Shown here: piece after piece, positions 1 through 64,000 of the stretch
Layout of the letters: every line of letters begins with the position of its first letter
Numbering within the stretch: the stretch's first letter is position 1
Source: Flagellimonas hadalis
GTDB taxonomy: Bacteria; Bacteroidota; Bacteroidia; Flavobacteriales; Flavobacteriaceae
DNA: 64,000 nt
NCBI RefSeq assembly: GCF_007785775.2
Contig: NZ_VNIK02000002.1
Span: forward strand, 62,001 to 126,000
Direction of reading: 5' to 3'
Notes under the pieces: model-generated
Told to the model about the DNA's origin: nothing
Databases searched by the model: none
The model's input: the letters and a program-made list of their open reading frames with translations, nothing else
Program-made: the position numbers and the translations under genes

Positions 1-70
1 CCAGTCAGGGAGTTATACAAGCATTTTCATTGCCAATAATTAAAAAATAACAAAATGTTATAAATAAAAC

Positions 71-106
71 AACCATCAACATGTCTGCGAAACACATTGA
101 TGGTTT
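71..106. terminator. Stem-loop downstream of mscL
   Basis: Nine-base arms at 71-79 and 98-106 are perfectly complementary (AACCATCAA / TTGATGGTT). On the minus strand the stem is followed by a T-rich run, and on the plus strand by TTTTT. It lies about 50 nt beyond the mscL stop, so it most likely ends mscL transcription and may work in both directions. Confidence 0.55.
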
Positions 107-159
107 TTAGGGTTATTGTGGTATAGCGGTCGTACCGATAATTTCGGCACGTACGATTC

Positions 160-567
160 TTATTTCTTCAACAAGTCGCGAATCTCTGCCAACAGCTCTT
201 CCTGGGTTGGGCCTTTTGGAGCTTCAGGAGCAGGCTCCTCTTTCTTCTTCATACGGTTTACCCCTTTTACGATCATGAACATCACAAAGGCAACGATCAA
301 AAAGTCGATGACATTGGTGAGGAATTCCCCATAGAGCACCGTTATTTCCCCCACGACCTCTCCGGCATCGTTCACGGTGCCTTCCTTGATCGTGTATTTG
401 AGATCGTTGAAATCCGATTGGAACAAAAGTCCCACCAAAGGGGAAACGATCCCCCCGGTAAATGAAGAGACCACCTTATTGAAAGCAGCGCCCATGACAA
501 AACCTACGGCGATATCCACTAGGTTCCCTTTCATGGCAAATTCCTTAAATTCTTTTAGAAATCCCAT
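160..567 (-). CDS. mscL: Large-conductance mechanosensitive channel MscL
   Basis: A 135-aa inner-membrane channel that opens under hypo-osmotic shock and releases small solutes. The N-terminus (MGFLKEFKEFAMKGNLVDIA) and the following VGFVMGAAFNKVVSS segment are the family's amphipathic helix and pore-lining TM1. TM2 is the VIDFLIVAFVMFMIV stretch. A charged C-terminal helix (KKKEEPAPEAPKGPTQEELLAEIRDLL) ends the protein, as in the pentameric bundle. The start at 567 was chosen because it matches the family; an in-frame upstream start at 609 would add 14 residues without similarity. It appears monocistronic, with a hairpin downstream. Confidence 0.96.
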   Translation of the reverse strand: MGFLKEFKEFAMKGNLVDIAVGFVMGAAFNKVVSSFTGGIVSPLVGLLFQSDFNDLKYTIKEGTVNDAGEVVGEITVLYGEFLTNVIDFLIVAFVMFMIVKGVNRMKKKEEPAPEAPKGPTQEELLAEIRDLLKK

Positions 568-643
568 TTTTATAGTGTAGTATTGGTTAATGGGAAACAA
601 ATTAAGCAAAAAAGGGGTTTTGTTCCATCAAAAAGACGAAAAA

Positions 644-1756
644 TCAATGGTCTATGACAATCCTTTTTACTCGTTGCGATATGGCGGTCAGGATTTCGTA
701 GGAAATGGTGCCCGCACCTGAAGCAAAATTTTCGGCCGACCGTTGGGGTCCAAAAACAAGGACTTTGTCCCCTTCCTCACAGTCCACTCCGGTCACATCT
801 ACCATGATCATGTCCATGCAGACATTGCCAATCAGGGGAGCTTCTTTTCCATTGATGAGCACCGAAGCCTTTCCCTTGCCATACTGTCTGCCAATACCAT
901 CGGCATGGCCAATGGGCAAAGTTGCCGTCTTTGTTGTTCCACCCGTTTTGAATGCCCTGTTGTATCCCACGGTTTCCCCGTCACCTATCTCATGGATTTG
1001 GGAGATGATGGTCTTCAAAGTGGCCACGGGCCTTAGATTTGGGTCGATGAGTGCATCGTTCCCATACCCATAAAGTCCGATGCCGCTCCGGACCATTTCA
1101 AATTGTGCCTCGCTGGCGTAATTGATGATGCCAGAGGTGTTCAGCATGTGCCTTATGGAAGCATATCCCAGTTTTTGGGCCAAGACATCACTACATTTTT
1201 TAAAAGTATCTATTTGGTTCAAACTGAAAGCGCGTTCATTGGGGTCTTCCGAGGCAGCCAAATGGGAAAAAACCGAGACAACCTTTGCTTCTGGGCTTGT
1301 CTTGAGCCGCTCTGCGATGAAACCGATCTCATTTTCCTTGAACCCAAGCCGGTTGAGCCCTGTATTGAATTTGATATGTACCGGGTAGGCCACTTGTTTT
1401 TTGGCACGGGCCGCCTCAAGGAATTGGGTCAATATGTTTTGGGAATAGAGGCTGGGCTCCAGACAGCGGTCTATCATTTCCTCAAAATTGGAAGCCAAGG
1501 GATGAAGAACGAGAATCGGGGTTTTTATGCCCGCATTGCGAAGAAGGACGCCCTCGATCACATAGGCCACAGCGAGGTAATCGGCCCCAAGAAGCTCCAG
1601 TTTTTTGGCGATGGCGACCATGTCACTTCCGTAGGCAAATGCCTTGACCACGCCCAAAAATTTGGTGCTGGGGGCTATCTTGGACCGCAGATATGCAAAA
1701 TTGTGTTCCAGAGCGTTCAAGTCCAGAAACAAGGTGGTTTCACCTACCTTACCCAT
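644..1756 (-). CDS. alr: Alanine racemase
   Basis: A PLP enzyme that interconverts L- and D-alanine for peptidoglycan. The 370-aa length is normal for a standalone racemase, whereas many Bacteroidota also carry a MurF-Alr fusion. The PLP lysine is K38 in VVKAFAYGSD; the family usually has KANAYG, so the Phe is a small oddity. The second catalytic base is the tyrosine of GETVGYNRAF in the C-terminal beta domain, and NVCMDMIMVDVT is the conserved strand near the active site. The start at 1756 lies inside the end of tdk (8-bp overlap), so the two genes are translationally coupled. The longer in-frame start at 1798 would sit deep inside tdk and adds only basic residues. Confidence 0.95.
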   Translation of the reverse strand: MGKVGETTLFLDLNALEHNFAYLRSKIAPSTKFLGVVKAFAYGSDMVAIAKKLELLGADYLAVAYVIEGVLLRNAGIKTPILVLHPLASNFEEMIDRCLEPSLYSQNILTQFLEAARAKKQVAYPVHIKFNTGLNRLGFKENEIGFIAERLKTSPEAKVVSVFSHLAASEDPNERAFSLNQIDTFKKCSDVLAQKLGYASIRHMLNTSGIINYASEAQFEMVRSGIGLYGYGNDALIDPNLRPVATLKTIISQIHEIGDGETVGYNRAFKTGGTTKTATLPIGHADGIGRQYGKGKASVLINGKEAPLIGNVCMDMIMVDVTGVDCEEGDKVLVFGPQRSAENFASGAGTISYEILTAISQRVKRIVIDH

Positions 1757-2393
1757 GGGAGTTTTTCTTTTTGGGATCCACCTCCTCTGCGTCCACATCC
1801 AATTGACTTATTTTTTCCCTGAGCATGGCCTTGTAGAAAGCGGCCCGGCTCAACGGTTCGTACTCCTCGGTCTCACCCAGGAGCACGAGTTTGTCATTGC
1901 TGGATTTCCGAAAACTGTAATTGGCAAGGTTCCCGGTTCGGGTGCAAACGGCGTGTACCTTGGTGACATATTCCGCGGTGGCCATCAAGGCGGGCATGGG
2001 GCCAAAGGGATTGCCCTTGAAATCCATGTCCAGTCCGGCCACCACCACACGCACACCTCGATTGGCAAGGTCGTTGCACACGGTAACAATCTCATCATCA
2101 AAGAATTGGGCCTCGTCAATGCCCACAACATCACAGCCATCGGCCAAGATACGGATGTTCGCTGCTGCAGGTACAGGGGTGGATCGTATTTCATTGGCAT
2201 CATGGGAGACCACCATATCCTCGTGGTATCGGGTGTCCACAATGGGTTTGAAGATCTCCACTTTTTGTTTGGCGAACTGGGCCCGTTTCAGCCTTCGGAT
2301 GAGTTCTTCGGTCTTTCCCGAAAACATGGAGCCGCAGATGACCTCTATCCATCCAAACTGTTCTTTAGGGTTGACCGTATTTTCGAGAAACAT
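1749..2393 (-). CDS. tdk: Thymidine kinase (type II)
   Basis: Phosphorylates thymidine for the salvage pathway. The Walker A loop GSMFSGKT is near residues 21-28. The DEAQFF motif (VVGIDEAQFFDD) carries the catalytic Glu, and the ATP-lasso region follows. The type II family usually binds a structural zinc through two CxxC pairs. Here only one of those cysteines remains (AVCTRTG), and the C-terminal CRxC pair is replaced by SRAAF, so zinc binding is probably lost. The start at 2393 (214 aa) is preferred over the upstream start at 2441, which adds an unconserved 16-residue tail. It is first gene of a tdk-alr operon with an 8-bp overlap. Confidence 0.95.
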   Translation of the reverse strand: MFLENTVNPKEQFGWIEVICGSMFSGKTEELIRRLKRAQFAKQKVEIFKPIVDTRYHEDMVVSHDANEIRSTPVPAAANIRILADGCDVVGIDEAQFFDDEIVTVCNDLANRGVRVVVAGLDMDFKGNPFGPMPALMATAEYVTKVHAVCTRTGNLANYSFRKSSNDKLVLLGETEEYEPLSRAAFYKAMLREKISQLDVDAEEVDPKKKNSHG

Positions 2394-2550
2394 ACCGTAT
2401 TTTTGAACGAAACTTTGTGTTTTTCCGTTATATTGGGACAAGGCACAAAGCTACTAAAAAAATGTGCCCCTGACCGAGGGTTGAAATTTAACCTTTTGTA
2501 AGCAGTAGAATTTACAAAATGGCCTTATTTTTATTGTAAAGAGTATAGCT

Positions 2551-3240
2551 ATGATGAAGAAATTAAGGGAAGAACTGGTAAAACTGTCCACAGAGATCAT
2601 AACAGCAAAGGAAGATGTGGAGCTTGTGGAGCTGTACAACAAGGCTAGGATCATTTATGAGAAATTGGCCGTGCTGAAATTTATCGAGGAAAAACTGAAC
2701 GATGTCCAGGTAGATGTATCAAAGAACGTAGTGGCATCTCGTTTCGAAAAAGTGGCAAATGCCGTATTGAGCGGAAACACATCGGTACCGGAGAGCAACC
2801 CACACGAGGAGGACATCATGACACCGGGAATGGACACCATCAAGGACATTGTGTCCGAAATGCCCACTGAAACCGCCTTGGACCAAATATTTGCCGAATT
2901 TGTGGCAAAGCCCGATTTTATGAAGAACGACAAGGAAAACCTTGCCCCATTGAAAGAAGAGGTCAAACAGGGACAGGCCGTGCTTCCAAAATCGTTGAAC
3001 GATAGGCTGGGCAAGGACTTTCAGATTGGGCTGAACGACAAATTGGCCTTTGTAAAGCACCTTTTCAACAACAGTATGGAAGATTATACCCGGGTCTTGT
3101 CGCAGCTCAACACCATCGACACCGAGGAACGTTCCATCGCTTTCATCAACAATATGGTCAAACCCGAGTACAACAACTGGGAGGGTAAGGATGAGTATGA
3201 GGCCCGCCTTATCACCTTGATTGGAAGAAGGTTCGCATAA
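2551..3240 (+). CDS. Conserved hypothetical protein, mostly helical
   Basis: A 229-aa soluble protein with no signal peptide or membrane segment. The N-terminal 60 residues are rich in E, K and L with heptad-like spacing and probably form a coiled coil. A middle acidic linker (about 75-105) leads to a C-terminal half containing the phrases DRLGKDFQIGLNDKLAFVKHLFNNS and NMVKPEYNNWEGKDEYEARL, which look strongly conserved. I associate this kind of protein with flavobacterial chromosomes but know of no assigned function. The start is ATGATG, so the first or second Met may be used. It is divergent from tdk and precedes rsmI by about 200 bp. Confidence 0.8.
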   Translation: MMKKLREELVKLSTEIITAKEDVELVELYNKARIIYEKLAVLKFIEEKLNDVQVDVSKNVVASRFEKVANAVLSGNTSVPESNPHEEDIMTPGMDTIKDIVSEMPTETALDQIFAEFVAKPDFMKNDKENLAPLKEEVKQGQAVLPKSLNDRLGKDFQIGLNDKLAFVKHLFNNSMEDYTRVLSQLNTIDTEERSIAFINNMVKPEYNNWEGKDEYEARLITLIGRRFA

Positions 3241-3443
3241 TCGCCTTTTATTGATTTCCCGATGATATGATTGAGTGCGTCCAACAGTCACGGGATACGC
3301 TCCAGAAGTTAGGGTACTCAGTTATTGGGGTGGTTCGCACCAATCAATAACTCAACAACCCATTAACGGAATAACAGTTATTGCCCTGCAAAACCCAAGG
3401 AAAGAGTTTGTTTTAATTCTAGAGAAGAGCGTAACTTTGGTTT

Positions 3444-4115
3444 ATGGGAAAACTATATCTGGTTCCGACACCAATAGGAAATCTTGAAGATATCACGCTT
3501 CGCGCCATAAAAGTATTGAAAGAGGTCGATGTGGTTTTGGCCGAGGACACCCGAACCAGTGGCAAACTCCTCAAACACTATGAGATTGCGACCCCATTGC
3601 AGAGCCATCACATGCATAATGAGCACAAACAAGTGGAGGCACTTGTGCAAAAGCTAAAAGGAGGGGCCGTTTATGCACTCATTTCGGATGCGGGCACTCC
3701 AGCGATTTCAGATCCTGGGTTTTTGCTTACCCGTGCGTGTGTAGAAAATGATATTGAGGTGGAATGCCTGCCCGGTGCTACCGCTTTTGTACCGGCTTTG
3801 GTGAACAGTGGCCTGCCCAACGACCGTTTTGTGTTCGAAGGGTTTCTGCCCATAAAGAAAGGTCGCCAGACCAAACTGCAAGAACTGGCCGAAGAGACCC
3901 GAACAATGGTCTTTTATGAATCTCCCCATAAATTGTTGAAAACATTGGCGCAGTTTGTGGACTATTTTGGGGCGGATAGACCAATCTCGGTATCGCGAGA
4001 ACTCACCAAATTGTACGAGGAGACTGTTCGTGGCACCCTTTCCGAGGTTTTGGAGCATTTCACCCAAAAAGCGCCCAAGGGAGAATTTGTCGTCATCGTG
4101 GGTGGGAAGAAATAA
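3444..4115 (+). CDS. rsmI: 16S rRNA (cytidine-1402) 2'-O-methyltransferase
   Basis: A tetrapyrrole-methylase-fold enzyme that uses SAM to 2'-O-methylate C1402 in the decoding centre of 16S rRNA. Family hallmarks are the N-terminal LYLVPTPIGNLEDITLRAI, then VLAEDTRTSGKLLKHY, the SAM-loop ALISDAGTPAISDPG, LPGATAFVPALVNSGLP, and the FYESPHKLLKTL stretch. The protein is 223 aa, slightly shorter than the E. coli enzyme because the C-terminal extension is missing. This is common in Bacteroidota. ATG at 3444 begins directly at the conserved N-terminus. Confidence 0.96.
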   Translation: MGKLYLVPTPIGNLEDITLRAIKVLKEVDVVLAEDTRTSGKLLKHYEIATPLQSHHMHNEHKQVEALVQKLKGGAVYALISDAGTPAISDPGFLLTRACVENDIEVECLPGATAFVPALVNSGLPNDRFVFEGFLPIKKGRQTKLQELAEETRTMVFYESPHKLLKTLAQFVDYFGADRPISVSRELTKLYEETVRGTLSEVLEHFTQKAPKGEFVVIVGGKK

Positions 4116-4156
4116 TCCTGTTAGTTGTATCCCTGTTTTTCGACCAAAAAAGAACC

Positions 4157-4735
4157 ATGGAACAATTGCTTTCCCAAATCCGAAGCTGCACCTATTGCAA
4201 GGAACATTTGCCCCTGGGACCAAGGCCCATCGTGGTGGCCAACCCAAAAGCAAGGATCCTCATTATTGGGCATGCCCCAGGGACGAAAGTCCACCAAACA
4301 GGCATCCCGTGGGACGATCAAAGTGGAAAACAATTGCGGAAATGGATGGGTGTTACGGATGAAGAGTTTTATGATGGGACCAAAATTGCACAAATGCCCA
4401 TGGGGTTTTGTTATCCTGGAAAGGGAAAAACGGGCGATTTGCCCCCAAGGCCCGAATGTGCCCCCCAATGGCACGCAGCACTTTTGGGGAATATGCCCAA
4501 TTTGAAATTGACACTGTTGATAGGGCAGTATTCACAGCAATATTACCTGGGGAATAAAAGAGGGAAGAATTTAACGGAGACCGTCAAAAACTACAAAGCG
4601 TATTTGCCCCAATATTTTGTCTTGCCCCATCCATCTCCCAGAAACCGGTTTTGGTTGAGCAAAAATCCGTGGTTTGAGGAAAAGGTGCTGCCTAATTTAA
4701 AGACCAGGGTGTTGGAAAGCGTGCCCCTGTCATAA
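4157..4735 (+). CDS. Uracil-DNA glycosylase superfamily protein with Fe-S cysteines
   Basis: A 192-aa member of the UDG fold, which removes uracil or damaged bases from DNA. Cysteines at 11, 14, 85 and 101 (CxxC ... C-x15-C) match the spacing of the 4Fe-4S cluster in family 4/5 enzymes. Motif A reads GHAPGTKVHQTG (38-49), where family 4 has GEAPG. The C-terminal motif is LPHPSPRNRFW (about 156-166), the position of the HPS active-site loop. The departure in motif A makes the true substrate uncertain. It lies 40 bp after rsmI and is probably co-transcribed with it. Confidence 0.85.
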   Translation: MEQLLSQIRSCTYCKEHLPLGPRPIVVANPKARILIIGHAPGTKVHQTGIPWDDQSGKQLRKWMGVTDEEFYDGTKIAQMPMGFCYPGKGKTGDLPPRPECAPQWHAALLGNMPNLKLTLLIGQYSQQYYLGNKRGKNLTETVKNYKAYLPQYFVLPHPSPRNRFWLSKNPWFEEKVLPNLKTRVLESVPLS

Positions 4736-4811
4736 GCAACTTGGTCGTGTTGATAATTGGGAGAGGCATTTAAATCGTATTTTTGAATCTACAAGAAATA
4801 AAATTGACTTC

Positions 4812-5234
4812 ATGACAAATCATATCACTACCAAATGGTTGGGCGAAATGGCCTTTGAAAGCAACAACCCCTCCGGGCATACCGTCCGAATAGATGCAGG
4901 ACCGGACGATGGCGGGTCTGGGGCAGGACTGCGCCCCAAGGCATTGATGCTTTCCGCTTTGGCCGGATGTTCCGGACTGGACGTGGCCTCTCTCATCAAA
5001 AAAATGAAACTTGAGGTGGAGGACTTCAAAATAGATACCATTGCCAACTTGACCGAGGAACACCCCAAATACTACGATTCCGTGGTGGTGGAATACCACT
5101 TTACCGGCTCCAATCTGAATGAGGACAAGCTAAAAAAGGCAGTGGACCTTTCGGTGGAAAAATATTGCGGGGTCATGGAGATGTTCCGAAGGTTCGCCAA
5201 ATTGGAGATCAAGACAATTTTTCATCATCGGTAA
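4812..5234 (+). CDS. OsmC family peroxiredoxin-like protein
   Basis: A 140-aa OsmC/Ohr-fold protein, a thiol peroxidase family that reduces organic hydroperoxides. The two conserved cysteines are C53 in LAGCSGLD and C119 in EKYCGVM, the usual redox pair. The intervening RPKALMLSALAGC segment is the family's long central helix. It resembles the YhfA-like branch more than Ohr, so the physiological substrate is open. A 77-bp gap separates it from the upstream gene, so it may have its own promoter. Its 3' end runs into the degenerate hexamer repeat that precedes the next gene. Confidence 0.9.
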   Translation: MTNHITTKWLGEMAFESNNPSGHTVRIDAGPDDGGSGAGLRPKALMLSALAGCSGLDVASLIKKMKLEVEDFKIDTIANLTEEHPKYYDSVVVEYHFTGSNLNEDKLKKAVDLSVEKYCGVMEMFRRFAKLEIKTIFHHR

Positions 5235-5299
5235 GGTTCAAGAACAAGTCTCAAACTCAAGAAAGAGCAAGTACAAGAGTAAAGTTCAAGCTCAGGGAT
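5235..5299 (+). repeat. Degenerate hexamer tract; left arm of inverted repeat
   Basis: From 5235 the sequence reads in six-base steps: GGTTCA, AGAACA, AGTCTC, AAACTC, AAGAAA, GAGCAA, GTACAA, GAGTAA, AGTTCA, AGCTCA. Bases 5282-5294 (AAGTTCAAGCTCA) and 5293-5299 (CAGGGAT) are exact reverse complements of 5748-5760 and 5730-5736 on the other side of the four-helix-bundle gene. Confidence 0.75.
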
Positions 5300-5376
5300 A
5301 CAACGTTCCTTTGAACTGGGATAATTCATCTATATTTAGCACTTAGGTCAACCTCAAATCAAATAGAAAATGACCT

Positions 5377-5727
5377 ATGACCCAAAAGAAATTTGATTTA
5401 GAGGAGAGGTTTGTCGATTTGGCAGCGGCCACGGCTTTTTTTTGCAAGGACCTACCCAATGATTTTACAGGCCAATATTATGGTAATCAACTGCTCAGAT
5501 CTGCGGGAAGTGCTGCCTTGAACTTTGGGGAGGCGCAAGGAACCAATACGGATAAGGATTATATCCATGAAGCCACCATATCATTACGGGAACTCAAAGA
5601 ATCGAGGGTAAACCTTAAAATTCTAAGTAGAATGGACTATGGAAATGAAGCGATTCGCAAAAAATTATTGGACGAGGATGAGCAATTGATCAAAATATTG
5701 GCGACCATAATCAAAAGTAAAAAGTAG
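5377..5727 (+). CDS. Four-helix-bundle protein (23S rRNA intervening-sequence type)
   Basis: A 116-aa all-helical protein of the S23/IVP family, which forms a small pentameric bundle. The family's best-known members are encoded inside 23S rRNA intervening sequences, and the Avd proteins of diversity-generating retroelements are relatives. The conserved core is visible: LLRSAGSAALNFGEAQG, followed by EATISLRELKESRVNLKIL. Function is unknown. The gene is flanked by inverted copies of a hexamer-based repeat, so the transcript could fold into a stem enclosing the reading frame. No reverse transcriptase or variable repeat lies nearby, which argues against a DGR. Confidence 0.9.
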   Translation: MTQKKFDLEERFVDLAAATAFFCKDLPNDFTGQYYGNQLLRSAGSAALNFGEAQGTNTDKDYIHEATISLRELKESRVNLKILSRMDYGNEAIRKKLLDEDEQLIKILATIIKSKK

Positions 5728-5729
5728 CC

Positions 5730-5770
5730 ATCCCTGAACCTTGAAATTGAGCTTGAACTTGAATTTTAAA
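5730..5770 (+). repeat. Degenerate hexamer tract; right arm of inverted repeat
   Basis: From 5735 the sequence runs in six-base steps: TGAACC, TTGAAA, TTGAGC, TTGAAC, TTGAAT. It is the inverted partner of 5282-5299, with two extra hexamers between the matching blocks. It abuts the recJ start codon at 5774. Confidence 0.75.
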
Positions 5771-5773
5771 ACC

Positions 5774-7462
5774 ATGCGCTGGACCCTAAAACCAAAACCT
5801 GCCCAAGAAGACATCGACCGGCTTTCCGCAGAACTCAATGTTGAAAAGTTGATCGCCCAGTTGCTATTGCAAAGGGGCATTTCCGATTACGACGAAGCCA
5901 AGGCATTCTTCCGGCCAGAACTGGACCATCTGCACGACCCTTTTTTGATGAAGGACATGGACAAGGCCGTGGCACGCATTGAACAGGCAATAGTTAATGG
6001 GGAAAACATTTTGGTCTATGGGGATTATGATGTGGATGGCACTACTTCTGTCTCCCTCATGTCTTCTTTTTTGATGGAGTTTTACCCCAACGTGGCCACC
6101 TATATTCCCGATCGTTATTCCGAAGGCTATGGCATTTCCTTTCAGGGAATCGATTTTGCCGAGGACAACGATGTGTCCTTGATCATTGCCCTGGACTGTG
6201 GCATAAAGGCTGTTGAAAAAGTAGCCTACGCGAAGAAAAAAGGAATCGACATCATTGTATGCGACCATCACAGGCCAGGGGATATTTTGCCCGAAGCAGT
6301 TGCCATTTTGGATCCCAAACAAGAAGATTGTACCTATCCGTACAAAGAACTCTGCGGATGTGGGGTTGGGTTTAAATTGATCCAGGCCTTGGCCTCAAAA
6401 CAGGGTAGGACCATGGAAGATCTGGTTCCGTATTTGGATCTGGTGGCGACGGCCATTGCGGCGGACATTGTTCCCATCACCGGAGAGAACAGGGTGCTTG
6501 CCCATTATGGATTGCAGGTGATCAATTCCTCCCCAAGAATCGGGATTCAGGCCCTTATCGATCAGACCAAGAAACGGGAACTCACCATCACTGATGTTGT
6601 TTTTATCATAGCACCACGGATCAATGCTGCGGGAAGGATGAAGCATGGGCACCATGCCGTTGCACTACTCTCAGAGACGGATTTTACCACGGCGCAGCAG
6701 TTCGCTTCAGAAATTGAACTCTTCAACACAGAGCGGAGGGGACTGGATCAAGAAATCACGGAAGAAGCTTTGGTGCAGATCCGGGAAAATGAGGAAGAAG
6801 GACGTTTCACTTCCGTAGTGTACAATGAAAACTGGCACAAAGGCGTCATAGGCATCGTGGCCTCCCGGCTCACCGAAACCTATTACCGGCCCACACTGGT
6901 CTTCACCAAAAGTGGGGATAAATTGGCCGCCTCGGCCCGCTCGGTAAAGGGATTTGACATCTACAATGCGCTGGAAGGCTGTTCAGATTGTTTGGAACAG
7001 TTTGGCGGGCACATGTATGCTGCCGGACTCACCCTTTTGGAAGAACAGTACGAAACCTTCAAACAGCAATTTGAAAAAGTGGTCAGGGAGACCATCGACC
7101 CAGACCTTTTGCAGCCTGAAATAAGTATTGATGCCCAGATTGGTCTGGAAGAAATCACCCCAAAATTGATGCGTATCCTCAAACAGTTTGCACCGTTCGG
7201 CCCCGGTAACATGACCCCGGTCTTTCTGGCCGAAGGAGTAAAGGATTCAGGCTATGCAAGGGGAGTAGGAGATGGAGAAAAACACTTGAAGGCGGCCCTG
7301 TCTCAAAATGGGTCAAACCCCATTGGCGCCATTGGCTTTAATTTGGGAGATAAATTGGATGTGGTCAAGCGGATAAAATCTTTCGATGCCGTATTTTCGT
7401 TGGATGAAAATGAATGGAACGGAACGGTGAGCCTTCAACTGAAACTAAGAGATATTCGCTAG
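5774..7462 (+). CDS. recJ: Single-stranded-DNA-specific 5'-3' exonuclease RecJ
   Basis: A 562-aa DHH-family nuclease that degrades single-stranded DNA from the 5' end in recombination and mismatch repair. The metal-binding motifs are YGDYDVDGTTS (D84, D86, D88), ALDCG (D140) and CDHH (D163-H165). The DHHA1 domain has the expected GGHMYAAGLTL motif, and a C-terminal OB-like domain (FAPFGPGNMTPVF onward) completes the RecJ architecture. ATG at 5774 was chosen because the 11 residues upstream in frame are translated from the repeat tract. It is followed 6 bp later by an MFS gene, so the two are probably co-transcribed. Confidence 0.97.
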   Translation: MRWTLKPKPAQEDIDRLSAELNVEKLIAQLLLQRGISDYDEAKAFFRPELDHLHDPFLMKDMDKAVARIEQAIVNGENILVYGDYDVDGTTSVSLMSSFLMEFYPNVATYIPDRYSEGYGISFQGIDFAEDNDVSLIIALDCGIKAVEKVAYAKKKGIDIIVCDHHRPGDILPEAVAILDPKQEDCTYPYKELCGCGVGFKLIQALASKQGRTMEDLVPYLDLVATAIAADIVPITGENRVLAHYGLQVINSSPRIGIQALIDQTKKRELTITDVVFIIAPRINAAGRMKHGHHAVALLSETDFTTAQQFASEIELFNTERRGLDQEITEEALVQIRENEEEGRFTSVVYNENWHKGVIGIVASRLTETYYRPTLVFTKSGDKLAASARSVKGFDIYNALEGCSDCLEQFGGHMYAAGLTLLEEQYETFKQQFEKVVRETIDPDLLQPEISIDAQIGLEEITPKLMRILKQFAPFGPGNMTPVFLAEGVKDSGYARGVGDGEKHLKAALSQNGSNPIGAIGFNLGDKLDVVKRIKSFDAVFSLDENEWNGTVSLQLKLRDIR

Positions 7463-7468
7463 ACATTT

Positions 7469-8725
7469 ATGGATCCCTACGCAGCACTCCGATATAGGGA
7501 GTTCAACATTTTTTTATTGGTTCGGTTTGCCATGGTGTTTGCATGGTCCATGCAGTTCATTGTGATCGAGTGGCAGGTATATTCGTTGACCAAAGACCCA
7601 TTGTCCTTGGGAATCATTGGGTTGATGGAAGTAATTCCTGCTGTGGGCATGGCCCTTTTTGCCGGACATATCGTGGACCAAAAAGAAAAGCGGAACCTTT
7701 TGGTCACCTGTATCGCAGGGTTTTCAGTGATCAGCTTGGGTCTGTTTTTGTTGAGTTGGCCCGGACTTGAAGATTCTTGGCCCTCCAACACCATCCTGTA
7801 TTCCATTTATGCCCTGGTATTTTTGGGCGGCTTTGTCCGTTCATTTTTAGGTCCGACGATTTTCTCGCTGATCGCATTGATCGTTCCCAAGAAAATTTAT
7901 CCCAATGCAGCCACCTGGAGCAGCTCCACTTGGCAATTGGCTGCAGTTTTGGGGCCTGCTTTGGCAGGATTTTCCATTAGCTGGATAGGCGTGCACTGGA
8001 GCATGTGTGTCATCTTCGGGTTCTCGTTGATGGCCCTGCTCTTTTTGCTCCAGATACCCAAAAAGCCCATTTTGAACCCCAAAATTGGCGAGCCTGTTTT
8101 TCAAAGCTTGAGGGATGGTCTCCGATTTGTTTTTGGCAGCAAGGCCATTTTTGGAGCATTGACTTTGGATATGATCGCGGTGCTTTTTGGTGGGGCCGTG
8201 GCGCTTTTGCCCGTGTATGCCCAGGATATTTTGCATGTGGGTTCCGAAGGATTTGGTATTTTGAGGGCGGCACCGGCAGTGGGTGCATCCATAACCATGT
8301 TGGGCTCGACCCGGTTTCCGTTGCACAAGAATGCGGGTAAAAAACTGTTGCTGGCCGTGTTTGCCTTCGGTATCTGCATCATCGTGTTTGGTCTTTCCGA
8401 ACTGTTCTGGCTATCGGTGGTCGCTCTGTTTCTCAGTGGGGCGGTCGATGGCGTTTCCATGATCATCCGTCAGACCATTTTGCAGTTGAAAACACCCGAC
8501 AATATGCGGGGGAGGGTCGCTTCGGTAAATTCCATGTTCGTGGGTTCTTCCAATGAGTTGGGCGCTTTTGAAAGCGGACTTGCCGCCAAATTGATGGGAA
8601 CCGTTACAGCGGTGGTGTTCGGGGGCTGTATGACCTTGCTCACCGTAAGTGCAACGGCCATTGCCTCGCCTACGTTTAGAAAACTGGACCTTCAGAAGGA
8701 CATTGATGAGCACGAAAAGGATTAA
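7469..8725 (+). CDS. MFS transporter
   Basis: A 418-aa inner-membrane permease with about 12 hydrophobic segments. The loop DQKEKRNLLV after TM2 is a form of the MFS motif A region. Overall it resembles the EntS/TetR-efflux-like branch (FNIFLLVRFAMVFAWSMQ start, GRVASVNSMFVGSSNELGAFESG near TM10), so an exporter is likely. The substrate cannot be told. It begins 6 bp after recJ and overlaps the 3' end of the convergent lpxH-like gene by 4 bp. Confidence 0.9.
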   Translation: MDPYAALRYREFNIFLLVRFAMVFAWSMQFIVIEWQVYSLTKDPLSLGIIGLMEVIPAVGMALFAGHIVDQKEKRNLLVTCIAGFSVISLGLFLLSWPGLEDSWPSNTILYSIYALVFLGGFVRSFLGPTIFSLIALIVPKKIYPNAATWSSSTWQLAAVLGPALAGFSISWIGVHWSMCVIFGFSLMALLFLLQIPKKPILNPKIGEPVFQSLRDGLRFVFGSKAIFGALTLDMIAVLFGGAVALLPVYAQDILHVGSEGFGILRAAPAVGASITMLGSTRFPLHKNAGKKLLLAVFAFGICIIVFGLSELFWLSVVALFLSGAVDGVSMIIRQTILQLKTPDNMRGRVASVNSMFVGSSNELGAFESGLAAKLMGTVTAVVFGGCMTLLTVSATAIASPTFRKLDLQKDIDEHEKD

Positions 8726-9489
8726 CCCTCCAGTTTCTCCAAGCTCAATTTTTTCCCATCAAAAACAGCATAGGTAAAAAAGGAAATCCAATCGCCAAGA
8801 TTGGTATAGGTGGATGTTTCATTGAGTTGGATCTCCAACGGAAGGTGTCGGTGTCCGAAGATAAAATGGTCGTAATGTTGCTGTTCCAACTTCCGCTTGG
8901 CATACAGGATGAGCCATTCCTTGTCCTCTCCCAAGAATTTGGCGTCGGCCTCCCCGGAAATGATCTTGTTGTTCACGGATAGGTGCTGTCCCAGACGAAC
9001 ACCCCAATCAGGATGCAGCCATTTAAAGAACCATTTGGCCACGGGATTGGTGAATACCTTTTTCATCCGCTTGAAACCTTTGTCGTGTGGCCCAAGTCCA
9101 TCTCCATGCCCGATGAAGAAAGAGGTGCCGTTGATCAAAAACTGTTGCGGTTTGTGATAAACGGGAATATTCAACTCTTCCTCAAAATAGCCGTTCATCC
9201 ACAGGTCGTGGTTGCCCACAAAATAAGTGATCTGGATACCCATGTCCGAAAGCTCGGCCAGTTTCCCCAAAGTGCGGGTGAAACCTTTGGGCACAACGGT
9301 CCTGTATTCGAACCAAAAGTCGAACAGGTCGCCCATCAAGAAAATGGCATGCGCATCGTGTTTGATGGAATCCAGCCAGGCCACGAACTTTTTTTCCCGT
9401 GGCAGACTGTCCTTTCGGGTGGGTGCCCCAAGGTGGTTATCGCTGGCGAAATAGACTTTTTTGCCCTCGGGCAAGGTAATATCCTTCAT
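8722..9489 (-). CDS. lpxH: UDP-2,3-diacylglucosamine diphosphatase LpxH-like
   Basis: A 255-aa calcineurin-like metallophosphoesterase that hydrolyses UDP-2,3-diacylglucosamine to lipid X in lipid A synthesis, peripheral to the inner membrane. The metal-site motifs are present: DNH (17-19; the family usually has DxH), GDLFDF with D54, GNHD (92-95), an isolated GHGD, and FGHRH near residue 215. Length and the long helical insertion fit LpxH of Bacteroidota. It is the only lipid A gene in view. It overlaps the MFS gene tail to tail. Confidence 0.9.
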   Translation of the reverse strand: MKDITLPEGKKVYFASDNHLGAPTRKDSLPREKKFVAWLDSIKHDAHAIFLMGDLFDFWFEYRTVVPKGFTRTLGKLAELSDMGIQITYFVGNHDLWMNGYFEEELNIPVYHKPQQFLINGTSFFIGHGDGLGPHDKGFKRMKKVFTNPVAKWFFKWLHPDWGVRLGQHLSVNNKIISGEADAKFLGEDKEWLILYAKRKLEQQHYDHFIFGHRHLPLEIQLNETSTYTNLGDWISFFTYAVFDGKKLSLEKLEG

Positions 9490-9579
9490 CTATCGTTTGA
9501 ACTTCCTGTTGTTTCGCATTTTGTTGACAACGTAGATCACGGCTACGACCAAGGCCAAAATGGGGAATATACTTCTCAT
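9490..9579 (-). CDS. Possible 29-aa single-span membrane peptide
   Basis: A short frame between the hydratase and lpxH-like genes encodes MRSIFPILALVVAVIYVVNK followed by a basic tail RNNRKFKR. It has one hydrophobic helix and a positively charged C-terminus. It ends one base before the lpxH start and begins 11 bases after the hydratase stop, so it fills the gap in an operon exactly. No homology can be judged by eye. The tight fit and clean TM pattern support it, but its size makes it tentative. Confidence 0.45.
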   Translation of the reverse strand: MRSIFPILALVVAVIYVVNKMRNNRKFKR

Positions 9580-9590
9580 CTTTTCAACAT

Positions 9591-10358
9591 TTATTTTTTG
9601 AACTTTTCCAGTGCCTGTTTGGTGTTTGGTGACAGGGCCAATTTTCCGGAAGCTTCGGCTCGCTCCAAAAGGAGTTTGCTCCAATGCTCCGTACCTTCCC
9701 AAAGCACTTTTTTCATTTGTGATAGGGCCTCAGGGTTATAGGTGGCCAACTTTTGAAGGTGGATGTCCAACTCCTTGTCCATTTCGGGGATGGAGTCATA
9801 AACCTTGGCAAACAGCCCTTTTTCTTTGGCCCAATAGGCATTTTTCCACTCCGTGGGATAGAGGGAGAGTTCAGCCAATGCCGCCTTGCCCATCTTACGT
9901 TCCACGGCCGGGGCAATCACAAAAGGACCGATCCCGATGGAAATCTCCGATAATTTGATGGCGGCCTCCACGGTGGCGTGGACATAATCGCAGGCTGCGG
10001 CCAGACCGACACCTCCACCAACCGTCTTCCCCTGTACCCGCCCGATGATGGGCTTGGGACAGTTGCGCATGGCGTTGATCACGTTGGCAAATCCGCTAAA
10101 AAATTGTTTGCCTTCTTCCAGATTCGAAATGGCCACCAGTTCATCAAAGGAAGCGCCGGCACAAAAGGCACGGTCGCCTTCGGATTTTAGCACAATGACT
10201 GAGACTTCGCTGTTCATGGCCAATTTGTTAAACTCCTTGGTCAAGCGGTCCAACAGTTCCGAAACAAAGGAATTGCTGGCAGGATGGCCAAATTCAATGG
10301 TGGCAACCCTGTTTTCTATTTTGGTATATAAACTTCCGTTGACTCTATCTGTGGACAT
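9591..10358 (-). CDS. Enoyl-CoA hydratase/isomerase family protein
   Basis: A 255-aa crotonase-fold enzyme acting on CoA thioesters. The N-terminal FGHPASNSF and FCAGASFDEL match the oxyanion-hole strand, and VQGKTVGGGVGLAAACDYVHA is the second oxyanion-hole motif. In this family one or both catalytic glutamates vary; here the second position reads ISIGIGPFVIAPAVERK. The exact reaction (hydratase, isomerase or other) cannot be assigned. No other fatty-acid oxidation genes are adjacent. It is upstream of the small peptide and lpxH-like gene on the same strand. Confidence 0.9.
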   Translation of the reverse strand: MSTDRVNGSLYTKIENRVATIEFGHPASNSFVSELLDRLTKEFNKLAMNSEVSVIVLKSEGDRAFCAGASFDELVAISNLEEGKQFFSGFANVINAMRNCPKPIIGRVQGKTVGGGVGLAAACDYVHATVEAAIKLSEISIGIGPFVIAPAVERKMGKAALAELSLYPTEWKNAYWAKEKGLFAKVYDSIPEMDKELDIHLQKLATYNPEALSQMKKVLWEGTEHWSKLLLERAEASGKLALSPNTKQALEKFKK

Positions 10359-10389
10359 ATTTCAATTTACAATGAACAAATTACAATTA

Positions 10390-10417
10390 TCTGATGTCTG
10401 ATGTCCGACTTCTGATG
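10390..10417 (-). repeat. Degenerate 7-bp tandem repeat
   Basis: Four heptamers in a row: TCTGATG, TCTGATG, TCCGACT, TCTGATG. They sit in the 67-bp gap between the MATE stop and the hydratase start. Similar heptamer tracts occur at 31518-31552 and 54350-54398. Confidence 0.7.
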
Positions 10418-10425
10418 TTGCTAAA

Positions 10426-11760
10426 TTACAGGTTTTGGACCAAGGGCCTGAATTTTCGATCAAATTTCCAGAGCAGGGCAAATCCACGGATCAACATCCA
10501 GACCACAAAGGCCACCCAGATGGCATAGAAACCCCAGCCCAAAAACTTACCGAGGTAGAGGCAGGGTACAAATCCCAAAAAGGTTGCGGTGAGCAACACA
10601 TTCCGCAAATATTTCATTTCGCCCAACCCCTTGAATAATCCATCGAACACAAAAGCCAACGTATTCATGGGCAGTCCCAAAATCACAATGTAGAATATGC
10701 CGTAAAAGGTATCCAACACTAAAGTGTCATTGGAAAACAGATATCCGATGGGGCGATAGAACAGAAAACCGCCCATCATCAAGACCAAACTGACCACCAT
10801 GCCGTAGAGCACTATTTTTTTGGCCAGTTTCCAAAGTCCATCATAATCGCTGGCCCCTAATAGTTTTCCGCCCATGCTGTTGCCTGCTGCTGCAAACCCA
10901 TCAATAAAAAAGGCCGCGAACAACCATAGGTTGATGGCGATGGTGTGCGCCCCTATGAAACGATCGCCCAAGGCGGTGGCTTCGCGAACGGCCAGGATCA
11001 GGGCGACATTGAGAGCTATGGCCCGCACAAAAAGATTGAGGCTCATAAAAACCACCCGTTTCAGTTCTTTGTTGAGGGGGAGTACCAACCTCATACTGAT
11101 CTCGGTCTTTTTCAGTAATAGGATGAAGGCCAAAACGGCCATGATGGCCTGGGAAATCAAACTGGCCCAAGCGGCGCCCTCCAGATTCATTGCGGGAATC
11201 CATCCATCAATCCCATATACAAGGGCAAAGTCGAACAAAATATTCAGTCCTGCCCCCAGCATGGCAATCACCATGGGGTAGAAGGTGTTCTGCAATCCCC
11301 TGAAAATACCGAAAACGGCGAAGGTGAACAAGGTGAGTGGAAAGCCCCAAACCCGTATGGAGTAGTACGAGATGCAATAGTCCAGGATTTTTCCAGAGGC
11401 GTTGAACAGTGTAAAGATTTCCTCGACCACAAAAACGGTGGACAATAGCACCACGATACTGAGCAAAATGTTGAAGAAAATGGCCTGTGCGGGCAGGTTT
11501 TTCACTTCTTCCAGTTTTCCGGCGCCCAAATATTGCGAGATGATGGCCGAAATGGAGCTTCGGGTCTGCCCCAAGACCCAAATCAGCATGGACAAAAAGG
11601 AACCCACAATGCCTGCTGCGGCCAAGGATTCCAAGCTGTCCGTTGGGATGTTGCCCACAATGGCCGTATCCGTGATGGAAAGCAGGGGTTCAGCGATGCC
11701 CGATATGGTCGCTGGGACAGCGAGGCGGTTGATGCTCTTGAAATTTATCTGTGTACTCAA
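10426..11760 (-). CDS. MATE family efflux transporter
   Basis: A 444-aa, 12-TM multidrug and toxin extrusion transporter of the NorM/DinF type, expected to export cationic compounds or metabolites using Na+ or H+. The N-terminal phrase INRLAVPATISGIAEPLLSITDTAIVGN is the typical MATE opening, and two six-helix halves follow. The only possible start is TTG at 11760. An in-frame stop, the TAA of the upstream GNAT gene, lies four codons earlier and there is no ATG near the conserved N-terminus. GNAT and MATE are therefore in the same frame 12 nt apart, and re-initiation after GNAT is likely. Confidence 0.93.
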   Translation of the reverse strand: MSTQINFKSINRLAVPATISGIAEPLLSITDTAIVGNIPTDSLESLAAAGIVGSFLSMLIWVLGQTRSSISAIISQYLGAGKLEEVKNLPAQAIFFNILLSIVVLLSTVFVVEEIFTLFNASGKILDYCISYYSIRVWGFPLTLFTFAVFGIFRGLQNTFYPMVIAMLGAGLNILFDFALVYGIDGWIPAMNLEGAAWASLISQAIMAVLAFILLLKKTEISMRLVLPLNKELKRVVFMSLNLFVRAIALNVALILAVREATALGDRFIGAHTIAINLWLFAAFFIDGFAAAGNSMGGKLLGASDYDGLWKLAKKIVLYGMVVSLVLMMGGFLFYRPIGYLFSNDTLVLDTFYGIFYIVILGLPMNTLAFVFDGLFKGLGEMKYLRNVLLTATFLGFVPCLYLGKFLGWGFYAIWVAFVVWMLIRGFALLWKFDRKFRPLVQNL

Positions 11761-11772
11761 ACCGGCTGCAAG

Positions 11773-12273
11773 TTACAGCACCAATTCGTAACAATGAAAG
11801 GGATGGATGCTTTGTTTGGGGAAGAAGATGTCCCCCAATTTTTGATAGCCCCTTTGTTCGTAAAACCTTTGGTTTCTTTTGTTCTGTGAAAAAGTGTCCA
11901 ATCGAACGGACACAAATCGGTGGTTTTTGGAATAGGTTTCGGCAAAATCCATCAATTGTTGCGCCAAGCCTTTGCCCTGATGGTCGGGGTGTACGGAAAG
12001 CCGGTGGATATAAGTGCTGTTGCCATTGGGCGTGAACCATTGGATGGGACGGTATTCATCGTCCATGAAGGTGGAAACCACAATAGTGCCCAAAATGGAA
12101 CCCTTTTCCACAATAACATAAAGTTCTCCACGTTCCACATCATTTACGAAAGCGGCCTCGGAAGGGTAATGCTCGTTCCATTGATGGATGCCATTTTGCT
12201 CCATTTTTTGGGCGCATGCCCGGGTGATGGATAAGATATCGGGGATTTCAGATATCTTTGCGGGTCGTATCAT
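11773..12273 (-). CDS. GNAT family N-acetyltransferase
   Basis: A 166-aa acetyl-CoA-dependent transferase. The fold's motif A is clear in LSVHPDHQGKGLAQQLMDFAE (R/Q-x-x-G-x-G/A), and motif B in VSVRLDTFSQNKRNQRFYEQRGYQKLGD. The substrate is unknown. Its stop codon is four codons upstream of and in frame with the TTG start of the MATE gene. It is divergent from the universal stress gene, 53 bp apart. The pairing of an acetyltransferase with an exporter could mean modification and export of one compound, but this is only inference. Confidence 0.9.
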   Translation of the reverse strand: MIRPAKISEIPDILSITRACAQKMEQNGIHQWNEHYPSEAAFVNDVERGELYVIVEKGSILGTIVVSTFMDDEYRPIQWFTPNGNSTYIHRLSVHPDHQGKGLAQQLMDFAETYSKNHRFVSVRLDTFSQNKRNQRFYEQRGYQKLGDIFFPKQSIHPFHCYELVL

Positions 12274-12326
12274 TGCTTCATTTCAATTTAATTGTAAATT
12301 TAAGGTTTAATCATAATCACCAAACC

Positions 12327-13124
12327 ATGAACAACATCCTTGTACCTATTGGAACTTCACCCGATTCCTCGCACACATTGCAATATGCGATAGACTTTGC
12401 CTCCCATTTTGGCGCCAAGATCTTTGTGATGGATGTTTTTTCGGTCATTTCCGCAGTAGGAAGCTTGGCCAATGTTGAGGAAAAAGTCGCCAAGAGCAGT
12501 AAGGAACAATTGAAGGAGGTGATAGACAAGGTGGACACCAAGGGCATCGACATCAAGATTGCCACCTATAACGGGGACATTGTGGATGGCTTGAAGAGCA
12601 TAGATAAAGAGCTCGGCATCGATTTGATGATCATTTCCCCGAAGAGCAATGACATTCAGGAAGAGCTTTATCTGGGGAACACATCTGGGAAGATGATCAA
12701 ACAGACGGACATTCCCGCACTCATTGTTCCCAAAGGGGCCCAGTTCAAGCCTATCAAAAAAATATTGACCGCTTTTGGATCTGGGATCTTGAAAAGGAAC
12801 AGTATCTTGAACCCCTTGATCACCATAAAGAACAAGTTCAAATCCGAGGTTAGTCTGTTATTGGTCAAAAGACCGGGTTATTCCGAGGCCGACCTGAAGG
12901 TAAACACGGCCCTCATGGACCTGAGCAAGCAACTCACCATCACCGAGAATGCCACGACCTATTTGGGTGTCATGGAACATTTCCAGAATGAACATCCAGA
13001 CGTGCTGTGCGTCTTCCGGAGGAAAAGAGGGTTCTTCAAAAAACTGTGGGAAAAGAACACCATTCCCAAATCTGAGTTTTACGTGCCAATCCCCGTATTG
13101 GTCCTGAGCGTTAAAAAAGACTAA
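12327..13124 (+). CDS. Universal stress protein (two UspA-like domains)
   Basis: A 265-aa cytoplasmic protein with two Usp-like Rossmann domains. Domain 1 begins with NNILVPIGTSPDSSHTLQYA and ends with IISPKSNDIQEELYLGNTSGKMIKQTDIPALIVPKG. This keeps the Usp shape although the ATP-binding G-x2-G-x9-G(S/T) loop is degenerate. Domain 2 (about 145-265) begins with KKILTAFGSGILKR and is more diverged. Such tandem Usp proteins are common in Bacteroidota and are linked to stress survival. The start at 12327 replaces a longer in-frame start that would overlap the divergent GNAT gene. Confidence 0.85.
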   Translation: MNNILVPIGTSPDSSHTLQYAIDFASHFGAKIFVMDVFSVISAVGSLANVEEKVAKSSKEQLKEVIDKVDTKGIDIKIATYNGDIVDGLKSIDKELGIDLMIISPKSNDIQEELYLGNTSGKMIKQTDIPALIVPKGAQFKPIKKILTAFGSGILKRNSILNPLITIKNKFKSEVSLLLVKRPGYSEADLKVNTALMDLSKQLTITENATTYLGVMEHFQNEHPDVLCVFRRKRGFFKKLWEKNTIPKSEFYVPIPVLVLSVKKD

Positions 13125-13144
13125 GGAAGGCCCATAAATTTTGA

Positions 13145-13152
13145 TACTTTTG
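13145..13152 (+). promoter_or_regulatory. -7 box (TACTTTTG) for tRNA-Ala
   Basis: TACTTTTG matches the Bacteroidota -7 consensus TAnnTTTG and ends 29 nt before the tRNA. No clean TTG -33 element is visible upstream. Confidence 0.5.
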
Positions 13153-13181
13153 GAAAAAGTGTTTCCTTTGCGCACACTTTT

Positions 13182-13258
<77 letters not shown>

Positions 13259-13264
13259 AAAATG

Positions 13265-13293
13265 AAAAGCACCTCAAACGGGGTGCTTTTTTT
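13265..13293 (+). terminator. Intrinsic terminator after tRNA-Ala
   Basis: Arms AAAAGCACC (13265-13273) and GGTGCTTTT (13282-13290) enclose an 8-nt loop and are followed by a run of T. It lies 7 nt after the tRNA CCA. Confidence 0.9.
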
Positions 13294-13321
13294 GTGCCTT
13301 TGTAGTCAGGGTTAAATGGAA

Positions 13322-14254
13322 CTATTTAATTATTAATGTAGTCATGTAAATCTTGCTCAGGCCATTGTTGCTCCCGTAAATGTATTCCTGGAACTCTGAA
13401 ACAGAGCCAAAAGCCCTAGGTGCCATATCGTTCCTTCTGCTGGTGAAGTACAAAATCTGGTTTTTCTCATCATAGAACGGGCAGTACTCCATGTATTTGG
13501 TGTTAATGGGCGCACCAATGTTTTCCGCTTTTGTCCAGTTGCCATTGGCACCTTTTCTGGAGATATAAAGGTCGCCACTTCCAAGGCCCCCTTCTTCATT
13601 GTATTTGGAAAACAGCAGGTAATCTTCTTTTTTTGAAATAAACGCATTGAACTCATAACCAGAGCTGTTGATGTTTTCATCCAACAAAACGGGGGTGGAA
13701 TAGGTGCCATTTTCCCATCGTGAGAAGTAAATATCATCCTTCCCTAGCCCATCGGGGGATTCCAAGGTGAAGTACAGGTTGTTGTTCTCACTCAGGGTTG
13801 GGTAAAATTCGTCCAGGGTTGAGTTGACGGGAGCCCCCAAGTTCTTTGGTTTTGACCATTCCTCTCTTGGGCCATTTCGTTCCACATACCAAATGTCAAA
13901 ATCTTTTTTCTCTTGGGTAGAATCGTCCAAAGGTCTGTCGGAAACAAAATACAGCCGTTTTCCATCACTGGACAAGAAAGGTTCCAGATCCATGTAAGTG
14001 TCAGAAAACGGCAATAGTTCGGGGGCTGTCCACTCATTGTTCTTTTTTGTGATACGGGCAATTTGCGAAATTTCCTGAAACGGGCTCTGGAGGGTAAAAT
14101 AGGCCTCGTCCCCGCTTTCGGAAATGCAAAAATCACGGACATTCAGAAATTGGTTGAGTGTGCTGCTAAACTGGACAATTTCATTATCGCCTTGGGCCGA
14201 TATTCCGTTGAACATTAAAAGAAATAGTGCCAACAGTCTGATTTTAAACTTCAT
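13322..14254 (-). CDS. Exported PD40 (WD40-like) beta-propeller protein
   Basis: A 310-aa protein with a Sec signal peptide (MKFKIRLLALFLLMFNGISAQ, cleavage after SAQ). The mature part has repeated PD40/TolB-like blades with phrases such as EPFLSSDGKRLYFVSDRP, EFYPTLSENNNLYFT, YEFNAFISKKEDYLLFSKYNEEGGLGSGDLYISRK and MEYCPFYDEKNQILYFTSRR. Each blade carries the S-x-D/N-G ... L/YF motif. It is probably periplasmic or attached to the outer membrane, and its ligand is unknown. The start at 14254 gives a standard signal peptide. It is divergent from the SDR gene. Confidence 0.88.
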   Translation of the reverse strand: MKFKIRLLALFLLMFNGISAQGDNEIVQFSSTLNQFLNVRDFCISESGDEAYFTLQSPFQEISQIARITKKNNEWTAPELLPFSDTYMDLEPFLSSDGKRLYFVSDRPLDDSTQEKKDFDIWYVERNGPREEWSKPKNLGAPVNSTLDEFYPTLSENNNLYFTLESPDGLGKDDIYFSRWENGTYSTPVLLDENINSSGYEFNAFISKKEDYLLFSKYNEEGGLGSGDLYISRKGANGNWTKAENIGAPINTKYMEYCPFYDEKNQILYFTSRRNDMAPRAFGSVSEFQEYIYGSNNGLSKIYMTTLIIK

Positions 14255-14390
14255 ATTCTTAAAGTTGGTTTCTGAAAAGATGTTGATAATCCATGCGTTC
14301 AAAGAATTTTCATCCAACCTTTCGAGTTGTTATAAATGTAGTGCTTTTCGGCAGGAAACGAATGCGCAGGAATGATCACCGCAAAATTAA

Positions 14391-14413
14391 CCATCCTTTA
14401 GGATGGATTTTTT
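14391..14413 (+). terminator. Orphan terminator-like hairpin
   Basis: CCATCCT TT AGGATGG followed by ATTTTTT. It lies about 50 nt upstream of the SDR start, between two divergent genes, so no annotated plus-strand gene feeds into it. It may end a short untranslated transcript or act as a leader hairpin for the SDR. Confidence 0.5.
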
Positions 14414-14461
14414 GCTTGGGGCCATTTCATTTCCCAACTTTGATATATAAAAAGAATGATC

Positions 14462-15172
14462 ATGGAACTGAAAGGTAAAGTGGCCTACATCACGGGAGGC
14501 ACCAAAGGAATAGGATACGGAATTGCGGAAAGTCTTCTGGCGCAGGGCATGAAAGTGGCCATCAGCGGAAGGAGCGCCCAAAGTGTGGACGCGGCCATCA
14601 AGAAACTGGGCGATAAGGACCGAGTGATCGGACTTGTGTCGGATGTGTCCCGATTGGAAGACGAGAAAAGGGCCGTGGAGGCCATTATTGCTGCGTGGGG
14701 ACAGTTAGATGTGGTTATGGCCAATGCTGGGGTCGGACACTTTGCACCGATTGATGAAATGTCGGAGCAAGATTGGCACCAAATGATCGATACCAATCTC
14801 AACGGGGTTTTCCATACGCTTAAAGCCTCTGTGGAGGCGTTAAAAAAATCGGAAGGGTACTATATGACCTTGGCCAGTTTGGCGGGCACCAACTTTTTTG
14901 CCACTGCTGCGGGCTATAATGCGACCAAGTTTGGCGTGGTCGGTTTCACCCAAGCGGCCATGTTGGACCTCAGACAATACAATATCAAGGTAACGACCAT
15001 AATGCCCGGTTCCGTGGCCAGTCATTTCAATGACCATGAGCCATCGGAAAAGGATGCCTGGAAGATTCAGCCGGAAGATATTGGAAAACTTGTGGTGGAC
15101 CTTCTGTTGATGCATCCCCGAACTTTGCCCAGCAAAATTGAGGTGAGGCCCACGCGCCCCGACCTCAAATGA
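14462..15172 (+). CDS. Short-chain dehydrogenase/reductase
   Basis: A 236-aa Rossmann oxidoreductase using NAD(P). The cofactor loop is TGGTKGIG (11-18), NAG appears as MANAGVG, and the catalytic Ser (MTLASLAG) and YNATK (Tyr-x3-Lys) are in place. IMPGSVASHF is the usual C-terminal substrate loop. The substrate is not predictable. The in-frame ATG at 14456 could also serve as the start. It meets the AddB-like gene tail to tail with no intervening base. Confidence 0.93.
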   Translation: MELKGKVAYITGGTKGIGYGIAESLLAQGMKVAISGRSAQSVDAAIKKLGDKDRVIGLVSDVSRLEDEKRAVEAIIAAWGQLDVVMANAGVGHFAPIDEMSEQDWHQMIDTNLNGVFHTLKASVEALKKSEGYYMTLASLAGTNFFATAAGYNATKFGVVGFTQAAMLDLRQYNIKVTTIMPGSVASHFNDHEPSEKDAWKIQPEDIGKLVVDLLLMHPRTLPSKIEVRPTRPDLK

Positions 15173-17902
15173 TCAGTCCCTTTTTTCGGTCAAGGGCAAT
15201 TCTGCTTCAAAAATGTCCATGATCAGATTGTTGAGCCGGTTTTCAAAGGAGACAAGTGTATCTTGATTGATAAGGGTATTTTTATCCTCAACAAACGAGA
15301 AAAGCCCCTGGCTTAGATTTTTAAAGGAATAGATACCGGCGAATAAAGGAGTTGTTCCATGTTTTTTGTGGAACATATAGGCATAGCAAAGCAATTGAAA
15401 GGCCTTGCTCTTGTCATATTCAGTGATGAGCTCTTCCCAATCCGTTATTTTGACGTTTTTGGGTTCCACCTTCCCTGTTTTGTAGTCAATGATCCTAACA
15501 GTCCCATCGATTTCATCCACACGGTCCAAAGTGCCTTTCAATATTACGGGAAAATCAAGGCCAGGAATGTTGAGCGAAACCTCATATTTTTCCTCCAAGG
15601 CCAGAATTTTGATATTGTGCCTCTTGACTCGTTGCAGTTCCATGTTGATGAAATTCTGTAGGTATTTTATGATCACATTGTAGACCAACAGGAACTTTCC
15701 TCTGGAAATGTCCACACCCGCCAGACTTTTTTGAAAATGTTGGGTGACAATCTTCGGAATTAGTGCTTTTAGGGGAGACACATTTTCTGAAGTTAGGACG
15801 GAATTGATGAGTGGGGTGTACAATTGTTCCAAACTATCGTGCACAATGGTGCCGAAGGTATTTGCGGCAATGTTTTCCTCAACTTCATCCAGGTCATTGA
15901 TTTTCAATATGTTCCTTTTGTAGAAATCTATTGGATTCTTGATGTAATTGGCCAGGGACGTGGGAGAAAATCCCTTTGCGGCAAAGGCCTTTAAATCTTC
16001 CATCAGCACTGCACCCTTATCGATATGCAAAAGTGGCCTGGCATCTATTTTGATTTCCGGGGCCGCAATGGAGTGCTCCACATAGGGCCGTATGTTCGCA
16101 TCCGTCAGTAATTGGGTAATAAGCCGGCTTTTTTCCCCGCCTTCCAATACATCTGGTTCTGTGTTATAGATGATGTGCACATTCTTTGCCCGTTGTATGA
16201 GCCGATAAAAGTGATAGGTGTAAATGGCGTCTTTTTCCTTGTAGGTGGGCAGGCCATAATCCCGCTTTACATCAAAAGGAATGAAAGAATTGTTGGATTT
16301 GCCCGATGGAAGAATGCCCTCATTCACAGAGGTGATGATCACGGTTTCAAAGTCGAGGTTCCTGCTTTCCAACATGCCCATCAGTTGAAGCCCGGTAAGG
16401 GGCTCGCCGATAAAATCCAAGGTTTCCACGGATGACAGCTGCTTGAATAGATTTTTGATGGATTTCAGTTCCGCCATGAAGTCCACTTTTTCCAAATATT
16501 GCCCCAATTGGTTGAAAAGGGTATGGAAGCGGTAGAGATATTCCAGCTCCAATGCATTTTCTTGGGATTGAAAGATGGTTTTCAGCTGTTGAATGAGCAT
16601 AAGGCAATGATCTACCCATTCTTTGGGCGAAATGGATTTCTCGGGGAACATCACTGCCAATAGTTCTTTTGAGCCATCATAGGTGGAAAGCATATCTGGT
16701 GACACATACAGCCAATTGCCCTCTTTGATATCCTTCGCCAATGCTTTTGCAAAATCGGTTTTTTCGGAAACAGAAAGTACTGACACATACGGATTTGAAA
16801 TGAATTCCAACACGTTTTTGTAGAACCAGCCCCTTTCTGAAACGTTCAGGCAAAGTTCCAGATAGGTAAGGAAGAACGAATGCAGTACGGTTTTGTGCAG
16901 CGGGTAGCCCATGGTAATGTTCACTTCGCGAATGGCTGCCGGAATGGCCTTGAGCATGGGGTCCAACAGGGTTTCATCTGCCAGTACAAGGGCAGTGTTC
17001 TTTAGGTCGATCTGCTCGTTGGTTGTCAAATTGTGGAGCAGTTGTCCCACAAACTTTGTTTGTGAGATGTTTTTGGGAACCCCGGTAATGGATATTTTTT
17101 TGGGCGACAGGAAACTATCCTGTGTCGTTATTTTGGGTTGGTTTTTGAGATAGGGCCACTCACGTTGGTAATTTCTGATGAAAAGCCCGGCATCGTGGAT
17201 GGGGTCGTTCAAGAAGTAGGCGTCAATGTCCCAATAGATGTGTGCATTCCCCTGTTCCAGATAATGTTGGATGATTTGGGACTCTGCATTGTTCAGTGCA
17301 TTGAAACCGACAAAAATGACCGGATTGGCACTGGATGCTTTTGTCTGTTCGGACAAATTTTGAACGGCCATCCTTTGGATGAGACCCTGATAACCCGTTT
17401 TTTGATTTAGAAGTGCTGTGGTAAATTTCCCGTAAATGTTCTCCAATTTGCCCCAAAGCTGAAGATAATTCTCAACGAGTTCCGTTTTTTCCTTTTGCAG
17501 GGACCAGTGGTTGAGTTCCTTGATGGCAGAAAGGTAGTTGAGGATGTCTTTGGCAGGGATCAGATAGCCATCAATCTCATTGAAATCGTGGAGAAGCGTC
17601 TGTCCCCATTTGATAAAGGAGGAGAAATCCTCGTGTTGACGGATATCGGCATCTTTATAAACGGCATATAGGTTGAACAACAGATCCACATTACTGGACT
17701 GTGATAGTCCGGTCAGGGCTTCTATGAACTCTTGTATGGATAGGGTCTGTGGACTGAACACACTCTTGGTCAGTCTTTTTGAAATGTGTTTTTTGAGGAA
17801 GGTCCCCGAACGTTTGCTGGGCAGCACGAAGATGCATGATGCAATGGCCAATTGCTTTTTCTCTAGGTCGTCCAGAACATGTTCAAGGAATGTAGTGTGC
17901 AT
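15173..17902 (-). CDS. AddB-like PD-(D/E)XK nuclease subunit
   Basis: A 909-aa protein with the layout of AddB/RexB: a degenerate superfamily-1 helicase-like N-terminal two-thirds (IFVLPSKRSG at the former Walker A position, then VIITSVNEGILPSGKSNNSFIPFDVKRDYGLP) and a C-terminal RecB-type nuclease domain. The nuclease motif is LKGTLDRVDEIDG followed by RIIDYKTGKVEP, giving the D...DYK triad. No cluster of four cysteines is seen, so the Fe-S staple of Bacillus AddB seems absent. It presumably works with the AddA-like protein at 20.7-23.9 kb in double-strand-break resection. The two genes are separated by ompA-like and kbl genes. Confidence 0.85.
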   Translation of the reverse strand: MHTTFLEHVLDDLEKKQLAIASCIFVLPSKRSGTFLKKHISKRLTKSVFSPQTLSIQEFIEALTGLSQSSNVDLLFNLYAVYKDADIRQHEDFSSFIKWGQTLLHDFNEIDGYLIPAKDILNYLSAIKELNHWSLQKEKTELVENYLQLWGKLENIYGKFTTALLNQKTGYQGLIQRMAVQNLSEQTKASSANPVIFVGFNALNNAESQIIQHYLEQGNAHIYWDIDAYFLNDPIHDAGLFIRNYQREWPYLKNQPKITTQDSFLSPKKISITGVPKNISQTKFVGQLLHNLTTNEQIDLKNTALVLADETLLDPMLKAIPAAIREVNITMGYPLHKTVLHSFFLTYLELCLNVSERGWFYKNVLEFISNPYVSVLSVSEKTDFAKALAKDIKEGNWLYVSPDMLSTYDGSKELLAVMFPEKSISPKEWVDHCLMLIQQLKTIFQSQENALELEYLYRFHTLFNQLGQYLEKVDFMAELKSIKNLFKQLSSVETLDFIGEPLTGLQLMGMLESRNLDFETVIITSVNEGILPSGKSNNSFIPFDVKRDYGLPTYKEKDAIYTYHFYRLIQRAKNVHIIYNTEPDVLEGGEKSRLITQLLTDANIRPYVEHSIAAPEIKIDARPLLHIDKGAVLMEDLKAFAAKGFSPTSLANYIKNPIDFYKRNILKINDLDEVEENIAANTFGTIVHDSLEQLYTPLINSVLTSENVSPLKALIPKIVTQHFQKSLAGVDISRGKFLLVYNVIIKYLQNFINMELQRVKRHNIKILALEEKYEVSLNIPGLDFPVILKGTLDRVDEIDGTVRIIDYKTGKVEPKNVKITDWEELITEYDKSKAFQLLCYAYMFHKKHGTTPLFAGIYSFKNLSQGLFSFVEDKNTLINQDTLVSFENRLNNLIMDIFEAELPLTEKRD

Positions 17903-17912
17903 GTATAAAAGT

Positions 17913-17945
17913 AAAAAAGGCCCCCGAAAAACGGGAGCCTTTTGA
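17913..17945 (-). terminator. Intrinsic terminator of the OmpA gene
   Basis: On the minus strand the arms AAGGCTCCCG and CGGGGGCCTT flank a TTTTT loop and are followed by a T tract. It lies 24 nt after the OmpA-family stop and 11 nt before the AddB-like start. Confidence 0.88.
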
Positions 17946-17968
17946 AAAGAAAACTTTGGGTTTCCTTA

Positions 17969-19408
17969 TTATTTTACCAAGTTGATTTCAACTCGTCTGT
18001 TTTGCTTTCTACCAGCAGCTGTATTGTTGGTGGCGATAGGCTTGGCCTCACCGTAACCAATAGCGGTCAATCTGCTAGAAGAGATTCCTTTGTCAATCAA
18101 GAAGCTTCTTACTGAGTTAGCTCTTTCTTCAGAAAGTTTTTGGTTCAAGCTTTCGCTACCAACGCTGTCAGTATGACCTTCTACAGTGAACTTAGCGTTA
18201 GGATACTCGTTCAAGATTTGGATGATGTCAACCATTACAGAAGTAGACTCTGCTTTGATGGAAGATTTACCAGTATCGAACAAGATAGTTCTAGCGTAGT
18301 CGTTCAATTGCTTCTGAACTTCTTCAGTTACTTCAGGACAGCCTTTGTTGGCAACAGTACCAGCAACTTCTGGACACTGATCGTCTTTGTCAAGTACACC
18401 GTCACCATCGGTATCAGGCCATGGGCAACCTTTGTTGGCAGAAGGACCAGCTTCGTTAGGACAAGCGTCATCTTTATCAGCTACACCGTCACCGTCAGCA
18501 TCAGGACATCCACCAAGGGCAGGAAGACCAGCTTCGTTAGGACAAGCGTCATCTTTATCAGCTACACCGTCACCGTCAGCATCAGGACATCCACCAAGGG
18601 CAGGAAGACCAGCTTCGTTAGGACAAGCGTCATCTTTATCGGCAACACCGTCACCGTCAGCATCAGGACATCCGTTCATTTCTTTGGAACCAGCTTCGTT
18701 AGGACAAGCATCTTTGGAATCTTCGATACCATCACCGTCAGAATCAGGACATCCGTTGAAAGCTTCCAAACCAGCTACTTCTGGACAAGCATCGTCTTTG
18801 TCATAGATACCGTCACCATCAGTGTCAGTACCACCAAATTTGATGCTAAGACCAGCCAGGTGTTGGAAATGCTTAACCAAGTAATCTTCGAAAGCGTGCT
18901 TGTACTGTGTTTGAAGGGTCAAACCGATGTTTTCAGAAAACCAGATGTTCAAACCAACACCTCCGTTTGCAGTACCGGCACCAATTTCATCAACCCAAGT
19001 GTAACCACCACCAATTTCAACGAAAGGATCGATGGTTGTGTTCTTGAGGAAGTTATATTTAATGGTACCATCTATAGCGTAGTGTGAAAGGTCATCTACA
19101 GAAACATCACCGATTTTTTCGATTCTGTTCAAGGAACCTCTAGCTCCAACAGAGAATCCGTCACCGATGTACTTGGACACACCTACGTAAGATACAGAAG
19201 GCAAGATGTTCCAGTGGTCAGAGACGTTGAAGTACTCATCGAACAACGTGGTACTTGAAAACGGGTTGTTTTCATCATTGGTAGGATAAGCATCTATTGC
19301 ATTCACTCCAATGCTCACTTGCCATGGATTATTCTCGTCTTGCGCTTGTATGTTGTTAAACCCTACAAATACTAGGGCAACAACCAATAATTTGCTAAGA
19401 TGTTTCAT
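17969..19408 (-). CDS. OmpA-family outer-membrane protein with TSP3 repeats
   Basis: A 479-aa protein. A signal peptide ([23 protein letters not shown]) leads to an eight-strand-type beta-barrel (about 25-185). About six thrombospondin type-3 calcium repeats follow (DxDGDGVxDKDDxCPxxAG). The end is an OmpA C-terminal peptidoglycan-binding domain with [12 protein letters not shown] and [18 protein letters not shown]. It anchors the outer membrane to the wall and is usually one of the most abundant proteins in this family. Two of the TSP3 units are nearly identical 81-bp copies. ATG at 19408 is used; the frame also opens at a TTG two codons earlier. A canonical promoter lies upstream and a strong terminator downstream, so it is monocistronic. 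Confidence 0.95.
18497..18658 (-). repeat. 81-bp tandem repeat encoding TSP3 units
   Basis: Two adjacent 81-bp units (18497-18577 and 18578-18658) differ only at TCAGCTAC versus TCGGCAAC. Each encodes 27 residues of the form [20 protein letters not shown] plus GLPALGG. Partial, more diverged units lie on both sides. Confidence 0.9.
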
Positions 19409-19442
19409 GCTCAAAATTTTAAGTTTAAGTGTTTATCAGCTG

Positions 19443-19474
19443 CAAATGTAAGTTGTTAAAAACTATTAACAAAA
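19443..19474 (-). promoter_or_regulatory. Sigma-A (Bacteroidota type) promoter of the OmpA gene
   Basis: On the minus strand TTTTG (19470-19474) and TACATTTG (19443-19450) are separated by 19 nt, a near-perfect match to TTG-N17-23-TAnnTTTG. The start codon lies 34 nt downstream. Confidence 0.85.
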
Positions 19475-19521
19475 TCAAATATTCTTTTTTTTTAACGCAT
19501 TACATGGAACTTTTATAGCAT

Positions 19522-20715
19522 TTAAACGATTTTTAGGGATTTTCCAACTTTGGTGAATGCATTTATTGCATGGTCCAAATGATGCTTTTCGTGGGCGGCC
19601 GATAATTGTACTCGAATCCTTGCCCTTCCTTTGGGGACCACCGGATAGAAGAAACCGATGACGTAGATGCCTTCTTCCAAGAGCATATCGGCCATTTTTT
19701 GGGACAATTTGGCGTCGTAGAGCATCACGGGAACAATGGCAGAATCCCCATCAATGATGTCAAACCCCGCTTCCTTCATCCCTTTTTTGAAATATTCCGT
19801 ATTGCTCTGGAGTTTGTCTCGCAGCGAAGTGTCCTTATCCAACATCTCAAACACCTTAATGGACGCCCCCACTATGGCGGGTGCCAACGAATTGGAGAAC
19901 AAATAGGGCCTGGAACGCTGACGAAGTAACTCAATGATTTCCTTTTTTCCTGTGGTGTAGCCACCCATGGCACCTCCCAAGGCCTTTCCAAGGGTACCGG
20001 TAATAATGTCGATGCGGTCCATGACGCCCTTTTCCTCCAGGGTTCCACGGCCAGTCTCCCCAATAAATCCAGCAGCGTGGCACTCGTCTATCATGACCAT
20101 GGCATCGTATTTATCGGCAAGGTCACAGATCTTGTCCAATGGCGCCACAAGCCCGTCCATGGAAAAGACACCGTCGGTCACAATGATCTTGAACCGTGCC
20201 CCGTCTTTCACACTTTGCTTCAACTGCTCCTCCAGATCGGCCATGTCGTTGTTGGCATACCGGTAGCGCATGGCCTTGCACAACCGTACTCCATCTATGA
20301 TGGAGGCATGGTTCAGTGAATCGGAAATGATGGCATCCTCCGCGGTCAACAACGGCTCGAACACCCCGCCGTTGGCATCGAATGCCGCTGCATATAATAT
20401 GGTGTCCTCCGTGCCATAAAAAGCGGCGATTTTTTGCTCCAGTTCCTTGTGTATGTCCTGTGTGCCGCATATGAACCTTACGGACGACATCCCAAAACCG
20501 TGCGTGTCCATGGCATCCTTGGCCGCTTGGATCACATCGGGGTGGGAGGACAGCCCCAAATAGTTGTTGGCGCAGAAGTTGATGACCTCCTGCCCCGTGG
20601 AGATCTTTACCACGGCCCCTTGTGGCGAGGTAATGATCCGTTCTTTTTTATACAGGCCCGCTTCTTCGATTTCTTTCAACTCTTGGGCCAAATGTTCTTT
20701 GATTTTACCGTACAT
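19522..20715 (-). CDS. kbl: Glycine C-acetyltransferase (2-amino-3-ketobutyrate CoA ligase)
   Basis: A 397-aa PLP enzyme of the alpha-oxoamine synthase family that cleaves 2-amino-3-oxobutyrate with CoA to glycine and acetyl-CoA. This is the second step of threonine degradation. Hallmarks are [54 protein letters not shown], and the PLP-lysine motif [15 protein letters not shown]. No threonine dehydrogenase is visible in the window. It starts 14 bp after the stop of the AddA-like gene, so the two are likely co-transcribed. The combination seems to be of position rather than function. Confidence 0.95.
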
Positions 20716-20729
20716 ATCTTTAATTCATT

Positions 20730-23700
20730 TTACACAAAAATAGGTTCTATTTGCTGGTCAATATAAACAATAATGGAATCTTTGATGGAATAGCCCATTC
20801 CTTCCAGGATATCCGCATATTGCACGATCTGTTCCTTGTGGGAAGGGGAGGGCTTTCCTGTTTTATAGTCGATGATGGTGGCTTCATTTTTAAAAATGAC
20901 GATTCTGTCCGGGCGTAGCGAAGGGCCATTTGCCGTGAGGATTTCCTGCTCGTTCCATATTTGGGGACCGTCCTGAAAGAAAACCTGCAACTTGGGATGG
21001 TCCACTACGGCCATGATTTTTTGTTTGATGTCAACAACGGCCTCTTTGGAAAAATGCCCTTCCCGCTCCAGTCGCTCCAGAACAGGATCGACATCGGCCG
21101 CCGTTCGGATTTGGCTCAATGCATAATGGACAAGGTTCCCCAGTTCAATGGCCTCCACGCGCCCATCGTCCCACATACGGCCCGATTTGGTGGAAATGGT
21201 AAATGCCGCATCCGCTTTGGGGCGGGTGATGTAGGGAATATGGTTTTCGTTGGAAATGGCTGGGGTACTGCCCTGTTCCTTTTTTGGAAAAGTTCCGATG
21301 GTATATACACCAGAGCGGCTTTCAGGAATGCCCTTTTGCTGGATATACCACAGAAAAAGGTCGGTATATGAAGTGGCAGTGTCAATGGAAGAAGTCGTTT
21401 TGGCCGTTTCCGAGATCACGAACAGGCCTTTTACCGGACGGGTCAGGGCCACGTAGAGCACGTTCATCGAGTCCAACAAGGTTTTCTGCTCTTCCTCCAC
21501 ATATTTCAGCTGGGCAATCTCATTGTACTCCAACATATCCTTATTGTTGGTGATGAGAAACTCATCAAGGCCCAAAACCGTTTCATTTTGTGGAACGGGC
21601 ACCCACGATTTCTTTTTCTTTCGCTTATCGTCCAGTACGGCATTGGCAAAGGGAAAGATGACAAAGGGAAATTCCAGCCCCTTGGCCTTGTGGATGGTCA
21701 TGATCTTCACCGCATCCACACCATCGGGTGCAGCTATGGACAGGGATTCTTTTTTCACCTCCCAATACTTAAGGAAAGCATAGATGCTGGGACCTTGTCT
21801 TTTTTCCAGATCCAGGACCTCGTCCATCAAAAATGAAATATGGGCCACTGAGCCTTCGGCGAGGCCAAAATATACAATGGCCTGCTCCAGGATATTGAAA
21901 ACGGACGTTCCCTTCAATCGATCGATATGGAAGCCATACCCGTTGGCCAGAAAATGGGCCACATGGTCCAGGTTTTTTGAAATGATCTGGTGTCTTTCCG
22001 AATTTTCTTTGGAGAGGTATAATAAAATATGGTATGCCGCTTCCCGGTCCTGTATGTTTTCAAAGATCCGGAGAATGGAGATCAAAAAAGTCACTTTGTC
22101 GTTGTTGTCCAGCAACAGGGCGTCCGAGGAAATGATGGGGATGTTCTGTTGCGCCAAGAAATCGGCCAACAACATACCTTTTTTATTGTCCCGAACCAGT
22201 ACGCAGATGTCTGAAAAAGCATGCCCTTCCAAAGCAATCTTATTGATTGTTCCCAATACTTGGGCACAGTATGCCTCATCCTTGTTTTCCACATCCTTGT
22301 CCAAAAAGGACAACTGGACATAACCGCCGGGCCTATGGTTCGTATTTTGGTGGGAGTCGTTCAAGAAGAGGTTTCGATAATCCTCATTGCCAAGAACGGG
22401 TGCCACTTCTGTAAAAAAACTATTGTTGAAGTCCACGATTTCATCACAGCTCCTCCAGTTGGTGTCCAGGGAATGGATACTGGGCTCCACGGCAAAAGGA
22501 TGTGCCTTTCCAGTGAGCAGGTCAAGGAATTGCTCGGCCCTTCCGCCCCGCCATCGGTAAATGGCCTGTTTCACATCGCCCACCAAAAAAAGGGAGCCCC
22601 GTTCCTGTCTTTCGGTCTCGCTCTCCAATGCGTTGCCGATCAGTGGCACCAAATTGTCCCATTGCATTTTGGAGGTGTCCTGAAACTCATCAATAAAATA
22701 ATGCCGATACTTTTCGCCCATCCGTTCATAAATGAATGGCACGGGTTGGTCCTTGATTTCTTTGGAAAGAATTGAATTGAGGGAGGAAATGGGAACAATG
22801 TCCCTGTCCAGTTCAATGTTCTTGATCTCTTTGGCGATTTCGTTCAGGACCGTCATGGGGACGATATTGCCATATACATTTTTCAGATAGCTGTGCCGAT
22901 AGACGAGTTGCTTGATGGTCAGATAGTGCTCCAAAATGAAAGCGGCCAGACCGGACACCTCCCTTTTATCCGCAGCTTTGAGCAATTTGCCATCGATAAG
23001 ATTGCTTTCCAAGGTTTTACTCGTATAGATGTTTTTGGGGTTGAATTCCCCATCCATCATTTTTTGGAAATGATTGGGCAGTGTCTGTCGGGGAAAATCA
23101 CCCATATTGAACCCTTGGCGTTCTATTTCCTGAAGTACGTCTTGGGCAAGTTGTTTAATCTTTTCCTCGATGACCTTGGTTTCCGATGCCAATAGTTGTT
23201 GGATGTCCTGGAAATCTCCAATGGTTTTGGTGCGCAGTGGGTCAATATGTTCCGCATGGTTTTCCTGGAACAACAATTTCCCGATTTCCACAAGGTCATA
23301 GGCAATGTTCCAGCTTTTGTCATCATCGATTTTCTCGAGGGAGAAGGCAATCAGGACCTCGGTCAGTTTTTCATCATCGCCCGCCCGCTCCAGCAATCTC
23401 CCCACAGCTTCTTCCAAAAGAAGGGCCAGATTGAGCTCTACCTCAAAATTTTGGGAAATCTGAAGATCACGGGCAAAGGTCTTGATGATCTTGTGGTTGA
23501 ATTTGTCAATGGTCGATATCTCAAAAAAAGAGTAATTGTGGAGAATGCGCTTCAGGATCAATGAGGCCTTTTTTCGCAATTGGTCTTCGCTCAGGGAAAG
23601 CTCATCACAAAGTGAGCGGAACAAGCCTTGCTGTTTTTCGGGCACGGGGTCCTGTCCAAAAGCATAGAGATTATCCAAGATCCGGGTCTTCATTTCGTCC

Positions 23701-23852
23701 ACGGCCTTGTTGGTAAAGGTAATGGCCAAAATTTGACGGAACTTCGAAGGGGAATCATTGGAGAGCAACAATTTGATATATTCCTTGGCCAGGGCATAGG
23801 TCTTGCCCGAACCTGCCGACGCACTGTATATTTTAAAATGTGATGCCTCCAA
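20730..23852 (-). CDS. AddA/RecB-like UvrD-family helicase-nuclease
   Basis: A 1040-aa superfamily-1 DNA helicase with a C-terminal nuclease. Walker A is SASAGSGKTYALA near residues 10-20. Further helicase motifs are LAITFTNKAVDEMKTRIL (Ia), YFIDEFQDTSKMQWDNLVPLI (II), FLVGDVKQAIYRWRGG (III), VKIMTIHKAKGLEFPFVIFPF (V) and VLYVALTRPVKGLFV (VI). The nuclease core is RPDRIVIFKNEATIIDYKTGK near 985-1010. Together with the AddB-like protein it should form the RecBCD/AddAB-type end-resection machine. There is no ATG before the conserved N-terminus. The start is TTG at 23852, or possibly a TTG six codons upstream. Confidence 0.9.
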   Translation of the reverse strand: MEASHFKIYSASAGSGKTYALAKEYIKLLLSNDSPSKFRQILAITFTNKAVDEMKTRILDNLYAFGQDPVPEKQQGLFRSLCDELSLSEDQLRKKASLILKRILHNYSFFEISTIDKFNHKIIKTFARDLQISQNFEVELNLALLLEEAVGRLLERAGDDEKLTEVLIAFSLEKIDDDKSWNIAYDLVEIGKLLFQENHAEHIDPLRTKTIGDFQDIQQLLASETKVIEEKIKQLAQDVLQEIERQGFNMGDFPRQTLPNHFQKMMDGEFNPKNIYTSKTLESNLIDGKLLKAADKREVSGLAAFILEHYLTIKQLVYRHSYLKNVYGNIVPMTVLNEIAKEIKNIELDRDIVPISSLNSILSKEIKDQPVPFIYERMGEKYRHYFIDEFQDTSKMQWDNLVPLIGNALESETERQERGSLFLVGDVKQAIYRWRGGRAEQFLDLLTGKAHPFAVEPSIHSLDTNWRSCDEIVDFNNSFFTEVAPVLGNEDYRNLFLNDSHQNTNHRPGGYVQLSFLDKDVENKDEAYCAQVLGTINKIALEGHAFSDICVLVRDNKKGMLLADFLAQQNIPIISSDALLLDNNDKVTFLISILRIFENIQDREAAYHILLYLSKENSERHQIISKNLDHVAHFLANGYGFHIDRLKGTSVFNILEQAIVYFGLAEGSVAHISFLMDEVLDLEKRQGPSIYAFLKYWEVKKESLSIAAPDGVDAVKIMTIHKAKGLEFPFVIFPFANAVLDDKRKKKKSWVPVPQNETVLGLDEFLITNNKDMLEYNEIAQLKYVEEEQKTLLDSMNVLYVALTRPVKGLFVISETAKTTSSIDTATSYTDLFLWYIQQKGIPESRSGVYTIGTFPKKEQGSTPAISNENHIPYITRPKADAAFTISTKSGRMWDDGRVEAIELGNLVHYALSQIRTAADVDPVLERLEREGHFSKEAVVDIKQKIMAVVDHPKLQVFFQDGPQIWNEQEILTANGPSLRPDRIVIFKNEATIIDYKTGKPSPSHKEQIVQYADILEGMGYSIKDSIIVYIDQQIEPIFV

Positions 23853-23897
23853 GGAGATTTTTGTTGCAAAATACGGATTCCGAGCTTTAACTTAACA

Positions 23898-23928
23898 GGG
23901 TTTTAGCGGAATATGTTTGTTAAAACCC
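23898..23928 (+). promoter_or_regulatory. sod promoter region with inverted repeat
   Basis: Perfect 8-bp arms GGGTTTTA (23898-23905) and TAAAACCC (23921-23928) flank a 15-nt spacer containing TATGTTTG (23912-23919), a match to the TAnnTTTG -7 box. This looks like an operator overlapping the sod promoter. The regulator is unknown. Confidence 0.5.
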
Positions 23929-23972
23929 GTATTTTTACAGGAATTAAGTACTAACATAAAAACACAAATATT

Positions 23973-24581
23973 ATGGCTTTTGAATTACCAAAGTTACCGT
24001 ACGCGTACGATGCGCTGGAACCACATATAGACGCTAGGACCATGGAGATCCACCATACCAAGCACCACAACGGCTACACGACCAACTTGAACAATGCCAT
24101 TGCAGGCACCGATCTGGAAGGAAAGGACATCATGGACATTCTGTCCAACTTGGATATGAACAACGGAGCCGTGCGAAACAACGGTGGAGGATTTTACAAC
24201 CACTCGCTTTTCTGGGAAGTGATGTCCCCGAATGGAGGTGGCACGCCAAGCGGAGACCTTGCCACGGCCATCAATGATGCTTTTGGCTCTTTTGATGCCT
24301 TCAAGGAAAAATTTGCCGCAGCTGCCGCAACCCGTTTCGGTTCCGGGTGGGCTTGGCTATGTGTGCACAAGGGTGGAAAATTGGAAATCTGTTCCACACC
24401 CAACCAAGACAACCCCATCATGCCCAATGTTGGCTGTGAAGGACAACCCATTTTGGGATTGGATGTCTGGGAGCATGCTTATTATTTGAACTACCAGAAC
24501 AGAAGGGCAGATTATATTTCGGCCTTTTTCAATGTGGTGAACTGGGATAAGGTTTCAGAAAACTACAAGGCCGCGAAATAG
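23973..24581 (+). CDS. sodA: Superoxide dismutase, Mn type
   Basis: A 202-aa cytoplasmic Fe/Mn superoxide dismutase that converts superoxide to peroxide and oxygen. The metal ligands sit in HHTKHHNGY (H27), NHSLFW, and [11 protein letters not shown] (Asp and His). [12 protein letters not shown] carries Gly where Fe enzymes have Gln, and the second-sphere Gln is in STPNQDNP. That pattern is typical of Mn or cambialistic enzymes. No signal peptide is present. It is monocistronic, with a strong hairpin 22 nt after the stop. Confidence 0.96.
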
Positions 24582-24603
24582 CGGAAAAGCATTCCTTAAA
24601 ATG

Positions 24604-24634
24604 AAAAGCCGTGCACTTGTGCACGGCTTTTTTG
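24604..24634 (+). terminator. Intrinsic terminator of sodA
   Basis: AAAAGCCGTGCAC and GTGCACGGCTTTTTT form a nearly perfect stem with a two-base loop and a T tail. The A-run on its left side means it could also stop minus-strand transcripts. Confidence 0.93.
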
Positions 24635-24649
24635 TTTCCAGGCCATTGG

Positions 24650-24726
24650 TAAATAGAAAAGGGCGAGGAAGCCCCCGCCCTTTTCGTCCCAAATCTTACC
24701 ATAAACTTAACCTACTTATGCTATGG
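24650..24726 (-). ncRNA. Candidate small RNA, copy A of a repeated family
   Basis: The minus strand carries the 39-bp conserved sequence at 24688-24726, starting CCATAGCATAAGTAGGTTAA and ending GTAAGATTTGGG, then a GC-rich hairpin at 24657-24684 and a T-rich tail. Upstream, exactly 5 nt from the conserved block, is TATTTTAG (24732-24739), with TTG (24759-24761) 19 nt further, a good Bacteroidota promoter. The conserved block differs from copies B and C at one base (T for C in GTTYATGG). The predicted transcript is about 70-75 nt. Confidence 0.65.
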
Positions 24727-24847
24727 CGGGACTAAAATACTGGTATTGTGTAAAATAACAAAGGCTTTTGGGGAAATTTTTGCTTTTTGTGGAAAAAAGA
24801 AAATGTGCAGTTCGTCGATGAAATGGATAAATCCTTGGTAGTCAAAC

Positions 24848-24919
24848 ATAAAGAAGGCGGAGCATGCTCCGCCTTCTTTCCCCAAATCTTACCATGAACT
24901 TAACCTACTTATGCTATGG
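24848..24919 (-). ncRNA. Candidate small RNA, copy B of a repeated family
   Basis: The conserved 39-bp block is at 24881-24919 on the minus strand. It is followed by a perfect 30-bp palindromic hairpin (24850-24879: AGAAGGCGGAGC / GCTCCGCCTTCT) and a TTT tail. A consensus -7 box TACATTTG (24925-24932) lies exactly 5 nt upstream of the block. The hairpin sequence is unrelated to that of copy A although the 5' block is the same. Any reading frame in it would be very short (about 17 codons from the internal ATG). Confidence 0.65.
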
Positions 24920-25064
24920 TCCTCCAAATGTACGCCAAGGGGCAGCCGGCCCGATAAATTTTTGGATGAAACTCTCTTAAATGCGTTGAAGTGTACAACT
25001 TTGGTTAATAATTGACATTTGTCAAGAAAAGAAGTGATTTTTCGGATTGGGAAGGGTAGAAAAT

Positions 25065-25096
25065 AAAAAAGGTGGAATCTCTTTCCACCTTTTTTT
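25065..25096 (-). terminator. Terminator of the YD-motif gene
   Basis: AAAAAAGGTGGAA and TTTCCACCTTTTTTT enclose a short loop, about 110 nt after the stop at 25207. The stem and its flank GGTAGAAAATAAAAAAGGTGGAA are shared with the hairpin of sRNA copy C at 28.3 kb, pointing to duplication. Confidence 0.8.
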
Positions 25097-25206
25097 GACA
25101 AGACTTCCATTATGTACCTGTATTGGCCTCTTGTTGCACTAGGAGCTTTGATTTGGCTATCAGTACCAGTTAAATGATGCTTTTTTGAATTCTTTATATT
25201 TTCTTC

Positions 25207-26067
25207 CTACCTGTAATTTATATCATAAGTCGTTTTGCCGACCAATCCACCATTCTCAAAAATTTTCTTAACAATTACGTTCCCTTCGTTATCATATGTA
25301 TATTCATAACTTTTAAGTATACCAATTGTATGACCGTTTTCGTCAAGAGAGAAGCTCTTAATAACATCCCCCTGGGCATTGTATTGATAAATAGTGGTGT
25401 GATCTATGATCTTATTTTGGGTTATGATTTCTGTTTTTGTTATGCGCCCTTTTTTATCATAGTGGTTCCTTAAATAATTTTCATCGTAGTATTCTCTTGA
25501 ATCACTTGAATGTTCGACGGGAACAGTTTGTATCGTGACAATTCCCTCTTTGTAGTCATATTTATATTCTTCGGTCGAAGTTTTTCCTGATGAAATCCTA
25601 TGTCTTTTTACTTCAACAGGGTTGTTTTTCTTGTCATATTTTACCGATAGAATAAAAACCAATGTGTCATTTTCGAAATCCCTGGTCTCAATTAAATTCC
25701 GCCTTTTATCATATTTGTATTCTTTCCTGTCCCTTCTGCCATATACATTGGATTCAATAGAGGTCAATAATTTATCTTGATAATGGAAATCGGCAACAAT
25801 GGGTCTTTCCCTTGATTTAGAATACAGATAAAGGTCCATTTGCTTTAAGATCTTATTATTTTTGTTTAAAAGAATAGTGCTTACGGTTCTTAATATCTCT
25901 GTATTGCCCGTATTCAGGGAATCACTGTCGTAACCAACATCCGTTATCACCATTTTTTCTACCTTTCCCCTCAAACCAGGAATTGTTTCAAGTTCAAATT
26001 CCTTTATATGCAAAGGCTTGCACATGACCATGAGGGCCGCCACTAAAATATAACCTACTGTCTTCAT
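25207..26067 (-). CDS. Exported YD/RHS-like repeat protein, function unknown
   Basis: A 286-aa protein with a hydrophobic N-terminus (MKTVGYILVAALMVMC) that could be a signal peptide or a lipoprotein signal. The sequence before the Cys is not a classical lipobox. The body has several short YD-type repeats, such as YKYDKRRNLIETRDF, VKYDKKNNPVEVKRH, YQYNAQGDVIKSFS and YTYDNEGNVIVKKIF. These resemble the beta-hairpin repeats of RHS/wall-associated proteins but are too few to make an RHS shell. It is AT-richer than its neighbours. It lies 90 bp behind the small lipoprotein gene and shares its strand, so it may belong to the same accessory cassette. Confidence 0.75.
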   Translation of the reverse strand: MKTVGYILVAALMVMCKPLHIKEFELETIPGLRGKVEKMVITDVGYDSDSLNTGNTEILRTVSTILLNKNNKILKQMDLYLYSKSRERPIVADFHYQDKLLTSIESNVYGRRDRKEYKYDKRRNLIETRDFENDTLVFILSVKYDKKNNPVEVKRHRISSGKTSTEEYKYDYKEGIVTIQTVPVEHSSDSREYYDENYLRNHYDKKGRITKTEIITQNKIIDHTTIYQYNAQGDVIKSFSLDENGHTIGILKSYEYTYDNEGNVIVKKIFENGGLVGKTTYDINYR

Positions 26068-26157
26068 TATTGCTTTATGTCTTATTACCAATTATAGAGT
26101 CATTTGGTCTTCTACTAGCTAGCATTGAGTAACGTTGCAATCTGTTGACTCTTTTAT

Positions 26158-26508
26158 CTAAAGCCCATATTCAATTTCCAGTTTTCCTTTGGTTGCCCTA
26201 TAGGGGTCAAAAGCCCAAATTAAAGTATCCTTCCCATAATAGTCTGCATTCAAAAGTGTATCAATTTCTCCGGGCGGTATCATGTAATGGCCTCCATAAT
26301 TTACCATCTGGATTTTGATAGTATCGTTGACATTGCCTTTAATTTTAATTATGTAACCCACATAGGTTTTGTTTTCATATGGGATAAGTGTATCTACTCG
26401 TTTTTTAGAAAAATCAGTAACAACGAAATTTCTGTGATCTCCGCAATTTTTACAATCACAGGACAAGAATAAGATGGATAAAAGAAAAATAAATAATACC
26501 TTTTTCAT
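26158..26508 (-). CDS. Small lipoprotein (candidate immunity protein)
   Basis: A 116-aa protein with a lipoprotein signal (MKKVLFIFLLSILFLSC, lipobox LFLSC) and a mature, probably beta-rich domain ending TKGKLEIEYGL. Early cysteines CDCKNC could form a disulfide. No family is recognised. It starts 5 bp after the stop of the large lipoprotein with the DUF6973-like domain. The arrangement large exported protein then small membrane-anchored protein is typical of toxin-immunity pairs, but that role is inference only. Confidence 0.75.
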   Translation of the reverse strand: MKKVLFIFLLSILFLSCDCKNCGDHRNFVVTDFSKKRVDTLIPYENKTYVGYIIKIKGNVNDTIKIQMVNYGGHYMIPPGEIDTLLNADYYGKDTLIWAFDPYRATKGKLEIEYGL

Positions 26509-26513
26509 TTTGT

Positions 26514-28058
26514 TTAATTTGTTGGGATTAACTGCGATTGGTTGGTTGCCCTTCCACTTGTGCCACTTCCCTGAAGATTTGACAAGTACCTTAACTCACC
26601 ATTTACCATGGCATCCTGAATGCTTTCCGATAAGGAATCATAACCATCGGACAGCCAGTTTCTTTTATTTCTACCCACTGCATTGTTGAACAGGTCCATT
26701 TGTACTTCTTTAAAATAATTGGGGTAATTCGGTGGAGCAGGCTTATCTTCATGGGCGGTTGCCAAGTCCTCTGCCAATGTGGCCCCCAATAGAATAGCAT
26801 TTAATCCATTAAAGTAGGTATGCCTGAAGGCGTCCCCCTTTCCATTGTAGAGGGAATTTGGATAGAGATTTTCAGACTCCCATGTTGCTTTTTGTGCATT
26901 TAGCAGATAACCAAGCTGTTTAAACCTTGTCATGGCATCGAATATTGTTCTTTCAGAAACAGACATTCTCCCTTTGTAGTCTTGTTCAAAATCTTCTAAT
27001 TCCGCATTGTCAAAATCTATGAATGTCTCAACTGCGTAGTCCTTGGCTTCTGGTGAAGTGTTTATATCTAAAAAGTTATTGATTTCTTCCGCCATATATG
27101 GATTCTCTATCAGATAGGACAGTTCTGAGTGACCCATTGAATAATTGAGCCGGTGGTTTAGCACTACCATCTCATCGGCAAGTGTCTTTGCTTGGTCTGA
27201 AAAATTGTGTGCATCCAAGAAAGTGGCCATCTGTTTCCTAAAGGTATCGGATGCTGCATAAAACCAAGATCTTTCTGTTAAGGAGAGGGAATACTTCACA
27301 AAGTTCTTCAGTTCAAGGGTAAGATCGTCACCAATGGGTGAGTTGTCAAAATCATCCCCAGGGTCGGGTCCTCCGCCCCCGCCTCCTCCACCGCCCCCAC
27401 CGCCAGGACCTCCTCCACCGTCCCCTCCATCATCGAACCAGACACAATTGGTCTGGTTTACGGTATAGGTGCGGCCATCGTTGGCGGCCAGGCAGGCGGC
27501 CCCCGCAATGTGGGTGCCGCCCCAGGAACAATAGGTCACGGTGACGGAATAGCAAAACTGCACCTGTTTGGAGGCGATGTCAAGGCCTTCCGTGTCCAAC
27601 AAGGGGGTTATCTTTGGGTTGCCCGCATAGGAGAATGAGCTATGAGCCTCCATCAGTTCGGCATAGTCAGTAAGGTATTCGAGCAGGAATGCTTTAGTGG
27701 TATTGTTACTGTCTTTGAATACCACAAGGTTCTCGAAGCGTTCCAGATCCAGACTGTCACGCTTTACAAGGAAAATGTAAGTTGTGCGTCCGTTCCTCTC
27801 CAGCCTTTTGATTCTTGAGGAATCAATCGTAAAGTTGTATAGTTCCGCTTTGTCAGCAAAACTACCTTTTGTGGGATTCTTGACCTTTTGGAATACTTCC
27901 GATATGAGTGACTTGTCGCTTATCTGTCCAAAGTTGATTTCTTCAATAGAGAACTCTTGTTCTTTTGCGGCTTTTTCAGGGATTCCCTCCTCTTTTTCGC
28001 AACCGCAAAACATCAGGACCAATAGTATTGCCGATAGTAGGTCTTTTAATTGTTTCAT
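26514..28058 (-). CDS. Lipoprotein with polyglycine linker and DUF6973-like C-terminal domain
   Basis: A 514-aa protein. A lipoprotein signal (KDLLSAILLVLMFCGC) is followed by an N-terminal domain (about 20-200) with cysteines in VQFCYSVTVTYCSWGG, then a glycine run near 215-240, then a helical C-terminal domain. That domain contains GKGDAFRHTYFNGLNA, an acidic AHEDK, and MDLFNNAVGRNKRNW. This DAFRH...HE...MDLxNNxxGR pattern is what I remember of DUF6973, found at the C-termini of exported and polymorphic-toxin-like proteins in Bacteroidota. The His/Asp/Glu residues suggest a hydrolase, but activity is unknown. ATG at 28058 is used; a TTG lies three codons earlier. It heads a three-gene unit with the small lipoprotein. 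Confidence 0.8.
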   Translation of the reverse strand: MKQLKDLLSAILLVLMFCGCEKEEGIPEKAAKEQEFSIEEINFGQISDKSLISEVFQKVKNPTKGSFADKAELYNFTIDSSRIKRLERNGRTTYIFLVKRDSLDLERFENLVVFKDSNNTTKAFLLEYLTDYAELMEAHSSFSYAGNPKITPLLDTEGLDIASKQVQFCYSVTVTYCSWGGTHIAGAACLAANDGRTYTVNQTNCVWFDDGGDGGGGPGGGGGGGGGGGGPDPGDDFDNSPIGDDLTLELKNFVKYSLSLTERSWFYAASDTFRKQMATFLDAHNFSDQAKTLADEMVVLNHRLNYSMGHSELSYLIENPYMAEEINNFLDINTSPEAKDYAVETFIDFDNAELEDFEQDYKGRMSVSERTIFDAMTRFKQLGYLLNAQKATWESENLYPNSLYNGKGDAFRHTYFNGLNAILLGATLAEDLATAHEDKPAPPNYPNYFKEVQMDLFNNAVGRNKRNWLSDGYDSLSESIQDAMVNGELRYLSNLQGSGTSGRATNQSQLIPTN

Positions 28059-28171
28059 ACTTGTCAAGCTTTAAATTAATAATAAGATCTGGGGGAATCT
28101 TTAAAGCATCCACGGCAACATGTTGTAAATGAACATTGTGCTCATATACGGTTCTGCTGCACTGGGCAAGT

Positions 28172-28220
28172 ATGGGGATTGTGTGTTGGCACAAGATAAT
28201 AACTATGCCCCAATCCCCAT
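28172..28220. repeat. 10-bp perfect inverted repeat upstream of the lipoprotein operon
   Basis: ATGGGGATTG (28172-28181) and CAATCCCCAT (28211-28220) are exact reverse complements with a 29-nt spacer, 114 bp or more upstream of the lipoprotein start. It could be an operator or a decayed element end. Confidence 0.5.
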
Positions 28221-28317
28221 TGGACAAAAACCTTAAAAAAACCGGGGTTTTCCCGTAATCCTTTGGTGAAAGTTGTATCGGAGTCGGAGGAAACAGAACT
28301 GAATGGGGATGGTAGAA

Positions 28318-28391
28318 AATAAAAAAGGTGGAAGAAATTCCACCTTTTTTGCCCCAAATCTTACCATGAACTTAACCTACTTATGCTATGG
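28318..28391 (-). ncRNA. Candidate small RNA, copy C of a repeated family
   Basis: The conserved 39-bp block is at 28353-28391 on the minus strand and is identical to copy B. It is followed by the hairpin AAAAAAGGTGGAA/TTCCACCTTTTTT (28321-28350) and then TATTTTCTACC. TACTTTAG, a near match to TAnnTTTG, lies at 28397-28404, again exactly 5 nt upstream of the block. No TTG is found at the -33 position, so this promoter may be weaker. The first bases upstream (ACTAAA.TA..ATTGTGT on the plus strand) resemble copy A, so homology extends beyond the block. Confidence 0.65.
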
Positions 28392-28497
28392 CAATACTAA
28401 AGTAGGATTGTGTCCTGCCCATCGTATAAAAAGCCGCTAATCTACTCGTTTCATCGATGAAATGCACACTCTTATATGGGCCGATGGATATATAGAA

Positions 28498-30396
28498 TCA
28501 ATAAGCCCTTTCGTTCTTCCCTTCAAAGAAGTTGATGAAGGCCCGGTTCACCACGCGGTTGCCGCCAGGAGTGGGATAATCCCCTGTGAAATACCAGTCA
28601 CCCAAATTTTTGGGGCAGGCCTCGTGCAGGCTTTCCACGGTCTGGTAGATGATATCCACTTCGGCCTTTATCCCTTCTGGGCTCAATATCTCGGCAATCT
28701 TTTTGGAAATCTGCTCTGGTGTGAACGGGGCATAGAATTCCTTCACATAGTTGACAACATCCTTGTCCTTGGATTTCAACTGCGTAAGGCATTTTTCGTA
28801 GATCTCCTTGATCTTATGTGTGGTCCCTTGCTCTTCATGCAAGGCCTGGGCGGCCTTAAAGGCCACAAAGTCTTCCAACTTGGCCATGTCGATACCGTAG
28901 CAATCCGGATAACGGATTTGCGGTGCGGAGGAGACGACGATGATTTTCTTGGGCGAGAGCCTGTCCAATATTTTTAGGATACTCCTTTTTAATGTGGTTC
29001 CCCTCACGATACTGTCATCTATGATGACGAGGTTGTCGGTCTCCTTCACAGAGCCATAGGAAATGTCGTAAACGTGGGTCACCAGATCGTCCCGGTTGCT
29101 ATCTTGGGTAATGAAGGTGCGCAGCTTGGCATCCTTTATGGCAACTTTCTCGATCCGTGGCCGTACATCCAAGATTTCATGCAGCTGTTCCCCTGTTATA
29201 TTGGGGCCCAAAGCCAAGATCTGTTGCTCCTTCTTTTTGTTGAGATAGCTCTGGGCCTCTTTTACCAATCCAAAGAAAGAAGTCTCAGCAGTGTTGGGGA
29301 TATAGGAGAACACGGTGTTGGGCAGGTCGTCATTTATCGATTTCAGGATTTGGGGGAAGACCAGCTTCCCGAGCATTTTTCGTTCCTGATAGATTTCCTT
29401 GTCACTGCCACGGGAAAAATAGATGCGCTCAAAGGAGCAGGCCTTACGCTCCAAAGGTTCCAAAATCTCCTTGATGGAGACGGAGCCGTTTTTCTTCACG
29501 ATGATGGCATGCCCTGGGTCCAATTCCATGACATCTTCAAACTTTACATTGAAAACGGTCTGGATCACGGGCCGTTCCGAAGCGACCACCACCACTTCAT
29601 CATCCTTATAATAATAGGCGGGTCGGATACCTGCGGGGTCACGGACCACGAAACCGTCCCCATGGCCCAAAAGCCCACCCATGGTATAGCCGCCGTCCCA
29701 GTTTTTGGAAGCTTTTTTCAATATCTTGGCCACGTTCAGGCGTTCCGCGATCAATGGGGAGGCCTCCCTTTTGTTGTACCCTTCCTTTTTGATCTGTTTG
29801 TAGAGTTTGGCCACGGCATCGTCCAAAAAGTGACCTATCTTTTCCATAACGGTCACGGTGTCGGCCATTTCCTTGGGATGCTGTCCCAGTTCCACCAGAT
29901 TGCCAAAAAGCTCGTCAACGTTGGTGAGGTTGAAGTTGCCCGCCACGATAAGGTTACGGTGCATCCAGTTGTTCTGCCTCAAAAACGGGTGAACACTTTC
30001 TATACTGTTCTTTCCAAAGGTGCCATAGCGCACATGCCCCATCAAAAGTTCGCCGATGTAGGGGATGTTCTTTTTTTGCCATGGCACATCGTTTACATGC
30101 TCTGGGTGCTCTGCCAATGTGGTGTTGATCCTGGCATTGATCTGATCAAAAATATCCTGGATGGGCTGTTGGTTGGCGGAGCGTACCCGGCTCATATAGC
30201 GTTCTCCAGGGTTCATGTCCAACTTTATGCTTGCAAAACCGGCACCGTCCTGTCCGCGGTTGTGCTGCTTCTCCATCATCAGGTACATTTTGTTCACTCC
30301 ATAGAAAGCCGTACCGTACTTTTCCTTGTAGTATTCCAGGGGTTTAAGCAAACGGATCAGTGATATTCCGCATTCGTGCTTAATGGCATCACTCAT
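28498..30396 (-). CDS. purF: Amidophosphoribosyltransferase
   Basis: A 632-aa enzyme that makes phosphoribosylamine from PRPP and glutamine, the committed step of purine synthesis. It has an N-terminal class II glutamine amidotransferase domain with nucleophile C9 exposed after removal of MSDAIKHE, and GHVRYGTFG and NFNLTNVDE as glutaminase landmarks. The PRTase domain carries the PRPP loop VIIDDSIVRGTT. The long form with extra C-terminal residues is usual in Bacteroidota. It is preceded by the terminator of the pfkB-type gene, so it has its own promoter. purN is 2 kb away on the same strand. Confidence 0.96.
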   Translation of the reverse strand: MSDAIKHECGISLIRLLKPLEYYKEKYGTAFYGVNKMYLMMEKQHNRGQDGAGFASIKLDMNPGERYMSRVRSANQQPIQDIFDQINARINTTLAEHPEHVNDVPWQKKNIPYIGELLMGHVRYGTFGKNSIESVHPFLRQNNWMHRNLIVAGNFNLTNVDELFGNLVELGQHPKEMADTVTVMEKIGHFLDDAVAKLYKQIKKEGYNKREASPLIAERLNVAKILKKASKNWDGGYTMGGLLGHGDGFVVRDPAGIRPAYYYKDDEVVVVASERPVIQTVFNVKFEDVMELDPGHAIIVKKNGSVSIKEILEPLERKACSFERIYFSRGSDKEIYQERKMLGKLVFPQILKSINDDLPNTVFSYIPNTAETSFFGLVKEAQSYLNKKKEQQILALGPNITGEQLHEILDVRPRIEKVAIKDAKLRTFITQDSNRDDLVTHVYDISYGSVKETDNLVIIDDSIVRGTTLKRSILKILDRLSPKKIIVVSSAPQIRYPDCYGIDMAKLEDFVAFKAAQALHEEQGTTHKIKEIYEKCLTQLKSKDKDVVNYVKEFYAPFTPEQISKKIAEILSPEGIKAEVDIIYQTVESLHEACPKNLGDWYFTGDYPTPGGNRVVNRAFINFFEGKNERAY

Positions 30397-30407
30397 AACA
30401 AACCGAA

Positions 30408-30434
30408 TAAAAAAAGCCCCGAAAATTTCAGGGC
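30408..30434 (-). terminator. Terminator between PfkB kinase and purF
   Basis: On the minus strand GCCCTGAAATTTTCGGGGC forms a stem (GCCC/GGGC and GAAA/TTTC, each with one mismatch between them) followed by TTTTTTT. It lies 7 nt after the kinase stop. Confidence 0.8.
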
Positions 30435-30440
30435 GGGTAT

Positions 30441-31367
30441 TTATGTTAATTCAATATTGAACTGTGTCAATTCCTTAAACTGCATCAAACGGGCCTCCAC
30501 CTCGTGTTTTTTCAGTTCCACCATGCGTTCGGTACCAAAACGTTCCACGCAAAAGGAAGCCAAGTTGGAACCGTGTATGATGGCATTTTTCATGCTCTCG
30601 AACGAAATGTTCCCGGCCTGGGTCAAGTAGCCCGCAAAACCACCGGCAAAGGTGTCCCCGGCACCCGTCGGGTCAAAAACCTCTTCCAAAGGAAGAGCGG
30701 GGGCAAAGAAAATATTGTTTTCATGGAACAAAAGTGCACCATGCTCCCCTTTTTTGATGACCACATACTTGGGTCCCATCTCTTGGATCTTGGCAGCGGC
30801 CTTCACCAGGGAATATTCCTTGGTCATTTGTCGGGCCTCCTCATCATTTATGGTGATGACGTCTATTTTGGCGATAACGTCCATAAGCTCATCCCATGTG
30901 TGGTTCATCCAAAAGTTCATGGTGTCCAGTATAATGAGTTTTGGTCGTTCTTCCATCTGATTAATTACACTCAGTTGGATATTGGGGTGGAGATTTCCCA
31001 ACATGACCACATCCGCATCGGCAAAACCATCGGGAACGATGGGATTGAAGTCGGCCAAGGTGTTGAGTTCGGTCACCAAAGTGTCCCTCGAATTGAGGTC
31101 GTTATGGTATTTGCCCTGCCAAAAGAAGGTCTTTCCCCCTTTTACCACTTCTACCCCGGAAAGGTCGATGTCCCTGTCCTTCAAAATATCCATGTATGCT
31201 TCGGGAAAATCCTCGCCCACCACGGAGACGATGGCGGACCTTACCTTGAACTGGGTGGCGGCCAGACCGATGAACGTTGCGGCACCTCCCAAGATCTTGC
31301 CTGTTTTTCCAAATGGGGTCTCAATGGCATCAAAGGCCATACTTCCCACGATCAGCAATTTGCCCAT
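30441..31367 (-). CDS. PfkB-family carbohydrate/nucleoside kinase
   Basis: A 308-aa ribokinase-fold kinase. The C-terminal signature FDPTGAGDTFAGGFAGYL contains the catalytic Asp and the anion hole. The N-terminal di-glycine GKTGKILGGAATFIGLAATQF binds the sugar. It belongs to a Bacteroidota group often labelled sugar or adenosine kinase, and the substrate is not settled by sequence. It lies between purF and the RNase HI-purN pair on the same strand, and a purine-salvage role is possible but not shown. Confidence 0.88.
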   Translation of the reverse strand: MGKLLIVGSMAFDAIETPFGKTGKILGGAATFIGLAATQFKVRSAIVSVVGEDFPEAYMDILKDRDIDLSGVEVVKGGKTFFWQGKYHNDLNSRDTLVTELNTLADFNPIVPDGFADADVVMLGNLHPNIQLSVINQMEERPKLIILDTMNFWMNHTWDELMDVIAKIDVITINDEEARQMTKEYSLVKAAAKIQEMGPKYVVIKKGEHGALLFHENNIFFAPALPLEEVFDPTGAGDTFAGGFAGYLTQAGNISFESMKNAIIHGSNLASFCVERFGTERMVELKKHEVEARLMQFKELTQFNIELT

Positions 31368-31458
31368 TCGTTAAAATTTGGTGCAAATATACGTTTTGAT
31401 ATTCCATATTGGAATCATTGGTGAAGGATTTAAGAAAAGAGGGTAGGTACGCGTTCAA

Positions 31459-31552
31459 CCCCAAGCATAAGTTCAAATTCAGTTCAAGGATGTTTTTAAG
31501 GACAAGATTTTTCCAAGTCTTATGTCTTACGTCTTTTGTCTCAAGTCTCAAA
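31459..31552 (-). repeat. Degenerate hexamer and heptamer tandem tracts
   Basis: 31459-31490 repeats CCCAAG, CATAAG, TTCAAA, TTCAGT-type hexamers related to those flanking the four-helix-bundle gene. 31518-31552 is five heptamers: TCTTATG, TCTTACG, TCTTTTG, TCTCAAG, TCTCAAA. The tract ends two bases before the RNase HI stop codon. Confidence 0.7.
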
Positions 31553-31554
31553 CT

Positions 31555-32187
31555 TCATTTTCTGCCAAAATCTGCGGGAATCTCACCCCATGCCTTGGTC
31601 TCCCATTTCACGATGGGGGTGGTGTATCGGTTTTTTTTCAGCCAGTCTTCGGCGCGTTCGATGAGCTCAAAAAGGTTTGCGTTTTTGGCCGTCTTGTCCA
31701 GTTTGGTGCCACATTTGCCCTTTCGGACCCAACCGATGGCAATCCTCGAATCGGAATACAGGATGCGATCGCTTTTTTTCTGCTTTAAAAAAGCAAGACC
31801 GTGCACCAATGCCAAAAACTCCCCCACATTACTGGTTCCCTGCTCAAAGGGCCCTTGGTGGAACAGCACCTTTTTGGTCTTGGTGTCCACGCCGCGGTAC
31901 TCCATTTTGCCCGGATTGCCACTGGAGGCAGCATCCACTGCGATGGAGTTATAGTTGGGGTCACCTATTTTGAGAAGCTCTTGTGGCGAAAGTTCCGATT
32001 TGCCTTTTGTGGTACCCTTATAATCCGAGTAGTTGCCGTTATAGGCCTTTTTGGCCTCGGCGAAGGTGGGAAACGATTTGTATTGGGCGCCCTTGAATCC
32101 CTCTATCTGTGCCCTGCAATCGGCCCAGGACTCAAAAATACCAGGGTGCTTGCCCTTCCAGACCACATAAAACTTCTTTTTTGCCAT
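31555..32187 (-). CDS. rnhA: RNase HI with viroplasmin-like N-terminal domain
   Basis: A 210-aa endoribonuclease that cuts RNA in RNA-DNA hybrids. The N-terminal domain (KKKFYVVWKGKHPGIFESWADCRAQIEGFKGAQYKSF) is the caulimovirus viroplasmin-like hybrid-binding domain seen in eukaryotic-type RNase H1. The catalytic residues are D in AVDAASSGNPG, E in SNVGEFLAL, and D in LYSDSRIAIGW, with a basic C-terminal region. It abuts purN with no intervening base, so they are co-transcribed. Its 3' end runs directly into the heptamer repeat tract. Confidence 0.93.
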   Translation of the reverse strand: MAKKKFYVVWKGKHPGIFESWADCRAQIEGFKGAQYKSFPTFAEAKKAYNGNYSDYKGTTKGKSELSPQELLKIGDPNYNSIAVDAASSGNPGKMEYRGVDTKTKKVLFHQGPFEQGTSNVGEFLALVHGLAFLKQKKSDRILYSDSRIAIGWVRKGKCGTKLDKTAKNANLFELIERAEDWLKKNRYTTPIVKWETKAWGEIPADFGRK

Positions 32188-32751
32188 TTATATAAGGAGT
32201 TTTTCAATCACCTTCGGGAAATGCTCATATTCCAATTGGTGCACTTTTTGGGCAATGCTATCGGGGTTGTCGGAAGGTTCCACGGCAGTTTTTGCCTGGA
32301 AGATGATGGCACCTTCGTCATAATGTTCGTTTACATAATGTATGGTAATGCCCGTTTCCGTCTCACCATTTTCTTTTACAGCCTGATGTACCCGTTCCCC
32401 ATACATGCCCTTTCCCCCGTATTTGGGCAATAGCGCAGGGTGTATGTTGATGATCTGGTTGGGATAGGTGTCTATGATGTTTTGGGGGATCTTCCAAAGG
32501 AAGCCGGCAAGCACGACCATATCGGTTCCAATCCCCTTGAGCAATTGGACCACTGTGTTCGATGCCATAAAAGCGGACCTATTGAAGTAAAAAGCAGGAA
32601 TCTGTAGCCTATCGCACCGCTCCAGCACTTTGGCGGAACTCTTGTTCGTAAGTACGGCAGCCACCTGGATCTTTGGGTTTTCCGTAAAATAAGTGATAAT
32701 GTTTTCTGCGTTTGAGCCACTGCCCGAAGCCAAGATAACAATTCGTTTCAT
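32188..32751 (-). CDS. purN: Phosphoribosylglycinamide formyltransferase
   Basis: A 187-aa enzyme that transfers the formyl group from 10-formyl-THF to GAR in purine synthesis. GSGSNAENI is the phosphate loop, NIHPALLPKYGGKGMYG carries the catalytic Asn and His, and YVNEHYDEGAIIFQ carries the catalytic Asp. It is first gene of a purN-rnhA unit on the minus strand, divergent from acpP. It shares its pathway with purF about 2 kb downstream. Confidence 0.96.
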   Translation of the reverse strand: MKRIVILASGSGSNAENIITYFTENPKIQVAAVLTNKSSAKVLERCDRLQIPAFYFNRSAFMASNTVVQLLKGIGTDMVVLAGFLWKIPQNIIDTYPNQIINIHPALLPKYGGKGMYGERVHQAVKENGETETGITIHYVNEHYDEGAIIFQAKTAVEPSDNPDSIAQKVHQLEYEHFPKVIEKLLI

Positions 32752-32873
32752 TGGGTTAGGAATTGACGTGATTTTGGATTAACTTCAAGCGGCTAAAGTA
32801 ATGTACTGAGCCTTAAGATGTTTAATTTGGGACACAATTTATCGACAAATAGTGTATTTAATCCAAAGTTTTA

Positions 32874-32881
32874 TATTTTTG
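32874..32881 (+). promoter_or_regulatory. -7 box of acpP (TATTTTTG)
   Basis: TATTTTTG matches TAnnTTTG and lies 32 nt before the acpP start codon. A clear TTG -33 element is not visible at the usual spacing. Confidence 0.55.
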
Positions 32882-32913
32882 CCAACGATTAAATTTTTAA
32901 AACCACAATAATT

Positions 32914-33147
32914 ATGTCAGACATTGCATCAAGAGTAAAGGCTATTATCGTTGATAAACTGGGCGTTGATGAGAATGAGGTTGTAGCTGAAGCTAGCTTT
33001 ACCAACGATCTAGGTGCGGATTCCTTGGACACTGTTGAACTTATCATGGAGTTTGAGAAAGAATTTGATATCCAAATACCAGATGATCAAGCAGAGAACA
33101 TCGCCACTGTTGGTCAGGCCATTAGCTATATAGAAGAAGCTAAATAA
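32914..33147 (+). CDS. acpP: Acyl carrier protein
   Basis: A 77-aa acidic four-helix carrier for fatty-acid synthesis. The phosphopantetheine attachment serine is in [17 protein letters not shown]. Size and charge are typical. It is first gene of an acpP-fabF pair, separated from fabF by a strong hairpin that should reduce read-through, so acyl carrier protein is made in excess. Confidence 0.98.
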
Positions 33148-33173
33148 TTTTATGATATATCGCTAAAGATTTT

Positions 33174-33214
33174 AAATTATCCATGTGGTGATTATCGCAT
33201 GGATAATTTTTTTT
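33174..33214 (+). terminator. Terminator/attenuator between acpP and fabF
   Basis: Twelve-base arms AAATTATCCATG (33174-33185) and CATGGATAATTT (33198-33209) are perfectly complementary and followed by eight T. It lies 26 nt after acpP and 34 nt before fabF. Confidence 0.88.
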
Positions 33215-33247
33215 ATAATTTAGGTCTAAAGGGTAAAAAATAGTTCA

Positions 33248-34498
33248 ATGCAGTTAAAGCGAGTTGTGGTTACCGGAATGGGGGCACTTACTCCAATAGG
33301 CAACAATTTGGAGGCTTATTGGGAAGGACTACGGACCGGAAAGAGTGGTTCTGCACCCATCACATATTTCGATACCGAGAAGTTCAAGACAAAATTTGCC
33401 TGTGAGCTGAAAGGGTATAACCCCGAAGATTATTTTGATCGTAAGGAGGCAAGAAAACTGGACAGGTTTGCACAATATGCCCTTGTCTCTTCGGATGAGG
33501 CCATTGCAGACTCTGGAATCGACCTCAATGTAGTGGATAAGTTCAGGGTAGGTGTTGTTTGGGGAGCCGGTATCGGCGGATTGGAAACCTTCCAAAATGA
33601 GGTAATCGGGTTTGCCGAGGGAGATGGCACGCCCCGTTTCAACCCCTTCTTCATCCCAAAAATGATCGCGGACATCGCACCAGGGAACATTTCCATCAAG
33701 CATGGGTTCATGGGGCCAAACTATACCACCGTTTCGGCCTGTGCATCGGCGGCCAACGCCATGATCGATGCGCTCAATTATATCCGTTTGGGCCATTGCG
33801 ACGTTATCGTGACCGGAGGAAGTGAAGCTGCCGTTACCATGGCAGGTATGGGTGGTTTCAATGCCATGCATGCCCTTTCCACACGGAACGAAAGCCCCGA
33901 AACGGCATCCAGACCTTTTGATGCCACACGTGACGGCTTTGTTCTTGGAGAAGGTGCAGGTGCACTGATCCTGGAAGAATACGAACACGCCAAGGCAAGA
34001 GGGGCGAAGATCTATGCCGAAGTACTCGGCGGAGGCCTATCCAGCGACGCTTATCACATGACCGCCCCACACCCAGAAGGTATCGGTGTGGTCAAAGTAA
34101 TGGAAAACTGTCTACAGAATGCAGGGCTGAAACCTGAGGACGTGGACGCCATCAATACGCACGGAACATCCACCCCACTGGGCGATGTGGCCGAGCTCAA
34201 AGCCATTTCCAAGGTGTTTGGCGCACATGCACCCAACATCAACATCAACTCCACCAAATCCATGACCGGTCACTTGCTCGGAGCGGCAGGGGCCATTGAG
34301 GCCATTGCCTCCATTTTGGCCATGGAACACGGAATGGTACCACCGACCATCAACCATAGTGTGGTGGACGATCAGATCGATCCTTCGCTCAACCTGACGC
34401 TCAACCAGGCGCAGAAGAGGGAAGTAAACGTGGCCATGAGCAATACTTTTGGTTTCGGAGGGCACAATGCGTGTCTGGTATTCAAAAAATTGGGGTAG
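33248..34498 (+). CDS. fabF: 3-oxoacyl-ACP synthase II
   Basis: A 416-aa beta-ketoacyl-ACP synthase that elongates acyl-ACP with malonyl-ACP. The thiolase-fold Cys-His-His triad is present: VSACASAANAM, NTHGTSTPLGD and STKSMTGHLLGAAG. The N-terminus KRVVVTGMGALTPIGNN is canonical. It follows acpP, and rnc begins 9 bp after its stop, giving the common fabF-rnc pairing. Confidence 0.97.
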   Translation: MQLKRVVVTGMGALTPIGNNLEAYWEGLRTGKSGSAPITYFDTEKFKTKFACELKGYNPEDYFDRKEARKLDRFAQYALVSSDEAIADSGIDLNVVDKFRVGVVWGAGIGGLETFQNEVIGFAEGDGTPRFNPFFIPKMIADIAPGNISIKHGFMGPNYTTVSACASAANAMIDALNYIRLGHCDVIVTGGSEAAVTMAGMGGFNAMHALSTRNESPETASRPFDATRDGFVLGEGAGALILEEYEHAKARGAKIYAEVLGGGLSSDAYHMTAPHPEGIGVVKVMENCLQNAGLKPEDVDAINTHGTSTPLGDVAELKAISKVFGAHAPNININSTKSMTGHLLGAAGAIEAIASILAMEHGMVPPTINHSVVDDQIDPSLNLTLNQAQKREVNVAMSNTFGFGGHNACLVFKKLG

Positions 34499-34507
34499 TT
34501 TTGTAAC

Positions 34508-35245
34508 ATGAAATTCACCTCCAAAATATTCAATTCCCATCCCAGCTCGGATGGGGATTTTTTTTTGGGAATGAAAAAGATTCTAGGGTTCAAGCCCAAA
34601 AATCTGGAGATCTACAAAAAAGCTTTTCTTCACCGTTCCGTCAATAAAAAGGACGCCAACGGCAACCCAATGAACTATGAACGCTTGGAGTTTTTGGGGG
34701 ATTCCATGTTGGGGACCATCATATCAAAACACCTGTACAATGAGGTGCCCGAAGGGGACGAGGGTTACCTTACCAAAATGCGTTCCAAAGTGGTGAGCCG
34801 CAAACATCTGAACGAGCTGGGGAAAGATCTGGGACTTTTGCGCTTTGTGGAGAGCAGGATACCCAAGACCCATTTTGGGGAAAACATCCATGGCAATGTG
34901 TTCGAGGCACTCATCGGGGCCATTTATCTGGACAGGGGCTATCCCTATTGCGAAAAATTCATCCATGAAAGGGTCATAGAGCCCTACGTGGACATTGAGC
35001 AATTGGAAGGCAAGGTCATCAGTTACAAGAGCCTCGTGATCGAGTGGTGCCAAAAACAGAAGACGCCTTTCAGTTATAATGTCTATGAGGACACTGGCAA
35101 TGACGAGCTGAAACATTTTGCGGTAAAACTGACCATTGGAGGGCGCATTTTGGCCAAGGCAAGGGCCACATCCAAAAAGAAAGCCGAAGAAAAAGCATCG
35201 AAGCGAGCCTATTTTGCCCTACAGAACAAAATGGAAAATCAATAA
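34508..35245 (+). CDS. rnc: Ribonuclease III
   Basis: A 245-aa double-strand-specific endoribonuclease for rRNA and mRNA processing. The signature is YERLEFLGDSMLGTIIS, and the second acidic cluster is NVFEALIGAIYLDRGY. A C-terminal double-stranded-RNA-binding domain (about 165-240) ends with KKKAEEKASKRAYFAL. The N-terminus is extended relative to E. coli. A second ATG at 34571 would skip a Ser/His-rich leader and is also possible. It is nine bases behind fabF. Confidence 0.95.
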   Translation: MKFTSKIFNSHPSSDGDFFLGMKKILGFKPKNLEIYKKAFLHRSVNKKDANGNPMNYERLEFLGDSMLGTIISKHLYNEVPEGDEGYLTKMRSKVVSRKHLNELGKDLGLLRFVESRIPKTHFGENIHGNVFEALIGAIYLDRGYPYCEKFIHERVIEPYVDIEQLEGKVISYKSLVIEWCQKQKTPFSYNVYEDTGNDELKHFAVKLTIGGRILAKARATSKKKAEEKASKRAYFALQNKMENQ

Positions 35246-35357
35246 CATTAAAAAAAGGTAAACTCAATCGTTTTCGAAGGGTTTAACAAGTGTATTGTTT
35301 TGTATTGACTAGGCATTCAATTGGATTAAGAGTATATTTACATTTCGTGTTAAGGGC

Positions 35358-35822
35358 ATGATGACAACACATAGGATATCGGCAGACTTATATGACGATA
35401 GTTTCAGGCTCATCGCCATACACAGTGATTTGGAAGATTATGCAATGACCTATGCCATAAATTCCAAATGCGGATTGTATTTGAAAAGGATGAAAATAGA
35501 CCTTCATCTGGATGAAAATCTATCTTTTTCTGTGTTTGACTGGGACGATGGGATGAACGATATTTATTGGACGCTGATTTCGAACAAATGTGTGGTCGAG
35601 GAAGTTATACCTTCAGGAGGTCTGTTTGAGAACAACGTTTCCGCAAGGACCGATCATCTGATCAAGGAACGAAAAGAGATCGATTATTTCCTAAAAGTGG
35701 AGGCGGCCGATGAGGCCACACTTTCCCAAAAACTAAGGGACATCAAAAAGATAGACAGGGTTATAACAGCATACCCTTTGGAAACACAGACATTAAAATC
35801 AAAAAGAAACTTAATCTTTTAA
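35358..35822 (+). CDS. IPExxxVDY family protein
   Basis: A 154-aa protein of unknown function found in Flavobacteriia between rnc and pyk. The signature region that names the family is represented here by KERKEIDYFLKVEAAD. The N-terminal half (DYAMTYAINSKCGLYLKRM) and the FDWDD phrase are also typical as I recall them. No signal peptide or membrane segment is present. The start is ATGATG. The stop is 2 bp from the pyk start, so it is co-transcribed with pyruvate kinase. Confidence 0.88.
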   Translation: MMTTHRISADLYDDSFRLIAIHSDLEDYAMTYAINSKCGLYLKRMKIDLHLDENLSFSVFDWDDGMNDIYWTLISNKCVVEEVIPSGGLFENNVSARTDHLIKERKEIDYFLKVEAADEATLSQKLRDIKKIDRVITAYPLETQTLKSKRNLIF

Positions 35823-35824
35823 CA

Positions 35825-37267
35825 ATGCCAACTAGAAAGAAGACTAAAATTGTAGCAACCTTGGGACCTGCCACCAGTAAAAAGGAAACCCTCAAGGCGA
35901 TGATCGAGGCAGGTGTGGATGTTTTTAGGATAAACTTTTCCCATGCATCTTATGATGATGTAGCGGAAAGGATCAGAATGATAAGGGAACTGAATGAAGA
36001 GTTGGAGGTGAACACATCCATCCTGGCAGACCTTCAGGGCCCCAAACTGAGAGTAGGGGTAATGGGGGGCGAGGCCGTTGTGGCCCCAGGTGATGAAGTG
36101 GTCTTTGCAACAGGGGAACCTTTCGAGGGAACCGCCCAAAAGGTCTATATGAACTACCAGAACTTCCCCAAGGACGTAAAACCTGGGGAACGTGTCCTAT
36201 TGGATGATGGTAAACTCATTTTTGAGGTAAAGTCTACCAATGGGGAGAACGAGGTGACGGCTACGGTGATACAGGGAGGTCCCTTAAAGTCAAAAAAAGG
36301 GGTGAATCTGCCCAACACCGCTATTTCCTTGCCCGCACTGACCAAGAAAGACATAAAGGATGCCATTTTTGCCATAGAACACAAGGTGGACTGGATGGCT
36401 CTTTCCTTTGTACGACATGGGCAGGACCTTATCGACCTTCAAGAACTGATCAAGAAACATTCCGATCATAAAATCCCCATCATTGCCAAGATAGAGAAAC
36501 CCGAAGCGGTGGAGAACATTGATCAAATCGTTACGCACTGCGACGGACTTATGGTGGCCAGGGGCGATTTGGGTGTGGAAGTGCCCGCCCACGAGGTTCC
36601 ATTGATCCAGAAAAAACTCGTATTGAGGGCCAAAAAAGGCAGGATACCCGTAATCATTGCGACCCAGATGATGGAGACGATGATCACTAGCCTTACGCCG
36701 ACCCGTGCCGAGGTGAACGACGTGGCCAATTCGGTCATGGACGGGGCCGATGCCGTGATGTTGTCCGGTGAGACTTCGGTAGGGAACTATCCTGTACAAG
36801 TGATCGAAAGAATGGCAAGCATCCTGACCAGTGTGGAAAACTCCAGTTTGATCAAGGTGCCACAGACACCACCACATATCAGGACCAATAGGTTCATCAC
36901 CAAATCGGTATGTTACCACGCTGCCCTGATGGCAAATGAAATCCAAGCGAAAGCCATTTCCACACTTACGAACAGTGGCTATACGGCCTTTCAGATATCG
37001 GCTTGGAGACCCAGTGCCCACATTTTGGTGTTTACCTCCAACAAAAGGATATTGACCCAACTGAATCTGCTTTGGGGGGTCAAGGCTTTTTACTATGATA
37101 AGTTTGTATCTACCGACCAGACCATAGAAGATGTGAACCAGATGGCCTGCAAGAAAGGTTTCTTGGAGGTCGGGGACATGTTGGTCAGCTTGGCGGCCAT
37201 GCCCATCAAGGACAAAGGAATGGTGAACACTCTTAGGGTGACCGAGATCACAAGCTGCAATTTTTAA
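35825..37267 (+). CDS. pyk: Pyruvate kinase
   Basis: A 480-aa glycolytic enzyme that converts PEP and ADP to pyruvate and ATP. Landmarks are KIVATLGPATSKKETLKAMIEAGVDVFRINFSHAS, the substrate/metal motif IIAKIEKPEAVENIDQI (catalytic Lys), MVARGDLGVEVPAHEVPLIQK and PTRAEVNDVANSVMDGADAVMLSGETSVGNYP. A C-terminal domain (about 350-480) is present but short. It is last gene of the rnc-IPExxxVDY-pyk run and is closed by a terminator. Confidence 0.97.
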   Translation: MPTRKKTKIVATLGPATSKKETLKAMIEAGVDVFRINFSHASYDDVAERIRMIRELNEELEVNTSILADLQGPKLRVGVMGGEAVVAPGDEVVFATGEPFEGTAQKVYMNYQNFPKDVKPGERVLLDDGKLIFEVKSTNGENEVTATVIQGGPLKSKKGVNLPNTAISLPALTKKDIKDAIFAIEHKVDWMALSFVRHGQDLIDLQELIKKHSDHKIPIIAKIEKPEAVENIDQIVTHCDGLMVARGDLGVEVPAHEVPLIQKKLVLRAKKGRIPVIIATQMMETMITSLTPTRAEVNDVANSVMDGADAVMLSGETSVGNYPVQVIERMASILTSVENSSLIKVPQTPPHIRTNRFITKSVCYHAALMANEIQAKAISTLTNSGYTAFQISAWRPSAHILVFTSNKRILTQLNLLWGVKAFYYDKFVSTDQTIEDVNQMACKKGFLEVGDMLVSLAAMPIKDKGMVNTLRVTEITSCNF

Positions 37268-37293
37268 GTTTACGGTATTCCTTACTATAATAG

Positions 37294-37336
37294 CGGGACC
37301 TTAAGTTTTTTCAAAACTTGGGTCCCGTTTTTTTTA
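37294..37336 (+). terminator. Intrinsic terminator of pyk
   Basis: CGGGACC and GGTCCCG arms with an inner AAGTTTT/AAAACTT stem, then eight T. It lies 27 nt after pyk. Confidence 0.92.
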
Positions 37337-37403
37337 CGCCTGTTCCAACTGTAAGTTTGGTCGGGCCGGCAAGACTAATTTTTCAACTGACACCAAACCA
37401 CAC

Positions 37404-38252
37404 ATGAGGTACGAGTACACGGATCAAAAATTAGGGGCCGTTCTGGGTCTTGCCGAGGACTTTAAAAATGATAAAGAACGGTTTTCCGACACCTCGAAGA
37501 CCATCAAGTTTTTATGGAACAGGAATGAGCAGGCGCTGACCATTGAAGTGGATGGAGTGCCCTTGGAACTTTTGCCCAACCAGTTGATCACGGTCACCTA
37601 TTTACAGCATGTGTCCCTCGCCAAGACCACGTTACCGCTTTCGGCCATTCTTTTCAACAGGGAGTTCTATTGTGTTTTTGACCATGACAGTGAGGTTTCC
37701 TGTAATGGGATTTTGTTTTTTGGTACACAGGATGTGCCCATCATCACTTTGCCCAAGGAGCAACTGTCCAAGTTCAATTTGTTGTACGACATGTTCGTGG
37801 AGGAATTTTCCACCCCGGACAATATCCAGGGGGATATGCTTCAGATGCTCTTGAAACGTCTCATCATCATGGGCACCCGATTGGCCAAGGAACAACTTAT
37901 CGTCCAAACGCTGGACAATGAACAGATCGATACCATCCGGAGGTTCAATTTTTTGGTGGACCTGCACTATAAGACCAAAAGGAGGGTCAGCGATTATGCC
38001 GATATGCTCTTTAAGTCGCCTAAGACCCTCTCCAATCTGTTTGCCATCTACAACCAAAAATCCCCACAACAGATCATCTTGGACCGCATTGCCTTGGAAG
38101 CAAAACGGCTGATCAACTACACCGATAAGCAAAATCAGGAAATTGCCTTTGAACTGGGGTTCAACGACCCTGCCCATTTCAGCCGATTTTTTAAGAAAAT
38201 GACCCAAATGACCCCCTCCGAATACCGCGGAAATCCCGTTTTGGGCACCTAA
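37404..38252 (+). CDS. AraC family transcriptional regulator
   Basis: A 282-aa regulator. The N-terminal half (about 1-170) is a cupin-like sensing domain that includes ITVTYLQHVSLAKTTLPLSAILFNREFYCVFDHD. The C-terminal 100 residues are two HTH units (SDYADMLFKSPKTLSNLFA and IAFELGFNDPAHFSRFFKKMTQMTPSEYR), where the second is a textbook AraC signature. It precedes a 52-aa peptide gene and an AhpD-like gene on the same strand, which are its most likely targets. The effector is unknown. Confidence 0.93.
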   Translation: MRYEYTDQKLGAVLGLAEDFKNDKERFSDTSKTIKFLWNRNEQALTIEVDGVPLELLPNQLITVTYLQHVSLAKTTLPLSAILFNREFYCVFDHDSEVSCNGILFFGTQDVPIITLPKEQLSKFNLLYDMFVEEFSTPDNIQGDMLQMLLKRLIIMGTRLAKEQLIVQTLDNEQIDTIRRFNFLVDLHYKTKRRVSDYADMLFKSPKTLSNLFAIYNQKSPQQIILDRIALEAKRLINYTDKQNQEIAFELGFNDPAHFSRFFKKMTQMTPSEYRGNPVLGT

Positions 38253-38344
38253 GGGAAAATTGGGCAAGCCATCGGGAAATTGTTCCTAACCCTTACCCCT
38301 TCTTTCGCAGCATCTTTGCCATGTAATTCAAATCAAGGTAAAAG

Positions 38345-38503
38345 ATGAAAGCAATGGACAGACCCATTTTTAATCTCATTGAGATTTTTCGGCAGATGCG
38401 CAGAACCGCACCACCAATTGTAAGTGTTGCAGAACACTGTGAGCAAAAATACCATCACGATTACTACTGTGATGCAGAAAAACCCTTCGTACAAAAATCA
38501 TAA
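38345..38503 (+). CDS. 52-aa Cys/His-rich small protein
   Basis: A short frame starting MKAMDRPIFNLIEIFRQMRR, followed by a tail with AEHCEQKYHHDYYCDAEK. The CxxxxxHHxxxC spacing could bind a metal or a haem edge. No family is recognised. It has an ATG, a normal stop and a coding-like composition. It lies between the AraC regulator and the AhpD-like gene, 29 bp before the latter, so it may be co-expressed with it. Confidence 0.6.
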   Translation: MKAMDRPIFNLIEIFRQMRRTAPPIVSVAEHCEQKYHHDYYCDAEKPFVQKS

Positions 38504-38532
38504 TCAGTATAAATAGTTAAAATTTGAAAATC

Positions 38533-39081
38533 ATGAGCACATTCAATGTACCCACAAGAGAAGAAGTAAGTCCGGCCAACCAGACCATTTTTGACAACCT
38601 TAAAAAAGCGTTGGGATTTGTCCCCAACCTCTATGCCACCTTTGCCCATTCGGAAAATGCATTGGGAAATTATTTGACCTTTGCCAATGCCAAGACTTCC
38701 CTTAGGGCCAAAGAAAAGGAAGTGGTGAACTTGGCAGTGAGCCAGGTGAATGACTGTCTCTATTGTTTGGCAGCGCACACGGCCATTGGTAAAATGAACG
38801 GATTTACCGACAGCCAGATCTTGGAACTAAGAGCAGGTAAAGCCTCTTTTGACAACAGATTGGACGCTTTGGCAAAATTGGCCAAGAACATCACCGAGAA
38901 CAGGGGAATTGCCAGTCCTGAAATTGTGGATAATTTCTTCGCTGCCGGATGGACCAAGGAAAACCTGATCGACACCATAGTTTTGGTGGGCGACAAGACC
39001 ATCTCCAACTATATCAACAATGTGGTGGACACGCCTATAGATTTTCCCGAAGTACAACCTTTGGAAGAAGTGGAAGCCTAA
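38533..39081 (+). CDS. Carboxymuconolactone decarboxylase family (AhpD-like) protein
   Basis: A 182-aa all-helical protein with the AhpD redox motif NDCLYCLAAHTAIG (CxxC plus His), as in alkylhydroperoxidases that reduce peroxides through a disulfide exchange. The LRAKEKEVVNLAVSQVN helix before it is a family hallmark. ATG at 38533 is used; the frame opens at a TTG three codons upstream. Its position behind an AraC regulator suggests an inducible peroxide or redox response. It converges on the TetR gene through a shared terminator. Confidence 0.92.
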   Translation: MSTFNVPTREEVSPANQTIFDNLKKALGFVPNLYATFAHSENALGNYLTFANAKTSLRAKEKEVVNLAVSQVNDCLYCLAAHTAIGKMNGFTDSQILELRAGKASFDNRLDALAKLAKNITENRGIASPEIVDNFFAAGWTKENLIDTIVLVGDKTISNYINNVVDTPIDFPEVQPLEEVEA

Positions 39082-39104
39082 GAATAGTTGGGACAGCTAA
39101 AAAG

Positions 39105-39137
39105 AAAACCCTTTCATTGTCGTGAGAGGGTTTTTTA
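39105..39137. terminator. Bidirectional terminator between convergent genes
   Basis: AAAACCCT and AGAGGGTTTTTT arms with a long loop, flanked by A-runs on the left and T-runs on the right. It overlaps the stop codon of the TetR gene. Confidence 0.75.
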
Positions 39138-39707
39138 TTCCAGCTCCGTGAACAAGGAGGGAGCGATGCTCTTCGCCATGTAGATGGGCCAGTCGTTCTT
39201 GAACAGATGACTTTCGGTAATAGCACTCTCGTACAGCAAATAAAGCCCTCCCGAGGTCTTTTCCATTTCGGCACGGGACAGATTGGGAATGTTCTCCCCA
39301 ACAACTTCGCCCAAGAACAACAACAGGTCTTTTTTTTGTTTCTGGATGACGCCAAGTATCTTTTTTTGATGGGGGGACAGTTCCCCAAGGGTTTTTAAGC
39401 CCCAACAACCTTGGAAGTTTTCTTCGCGATACATGTCCTGCAAGAGGTCAAAAATGGCCAACAACCGACTTTTCCCCTTCTTTTTTAAGCCAACATAACT
39501 CTTTAGGGAGTTCATAAAGGCATCGTGCCGTTGCTCCAGATAGGCCACGCAGATGTCTTCTTTGGATTTGAAGTGTCCGTAGAGCGTCGCCTTGGCAATG
39601 TCACACTTCTCAATGATTTCATTGATCCCCGTTGAATTGTAACCCTGTACATAGAACAGGTTGCCCGCTGTGGTAATGATATGTTGGTGCAATTCAGGAC
39701 GCTGCAT
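39135..39707 (-). CDS. TetR family transcriptional regulator
   Basis: A 190-aa repressor-type regulator. The N-terminal HTH is seen in AGNLFYVQGYNSTGINEIIEKCDIAKATLYGHFKSKEDICVAYL. The C-terminal ligand domain is all-helical with a single Cys in NFQGCWGLKTLGEL, a phrase common in one TetR subgroup. The start at 39707 begins at MQRPELHQH; an in-frame upstream start adds a 30-residue hydrophobic stretch with no counterpart in the family. The target is unknown. It is convergent with the AhpD-like gene and divergent from the M16 peptidase. Confidence 0.92.
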   Translation of the reverse strand: MQRPELHQHIITTAGNLFYVQGYNSTGINEIIEKCDIAKATLYGHFKSKEDICVAYLEQRHDAFMNSLKSYVGLKKKGKSRLLAIFDLLQDMYREENFQGCWGLKTLGELSPHQKKILGVIQKQKKDLLLFLGEVVGENIPNLSRAEMEKTSGGLYLLYESAITESHLFKNDWPIYMAKSIAPSLFTELE

Positions 39708-39903
39708 GCTTACAAATTTAACAAAAAGGAAGATACCAAAAGAGTTGATGCATGGTTGGTGGGTTGATTGTGCTATAAAAGAGGTTCTCGAGGTCATTCA
39801 CTTCATTTATAGGGATGCTAACTGATTAAAATCGTGTGGATTGTAAACTATTTCATATCTTGTTGTATTCAATTTTATCAATCAAACAATAAAAACTTTT
39901 TCA

Positions 39904-42684
39904 ATGAAAAAATTACTTCTGGCCTTGATCATAGGCCTATTGTTCTGTCCTGCGAACTATGGGCAGAGTTTTCAGTTTAAAGCGGATGACATAGACATCG
40001 CTTACAAAAAGTACACTTTGGAGAATGGGCTCACCCTTTTGGTGTATGAAGATCATAAAGCGCCCATAGCGGCCGTGAACGTTTGGTACCACGTAGGGTC
40101 CAAAAACGAAAAACCCGGAAAAAGCGGGTTTGCCCATCTATTTGAGCATTTGATGTTCAATGGAAGCGAGAACTACAACACCGATTATTTCCAGGCCTTG
40201 GAGAGCATCGGGGGAACCGACCTCAATGGAACCACGAACACGGACAGGACCAACTATTTTCAGAATGTGCCGGTGTCCGCGCTGGACCAAGTACTGTTTT
40301 TGGAGTCCGACCGGATGGGGCATTTGCTGGGCGCCATAGATCAAGCAAAACTGGATGAGCAGCGAGGGGTAGTGCAAAACGAAAAAAGACAAGGCGAAAA
40401 CCAACCCTACGGGATGCAGTGGGATTATTTGACCAAGGCAATGTACCCTAAAGGCCACCCCTATTCCTGGACAGTGATCGGGGAAATGGAAGATCTGAAT
40501 GCAGCTTCCTTGGAAGATGTACAAGACTGGTTCAAATCGTATTATGGAGCTGCCAATGCCGTGGTTGCTGTCGCAGGAGACATCGATGCGGAGGAAGTCC
40601 ATCAAAAAGTGATCAAGTATTTCGGGGACATCCCTTCGGGCCCTACTGTGGAACGACAGGAAGTGAACATCCCCAATAAGGTCAATGATTCCCGACAGGT
40701 ATACGAGGACCGTGTTCCGGAAACCAGGGTACTTTTTGCTTGGAATACCCCTCAGTTCGGATCTAGGGAAGACCTTCATTTTGACCTGATATCCTCCATT
40801 CTCTCCAGTGGAAAGAATTCAAGACTTTATCAAAAGTTCATTTACAAAGACCAATCGGCCAGTGCAGCGGTCTCTTTCCAATCGTCCAGTGAAATAGCCA
40901 GTGAGTTCATCACGTGGGTGAACGTAAAGCAGGGTCAAGACCCCGCAAAATTGGAAAAGGAACTTTGGGCAGAAATTGATAGGTTCATCAAGGAAGGCCC
41001 GACCGAAGAAGAGCTCAAAAGGGCAAAGGCCAGCTATTTTTCGGGTTTCATCAAAGGTATGGAGCGTATAGGAGGATTTGGAGGAATTTCCGATATCCTG
41101 GCATCCAACCAAACCTATCACAAAGACCCGGCCTATTATAAAACAACCTTGAAATATGTTGAAGAGGCCACCATTGCCGATCTGAAGAACACAGCAGCCA
41201 AATGGCTTTCCAAAGGAAAACATGTCCTGATCTGCAATCCATTTCCAGAATATGGAATTGTGGAATCCTCTGTGGACAGGAGCAAATTGCCGGAATTGGG
41301 ACCCCAGAAAAGTTCCCAATTCCCGGAATTGCAGCGTACTCAACTTTCCAACGGGCTGAATGTGATTTTGGCCCAACGCAAGGGAGTGCCCACCATTGTG
41401 ATCAATTTGGTCGCGGATGCAGGGTATAAGACCGATTACCTGTCCAGCCCCGGTACCGCCAAATTGGCCATGAACTTGATGGATGAGGGCACCAAGGACA
41501 TGGACGCCCTCGAGATCAACGAACAGCTGCAATTGTTGGGCGCCTCGTTGAACACTTTCTCCAGTCAGGACGAATCCAATGTGTATATGACTACCCTGAA
41601 ACCGAGCTTGGATGCCAGTCTGGACCTCTTTTTGGACGTGGTGCTCAACCCAGTGTTCCCCGAAAAGGAGTTTGAAAGACTACGGGACGAACAGATCAAC
41701 GATATCAAACAGGAAAAATCACAACCCATCACCATGGCACTGAGGGTCATGAACAAGTATTTGTATGGAGAGGATCATCCGTACAGCAGCCCTTATACCG
41801 GAACAGGCTATGAGGACACCGTTTCAAAACTGACCAGGGAAGATGTGGTAAATTTTTACAACACTTGGTTCAAGCCGAACAACTCCACAATCATCGTGAC
41901 AGGGGATGTGGAGATGAGCGAGTTGAAATCCAAATTGGAAAAAACATTGGGCAAATGGAAGAAGGGGGATGTGCCGAAGATTACCTTCAACGCACCCAAA
42001 ACCGATTCCAAGAACACCCTTTACCTGATGAACAGGCCAGAATCGCAACAATCGGTGATCTTGGCAGGGCACTTGACCGAAAAGTATGGGGATGTTTCCG
42101 AGATTGCCTTGGAGCAAATGGTGAACATCCTTGGAGGTGACTTCACTTCGCGGATCAATATGAACTTGCGGGAAGACAAGCACTGGTCCTACGGCGCAGG
42201 AGGCTTCGTGATAGGGTCCAAAGAAGCGCGCCCGTTCATCGTGTATGCCCCCGTGCAGACCGATAAGACCGCGGAATCCGTGACGGAGATCAGAAAGGAA
42301 ATTTCAGAATTCACCTCTACACGGCCCGCGACCAAGGAAGAGCTTGAAAAAGTGAAGAACAATCAAGTGCTGAAACTCCCCGGACAATGGGAGACCAATA
42401 GCTCTGTGAATGGCTCTATCAGGAATTTGGTCCGATACAACCTGCCTGATGATTATTACCAAAAGTACGATCAAAATGTAAGAAATCTTTCTGTGGATGA
42501 CATCAAGAAAGTGAGCAACCAAGTGGTGAAACCGGAAAAGATCAATTGGTTCATGGTGGGCGACAGGGCCGAGATCATCAACAAACTGGATGCCCTTGGT
42601 TTTGACAACATCGTGGAAATCGATGCGGATGGGAATCCCAAGACCCCGACGGTCAAACCGATGGAAAAGGATATTAAAAATTAA
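39904..42684 (+). CDS. Secreted M16 family zinc metallopeptidase
   Basis: A 926-aa protein with a Sec signal peptide (MKKLLLALIIGLLFCPANYG) and two pitrilysin-type halves. The active half is N-terminal: inverted zinc motif H78-LF-E81-H82 in GFAHLFEHLMFNGSEN. The second half (about 470-926) has the same fold (AGYKTDYLSSPGTAKLAMNLMDEGT) but lacks the motif, as expected for the inactive lobe. It is likely periplasmic, degrading peptides. Bacteroidota often carry such long M16 proteins as one polypeptide. It is monocistronic, with a terminator 4 nt after the stop. Confidence 0.95.
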   Translation: MKKLLLALIIGLLFCPANYGQSFQFKADDIDIAYKKYTLENGLTLLVYEDHKAPIAAVNVWYHVGSKNEKPGKSGFAHLFEHLMFNGSENYNTDYFQALESIGGTDLNGTTNTDRTNYFQNVPVSALDQVLFLESDRMGHLLGAIDQAKLDEQRGVVQNEKRQGENQPYGMQWDYLTKAMYPKGHPYSWTVIGEMEDLNAASLEDVQDWFKSYYGAANAVVAVAGDIDAEEVHQKVIKYFGDIPSGPTVERQEVNIPNKVNDSRQVYEDRVPETRVLFAWNTPQFGSREDLHFDLISSILSSGKNSRLYQKFIYKDQSASAAVSFQSSSEIASEFITWVNVKQGQDPAKLEKELWAEIDRFIKEGPTEEELKRAKASYFSGFIKGMERIGGFGGISDILASNQTYHKDPAYYKTTLKYVEEATIADLKNTAAKWLSKGKHVLICNPFPEYGIVESSVDRSKLPELGPQKSSQFPELQRTQLSNGLNVILAQRKGVPTIVINLVADAGYKTDYLSSPGTAKLAMNLMDEGTKDMDALEINEQLQLLGASLNTFSSQDESNVYMTTLKPSLDASLDLFLDVVLNPVFPEKEFERLRDEQINDIKQEKSQPITMALRVMNKYLYGEDHPYSSPYTGTGYEDTVSKLTREDVVNFYNTWFKPNNSTIIVTGDVEMSELKSKLEKTLGKWKKGDVPKITFNAPKTDSKNTLYLMNRPESQQSVILAGHLTEKYGDVSEIALEQMVNILGGDFTSRINMNLREDKHWSYGAGGFVIGSKEARPFIVYAPVQTDKTAESVTEIRKEISEFTSTRPATKEELEKVKNNQVLKLPGQWETNSSVNGSIRNLVRYNLPDDYYQKYDQNVRNLSVDDIKKVSNQVVKPEKINWFMVGDRAEIINKLDALGFDNIVEIDADGNPKTPTVKPMEKDIKN

Positions 42685-42688
42685 AGAT

Positions 42689-42719
42689 CAAAACCTCCCA
42701 AACGGGAGGTTTTTTTTTA
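42689..42719. terminator. Terminator between M16 gene and dinB
   Basis: AAAACCTCCC and CGGGAGGTTTT arms with an AAA loop and a run of nine T. The tail overlaps the dinB stop codon, so one hairpin serves both convergent genes. Confidence 0.92.
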
Positions 42720-43820
42720 GAAATCAAACTTGAGCTGTACCGAGACCGTTTCTTTTTGGGTCTCTTCCTTTTTCTTTTTTTCGGTGTTGAGGTTGGCCAG
42801 TGAAATGCCCAGCAATCGGACAGAGTTTTCCAAAGCGGATTGGTAGAGGAGTTCTTTGGCCGTTTCAAGGATGAGGTCCTTGCTCGCCACATAGTACGGG
42901 AGCGTTTTGCTGCGTGTCTGCAGGGTGAAATCGCTGTATTTGATCTTCAGGGTGACCGTTTTGCCCGCTATTTTGGACTTTTGGAGCCTCCTTTCCAGTT
43001 CTTGGGCAATATGATCCAGCTTTTCCAACATAAAGACCTCACTGCTCAGATTTTCAAAGAAAGTGCGCTCGGCTCCCACCGATTTTGGGATGCGGTGCGG
43101 TTTCACGGTGCTGTGGTGAATGCCACGGACCACGTTGTAGTAGAATTTTCCACTTTTGCCAAAGTGCCCGTCCAGAAACTCCAGGGACTTTTCTTTGAGG
43201 TCCTTTCCCGTGAAAATGCCCAGTTTGTACATTTTTTCGGCAGTGACCTTTCCCACCCCATAGAACTTTCGGATATCGAGCTCCTCCAAAAATTGGATCA
43301 CCTCTTCGGGGTTCACGGTCTTTTGGCCGTTGGGCTTGTTGTAATCACTGGCCACCTTGGCGATGAACTTGTTGATGGAGATTCCGGCAGAAGCCGTCAA
43401 ACCTGTTCTGTCCCATATTTTTTGCCGGATTTCCTTGGCGATGAGGGTCGCGGACGGATTCCCGACCTTGTTTTCGGTCACATCCAGATAGGCCTCATCC
43501 AAAGAAAGCGGTTCCACGAGATCCGTATATTCCAAAAAAATGCGGCGGATCTGTTTGGAGACCTCCTTGTAGCGGTCAAAGCGGGGTTTGACAAAGATGA
43601 GATCCGGACAGTTTCGCTGGGCCAAATAGCCCGACATGGCACTGCGCACCCCAAACTTCCTGGCCTCATAACTGGCGGCAGAGACCACTCCACGAGGCGA
43701 GCCCCCGCCAACGGCAACAGGTTTTCCCTTCAGCTCTGGATTGTCCAGCTGTTCCACGGAAGCATAGAACGCATCCATGTCCACATGAATGATTTTTCTG
43801 AAGGGAAAATCGAAATCCAT
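42717..43820 (-). CDS. dinB: DNA polymerase IV (Y family)
   Basis: A 367-aa error-prone polymerase for translesion synthesis. Catalytic motifs are KIIHVDMDAFYASVEQ (D14, D16) and SLDEAYLDVT (Asp-Glu). The helix-hairpin-helix region is FYGVGKVTAEKMYKLGIFT, and a C-terminal little-finger domain follows. A short lysine/glutamate tail precedes VQLKFDF, which resembles a beta-clamp-binding tail (QLxLF-like). The start at 43820 is used; the longer frame would overlap the divergent CYTH gene. No SOS box is recognised. Confidence 0.95.
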   Translation of the reverse strand: MDFDFPFRKIIHVDMDAFYASVEQLDNPELKGKPVAVGGGSPRGVVSAASYEARKFGVRSAMSGYLAQRNCPDLIFVKPRFDRYKEVSKQIRRIFLEYTDLVEPLSLDEAYLDVTENKVGNPSATLIAKEIRQKIWDRTGLTASAGISINKFIAKVASDYNKPNGQKTVNPEEVIQFLEELDIRKFYGVGKVTAEKMYKLGIFTGKDLKEKSLEFLDGHFGKSGKFYYNVVRGIHHSTVKPHRIPKSVGAERTFFENLSSEVFMLEKLDHIAQELERRLQKSKIAGKTVTLKIKYSDFTLQTRSKTLPYYVASKDLILETAKELLYQSALENSVRLLGISLANLNTEKKKKEETQKETVSVQLKFDF

Positions 43821-43847
43821 ACCCAAATTTAGGGTATATTTAGTTTG

Positions 43848-44321
43848 ATGGAACATCTGGAAATAGAACGGAAATTTTTGGTCAGCTCGGATGCCTATAA
43901 GCAAGAGGCCACATCCCAGACACGAATAGCACAGGGATTTTTGAACACGGATCCAAGCCGAACTGTACGGGTCAGGATCATGGGGGAAAAGGGTTTTTTG
44001 ACGGTGAAGGGGGCTTCCAACGATTCGGGCACCACCCGTTTTGAATGGGAAATAGAGATTTCTGTCAAAGAAGCCACGAACCTTATCGATTTATGTGAAA
44101 GTGGGATTCTTGAAAAAAATCGGTACGAAGTGCCATCAGGCAAGCACATTTTTGAAGTGGACGAGTTTTTGGGGGAGAACAAAGGCCTCATTGTGGCCGA
44201 AGTGGAACTTGAACATGAGGACGAACCTTTTGAAAGACCCGAATGGCTCGGGGAAGAGGTCACGGGCCAACGAAAATATTATAATTCCCAATTGAGCAAA
44301 ACACCTTTCAAGGAATGGTAA
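43848..44321 (+). CDS. CYTH domain protein
   Basis: A 157-aa triphosphate tunnel enzyme family protein. The signature EIERKFLV is at residues 5-12, and basic and acidic residues line the remaining strands (RTVRVRIMGEKGFLTVKG, RFEWEIEI, GLIVAEVELEHEDEPF). Members hydrolyse inorganic triphosphate or related compounds; which one is unclear. ATG at 43848 is used, preceded by a TTG. Its last codons overlap the start of the next gene by 7 bp, so translation is coupled. Confidence 0.92.
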   Translation: MEHLEIERKFLVSSDAYKQEATSQTRIAQGFLNTDPSRTVRVRIMGEKGFLTVKGASNDSGTTRFEWEIEISVKEATNLIDLCESGILEKNRYEVPSGKHIFEVDEFLGENKGLIVAEVELEHEDEPFERPEWLGEEVTGQRKYYNSQLSKTPFKEW

Positions 44322-44977
44322 CAACACTCAAAAGACCTTTTTTCATCAATCTGCTGTGTCTGGTTTCCGCCAGTTTGGCCATCTATTTTGAGATGGTGGG
44401 AAACAGGGAAATCTATGTTTTCCTGAAACCCCTGACTACGATACTGATCATGTCCCATCTCTTTTTTCTTCCCAATACTTCTTTCAGGAGTGGGATTTTG
44501 GCCGCGCTGTTTTTCTGCTTGGTGGGCGATGTACTGTTGCTCTTTGAGTCATACTTCGTTTATGGTTTGGCCACTTTTCTGGTAGGGCATGTACTTTTTG
44601 CCCTTGCTTTTATCAAGCACAAAGGGTTTTATCTCCATTGGGGCTCTTTTGTGGCCCTATTCGGAATTGCCACCGCCCTGTTTTTTTGGTTGAAACCCGA
44701 TTTGGGGGCATTCATGGTGCCCGTAGCACTCTATGTGCTTCTGATCTCGTTCATGGCGTGGCAGGGGATAGGAACTTTTTTGCGGGACCGCGCAAAACCC
44801 TACCGATGGATTGCCGTGGCGGTGCTGTTGTTCATGTTTTCCGATACGATGATAGCCATAGCAAAGTTCAAATCACCCTTCTACCTGTCCAGCTTGGTCA
44901 TTTTAGGGACCTATTGGCTCAGTATAGCCCTGATTGCCAATGCCACATACCACGTTGTCACCAAAGAGAAGGGTTAA
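44315..44977 (+). CDS. Lysoplasmalogenase (YhhN family) membrane protein
   Basis: A 220-aa membrane protein with about eight hydrophobic helices and the YhhN-family landmarks KPLTTILIM, LVGDVLLLF and FMFSDTMIAI. The family includes TMEM86B, which hydrolyses the vinyl-ether bond of lysoplasmalogens. The bacterial role is less certain. It overlaps the CYTH gene by 7 bp. It ends 3 bp before the stop of the convergent AEC permease gene. Confidence 0.9.
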   Translation: MVTTLKRPFFINLLCLVSASLAIYFEMVGNREIYVFLKPLTTILIMSHLFFLPNTSFRSGILAALFFCLVGDVLLLFESYFVYGLATFLVGHVLFALAFIKHKGFYLHWGSFVALFGIATALFFWLKPDLGAFMVPVALYVLLISFMAWQGIGTFLRDRAKPYRWIAVAVLLFMFSDTMIAIAKFKSPFYLSSLVILGTYWLSIALIANATYHVVTKEKG

Positions 44978-44980
44978 AAA

Positions 44981-46111
44981 TCAAGCATTCTCCGTTGCCG
45001 ACTTTAATTTGTACCCGACTATCCTTTGGATAGACCATCTTTTGTTGAGTCCGATACATAGGGGAATGGACAATCCGATGGCGAGCAACAAAAGAGCAAC
45101 CAACAAGATGGTGTAGGAATGCTCAAAAAAGGAACCACTGTTCAAAACGGCAAGAATGAGCATGGTGGACAAGGGGAACGACAGTGCCAAAACGGCCACT
45201 CCAAAACTACTGCTGAAGGTCTTTTTCTGTGGTTCCACTCCCATTTCCATACTGTCCACCGCAGCGATATGGGCATAGGGCCAAAAACTACAGGCACTCA
45301 GGCCAAAGGCCAGGATGAGCAATATCTCGTTTTGGGCCTGTATCCCTGAAATCAGGACAAAGGCGCCACAGATGAAGAGGACCAATCCAGCTCTTGTGCA
45401 AAGCAGGGAAAAAATCTGAAAAAACTGTTTCCTTTTGATCTTTACGGCCAAGCCGATGAAAAGCAACACCAAAGGGGTCATGATCAAACTGAGTTTCTCC
45501 AATGTTTCGCTGAGGAAAAAGGGCAGTGAATCCATGGACATGCCGAAAGCGAGCAATACCAACGCCACTCCAATGAAGATGTTGACCGGTTCGAAGACCA
45601 TGGCCTTGATCATGGGGACGAGTTTTTTCCCCTCATTTTTTTTGCCGCTGGATTGAATCCCATAATGCCAGTTCATGGCGACCAGATATAGGAAGAAGAG
45701 CACAAACACCTTGTTTCCCAGATCGGACATGGCTGCTTTGGCCAGATAGTCTTCTCCCAAAAATTCCAAGATGAACGGAAAGGAGGACAACCCAGGCGCA
45801 AGCGACGGGACCAACAATTTTGCCGTCCGGAACTCAGGGGTCCCCATGCCAATGCCCATTACCGGCAATATGAAGGGCATGGCCAAGAACAATAATAGGT
45901 TGAGCCCAAGGGCCAACAAGGGCAACACCAAAAGGTGCGGCTCGACCTTTATGCCCAAGAGCGCAATAAAAATAGTGGCGGGGAGGGCCAGGTTGAGGAT
46001 TATTTTTTTGATGCCCGAAATCTCTTCCTTGGATTTGAACTTGCTCTTGAGCAAGATTCCAATGAAGATGAAAAAAAGAAATACGACAGTTTTTTGAAAT
46101 CCAATATCCAC
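44981..46111 (-). CDS. AEC family permease
   Basis: A 376-aa membrane protein with about ten hydrophobic segments. The N-terminal half contains KKIILNLALPATIFIALLGIKVE and the second LVPSLAPGLSSFPF, as in auxin-efflux-carrier/BASS-like transporters for organic acids. The start codon is GTG at 46111, overlapping the TAG stop of the aminotransferase by one base (TAGTG), a coupled start. Function is probably linked to that aminotransferase. The substrate is unknown. Confidence 0.85.
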   Translation of the reverse strand: MDIGFQKTVVFLFFIFIGILLKSKFKSKEEISGIKKIILNLALPATIFIALLGIKVEPHLLVLPLLALGLNLLLFLAMPFILPVMGIGMGTPEFRTAKLLVPSLAPGLSSFPFILEFLGEDYLAKAAMSDLGNKVFVLFFLYLVAMNWHYGIQSSGKKNEGKKLVPMIKAMVFEPVNIFIGVALVLLAFGMSMDSLPFFLSETLEKLSLIMTPLVLLFIGLAVKIKRKQFFQIFSLLCTRAGLVLFICGAFVLISGIQAQNEILLILAFGLSACSFWPYAHIAAVDSMEMGVEPQKKTFSSSFGVAVLALSFPLSTMLILAVLNSGSFFEHSYTILLVALLLLAIGLSIPLCIGLNKRWSIQRIVGYKLKSATENA

Positions 46112-47304
46112 TATACCAACACTTTATTGAGCGCAGCAGTGAACATTTTCATTTCGTCCATGGTTCCCATGCTCACCCTACACCAATTTTTTCCCATAAA
46201 CTCAAAGGCCCTTACCCCTACTTTCAATTCGGTCATCTTATCCAAGAACGCCTTACCTTCCATCTCAATGGGGAAAATAAGGAAGCTGGTGTGTGAAGGC
46301 ACGTATTCAATGCCCATCTGGTCCAAGCTTTGGTAAACATAGTCCCTACACTCTGCATTGAGGTTCCTTGACTTGTCGATAAAAGCCACATCGTCCATGG
46401 CAGCGATGGCAGCATAGACGGAAGGGTAGGAAATACCCATACCTCCGCGGGTGATATTTTGGAGCTTGTTCAAGGTGGATTCCTGTGCAACGATATAACC
46501 TACGCGAAGACCGGCCATACCATGTATTTTGGAAAAGGTACGGGCAATGATCACATCCTTGCCTTCATTGACAAGGGATACCATACTTTTTTTGGCCCCG
46601 TCTTCCAAAAACCACAAATAGGCCTCATCCACAAAAACAGGGACTTTTTGGGAAACCCGGGAACAGAAATCCACAAGTTCTTGATGTTCGGTGATGGTCC
46701 CGGTGGGGTTGTTGGGGTTACAGATATAGACCAATTTGGTATCGGCATCAATGGCCTCTTCCATGGCCTTCAGATCATGTGACCAATCGTCTTTAAGTGG
46801 AACGGGCTTCCACGTGGCCCCAACTGACTCGGCCACTCGGATGAGCGACATGTAGGCAGGGTCCGCGGAAACCACATTGCCTCCGTTCATGAACAGCACC
46901 ATGGCCGTTTTCTCCAAAAGATCGGAGGATCCAGGGCCCATCATGATATTCTTGCTCTGGACACCTTCAAAATCAGCAATCTTCCCCACGAGTTGGAACA
47001 GTTCCTTCCAAGCGTACCGATTGCCTCCCGCAGCTGCATTTTTGAATGCTTCCAAGGCCATGGGGGATGGCCCATAAGGGTTTTCGTTCGCATTCAGTTT
47101 GGCGACAAGGTCGGGCATGCCCGTTTCCAAATTTGGAAGGTATTCCTTAAAAAATGGACTATAGATTGCATTTCCCTTGGCGTCCAATTGTAAGGGCATC
47201 CTTGGGGTCTCGGCAAAGCCAAAATAAGGCAGGGCCATGGCCCCACCTGCGGTGAGCATACTTTTTCGTATCCAGTCTCTTCGGTTGATGTTGGTTGTTC
47301 CCAT
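46111..47304 (-). CDS. Tat-signal class I/II aminotransferase
   Basis: A 397-aa PLP aminotransferase, histidinol-phosphate aminotransferase-like. The body contains LNANENPYGPSPMALEA, ICNPNNPTGTITEH, VDEAYLWF and the PLP-lysine motif RTFSKIHGMAGLRVGY. Its N-terminus is a twin-arginine signal: NRRDWIRKSMLTAGGAMALP, with RR, a hydrophobic stretch and a gap before the fold begins near residue 68. This implies export of the folded enzyme to the periplasm, unusual for a PLP aminotransferase. The gene is coupled to an AEC permease (TAGTG). Confidence 0.9.
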   Translation of the reverse strand: MGTTNINRRDWIRKSMLTAGGAMALPYFGFAETPRMPLQLDAKGNAIYSPFFKEYLPNLETGMPDLVAKLNANENPYGPSPMALEAFKNAAAGGNRYAWKELFQLVGKIADFEGVQSKNIMMGPGSSDLLEKTAMVLFMNGGNVVSADPAYMSLIRVAESVGATWKPVPLKDDWSHDLKAMEEAIDADTKLVYICNPNNPTGTITEHQELVDFCSRVSQKVPVFVDEAYLWFLEDGAKKSMVSLVNEGKDVIIARTFSKIHGMAGLRVGYIVAQESTLNKLQNITRGGMGISYPSVYAAIAAMDDVAFIDKSRNLNAECRDYVYQSLDQMGIEYVPSHTSFLIFPIEMEGKAFLDKMTELKVGVRAFEFMGKNWCRVSMGTMDEMKMFTAALNKVLV

Positions 47305-47457
47305 TTGAGTTGAGTTTTTAGCTGAACTTAAATTTAGGGGATCATTCCGCTAAAACCTATGCTAAAAACATAAAAATCAACACCTTAAAATATGGCTATT
47401 GAAAAATAAGAGGGCTCTTTTTTTCATATTGTCACCACTTTGGGTTTTTGGGAGGGG

Positions 47458-48066
47458 TTATTTTTCCAAAGGGCAGCAAGTTTGAAGGTAATCCAAGGTC
47501 AGGATGCCCCGGAGGTTGTTGATGATGATATGTTCCAACAATTCTTGGATGCTATATTCATCAAACAGGCTGCTGTTGGAGTAAACGGTATCCTCCATCC
47601 GGGAAAGAAAGAGCATACAGACCAGTTCAACTTTTACATCTGCCCGAACCTGCCCTATTTTTTGTGCTTTTTTCAACAAAGGGCATACAATGTTCCAAAC
47701 AATGTCCTTTTTAAAGTCTGAATACAGTTCGGATGCTTTGGGGTAATATTTGTCCAATCCATAAAGAAAGGAAGGGTTCATTTCCTGTAGGACCATCAAC
47801 CCTTGTTTATAAATGAAGATGATGGTGGACAGTGGTTGGTCCTCGTTGGGGTTTTCAAGCATATAGTTGTCCACATTGCTCCTTATCTTTCCCAAGAAGA
47901 ACCGAAGGCTTTCGGTAACGAGTTCTTCCTTGCTGCCAAAATGTTTATAGATGGTCTTTTTGGAGATGCCCAGACTTTGGGCCAGCTCGTCCATGGAAAA
48001 ACGCTTGCTCCCAAACTTGGTGAAGTTTTCTATGGCATATTCCAACAATTCTTTCCTAGACTCCAC
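47458..48066 (-). CDS. TetR/AcrR family transcriptional regulator
   Basis: A 202-aa regulator with HTH FTKFGSKRFSMDELAQSLGISKKTIYKHFGSKEELV and a helical ligand domain. The start is GTG at 48066. It follows the outer-membrane factor of the RND operon by 12 bp on the same strand and probably represses that operon or a related efflux function. Together with the GbsR-type gene at the operon's other end it gives the cluster two regulators. Confidence 0.93.
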   Translation of the reverse strand: MESRKELLEYAIENFTKFGSKRFSMDELAQSLGISKKTIYKHFGSKEELVTESLRFFLGKIRSNVDNYMLENPNEDQPLSTIIFIYKQGLMVLQEMNPSFLYGLDKYYPKASELYSDFKKDIVWNIVCPLLKKAQKIGQVRADVKVELVCMLFLSRMEDTVYSNSSLFDEYSIQELLEHIIINNLRGILTLDYLQTCCPLEK

Positions 48067-48078
48067 AATATAAGGGTT

Positions 48079-49479
48079 TTACCTCCATCCACCGCCAAGG
48101 GCCCGGTACAGTTCCACCATGGCATTTAGTTGTCCGTACTGCGAATCCACGTAGCTGAGCTCTGAGTTCAGTGCATTCTGCCTTGCGGTCAATACTTCCA
48201 GATAATTCGCAAGACCGTTGTTCAACAGTTCTTCTGAATAATCTTCCGCGGTCGAATATGCTTCAAGCTCTTTGGAGCGGGCCTCCAGTTTTTCGGTCTC
48301 CGCGTTATAGGTGTACAGCGCATCGCTTACTTCCCTGCCCGCGGTGAGCAAAGTTTTTTTGTAGGACAACAAGGCCTGCTCCTGTTGGGCCTTAGCCACT
48401 TCCATTTGGGTGCGCAACCTTCGTCCGTTGAAGATGGGCTGTGTCAGGGAACCCACCAATTGGGAGAACAGCGAGCTGGCATCCAACCAATTTTCAAACT
48501 CCAGACTTTGAAACCCACCGTTGGCTGAAAGGCTCAGGGAAGGGTATAGGCTGCTCTTGGCCACATTGGTCAATTCAAAGGCATTGATAAGACCATATTC
48601 TGCCTGCATCACATCGGGACGGTTGGTGAGGAGGAGGTAGGGTACGCCAGTTTTCAGGTCGGTGCCGATGGTCTGGTTATCCAGACTGCCCCTTTCCACT
48701 TTGTGGGACGTTTCACCCATCAAGATGCAGAAGGCATTTTCCAACAACTTGATATTGTTTTCCAAGTCGATGAGAATGATCTCTGTGGTATGCACTTGGG
48801 CCTCGGTCTGTTTGACAGCCACTTCGGTGACCTGTCCGGCATCCTTCAGGGCCAAAGTGGTTTCCAGACTGCTTTTTCGGGCCTCAAGGGTCTGCTCAGC
48901 TATCTGGCGTTGTTTGTCGAGGGCCATAAGTTGATAATAGGTACTGGCGATGGAGGCCACCAAATTGGTCTTTACCGCTTGGTGCGCCGAAACACTTTGC
49001 AAATAAGAGGCCCCAAAAGCCCTTTTGTTGCTTCGGATCTTTCCCCAAATGTCGGCCTCCCATGAAAGCGAACCGGAAAGCTCATATTGCTCCAATGGAC
49101 GGGTAAAGAAACTACCGAACTGGCTGTTACTGGAGTTTTTGGTCCTGGTGAAACTGGCCGTTCCGGAAAGCGTTGGATAATAGCCTGCCTTTCCTTGTTT
49201 GAGGTAAGCCTCTGCGGCCACTACATTTTGAAGGGCAATTCGAATATCGAGGTTGTTCTCCAATCCTTGGGCAATATAGGATTTCAATTGCTCATCATTG
49301 AACAGTTCCCTCCATGACACGCTGGCCATGGAGATACTGTCTTGGGGCAAATTGTCCGTTCGGTATAAACTTTCGGTCTCCAATTCGGGGCGCGAATAGT
49401 CTTTTGCCACAAAGCAGGATTGCAAGAGCAAAGGAGCTGAAAGTAAGAGGAACAGTTTATATGTGGGTTTTATTTTCAT
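48079..49479 (-). CDS. Outer-membrane factor of RND efflux system (TolC/OprM-like lipoprotein)
   Basis: A 466-aa outer-membrane channel. A lipoprotein signal ends in LLLQSC, matching the OprM/CusC subgroup, so it is N-terminally acylated. Two long helical-hairpin repeats follow: GQVTEVAVKQTEAQVHT, and AKAQQEQALLSYKKTLLTAGREVSDALYTYN. The trimer forms a 12-strand barrel and periplasmic tunnel that docks on the pump and adaptor. ATG at 49479 gives the best signal peptide. It lies 16 bp after the pump gene. Confidence 0.94.
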   Translation of the reverse strand: MKIKPTYKLFLLLSAPLLLQSCFVAKDYSRPELETESLYRTDNLPQDSISMASVSWRELFNDEQLKSYIAQGLENNLDIRIALQNVVAAEAYLKQGKAGYYPTLSGTASFTRTKNSSNSQFGSFFTRPLEQYELSGSLSWEADIWGKIRSNKRAFGASYLQSVSAHQAVKTNLVASIASTYYQLMALDKQRQIAEQTLEARKSSLETTLALKDAGQVTEVAVKQTEAQVHTTEIILIDLENNIKLLENAFCILMGETSHKVERGSLDNQTIGTDLKTGVPYLLLTNRPDVMQAEYGLINAFELTNVAKSSLYPSLSLSANGGFQSLEFENWLDASSLFSQLVGSLTQPIFNGRRLRTQMEVAKAQQEQALLSYKKTLLTAGREVSDALYTYNAETEKLEARSKELEAYSTAEDYSEELLNNGLANYLEVLTARQNALNSELSYVDSQYGQLNAMVELYRALGGGWR

Positions 49480-49495
49480 GTGTGATAAGTTGTGG

Positions 49496-52400
49496 TTATG
49501 CATTTATTTCTGAGGGTTTGCCCGAAATCCGTTCCTGCAACGCTTGGAACACGACAAAGAGAACCGGCACGACAAAGACACCCAAAATGGTCCCGATGAG
49601 CATTCCGCCCACGGCGCTCAATCCTATGGATTGGTTCCCGATGGCACCGATGCCCGATGACAACGCCAGGGGAAGCAGACCAAAGATGAAGGCGAAAGAG
49701 GTCATCAAAATAGGACGCAACCTCGCCCGTGCACCATCGGCAGCGGCATCGAACAGGGATAGTCCGGCCCTTCTACGCTGAAGGGCAAACTCCACGATCA
49801 AGATCGCGTTCTTGGCCAACAGACCTATCAGCATGATGAGTGCAATCTGGAAATAGATGTTGTTCTGGAGCCCCGCCAAGTTAATAAAGAGAATAGCACC
49901 TGCAATTCCCACGGGGAGCGACAACAAAATGGAAAAGGGTAGGATATAACTTTCATACTGTGCGCTCAACAAGAAATAAACGAACACCAAACTCAATATA
50001 AAAATGAGGATGGTCTGCGACCCTGCATTGGTCTCTTCACGGGTAAGTCCGGAATAGTCATAGGTATAGGAATTGGGCAGCACTTGGGCGGCCACTTCCT
50101 CAATGGCATTGATGGCATCACCCGTACTGTAGCCCGCATTGGGCACCCCGGTGATCTTCACGGAGCTCAACAGATTAAAGCGTTCCACCACTTCCGGGCC
50201 GTAGATTTTCCTGAGGTCCACAAACTGGCTCACCGCTACGGATTCGCCATTGGCGTTTCTCACAAAAATATGGTTCAATGAATTTTCATCGGCACGATCT
50301 TCGGGCTTGGCCTGGATCATGACACGGTACTGTTTTCCAAACTTGTTGAAATCCGTGGCGTATATTCCTCCATAATACCCTTGCAGTGCATTGAAGATAT
50401 CTGTCGCTGAGAATCCTGACATTTTTGCCTTTTCGATGTCAATGTCCAGATCATATTGGGGGAATCCTGGGTCGAACTGGGAAATGGCATACTGGATTTC
50501 AGGCCTTGCGTTAAGGGCTCCCAAAAATTGGTTCTTCACATCGTTGATGGAAAGCCAATCATCACCGCCTTTGCTCTGCAACTGTACCTCAAAACCGGAA
50601 CTGGTACCAAAACCTTGTATGCTGGGTGGGGTAAAATAGATGATCTGGGCATCCTTGAACTGGGCCGACATACCATACAATTTTTGCAAAGTGGCCTCAA
50701 CCGAGAGGGAATCTGCCTTTCTCTCGCCCCAATCCTTCAGTTTCATGATGGAAAATGCATAGGAACCGGCACTTACACGGCTCAGCAAACTGAAACCGGC
50801 CACACTCATCCTGGCATCGATGATGTCCATGGATTCATAGATGGAATCGAGCTTCATGATGGTCTCTTCCGTTTTCTCTATGGTCGTTCCGGGGGGCATG
50901 CTCAGATTGGCAAAAATGATACCCCTATCCTCATCGGGGACAAAGCCGGATGGAGTGGATTTGAACAGAAAAATGGCAAGTCCGGTGAAGGCCAACAAAA
51001 GCACGACCGTGATCCATTTTCTCTTGACCATGTTGCCCACGGCATTGGTGTATTTATTGGTGATTGCCATGAACCCAACATTGAATGCCTTGAAAAAGCG
51101 AGTCATTAAATTGGACTTATGTCCTTTTTCGGGATCATGTGGTTTTAGGAACAATGCGGCCAAAGCTGGACTGAGCGTCAACGCGTTGATGGCCGAGATA
51201 AGAATGGCCACGGCCAGCGTGATACCGAATTGCTGGTAAAATACCCCTGACGACCCTTGGATAAAGGATACCGGGATGAACACGGCGGACATCACCAAGG
51301 TGATGGAGATAATGGCCCCCGAAATTTCGCTCATGGCCTTCTTCGATGCAGTTTTCGCAGAGGTGGCGCCTTCCTCCAACTTGGCGTGGACGGCCTCTAC
51401 CACTACAATTGCATCATCCACCACGATACCAATGGCCAAGATCATGGCGAAAAGGGTAAGCATGTTGATGGAATACCCAAACAACTGAAGGAAGAAAAAG
51501 GTTCCCACAATGGCCACGGGCACGGCAATGGCCGGAATCAATGTGGATCGGAAATCCTGAAGGAACAGGAACACCACGATGAACACCAAGATAAAGGCCT
51601 CGATCAATGTCTTGACCACATGGTCTATGGAAGCATCCAGGAAATCCTTGGAGTTGAATGGGATCACATAGTCCATCCCCTTTGGAAATTCGGCCTTGCT
51701 CTCTTCCAAAATAAGTTCTATCTGCTCTATGATCTCATTGGCATTGGAACCTGAGGTCTGATAGACCCCAACGGCAACCCCTGGATTACCCATCCCCGAG
51801 TTCTTCCTGACGTAGCTGAATGCGCCGAGTTCAATTTCGGCAACATCTTTTAACCTCAGAAACCCTCCATCTTCGGTCGTTTTTAGAATGATGTTCTGGT
51901 ATTCTTCCACCTCGGAGAGGCGGCCCTTGTATTTCATCACATATTCGAAGATACCATCGGCATTTTCCCCGATCTTACCCGTAGCGGCCTCTCGGTTCTG
52001 TTCCCGAAGGGCTGCTTGGATATCGGCAGGCACTAGATTGTAGGCGGCCATTTTGTCCGGGGAGATCCAAATCCGCATGGAATAGTCCTTGGCCCCGAAC
52101 ACGTTTACGTTACCGACTCCCTTGATCCTTTGGAGCTTGGGCACCAGGTTGATCTTTGCGTAGTTCTCCACAAAAGTCCCGTCATAATTTTCATTTTTGG
52201 AAAAAATGGAGAAAAAGAGCAAGGCACTGTTCTGCGCTTTCTGGGTATTGACACCCGTTTGGATCACTTCTTGGGGCAAAAGGCTGTTGGCACGGGACAC
52301 CCTGTTCTGTACGTTAACGGCCGCAATGTCGGGATCGACACCCAATTCAAAATATACGCTGATATTGGCCGCACCGTCATTACTGGCGGAAGAGGTCATG

Positions 52401-52630
52401 TAGGTCATGCCCTCCACCCCGTTGATCTGTTCTTCGAGGGGGATGACCACACTTTTTAACACGGTTTCAGCACTGGCACCTGTATAGTTGGCGGTGACCT
52501 GAACCGTGGGCGGTGCTATTTCTGGATATTGTTCTACGGGGAGAACGCTGAGTCCCAGTACACCCAAGATCAAAATGATGACGGATATGACTGTGGACAG
52601 TACGGGACGGTCTATGAATTTTTGGAACAT
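49496..52630 (-). CDS. RND multidrug efflux pump, HAE1 (AcrB-like)
   Basis: A 1044-aa inner-membrane proton-drug antiporter with 12 TM segments and two large periplasmic loops. Landmarks are the N-terminal FIDRPVLSTVISVIILILGVLGLSVLPV, FAMILAIGIVVDDAIVVVEAVHAKLEEG with the two Asp of TM4, GRGIIFA..., and the AKNAILIVEFA stretch in the second half. Length matches AcrB/MexB. It is encoded between the adaptor and the outer-membrane factor, the standard order for a tripartite pump. Confidence 0.97.
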   Translation of the reverse strand: MFQKFIDRPVLSTVISVIILILGVLGLSVLPVEQYPEIAPPTVQVTANYTGASAETVLKSVVIPLEEQINGVEGMTYMTSSASNDGAANISVYFELGVDPDIAAVNVQNRVSRANSLLPQEVIQTGVNTQKAQNSALLFFSIFSKNENYDGTFVENYAKINLVPKLQRIKGVGNVNVFGAKDYSMRIWISPDKMAAYNLVPADIQAALREQNREAATGKIGENADGIFEYVMKYKGRLSEVEEYQNIILKTTEDGGFLRLKDVAEIELGAFSYVRKNSGMGNPGVAVGVYQTSGSNANEIIEQIELILEESKAEFPKGMDYVIPFNSKDFLDASIDHVVKTLIEAFILVFIVVFLFLQDFRSTLIPAIAVPVAIVGTFFFLQLFGYSINMLTLFAMILAIGIVVDDAIVVVEAVHAKLEEGATSAKTASKKAMSEISGAIISITLVMSAVFIPVSFIQGSSGVFYQQFGITLAVAILISAINALTLSPALAALFLKPHDPEKGHKSNLMTRFFKAFNVGFMAITNKYTNAVGNMVKRKWITVVLLLAFTGLAIFLFKSTPSGFVPDEDRGIIFANLSMPPGTTIEKTEETIMKLDSIYESMDIIDARMSVAGFSLLSRVSAGSYAFSIMKLKDWGERKADSLSVEATLQKLYGMSAQFKDAQIIYFTPPSIQGFGTSSGFEVQLQSKGGDDWLSINDVKNQFLGALNARPEIQYAISQFDPGFPQYDLDIDIEKAKMSGFSATDIFNALQGYYGGIYATDFNKFGKQYRVMIQAKPEDRADENSLNHIFVRNANGESVAVSQFVDLRKIYGPEVVERFNLLSSVKITGVPNAGYSTGDAINAIEEVAAQVLPNSYTYDYSGLTREETNAGSQTILIFILSLVFVYFLLSAQYESYILPFSILLSLPVGIAGAILFINLAGLQNNIYFQIALIMLIGLLAKNAILIVEFALQRRRAGLSLFDAAADGARARLRPILMTSFAFIFGLLPLALSSGIGAIGNQSIGLSAVGGMLIGTILGVFVVPVLFVVFQALQERISGKPSEINA

Positions 52631-52663
52631 GGGTTGTTTGTTCTAATAAGTTTGACGGTACAA

Positions 52664-53731
52664 TTATTTGATAGGGTTGATGGTCTGTCCATCCCTCAAT
52701 TTGGAGACACCTTCGGTCACAATGGTCGTTCCCTCTTCAAGGCCTTCGGATACGATGAATTCCGTGGCAGTCTGTGCCACGATATTGATTGGCTTTGTGT
52801 TCACGGTATCCCCATTGAGCACATACACCATTTTGGTCCCTTGAAGGTCCACTGTGGCAAATTGGGGAATCACCCACACATCTTTGTATGTGGAAGGAAC
52901 CCTGATTGTTCCAGTACTCCCAGAACTCAACAACAGATCTGGGTTCTCAAAATCGGCCCGAAGGGAAACGCTTCCCGTGGTGGGGTTGATGATATTGTTG
53001 ATCATGGCGATTTTCCCTTTGTGGGGATATGTTTGGCCATTGATCATGACCAATTCCACCTCTGGGGTAGAACTGGCAGCACTTTCATTGGCATTTGCTG
53101 CCATTTGTGTTTTCATCTGGAGCAATTCTTTTTCGTTCATGGAAAAATAGGCCCTGATGCCACTGATGTCCGAGACCACGGTCAGGGGTTGGGCCATGGT
53201 ACTGCTCACTAGGGCCCCTACTTTGTAGGGAATCCCCCCAATGTAACCGTTCACGGGGCTCACGATGTTGGAATACCCAATGTTTGCGGTGATGCTGTTG
53301 TAATTGCTCTTTGCCTGTTCCAATTGGGCCTTGGCAGTTTCCAACTGTACATTGCTGATGATGCCTTTCTCCACTAAGGGGACCAATTTGTCCACTTCCA
53401 CTTGGGCCACGTTCACCGAAGCTTTGGCGGCGTTGGCGTCTTGGGACAGGGTCTGGGTCTCCAATTTGAAGAGCAGCTGCCCTTTTTTCACTTTTTGCCC
53501 TTCTTCCACATAAATGTTTTGGACAAAACCTGAAACCTTGGGCCAAATCTGTACGTTTTGTACCCCCTCCATCGAAGTGGAGTAGGTATTGTAAACAGTG
53601 ATATCCTGCTTTTTCAGGGCAGTGGTTTTTAAAGATGGTGGTGGCGGGGCGGATTGCTGCTGGGTTTTGCCTCCACAGGACATTAAAAGAACTATTCCTG
53701 CCAGTACAAAGGGTATCTTGATTGTTTTCAT
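52664..53731 (-). CDS. RND periplasmic adaptor (membrane-fusion lipoprotein)
   Basis: A 355-aa HlyD/AcrA-type adaptor. A lipoprotein signal ends LLMSC (residue about 18). After a proline-rich linker come the lipoyl half (GFVQNIYVEEGQKVKKGQLLFKLE), a helical hairpin (QDANAAKASVNVAQVEVDKLVPL), and beta-barrel and membrane-proximal domains. The start at 53731 is taken because the upstream in-frame extension lacks a signal. It is followed by the pump gene 33 bp later. Confidence 0.94.
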   Translation of the reverse strand: MKTIKIPFVLAGIVLLMSCGGKTQQQSAPPPPSLKTTALKKQDITVYNTYSTSMEGVQNVQIWPKVSGFVQNIYVEEGQKVKKGQLLFKLETQTLSQDANAAKASVNVAQVEVDKLVPLVEKGIISNVQLETAKAQLEQAKSNYNSITANIGYSNIVSPVNGYIGGIPYKVGALVSSTMAQPLTVVSDISGIRAYFSMNEKELLQMKTQMAANANESAASSTPEVELVMINGQTYPHKGKIAMINNIINPTTGSVSLRADFENPDLLLSSGSTGTIRVPSTYKDVWVIPQFATVDLQGTKMVYVLNGDTVNTKPINIVAQTATEFIVSEGLEEGTTIVTEGVSKLRDGQTINPIK

Positions 53732-53777
53732 GTACGAACTTAATGTGTTAAGGTTTAGATAGTTGGACATTGGATTT

Positions 53778-54254
53778 TTAATCCAATATGATTTCAAGTT
53801 TTTTGATGGATTCTTTTAAAAGGGTCTCGTTCTTATGGATATAGTCAAGGTAAATGCTGGTTCTGGCCTTGCCCTCCTCAAATTTTTTTGGACTGTTTTT
53901 TTCATGGTAGCCCATTACCGAGGTGATGATTTTTTTTTCGTTTTCAAGGCGTTTCAGGTTTTCCTGTAATTTGGTAAGGAAGAATGTCTTTTTTTTGGCA
54001 AGGGTAAAATACCTTCTTCTGTCGCCCGGTTTGGTGAAATAGGTGACGATGCCCATGTTGAGCAGCAAGTTAAGGGAGGTTGATGTTGAACTTTTGCTGG
54101 CCCCACGTTTTTCGAGACAATCCTCAAAGGTCAATCCGTCCTCATTGGTCATGACCAAAATGGCATAGATTCGGGCTGCCAAAGGGGGAAGATTATGTTC
54201 ACCTTCCAAGTGGAGCCCCAAGGTCTCTATCAACTCATCCTTCGTCTTTACCAT
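53778..54254 (-). CDS. GbsR/MarR family transcriptional regulator
   Basis: A 158-aa winged-HTH regulator. The DNA-binding core is LPPLAARIYAILVMTNEDGLTFEDCLEKRGASKSSTSTSLNLLLNMGIV, and the wing is KPGDRRRYFTLAKKKTFFL. A C-terminal helix with KLEIILD ends the protein. It heads the efflux operon on the minus strand, 46 bp before the adaptor, so it likely autoregulates and controls the pump. A canonical promoter lies just upstream. Confidence 0.9.
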   Translation of the reverse strand: MVKTKDELIETLGLHLEGEHNLPPLAARIYAILVMTNEDGLTFEDCLEKRGASKSSTSTSLNLLLNMGIVTYFTKPGDRRRYFTLAKKKTFFLTKLQENLKRLENEKKIITSVMGYHEKNSPKKFEEGKARTSIYLDYIHKNETLLKESIKKLEIILD

Positions 54255-54273
54255 ATCTGATAATTTGAAGGCG

Positions 54274-54304
54274 CAAAATTAATATTGGTTCGGAACAAAC
54301 AAAA
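54274..54304 (-). promoter_or_regulatory. Promoter of the GbsR-efflux operon
   Basis: On the minus strand TTTTG (54300-54304) and TAATTTTG (54274-54281) are 18 nt apart, matching TTG-N17-23-TAnnTTTG. The start codon is 19 nt downstream, so the leader is very short. Confidence 0.8.
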
Positions 54305-54349
54305 CCAAACGAACTTAAAGTTGTGTTAAAAGTTCAATGCTTGTTGCCA

Positions 54350-54398
54350 GATGTTGGATGCTAGAAAATGGACGATAGAAAATAGAAAAGAGATGTTT
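54350..54398 (-). repeat. Degenerate 7-bp tandem repeat
   Basis: Seven consecutive heptamers all beginning GA: GATGTTG, GATGCTA, GAAAATG, GACGATA, GAAAATA, GAAAAGA, GATGTTT. Confidence 0.7.
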
Positions 54399-54557
54399 CT
54401 GGGCGCAGTTGTTCGATTACTTTGTTAATTTTCATTGGATTTAATATGGACTTGGGTAACTGCAAACTGCATCCTAAAAACCGGTTCCCAATTCCTGACC
54501 CCCGGTCCTTGGCTCCGAGCGATTTACTGGCAGCCGACTCAAGCAGGCATTTCGCGA

Positions 54558-55577
54558 CTAAAGGGCGCTCTTGAACTGTTCCAAAAAGCGGACGTCGTTC
54601 TCGCTCAACAGTCTAATGTCAGAAATTTGGTGGAGGAGGAGCGCAATTCGATCTATGCCCATTCCAAAAGCGAACCCGGAATATACTTCGGGGTCGATAC
54701 CGCAATTTTTGAGGACATTGGGGTCCACCATGCCACAACCCATGATTTCCAACCAACCGGTACCCTTGGTCATGCGATGGTCCGTTTCGGTCTCCAGTCC
54801 CCAATACACATCCACTTCAGCACTGGGTTCCGTAAAAGGAAAGTAGGATGGGCGCAGCCTGATCTTGGATTTCCCGAACATTTCAGATGTAAAGTACTGT
54901 AGGGTCTGCTTCAGATCGGCGAAGGAGACGTTCTTGTCCACATACAACCCTTCCACTTGGTGGAAAAAGCAGTGGGAGCGTGCCGAAATGGCCTCGTTCC
55001 GGTACACCCTTCCCGGGGAAATGGTACGGATGGGTGGTTTGTGGCTTTCCATGTATCGCACTTGTACGGAGGAGGTATGGGTACGCAAGAGGATATCGGG
55101 ATCGGTCTGGATGAAAAAAGTATCCTGCATGTCGCGTGCCGGATGGTACTCGGGCAGGTTCAATGCCGTAAAATTATGCCAATCGTCCTCTATCTCAGGT
55201 CCTTCGGAAACATTGAACCCAATTCTGGAAAAGATGTCGATGATCTGGTTCTTTACGATGGAGATAGGATGTCTTGCCCCGATTTCAATGGGCTCCCCGG
55301 GTCGGGTGAGATCACCAAATTTACCTTCGGGCTCCACTTGGTTTTCCAAGGCTTCCTTGAGGGTGTTTACCTTTTCGGTCGCTGCACTCTTCAATTGGTT
55401 GATGACCTGCCCAAATTCTTTCTTTTCCCCGTTGGGCACATTTTTGAACTCGGCAAAGAAGGTGTTCAACAAGCCTTTTTTCCCCAAATATTTGATTCGG
55501 AAAGTTTCAATTTCATCGCTTGAGGTGGAAGAGAATTTTTCTACTTCGGCCAAGTGTTCCTTTATGGTCTCGATCAT
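54558..55577 (-). CDS. pheS: Phenylalanine-tRNA ligase alpha subunit
   Basis: A 339-aa class II aminoacyl-tRNA synthetase subunit that charges tRNA-Phe together with PheT. The N-terminal coiled coil (about 1-90) binds tRNA. Catalytic motifs are HPISIVKNQIIDIFSRIGF, the motif 2 loop FHQVEGLYVDKNVSFADLK and the C-terminal motif 3 GFAFGMGIDRIALLLHQISDIR. pheT is not adjacent, which is common in Bacteroidota. It precedes the efflux operon, separated by the 303-bp gap. Confidence 0.97.
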   Translation of the reverse strand: MIETIKEHLAEVEKFSSTSSDEIETFRIKYLGKKGLLNTFFAEFKNVPNGEKKEFGQVINQLKSAATEKVNTLKEALENQVEPEGKFGDLTRPGEPIEIGARHPISIVKNQIIDIFSRIGFNVSEGPEIEDDWHNFTALNLPEYHPARDMQDTFFIQTDPDILLRTHTSSVQVRYMESHKPPIRTISPGRVYRNEAISARSHCFFHQVEGLYVDKNVSFADLKQTLQYFTSEMFGKSKIRLRPSYFPFTEPSAEVDVYWGLETETDHRMTKGTGWLEIMGCGMVDPNVLKNCGIDPEVYSGFAFGMGIDRIALLLHQISDIRLLSENDVRFLEQFKSAL

Positions 55578-55676
55578 GTTTAGTGCTATTGGCGGACAAA
55601 TTTAGCAAATTGTACCTGAATAAATGGGCAATGGACAAATGTACTGTCCTTACATCAAAAAAATCAAAGGTGGTGG

Positions 55677-57533
55677 TCAGGTGTCAAGGCGTTCTTTACG
55701 GCCGCCCAACCAATTCATGCACAATTTGAAATTGTCAAAAACATGCTCGTTCGGGATCAGACCTGGAACGATATCTATTTTTTGCATCATATATTTTGGC
55801 TGCTCCAAAATCTTTACCAACAACACGGTGATCTGTTTTCGTTTCAAGGCATGGAGCACTTCCTCCATGGCATACAGGCCCGATTGGTCCATATAGGGCA
55901 TGCGGCCCATCCTAATGATGACGATGGTTGCATTCTTTGGGATTTGGTCGGCCAATTCTTGAAATTCATTGGTGGAACCGAAGAAAAGTGGGCCATTGAT
56001 ATGTTTTATGAATACCTCGTCCCTCAATTTTTTTGGAATGTCTTTTTCATCGGGCCAAATTTCTTCATTCAAAGAAGTCACATTTGATCTTTTGGCGGTA
56101 ATGTCACCAATTTTTTTCATGAACATCAACGAGGCCATGATCAGACCGATCCCTACGGCATAGACGAGGTTCCAAACCGAGGAAAGCACCATGACCACCA
56201 GCATCACAATGACCTCAGAACTTAATCTGATGGGCCCGAGGGTAATGTCTTTGGGCATATTGGGAATGGCCTTTAGCCCTTTATAATCCATAACGCCGAT
56301 CCCAACGGTGACGAGAAGTCCCGCCAATACTGCTGCGGGAATTTGTGAGGCGACAGGCCCCAACGCAAGTAGGATGACCAACAAGAGCAAGCCTGCAATC
56401 ATGCCCGAAAGCCTTGTTTTCCCCCCGGAATTGATGTTCACCACTGTTCGTATGGTGGCACCCGCACCGGGAATTCCGCCGAACAGGGCTGCTACGCTGT
56501 TCCCGATTCCCTGTCCCATCAATTCTTTGTTGGGGTTATGTTTGGTCTGGGTCATATTGTCCGCAACCACGGATGTAAGTAGGGAATCAATGGCCCCGAG
56601 CAGGGCCAAGGTGAGTGCGGTAAAGAAATAGGGTGCAATGGCCCCGAGATTGAACTGGGTGAAAATTTCCAAACGGGGAACAGGAAGACCACTGGGGATC
56701 TGTTCTATGGGGCGATAGTCCAGACCAAGGGCATAGGCAAGACCGGATACGACCACCAAAGCGACCAAGGTACTGGGCACAGCGGTGGTGATGCGTTTAA
56801 ACCCATACACTATGAGAATGGTACCCAAAGCCAGTGCCAGTTCCAACCAATCAATATTAGTGAGGGCCCTAGGCAATACCTTGAAAGTGCCGATGACCCC
56901 AGAGGCATGCTTTCCTGCCAAACCCTTTGCCTCTTTGTCCATGTCATCGGCAGTGATGTTCCCGGCCCTGTTGATGGTTTCTTCAAAATCTTCAAGGACC
57001 AGAATGCCCTTTTCGGTTTCCTCCCTGAGAATGCGGGTCAAGATATTCTCTTCTGCCTTGGGTTTGAAACTGTTTACATAGGAGGTGTCTTCCTTGGGGT
57101 AATAACCAATGGCGGGGAGTATTTGGGTGATGAGTATAATGACCCCAATGGCGGTCATAAATCCAGAGACGACAGGATAAGGGATATATTTAATGTATTT
57201 TCCCAGACCGATGAGTCCAAGGCCAATTTGCATAAGTCCCGCCAGTAAAAAAACGGTCAGAATGGCCGGGAGGGCTCGATTGATATCTCCATTGTTGAGG
57301 GCCAGGATACCTGAGATCATCACCATGCTCACTGCGGTCATGGGAGCAGTTGGTCCAGAAATTTGTGTGTTGGTGCCTCCAAAAAGAGCGGCAAAAAAAC
57401 CGATGAAAATGGCGCCATACAATCCTGCACTTGGGCCCAGTCCCGAACTTACCCCGAAGGCAAGCGCCAAGGGCAGCGCAACAATCCCTGCAGTGATTCC
57501 ACCAAAAAGATCTCCTTTAAAATGTTTGAACAT
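55677..57533 (-). CDS. SulP family anion transporter with STAS domain (1)
   Basis: A 618-aa permease: SulP membrane domain (GDLFGGITAGIVALPLALAFGVSSGLGPSAGLYGA, GPTAPMTAVSMVM, PVVSGFMTAIG) followed by a C-terminal STAS domain (about 505-610, MDQSGLYAMEEVL). A non-standard charged insertion (about 160-220) lies between TM segments, longer than usual. SulP proteins carry sulfate or bicarbonate. Next to carbonic anhydrase and a second SulP, bicarbonate is the better guess. ATG at 57533 starts at the conserved MFKHFKGD. A terminator separates it from the carbonic anhydrase. Confidence 0.92.
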   Translation of the reverse strand: MFKHFKGDLFGGITAGIVALPLALAFGVSSGLGPSAGLYGAIFIGFFAALFGGTNTQISGPTAPMTAVSMVMISGILALNNGDINRALPAILTVFLLAGLMQIGLGLIGLGKYIKYIPYPVVSGFMTAIGVIILITQILPAIGYYPKEDTSYVNSFKPKAEENILTRILREETEKGILVLEDFEETINRAGNITADDMDKEAKGLAGKHASGVIGTFKVLPRALTNIDWLELALALGTILIVYGFKRITTAVPSTLVALVVVSGLAYALGLDYRPIEQIPSGLPVPRLEIFTQFNLGAIAPYFFTALTLALLGAIDSLLTSVVADNMTQTKHNPNKELMGQGIGNSVAALFGGIPGAGATIRTVVNINSGGKTRLSGMIAGLLLLVILLALGPVASQIPAAVLAGLLVTVGIGVMDYKGLKAIPNMPKDITLGPIRLSSEVIVMLVVMVLSSVWNLVYAVGIGLIMASLMFMKKIGDITAKRSNVTSLNEEIWPDEKDIPKKLRDEVFIKHINGPLFFGSTNEFQELADQIPKNATIVIIRMGRMPYMDQSGLYAMEEVLHALKRKQITVLLVKILEQPKYMMQKIDIVPGLIPNEHVFDNFKLCMNWLGGRKERLDT

Positions 57534-57572
57534 GGCTTTCGGTTGTGAGGGTGAAGGTAACAATTCTGGAAT

Positions 57573-57612
57573 AAAAAAAGGGTCGAAGGATTTGATAACC
57601 CTTCGACCCTTT
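57573..57612 (-). terminator. Terminator after carbonic anhydrase
   Basis: On the minus strand AAAGGGTCGAAGG and CCTTCGACCCTTT pair across a 9-nt loop and are followed by a T run. It lies 20 nt after the carbonic anhydrase stop and 40 nt before the first SulP start. Confidence 0.92.
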
Positions 57613-57631
57613 GTATGTATGGAACGGTATT

Positions 57632-58258
57632 TTACAAAAAGACCACCTTGCCATCAGAGAGGTCATACATGGCCCCGACGATGGCTATCTGCTCCTCATC
57701 CTCCATTTCTTTTAGGATAGGACTTTGCGATCTAATGTTGTCCAAGGTCATTTCTACGTTCTTTACTGCGACCGCATCCACAAACTCCAAGTTTTTGGAA
57801 TTTCTCAATGACTCGTCCTTTGGTTCTTTGACAGCATCTACCGCAGGCTCAATCTTGTTGATCAATGTGGTGAGGTTGCCAAGGCGGGCGTGGTCACAAG
57901 CACCTTTTACTGCCCCACAGCTGGTGTGGCCCAAGACCACGATCAGTTTTGTGCCGGCCAATTTGCAGGCAAACTCCATACTTCCCAGAATATCCTCGTT
58001 GACAAAGTTGCCAGCAATTCTTATACTGAAAATATCTCCAAGTCCTTGATCGAAGACCAGCTCTGCAGACACCCTTGAATCGATACAACTAAGGATGGTG
58101 GCAAAGGGAAACTGTCCATCCTTGGTTTCGTTGACCTGTTGCAACAGGTTTCTATTGGCCTTTAGGTTATTTTGGAAACGCTCATTGCCTTCCTTCAAAA
58201 ATTGGATCGCCTTTTTGGGCGTCATAGTGGCCTGTGTTTCTAGTGTATGTGTTTTCAT
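57632..58258 (-). CDS. Beta-carbonic anhydrase
   Basis: A 208-aa zinc enzyme that interconverts CO2 and bicarbonate. The ligands are C58 with the D60-x-R62 dyad (SCIDSRV), H111 and C114 (GHTSCGAVKGA). No signal peptide is seen, so it is cytoplasmic. Nine bases separate it from the second SulP gene on the same strand, and a terminator follows. The SulP-CA pairing suggests that imported bicarbonate is equilibrated inside the cell. Confidence 0.95.
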   Translation of the reverse strand: MKTHTLETQATMTPKKAIQFLKEGNERFQNNLKANRNLLQQVNETKDGQFPFATILSCIDSRVSAELVFDQGLGDIFSIRIAGNFVNEDILGSMEFACKLAGTKLIVVLGHTSCGAVKGACDHARLGNLTTLINKIEPAVDAVKEPKDESLRNSKNLEFVDAVAVKNVEMTLDNIRSQSPILKEMEDEEQIAIVGAMYDLSDGKVVFL

Positions 58259-58267
58259 ATTTTTATC

Positions 58268-59851
58268 TTATGCCGTTTGTTTCGGTCTTAGGTTGAAAAA
58301 TTTGATGTAACTCTCTGGGTTCTCGACCACACCTCTTTCAGAAATCAGTTTTATGTTGATGTTCTTGCTCTTGGCCTTGCCCGAGAAATCTTCCAAGATC
58401 TCAATGATGTCGTTATCAAGATATCTGGTCTTGCGGACATCCAGTTCCAGATAGGAATTTTCTGGAAGGCGATCCAGCTCTTTCAGGATGGCCCCCTTGT
58501 TGATGAAGGTCACCTCTTCCGCAAGGGTCATTTTGATCATGTTCTCCCCATTGCCTTTATCCTCGATATGCAGGAAGTGCGAATTTTGGTAACTCTTGAT
58601 CAGGATCACCACGATACCAACCGCCAGACCCAAGGCAATACCGATGAGAAGGTCGGTAAAGACAAGGCCCACCACGGTGACTATAAAAGGAACGAATTGT
58701 TTCCATCCCAATTGGTACATGGTCTTGAACAGGCTGGGCTTGGCCAGTTTGAAACCGACGATGAACAGCACAGCGGCAAGTACGGACAAGGGAATCATGT
58801 TGAGCAGTCTGGGAATCAACAACACAGAAATCAGCAATAAAAAGCCATGCACAATGGCCGCCAATTTGGTGCGGCCACCCGACTGGATGTTGGCCGAGCT
58901 ACGCACGATCACCTGTGTAATGGGCAATCCACCAAGTAGGCCGGATATTGAATTTCCAACGCCTTGTGCGAACAATTCCCTGTTGGCAGGCGTGGTCCTT
59001 TTGTAGGGATCCAATTTATCAGTGGCCTCAACACACAACAGCGTCTCCAAACTGGCCACCAATGCAATGGTAAAGGCCGTGATCCAAATTTCAGGGTTGC
59101 CGATAACGGAAAAATTAGGGAACTGGAACAGGCTTCCAAAATTGGCGAAGCTTTCCAGGACAGGCACCTGTACAAGATGTTCCGGAGAAATCCCCCAGTT
59201 GGAATTCCCTTGGGTAAATATAAAGTAAAGAATGCCCAGTACCACAGCCACCAAAGGGCCTTGGATCAACTGGAATATTTTTGATTTTTTCGTCAGCACC
59301 TTGTCCCATAGAATAAGAATGGCAAGTGCAATAACAGCGATCAATGTAGCTCCGGGGCTTATATTGTTCAGTGCTACAAGGATTTCACTAAAAGTGTTTT
59401 CACCATCGACCTGGAAAAAGGCCTGATCCCCTTCTGGGTCGGCATCATAGCCAAAAAAGTGGGGAATCTGTTTTAAGATAATGATGATTCCTATCCCGGT
59501 AAGCATACCTTTGATCACGGATGAGGGGAAATAATAGGCGATGATACCTCCTTTGAGGACACCGAACAGGATTTGTATGATGCCGCCCAGTACAACCGCT
59601 ACCAAAAAGTTTTCAAAGCCTCCCAAGGTACCTATGGCAGTGAGCACAATGGCGGCAAGTCCAGCTGCGGGACCACTGACCCCCAATTGGGACCCACTCA
59701 ATGCGCCTACAACTATACCCCCTACAATCCCAGCAATCAGACCGGAAAAGAGAGGGGCTCCACTGGCCAAGGCAATGCCCAAACAGAGCGGCAATGCCAC
59801 AAAGAAGACCACAACACTGGCCGGCAAGTCATTTTTGATATACTTGAACAT
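58268..59851 (-). CDS. SulP family anion transporter (2), probable bicarbonate uptake
   Basis: A 527-aa permease with 10-12 TM segments, opening FKYIKNDLPASVVVFFVALPLCLGIALASGAPLFSGLIAGIVGGIVVG. The anion-site loop contains QLGVSGPAAGLAAIVLTA and the helix SLETLLCVEATDKLDP. A STAS-like C-terminal domain (about 435-527) contains YLELDVRKTRYLDNDIIEILEDF. It belongs to the BicA-like or SulP-with-CA branch rather than to classical sulfate permeases, judging by the adjacent beta-carbonic anhydrase 9 bp behind. Transport of bicarbonate is inference. Confidence 0.9.
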   Translation of the reverse strand: MFKYIKNDLPASVVVFFVALPLCLGIALASGAPLFSGLIAGIVGGIVVGALSGSQLGVSGPAAGLAAIVLTAIGTLGGFENFLVAVVLGGIIQILFGVLKGGIIAYYFPSSVIKGMLTGIGIIIILKQIPHFFGYDADPEGDQAFFQVDGENTFSEILVALNNISPGATLIAVIALAILILWDKVLTKKSKIFQLIQGPLVAVVLGILYFIFTQGNSNWGISPEHLVQVPVLESFANFGSLFQFPNFSVIGNPEIWITAFTIALVASLETLLCVEATDKLDPYKRTTPANRELFAQGVGNSISGLLGGLPITQVIVRSSANIQSGGRTKLAAIVHGFLLLISVLLIPRLLNMIPLSVLAAVLFIVGFKLAKPSLFKTMYQLGWKQFVPFIVTVVGLVFTDLLIGIALGLAVGIVVILIKSYQNSHFLHIEDKGNGENMIKMTLAEEVTFINKGAILKELDRLPENSYLELDVRKTRYLDNDIIEILEDFSGKAKSKNINIKLISERGVVENPESYIKFFNLRPKQTA

Positions 59852-59931
59852 AATTAAAAAAGTTTTGCCTTCAAGCGCTTTTTGGATTGAAGACAGTTAG
59901 AAAATTGATTTGAATGTGAATGTTTCAGGGA

Positions 59932-60243
59932 CTAAACCAATTCCCTAGGGGGAGGGTCAAGAATCTCAACGGTGTGTTCCATAACTTGGAATATGTACCG
60001 CAACGAGCTTAAATTTTGCTCTTGTTTGAAGGAAGGGTCGACTGAGAAAAAATTGCGGAACACGAAGAACTTGCCGTCAAAGTTTTTGCAGCTTGCTGTT
60101 TCGTGGCTGTTGTTCTCCTCTTCTGAGGCCCCAAGTATAAGTGCAGTGCTGTATTCCCTGCCCAGAAGCGGGACAAAGGGGGATGCCATCAAAATGGAAA
60201 CGAGCATCACCGATACAAAAGGGAGAGCCAATAGTTTCAGCAC
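59932..60243 (-). CDS. Hypothetical small exported protein
   Basis: A 103-aa protein with an N-terminal hydrophobic stretch (MLKLLALPFVSVMLVSILMASPFVPL) that may be a signal peptide or an anchor. The rest is a short domain with one Cys and ends EILDPPPRELV, a tail with three prolines. The only start is GTG at 60243. Similar small proteins with a PP tail occur beside transporter genes in flavobacteria, as I remember, but no function is known. It is between the SulP cluster and batE. Confidence 0.6.
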   Translation of the reverse strand: MLKLLALPFVSVMLVSILMASPFVPLLGREYSTALILGASEEENNSHETASCKNFDGKFFVFRNFFSVDPSFKQEQNLSSLRYIFQVMEHTVEILDPPPRELV

Positions 60244-60301
60244 TATACTTTAATTTTTCCCAAAAATAAGGCGAACTCCCCGATATTTTGTTAAAGAATG
60301 T

Positions 60302-61066
60302 CTAAAAGTCCTTGATGTGTTTGATGTTTTCGCCCAAAAGCCAGCCAGTTTGGCCGTCGGCAATCCTTATTTTCTCCCAACCATCAAGTTCCTCCAATAC
60401 ATTTACCTTGGTGCCTTCATGCAGGGAGAAGATGGTTTCACTGCTCCCATTGGGTTCGGAAGACACCCTGACTTCCTTGCTGAACACAATGGCCGGATTG
60501 TCTTTTCTATACTGTTCGTGTTGGAGATAGGACATCAAAATACTCAATAGACCAAGTGTCAATGAGAAAATTCCCGTGATCAAGGAAATACGCTTTTGGT
60601 TGGCCGAACGAAGGAAATAATAGGCGAGATAGGCTAGGACAAAAAACAACACCAGTGTCACGGCAATGTAGGCCCATTGATCGGAAGTGAACAGATTGAT
60701 GACTTTATCATAGGCCTGGGCAATCTCGGTCTTTGGAACTTCTTCTATGGCATCCAACCTCATGTTCTGGGCATAGCCCAAATTGTTTTTTATCTCACTG
60801 TCATTGGGAGACAACAGTAGGGCCTTCTCATAATAGTAGATGCTGGGACCGATGGCATTGGTCTTGTAATAGCAATTGCCCAAATTGAAATAGACGGCCG
60901 CCGAATGTTGGCCACTCTCCAAGATCTGCTCATAGTTTTCTATGGCCTTGGTGTATTCCCCCTTATTGTACAATTCTGTTGCTTCCGAGAACAGGGTCTC
61001 ATTTTGGGAGAATCCAAGGGACATGGATAACAGGCCTATCAAAAAAAAGATCTTTTTCATGCTCAT
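60302..61066 (-). CDS. batE: BatE: TPR and SH3-type protein
   Basis: A 254-aa membrane-associated protein of the bat (aerotolerance) operon. It begins with a signal-like segment, then two TPRs (TELYNKGEYTKAIENYEQILE, VYFNLGNCYYKTNAIGPSIYYYEKAL) and two TM helices near 130-190. A C-terminal bacterial SH3 domain follows (EVRVSSEPNGSSETIFSLHEGTKVNVLEELDGWEKIRI). The start at 61066 overlaps the batD stop (ATGA), so it is coupled; an ATG two codons later is also possible. It is last gene of the bat operon on this strand. Confidence 0.9.
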   Translation of the reverse strand: MSMKKIFFLIGLLSMSLGFSQNETLFSEATELYNKGEYTKAIENYEQILESGQHSAAVYFNLGNCYYKTNAIGPSIYYYEKALLLSPNDSEIKNNLGYAQNMRLDAIEEVPKTEIAQAYDKVINLFTSDQWAYIAVTLVLFFVLAYLAYYFLRSANQKRISLITGIFSLTLGLLSILMSYLQHEQYRKDNPAIVFSKEVRVSSEPNGSSETIFSLHEGTKVNVLEELDGWEKIRIADGQTGWLLGENIKHIKDF

Positions 61067-62850
61067 AGCTGTTTGTCCAATTTAGAAATCACCTCACTGG
61101 CCTTATCGTAATCGTTCTGCATCTGCACATTGGAAAACGGACTGTATCGGGCCATCTCACAGTTTTTCAAAAGCTCGATAAAGGCATTGATGTCCTCCAC
61201 GGCAACTCCTTTCTTCGTTAGGATATCGGTTATCTTTTCCTTGCTGAATTCCGAGGTCTCTATTTTCAGTTTGGCCTTCAAGTAGTTGTGCAGCCCTTTT
61301 TCCAAGGCAACGTAGAAAGCTTCTTTGTTGCCCAATTCCTTTTTGGCCGTGGATAGGTATTTTTTCGCCAACCTATTGGCCTGTTTTATCTTATTGCCCA
61401 CTACGTCACTGGCAATGGCCTCTCTTTTCTTGAAGAAGAAGATGGCAATGGGGATAAGTAAAAGAGGAATGAAAAGCAGAAGAAAGAAAGTTCGCGAGCC
61501 CAAAAAATAGCTGACTTTCTTCGGTCTTAGATCAGGGTCAAGTTTTATAAAATGGAACTGTTTGCCCGTGGCCACTACGGCTTGTTTGTTGACTGACGGT
61601 CCAGGAACCGCATTGCCAGAGGAGGCCATGGGGCCCTCCAACACCTCAATGTTGATCTCTTCCGAGTGCAGCGTTACATATTTTTCCGTTTCGGGGTTGA
61701 AATAACTGAAAGAGATGCTTGGAATTGGATACTTGCCTCTAAAGGAAGGAACTATGGTGTAGTTGTTGGACACTTTGCCCTCCATTCCCGAACTATAGGT
61801 CTGGATGTTCTCTTCATGCTCCGGGTCATAGACTTCCAAGGAACTGGGCAGTTCGGGCTCGGGCAGTTGGAACAACTTGAGGTTCCCCTTTCCTGAGACC
61901 TCCACGGTTGCCTGTAACGATTCGGAGGCATTCAATTCTTTTTTGCTGGTGGTCACCGAAAAACCGAAATCACCTACGGCACCGCCAAAGTCTGCTGGTT
62001 TTCCTGCTTCTGGGAGGGGCTTAACATTCAAGGTCCTTCTCCCGGCAGAAACCGTTTTGGTGGTCTGGGTATATATCCTGCCCCCAAAGAAATCACGTTT
62101 GTTGGTGGGCACGTCCACAAAAATTTCCAAGGAAAGGGGCTCTATTTCCAATTCCCCAGATCTTTGCGGGTAGAGCACTACCCTTTTCAGTACAACAAAC
62201 CTATAGGGTTTGCCCTCATAGGTGCCGTTTTGGGCCGTGTGCTTGGTAACGGGAATATCCTGGCTCCAGAAATTGTTGTACGTGGGGTTGTCCAACGGGC
62301 GGTAGTTGGTCACACTGATATTTGGGCTAACATACAATTTGTAGACCACGGTTACGGCCTCGTTCAGGTATGGGTTGCCCTTGGAGACTTCCGCTACCAG
62401 GTGAAGACTTTCGTCTGCGACGTCGTCCACGGTCTTTTGGTCATTGGGTTTGTCCACAGCAGCGGTGACCTCGACTTCCTTGGGTAAGGTTTTGTAGGTT
62501 TGCCCACCAATCTCTATGGTTGCCTGTCCAATGGTAAAGTTGCCCCTTCCCGTGGGCATTAAAATATAGGTATAGGTTTTGGAAAAACTACGTTTTCCGT
62601 TTATCCAAGAAGAACTGATGGATTGTGAGGGGCCCATGACCACATTGAAACCATCAAAGGGAGGAGGTGTAAAATTGTCGCCGTCCTTGTTCATGGTAAA
62701 ATCTACCCTGAGCCGTTCGTTGATCCCCAATTTTTCCTTGCTGAGTGCCATATCGAAAGCGACCCCTTCCTCTTCTTGGGCATGGACAAAGTGGCCCCAA
62801 AAAAGGACTGCAATCCATAAAAACACAATGTTGCCCCTCAACGCCTTCAT
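61063..62850 (-). CDS. batD: BatD: BatD family exported protein
   Basis: A 595-aa protein with a signal peptide (IVFLWIAVLFWGHFVHAQ), a long beta-sandwich periplasmic region, and a TM segment near residues 440-465 (FLLLFIPLLLIPIAIFFFKK). The C-terminal helical domain contains KAKLKIETSEFSKEKITDILTKKGV. These features match BatD of the Bacteroides aerotolerance operon, whose exact role is unclear. ATG at 62850 overlaps the last base of batC (TGATG). GTG at 62853 is the alternative. It is followed by batE with ATGA overlap. Confidence 0.92.
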   Translation of the reverse strand: MKALRGNIVFLWIAVLFWGHFVHAQEEEGVAFDMALSKEKLGINERLRVDFTMNKDGDNFTPPPFDGFNVVMGPSQSISSSWINGKRSFSKTYTYILMPTGRGNFTIGQATIEIGGQTYKTLPKEVEVTAAVDKPNDQKTVDDVADESLHLVAEVSKGNPYLNEAVTVVYKLYVSPNISVTNYRPLDNPTYNNFWSQDIPVTKHTAQNGTYEGKPYRFVVLKRVVLYPQRSGELEIEPLSLEIFVDVPTNKRDFFGGRIYTQTTKTVSAGRRTLNVKPLPEAGKPADFGGAVGDFGFSVTTSKKELNASESLQATVEVSGKGNLKLFQLPEPELPSSLEVYDPEHEENIQTYSSGMEGKVSNNYTIVPSFRGKYPIPSISFSYFNPETEKYVTLHSEEINIEVLEGPMASSGNAVPGPSVNKQAVVATGKQFHFIKLDPDLRPKKVSYFLGSRTFFLLLFIPLLLIPIAIFFFKKREAIASDVVGNKIKQANRLAKKYLSTAKKELGNKEAFYVALEKGLHNYLKAKLKIETSEFSKEKITDILTKKGVAVEDINAFIELLKNCEMARYSPFSNVQMQNDYDKASEVISKLDKQL

Positions 62851-63737
62851 CACCAATCCTTTTCGTTCCTGATTTTTTTACCCCGGACCTTTCTGGCCTC
62901 CATTTTTTCCTGTACTTTTTTCTCTTCGTTCTCCATGGCCTCCAAGAGGTTCTGGATCTGTTGTTCGGAGAGTTGGTTGGGTCGGGGCTGTTGTTTTTGC
63001 TCATTGGGCTGGTCACCCTCGTTGGGCTTTTTCTCCTGTTCCTTTTTCTTGTCCCCGTCCCCTTCTTGGTTCTCCTCGGGTTTGTTCTCTCCCTTATCCC
63101 CTTCGTCGCCCTTGTCCTTGTTCTCGTCCTGTTTTCCTTCGTCGTTTTTCTCGTTGTCGCCCCCTTCGTTGTTCTGGTCCTTGTTCTGATCTTGTTCTTG
63201 ATCCTTCTGGTCCTGTTTGTCCTCGTTGTCCTTGTTCTGGTCGTTCTTTTGCTCGTCTTGTTGTTTTTCAAGCATTTTTTTTGCCAGGGCAAGGTTGTAA
63301 CGGGTCTCGTCGTCATCCGGATTGCTACGAAGGGCCTGTTTGTAGGCCTCAACGGCCTTTTCATATTCCTTGTTCTTCATGAACACATTGCCCATATTAT
63401 GGTAGGCCTTGTGTTTTTCAGGTTTTTCGGTTGCCGCTTCACCTGCCTGTTTGAACCGTCCAAAGGCTTCCCCGTAACTTTCACGGTTATAGTAGGCATT
63501 GCCCAGATTAAAGGGTGCCGCTACGTTCTGCTTGCTTTTGGAGATGGCCTTCCTGTACTTGGCCTCCGAGTTGACAAAATCGTTGGCGGTAAGTTCGTTG
63601 TTGGCCTCCCACGTGATGTTGGTGGATGACCGAAGAGCTTTTTCAGCTTCCTTGTTCTCTTTTTCAGTTGTCTCGTCCTGTGCCTGTACAAAACCAAAAC
63701 AAAGCAGCAGGACAAACATCAATCTTATCTTATTCAT
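62850..63737 (-). CDS. batC: BatC: TPR protein with charged low-complexity tail
   Basis: A 295-aa exported protein of the bat operon. A signal peptide (MNKIRLMFVLLLCFGFVQAQ) precedes TPRs in 65-150 (FNLGNAYYNRESYGEAFGRFKQ, YHNMGNVFMKNKEYEKAVEAYKQAL). Then comes a run of about 85 residues of K, D, E, N, Q and G (about 160-245), and a short C-terminal helix (LSEQQIQNLLEAMENEEKKVQEKMEARK). The start could be 63737, 63743 or 63749. 63737 gives the cleanest signal and still overlaps batB by a few bases. Confidence 0.9.
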   Translation of the reverse strand: MNKIRLMFVLLLCFGFVQAQDETTEKENKEAEKALRSSTNITWEANNELTANDFVNSEAKYRKAISKSKQNVAAPFNLGNAYYNRESYGEAFGRFKQAGEAATEKPEKHKAYHNMGNVFMKNKEYEKAVEAYKQALRSNPDDDETRYNLALAKKMLEKQQDEQKNDQNKDNEDKQDQKDQEQDQNKDQNNEGGDNEKNDEGKQDENKDKGDEGDKGENKPEENQEGDGDKKKEQEKKPNEGDQPNEQKQQPRPNQLSEQQIQNLLEAMENEEKKVQEKMEARKVRGKKIRNEKDW

Positions 63738-64000
63738 CGTCATGTTCATTAAAAAGATTCAGTTTTTTCAGCCATTGTGTTTTTCTGTCCAAAACGAAGA
63801 TGTCCAAAAATAAAAATAAAAAGCCAGCAGCAAGAAACCATTGGAACTGGTCCTTATATTCTGCAAATTGCTTAGCTTCAAACTCGGTCTTGTCCATCCG
63901 GTCCAACTGTTCCTTGATGTATTCCACAGCTTTTTCGGTACTGGAGCCATCAATATACTCCCCATTGCCCCTTTCGGCAATTTCGATGAGGATGGGTTCG
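63730..64000 (-). CDS. batB: BatB C-terminal part (VWA protein, truncated by window edge)
   Basis: Only the last 89 residues are inside the window. They read EPILIEIAERGNGEYIDGSS, then a helical stretch, and the TM helix FLAAGFLFLFLDIFVLDRKT with a short cytoplasmic tail ending NEHDDE. This is the expected end of BatB (von Willebrand factor A protein of the aerotolerance operon). The frame runs without interruption to position 64000, so the gene continues outside. Its stop overlaps the start region of batC. Confidence 0.8.
   Translation of the reverse strand, partial: EPILIEIAERGNGEYIDGSSTEKAVEYIKEQLDRMDKTEFEAKQFAEYKDQFQWFLAAGFLFLFLDIFVLDRKTQWLKKLNLFNEHDDE

Follow-up and report, generated by a model that had tools for sequence, protein, structure and literature searches.

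Three near-identical 39-bp blocks recur on the minus strand of the window, the whole 64,000-nt stretch of Flagellimonas hadalis DNA analysed here, and raise the question of what such a short repeated sequence does. To our knowledge, little is known about the sRNAs of the Flavobacteriaceae. The original prediction had offered either a paralogous sRNA family or a family of short leader peptides. A sequence and pattern check of the window confirmed the blocks at 24726-24688 (A), 24919-24881 (B) and 28391-28353 (C); as predicted, B and C were identical over 39 nt and A carried one change, C to T at nt 24, with a further difference at the first nucleotide beyond the block. All three matched CATAGCATAAGTAGGTTAAGTTNATGGTAAGATTTGG with 0 mismatches, a pattern that did not occur in 100 shuffles of the window at ≤3 mismatches, and BLAST with one copy against its own 4.07-Mb genome returned only the three blocks (E ≤ 0.001). 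The predicted boxes were also in place, with TATTTTAG, TACATTTG and TACTTTAG all ending exactly 5 nt before a block, and each block was followed by a T-run hairpin. We regard each block as the core of a complete candidate sRNA gene of ~76 nt, consisting of a -7 box, the 39-nt core and an intrinsic terminator. The features of the locus are as follows:

28498..30396, minus strand, purF, upstream neighbour of the array and in the same direction (homology; Pfam glutamine amidotransferase domain)
28454..28461, minus strand, copy C, putative activator half-site TTCATCGA, position -57 relative to the box, within GCATTTCATCGATGAAA (28465-28449)
28397..28404, minus strand, -7 box TACTTTAG of copy C, ending 5 nt upstream of the core
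28316..28391, minus strand, candidate sRNA copy C (C-type), adjoining purF; core 28391-28353, terminator hairpin 28350-28321; covariance model R1, 102 bits
25065..25095, minus strand, terminator-only remnant resembling the copy C terminator, on the far side of the inserted genes
24963..24990, minus strand, two direct half-sites of copy B, 20 nt apart: TTCAACGC (24990-24983, 4 of 5 letters) and TTCATCCA (24970-24963, 5 of 5)
24925..24932, minus strand, -7 box TACATTTG of copy B, ending 5 nt upstream of the core
24844..24919, minus strand, candidate sRNA copy B; core 24919-24881, terminator hairpin 24879-24850; R1, 93.9 bits
24815..24831, minus strand, distal half-sites TTTATCCA and TTCATCGA upstream of copy A
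24732..24761, minus strand, promoter of copy A: TTG (24761-24759), 19-nt spacer, TATTTTAG (24739-24732)
24650..24726, minus strand, candidate sRNA copy A (A-type, T at nt 24), adjoining sodA; core 24726-24688, terminator hairpin 24685-24656; R1, 97.8 bits
23973..24581, plus strand, sodA (Fe/Mn superoxide dismutase), convergent neighbour conserved across the named loci

The box 5 nt away, the near-invariant core and the terminator after it strongly supported the sRNA family that had been proposed, and the features of a multicopy base-pairing sRNA were found together: several copies, a promoter and a terminator for each, and a common seed. The sRNA is apparently undescribed until now. The terminator-only remnant (25095-25065), the purF and sodA neighbours, the family-wide spread, the double sites and the complementary leaders reported below go beyond the original prediction.

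Folding predicted a 5' hairpin in 5/5 copies, giving the sRNA two predicted hairpins. The terminator hairpins had been described as unrelated in sequence, which did not quite hold: among genera, their sequences differ by compensatory changes within a common frame. Covariance analysis, proposed earlier as a check, bore out the terminator, where 9/13 pairs change on both sides (19/500 shuffles get there) and covariation was 0.207 versus 0.116 (0/500 shuffles), and gave nothing for the 5' hairpin, in which 8/10 pairs are invariant and none changes on both sides.

With the R1 covariance model (E ≤ 1e-4), the sRNA was found in 121/149 Flavobacteriaceae genera sampled, in 1 to 6 mostly tandem copies, and in 107 of the 125 genera that were at least 90% complete. 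The other 18 near-complete genomes gave no R1 match; in 17 of them only terminator-like matches lay beside purF (best E 0.017), and in G166 no purF was found. In the phylum sample, all strong matches (E < 1e-9) fell in Flavobacteriaceae (26 genomes), with weak matches in 8 genomes elsewhere; the core was absent from 9/10 fetched weak-match places outside the family. The 433 distinct copies reduced to 15 core sequences, a count biased by the search pattern, and 20 genera picked by model score shared one core in 34 copies (35 model matches minus one too near an end), save for C/T at nt 24. At the gathering cut-off, Rfam returned only a tRNA for the window; for 24600-28500 searched against Rfam 15 at E ≤ 10, the best match scored 30.6 bits against a cut-off of 45, and Flavo-1 was absent from the matches. 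No account of the sRNA appeared among the literature matches listed, from a search that left supplements and preprints outside. If the reading is true, this would be one of the most conserved RNAs of the Flavobacteriaceae, at a fixed location in most sampled genera of a family described as widespread in marine, freshwater and soil habitats (PMC9723704).

Upstream of the core, a TAnnTT box stood 5 nt from the block in 335/410 copies of the wider family, as expected of a multicopy RNA with a sigma-ABfr-type -7 box. The A-type copy, nearest sodA in the window, has a complete TTG-N19-TAnTTTAG promoter; in a consensus built from 78 A-type copies, the spacer was strongly conserved. Two direct TTCATCnAA half-sites 20 nt apart were present in 220/332 non-A copies. 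In loci left out of motif discovery, spacings of 20 or 21 numbered 39, where 200 shuffles gave a mean of 5.1 and a maximum of 16. Copy C of the window had no half-site with 4 of 5 letters at -37. The strict double site occurred in 75/149 family genomes (reversed control, 0), often upstream of secreted-protein genes. No double site was found at ≤1 mismatch in the window's own genome, and within the genus two genomes each had a single exact B-type site outside the array. A loose search did no better than its control among the matches listed, and 3 of 9 contexts from it lay inside one conserved coding frame (L357, L361, L362). The activator of the double site is perhaps a LytTR-type response regulator; a LytTR protein would bind a pair of direct repeats spaced by some two turns of the helix, and the repeats found here lie 20 nt apart.

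The leaders under the double site were compared with the sRNA. In 51 distinct leaders, picked only by the double site and scored against 60 shuffles, z was below -3 in 16 for the long-linker and 17 for the short-linker sRNA, compared to 2 to 3 of 69 window leaders and 1/51 for the reversed sRNA (Fisher p 6e-6 to 8e-5); in these statistics, paralogous genes do not contribute independent leaders, and the window "leaders" include spurious ORFs. A first run (25 mononucleotide shuffles; 52 leaders with one duplicate) had given 13 and 16, with 2 for the reversed sRNA, 0 for its reverse complement and 0 and 1 for shuffled sRNAs. Strong pairing was missing in 34 to 35 of the 51 leaders. Complementarity often ran through the start codon, which in silico places it at translation initiation. 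The best leaders read AGUCCCAAA...UUAACCUACUUAUG, so the predicted pairing spans the leader and often the start codon. In the reverse test, the pattern CCCAAAN{4,28}CTACTTATGAA returned 34 places in 30/149 genomes (control, 5), and the double site lay upstream in 7/30 of the returned loci (shuffles, 0.0) and was absent in 23/30. Domains of the predicted target genes included MAM, choice-of-anchor, GEVED, LRR, fn3 and Ig-like. The pattern was not found in the window's own genome, where half-sites and one complementary RNA after hflX were present and the regulon evidence is thinner. The sodA and purF leaders, with z of -0.5 and -2.1, were not clear targets.

Searches with the single parts gave other results. 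Matches to the linker complement CCCCAAATCTTACC exceeded the control among those listed for the genus, yet the 20 contexts fetched held no leaders, and we rejected them as targets: exact matches marked the ends of a mobilisable-type element; the remainder comprised a second repeat (near a resolvase and an integrase in L276), a coding-like conserved end and two single places (L269, L271). The loop complement was not above its reversed control in the genus; of 20 contexts fetched, 3 were leaders, all belonging to one small lipoprotein-like gene (L398, L399, L404), 7 were the hflX-downstream RNA and 10 were other places, several within long frames. We also observed an mRNA for a 29-42 aa peptide, bearing one to six complementary sites and lying mostly opposite an ABC-transporter gene, and a second conserved RNA carrying CCCyAAATCTA.

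Could the sRNA mainly bind a protein, with the invariant core as the protein site and leader pairing as a secondary matter? CsrB-type RNAs titrate a regulator in this way, nearly all of the ~39 nt are invariant across genera where pairing seeds usually need less conservation, and the 5' hairpin was predicted in all five folded copies. However, leaders that match both loop and linker in complement at the start codon would not be expected from titration. Furthermore, transcripts with CCCAAATCT or CCAAATCT read TCTA in 5/5 short-linker genomes (L370, L419, L445, L463, L468) and TCTT in 2/2 long-linker genomes (L392, G039:C13), with L413 untyped; this match is contradicted by the hflX-downstream RNA of L409 and L411, two genomes of a long-linker genus in which it reads TCTACC and departs from the genus's linker type. 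On balance, we consider protein binding as the main function unlikely. Slightly more doubtful is that the complementarity is a by-product of common promoter-leader ancestry, one leader having spread with no regulation. Leaders L363, L372, L424 and L391 are clearly related and there are paralogues among the target genes, but complementarity was also seen, in different alignments, with unrelated genes encoding LRR proteins (L451, L475), a DUF1800 protein (L384) and a Fer4_19 protein (L471), with the 29-42 aa peptide gene (L370, L413, L419, L445, L463) and with the small lipoprotein-like gene (L398, L462), and reversed and shuffled sRNA controls gave no match.

The location of the array bears on two further readings. 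Where there was room, purF preceded the array in 97/105 named loci, and sodA was convergent to it in 92/103. Viral contigs had no match to one exact 19-letter pattern, and the sRNA block was not found on plasmids. Given this fixed place and the lack of viral or plasmid matches, we rejected a transposon-type repeat, which the original prediction had named as the finding that would count against it. It is also very improbable that the blocks are integration or recombination sites, a reading suggested by the window and four relatives, in which genes are inserted between C and B with a duplicated terminator alongside. The cargo varies in size and content at the same place (G000, G008, G011, G016, G017), and a second terminator-like match lies beside it in 4/5 of these genomes (absent in G011). 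Nevertheless, C and B lie within ~250 nt in 16/22 array-bearing genomes of the genus (G012 is split over contigs), the cargo junction falls at the terminator, outside the conserved core, and promoters and half-sites stay conserved. Finally, the blocks can hardly be leader peptides or attenuators in place of sRNAs, the second option of the original prediction, for although every copy has an internal ATG, the loss of 1 nt in one group of genera turns MVRFG into MVDLG (34 copies) with the nucleotides still conserved, the peptide diverges at the hairpin and each window copy ends at its own terminator.

Conservation, synteny, promoter and terminator parts, the double site and complementarity are computed; from them we infer the existence of the activator, transcription, and repression as the direction of control. 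We consider it likely that the array encodes a trans-acting, base-pairing, multicopy sRNA family that represses surface-protein mRNAs under a common activator. Each sRNA of ~76 nt, with the block as its 5' part, would be transcribed from a promoter of its own and end at a terminator of its own. For most copies (B and C types), the activator would act on the two half-sites, two helical turns apart, and with the complete A-type promoter the same RNA would come under two kinds of control. The hairpin loop CAUAAGUAGGUUAAG and the single-stranded linker GAUUUGGGG would be the two segments of the sRNA that pair with mRNAs, and pairing over the leader and start codon would most likely block translation. 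The predicted objects of repression are surface proteins with AGUCCCAAA...ACCUACUUAUG leaders, mainly secreted; some appear to share the sRNA's activator, which would form an incoherent feed-forward loop. Transcripts with several complementary sites may act as sponges. Since the sRNA matches the start regions of cell-surface genes in reverse, it probably controls how Flavobacteriaceae dress their surface. More tentatively, and with rather less confidence, we picture a family-wide surface switch in which one activator drives surface genes and the antisense sRNA array, and sponges (the peptide mRNA, the CCCyAAATCTA RNA and the Flagellimonas hflX-downstream RNA) set its threshold. The predicted activator site and the target list are open to direct test in laboratory strains.

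OmrA/OmrB, Qrr, LhrC and the Cia-dependent sRNAs are multicopy RNAs under a dedicated regulator, OmrA/B in tandem, and LhrC reportedly regulates an adhesin. They belong to other lineages and are not known to be related in sequence to the sRNA described here, which differs from them in that leaders are antisense to it across the start codon and in that there are complementary transcripts, either non-coding or with a small ORF. The FopS report names them alongside FopS, a family of paralogous sRNAs of Bacteroides thetaiotaomicron (PMC11697453). As described there, FopS RNAs are multicopy, ~65-70 nt long, and share a universal 5' part, which pairs with mRNAs for outer-membrane proteins at their start region; the promoter is of the Bacteroidota type, and the downstream part is variable and carries a terminator (PMC11697453). 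The present sRNA resembles them in these respects, with pairing predicted in its case. FopS has 14 members in B. thetaiotaomicron and 12-15 per genome in the other named species, and its members are termed intergenic, antisense or 3'-UTR-derived (PMC11697453), whereas the Flavobacteriaceae have an array of 1-6 copies at one syntenic place. The predicted 5' hairpin, which is without covariation, is not expected for FopS, and our sRNA has no Rfam match. FopS represses SusC-type mRNAs at the start codon; here, start-codon pairing is predicted for other kinds of surface-protein gene. Within the family, the Rfp RNAs of Flavobacterium psychrophilum include Rfp18 (PMC9723704), which is likewise conserved past its own species in the same family and has predicted targets including metalloproteases and a putative secreted adhesin. 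Rfp18 pairs via a third stem-loop (PMC9723704), whereas the present sRNA has two predicted hairpins; one of the Rfp RNAs could be the sRNA of this array. If our reading is true, surface proteins would come under post-transcriptional control, in parallel with glycan uptake under FopS in Bacteroides.

Re-reading of the sequence showed that the original prediction had placed the three minus-strand blocks exactly, and its claims of a box (TAnnTTnG) 5 nt ahead of each block start and of a hairpin with a T-run downstream of each block were also borne out. One 37-nt pattern fitted all three blocks with 0 mismatches, and 100 shuffles of the window gave 0 matches to it at ≤3 mismatches. When the organism's own 4.07-Mb genome was searched by BLAST with one copy, the three window places were the only matches at E ≤ 0.001. 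Copy clusters were present in 22 of the 24 genomes of the genus, own genome counted; the two genomes without them, G007 and G014, are 83% and 75% complete.

We then considered 149 Flavobacteriaceae genomes, one per genus. The sRNA core was found in 45 of these at ≤3 mismatches, mostly as exact matches, and the reversed core used as a control gave 0 matches. A local repeat was ruled out by this family-wide occurrence. A covariance model (R1) built from 43 sRNA copies matched in 121 of the 149 genomes (E ≤ 1e-4, 1 to 6 matches per genome), and in 107 of the 125 with at least 90% completeness. Among 296 genomes sampled across the phylum, strong R1 matches (E < 1e-9) occurred in 26, family members only; weak matches outside the family were seen at ten places in eight genomes, and the best of the nine places fetched had 16 of 27 core letters. 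Named hosts, among the matches listed, included Maribacter, Zobellia, Arenibacter, Robiginitalea, Eudoraea, Cellulophaga, and Kordia. Some members of the family had a linker one A shorter (TAGATTT instead of TAAGATTT). No match was found in viral contigs searched with one exact pattern or in plasmids searched with one sRNA copy.

Both the core and its surroundings were conserved. Among 433 distinct copies there were 15 core sequences, the commonest two accounting for 371 copies, a count that is biased because most loci were pattern-fetched and the script also required certain letters to be fixed. Selection by model score instead brought in 20 genera, and the 34 copies compared (out of 35 model hits) had an identical core except for C/T at nt 24. 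In the set of 119 named loci, 97 of the 105 with sufficient room had purF directly upstream of the array in the same orientation, and a sodA convergent with the array was seen in 92 of the 103 with sufficient room. Between the purF stop and the first copy, the median distance was 105.5 nt (n = 174; 167 within 60 to 160 nt).

Folding of five copies predicted a 5' hairpin (nt 1 to 28), a linker with GAUUUGGG, and a terminator in 5/5. In the terminator, two-sided changes were observed at 9 of 13 pairs (equalled by 19 of 500 shuffles), with a covariation score of 0.207 vs 0.116 (reached in 0 of 500 shuffles). The terminator was supported by these compensatory changes. For the 5' hairpin, 8 of 10 pairs were invariant and none had a two-sided change, conservation being too high for covariation to be informative; an A10 to T change in the large genus g143 breaks one of its inner pairs. 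The idea that an internal ATG starts a tiny peptide was abandoned, as no conserved peptide is encoded there, and comparison with Rfam gave no matching family.

A TAnnTT box was located 5 nt upstream of the core in 335 of 410 copies. The A-type consensus (78 copies) was TTG-N19-TAnTTTAG with a conserved spacer, and the consensus of B- and C-type copies had no TTG. Among non-A copies with the box, 220 of 332 carried both half-sites TT.A.C.A, at about -57 and -37 relative to the box (a match being 4 of 5 letters). Since this motif was derived from the same data, it was tested on later-fetched loci, where 34 copies gave 39 half-site pairs at spacing 20 or 21; 200 shuffles averaged 5.1 and never exceeded 16. 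The window copies carried the following:

24726-24688 (-), core of copy A: 5-of-5 half-sites at distal positions only
24919-24881 (-), core of copy B: both half-sites, 20 nt apart
28391-28353 (-), core of copy C: perfect half-site at -57

The stretch between copies C and B also holds inserted cargo:

25207-28067 (-), three inserted genes
25095-25065 and 28350-28321 (-), terminator copies flanking the cargo

One gene product is 517 aa long and has a Gly-rich linker and, at its C-terminal end, a DUF6973 domain; a 116-aa product had no Pfam match, and a weak RHS repeat was seen in a 294-aa product. The same spot held different cargo in four relatives, and several cargoes included a protein alike at the N-terminal and variable at the C-terminal end. 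Judged by eye, the cargo looks like a polymorphic toxin-immunity islet. The flanking element duplicates copy C's terminator together with roughly 20 nt more, at 78% identity over 50 nt, and a second terminator-like match was also present in 3 of the 4 other cargo-bearing relatives (G008, G016, and G017).

Genome-wide, the strict double site (TTTCATCGAnnnnnnnTGYRTTTNATC, ≤1 mismatch), a proposed activator site of two direct half-sites, was found in at least 75 of the 149 family genomes; its reversed control was found in none, and the own genome had no strict double site at ≤1 mismatch. Among the matches listed, we read 70 places (30 returned and 40 fetched, one place twice), comprising 2 sRNA arrays, 12 places before a second conserved RNA, and 56 others. 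At 40 of these 56 the double site preceded an ORF of ≥60 aa, and 32 of the 40 had secreted-protein-like beginnings (by eye; a duplicate is in both numbers). The few ORFs scanned, drawn from double-site places and from earlier or later searches, contained MAM, choice-of-anchor D/J/L, GEVED, LRR, fn3, Ig-like, and DUF1800 domains, and some gave no family. We infer that the double-site products are type IX substrates; no T9SS domain was found in the scanned, mostly truncated proteins. In the window, a double activator-like site with 2 mismatches was noted at 32837-32863 (+), shortly upstream of an acyl carrier protein gene (32914-33147), and another genus (L429) has a similar double site ahead of such a gene.

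Some of the leaders behind these double sites were complementary to the sRNA. Duplex energies of 51 distinct leaders from the 56 places (four of <25 nt and one duplicate left out) were compared with those of 60 shuffles of the same leader. At z < -3 we obtained 16/51 leaders with the long-linker sRNA and 17/51 with the short-linker form (with and without one A), compared to 1/51 with reversed sRNA and, using both sRNA forms and leaders cut to two lengths, 2 to 3 of 69 leaders of window ORFs (≥150 aa, ATG start, spurious ORFs among them; Fisher p 6e-6 to 8e-5). At z < -2, the numbers were 21/51 with each form vs 4 to 8 of 69. A first run (25 shuffles, one duplicate) had given 13/52 and 16/52, with 2 for reversed sRNA, 0 for the reverse complement, and 0 and 1 for shuffled sRNAs. 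The best leaders read AGUCCCAAA...UUAACCUACUUAUGA, and the predicted pairing therefore extends through the start codon; L370 was antisense to almost the entire core (E -42.6). In the reverse test, the pattern CCCAAAN{4,28}CTACTTATGAA, which leaves out the sRNA genes themselves, matched in 30 of 149 genomes, at 34 places in total (control, 5). The majority of the 30 loci returned begin an ORF with a signal-peptide-like start (by eye). A double site was within 130 nt (≤4 mismatches) at 7 of the 30 (shuffles, 0.0) and absent from that range at 23; one locus, L466, coincides with L447 from the first set. L471 encodes a Fer4_19 protein (Pfam), and L470 and L473 are similar by eye.

Complementary transcripts, and one element with a complementary end, were noted at several loci:

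L370:1222-1347 (-), L413:147-233 (+), L419:606-728 (-), L463:1527-1652 (+), gene of a conserved 29-42 aa peptide
L365-L369, L373, L378, L385, L388, L418, L431, L439, second conserved RNA, after the double site
L267, L268, L272, L278, L282, L286, mobilisable-type element, with an ORF in L268 that by eye resembles a relaxase

The related 29-42 aa peptide was encoded at six loci, at 5/6 opposite the same ABC-transporter ATPase-like frame, with exact sRNA complements of 9 to 15 nt, one to six per region, from the double site onward; a Pfam scan of two examples gave no match. The second conserved RNA is non-coding, contains GTTCAATGGATTAATTAA followed by a terminator-like hairpin with a T-run, and occurs in several genera. 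Most of its 12 examples contained CCCyAAATCTA, and z < -2 was reached by 7/12 with the short-linker sRNA and 1/12 with the long-linker form. In Flagellimonas, an RNA with a terminator, containing CTTAACCTACTT, lies downstream of hflX; its duplex with the sRNA was stronger than all 60 shuffles in 7/7 genomes read (E -35.3 to -45.4; own genome, -35.9), and a small lipoprotein-like leader found in three genomes of Flagellimonas and in one further genus was likewise predicted to pair (E -26.9 to -32.8), scores that are not independent tests because both sets were found through complementarity. Rfam gave no match for three examples of the second conserved RNA or for seven loci holding complementary transcripts. 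Our guess is that these transcripts are putative sponges of the sRNA. The mobilisable-type element ends in CCCCAAATCTTACC, the exact complement of the sRNA linker region, a match that may be coincidence or an attachment core.

Together, the array is a real sRNA-like family, of which the expression, regulatory direction, and activator are predicted. A literature search, in part by top-ranked records and with preprints and supplements outside its scope, found no description of it. On present evidence it works like FopS or OmrA/B, but is not a demonstrated member of either. Its syntenic array, its exceptionally conserved core, and a proposed activator site that the sRNA shares with leaders antisense to it are distinct, and set it apart as a new variant.
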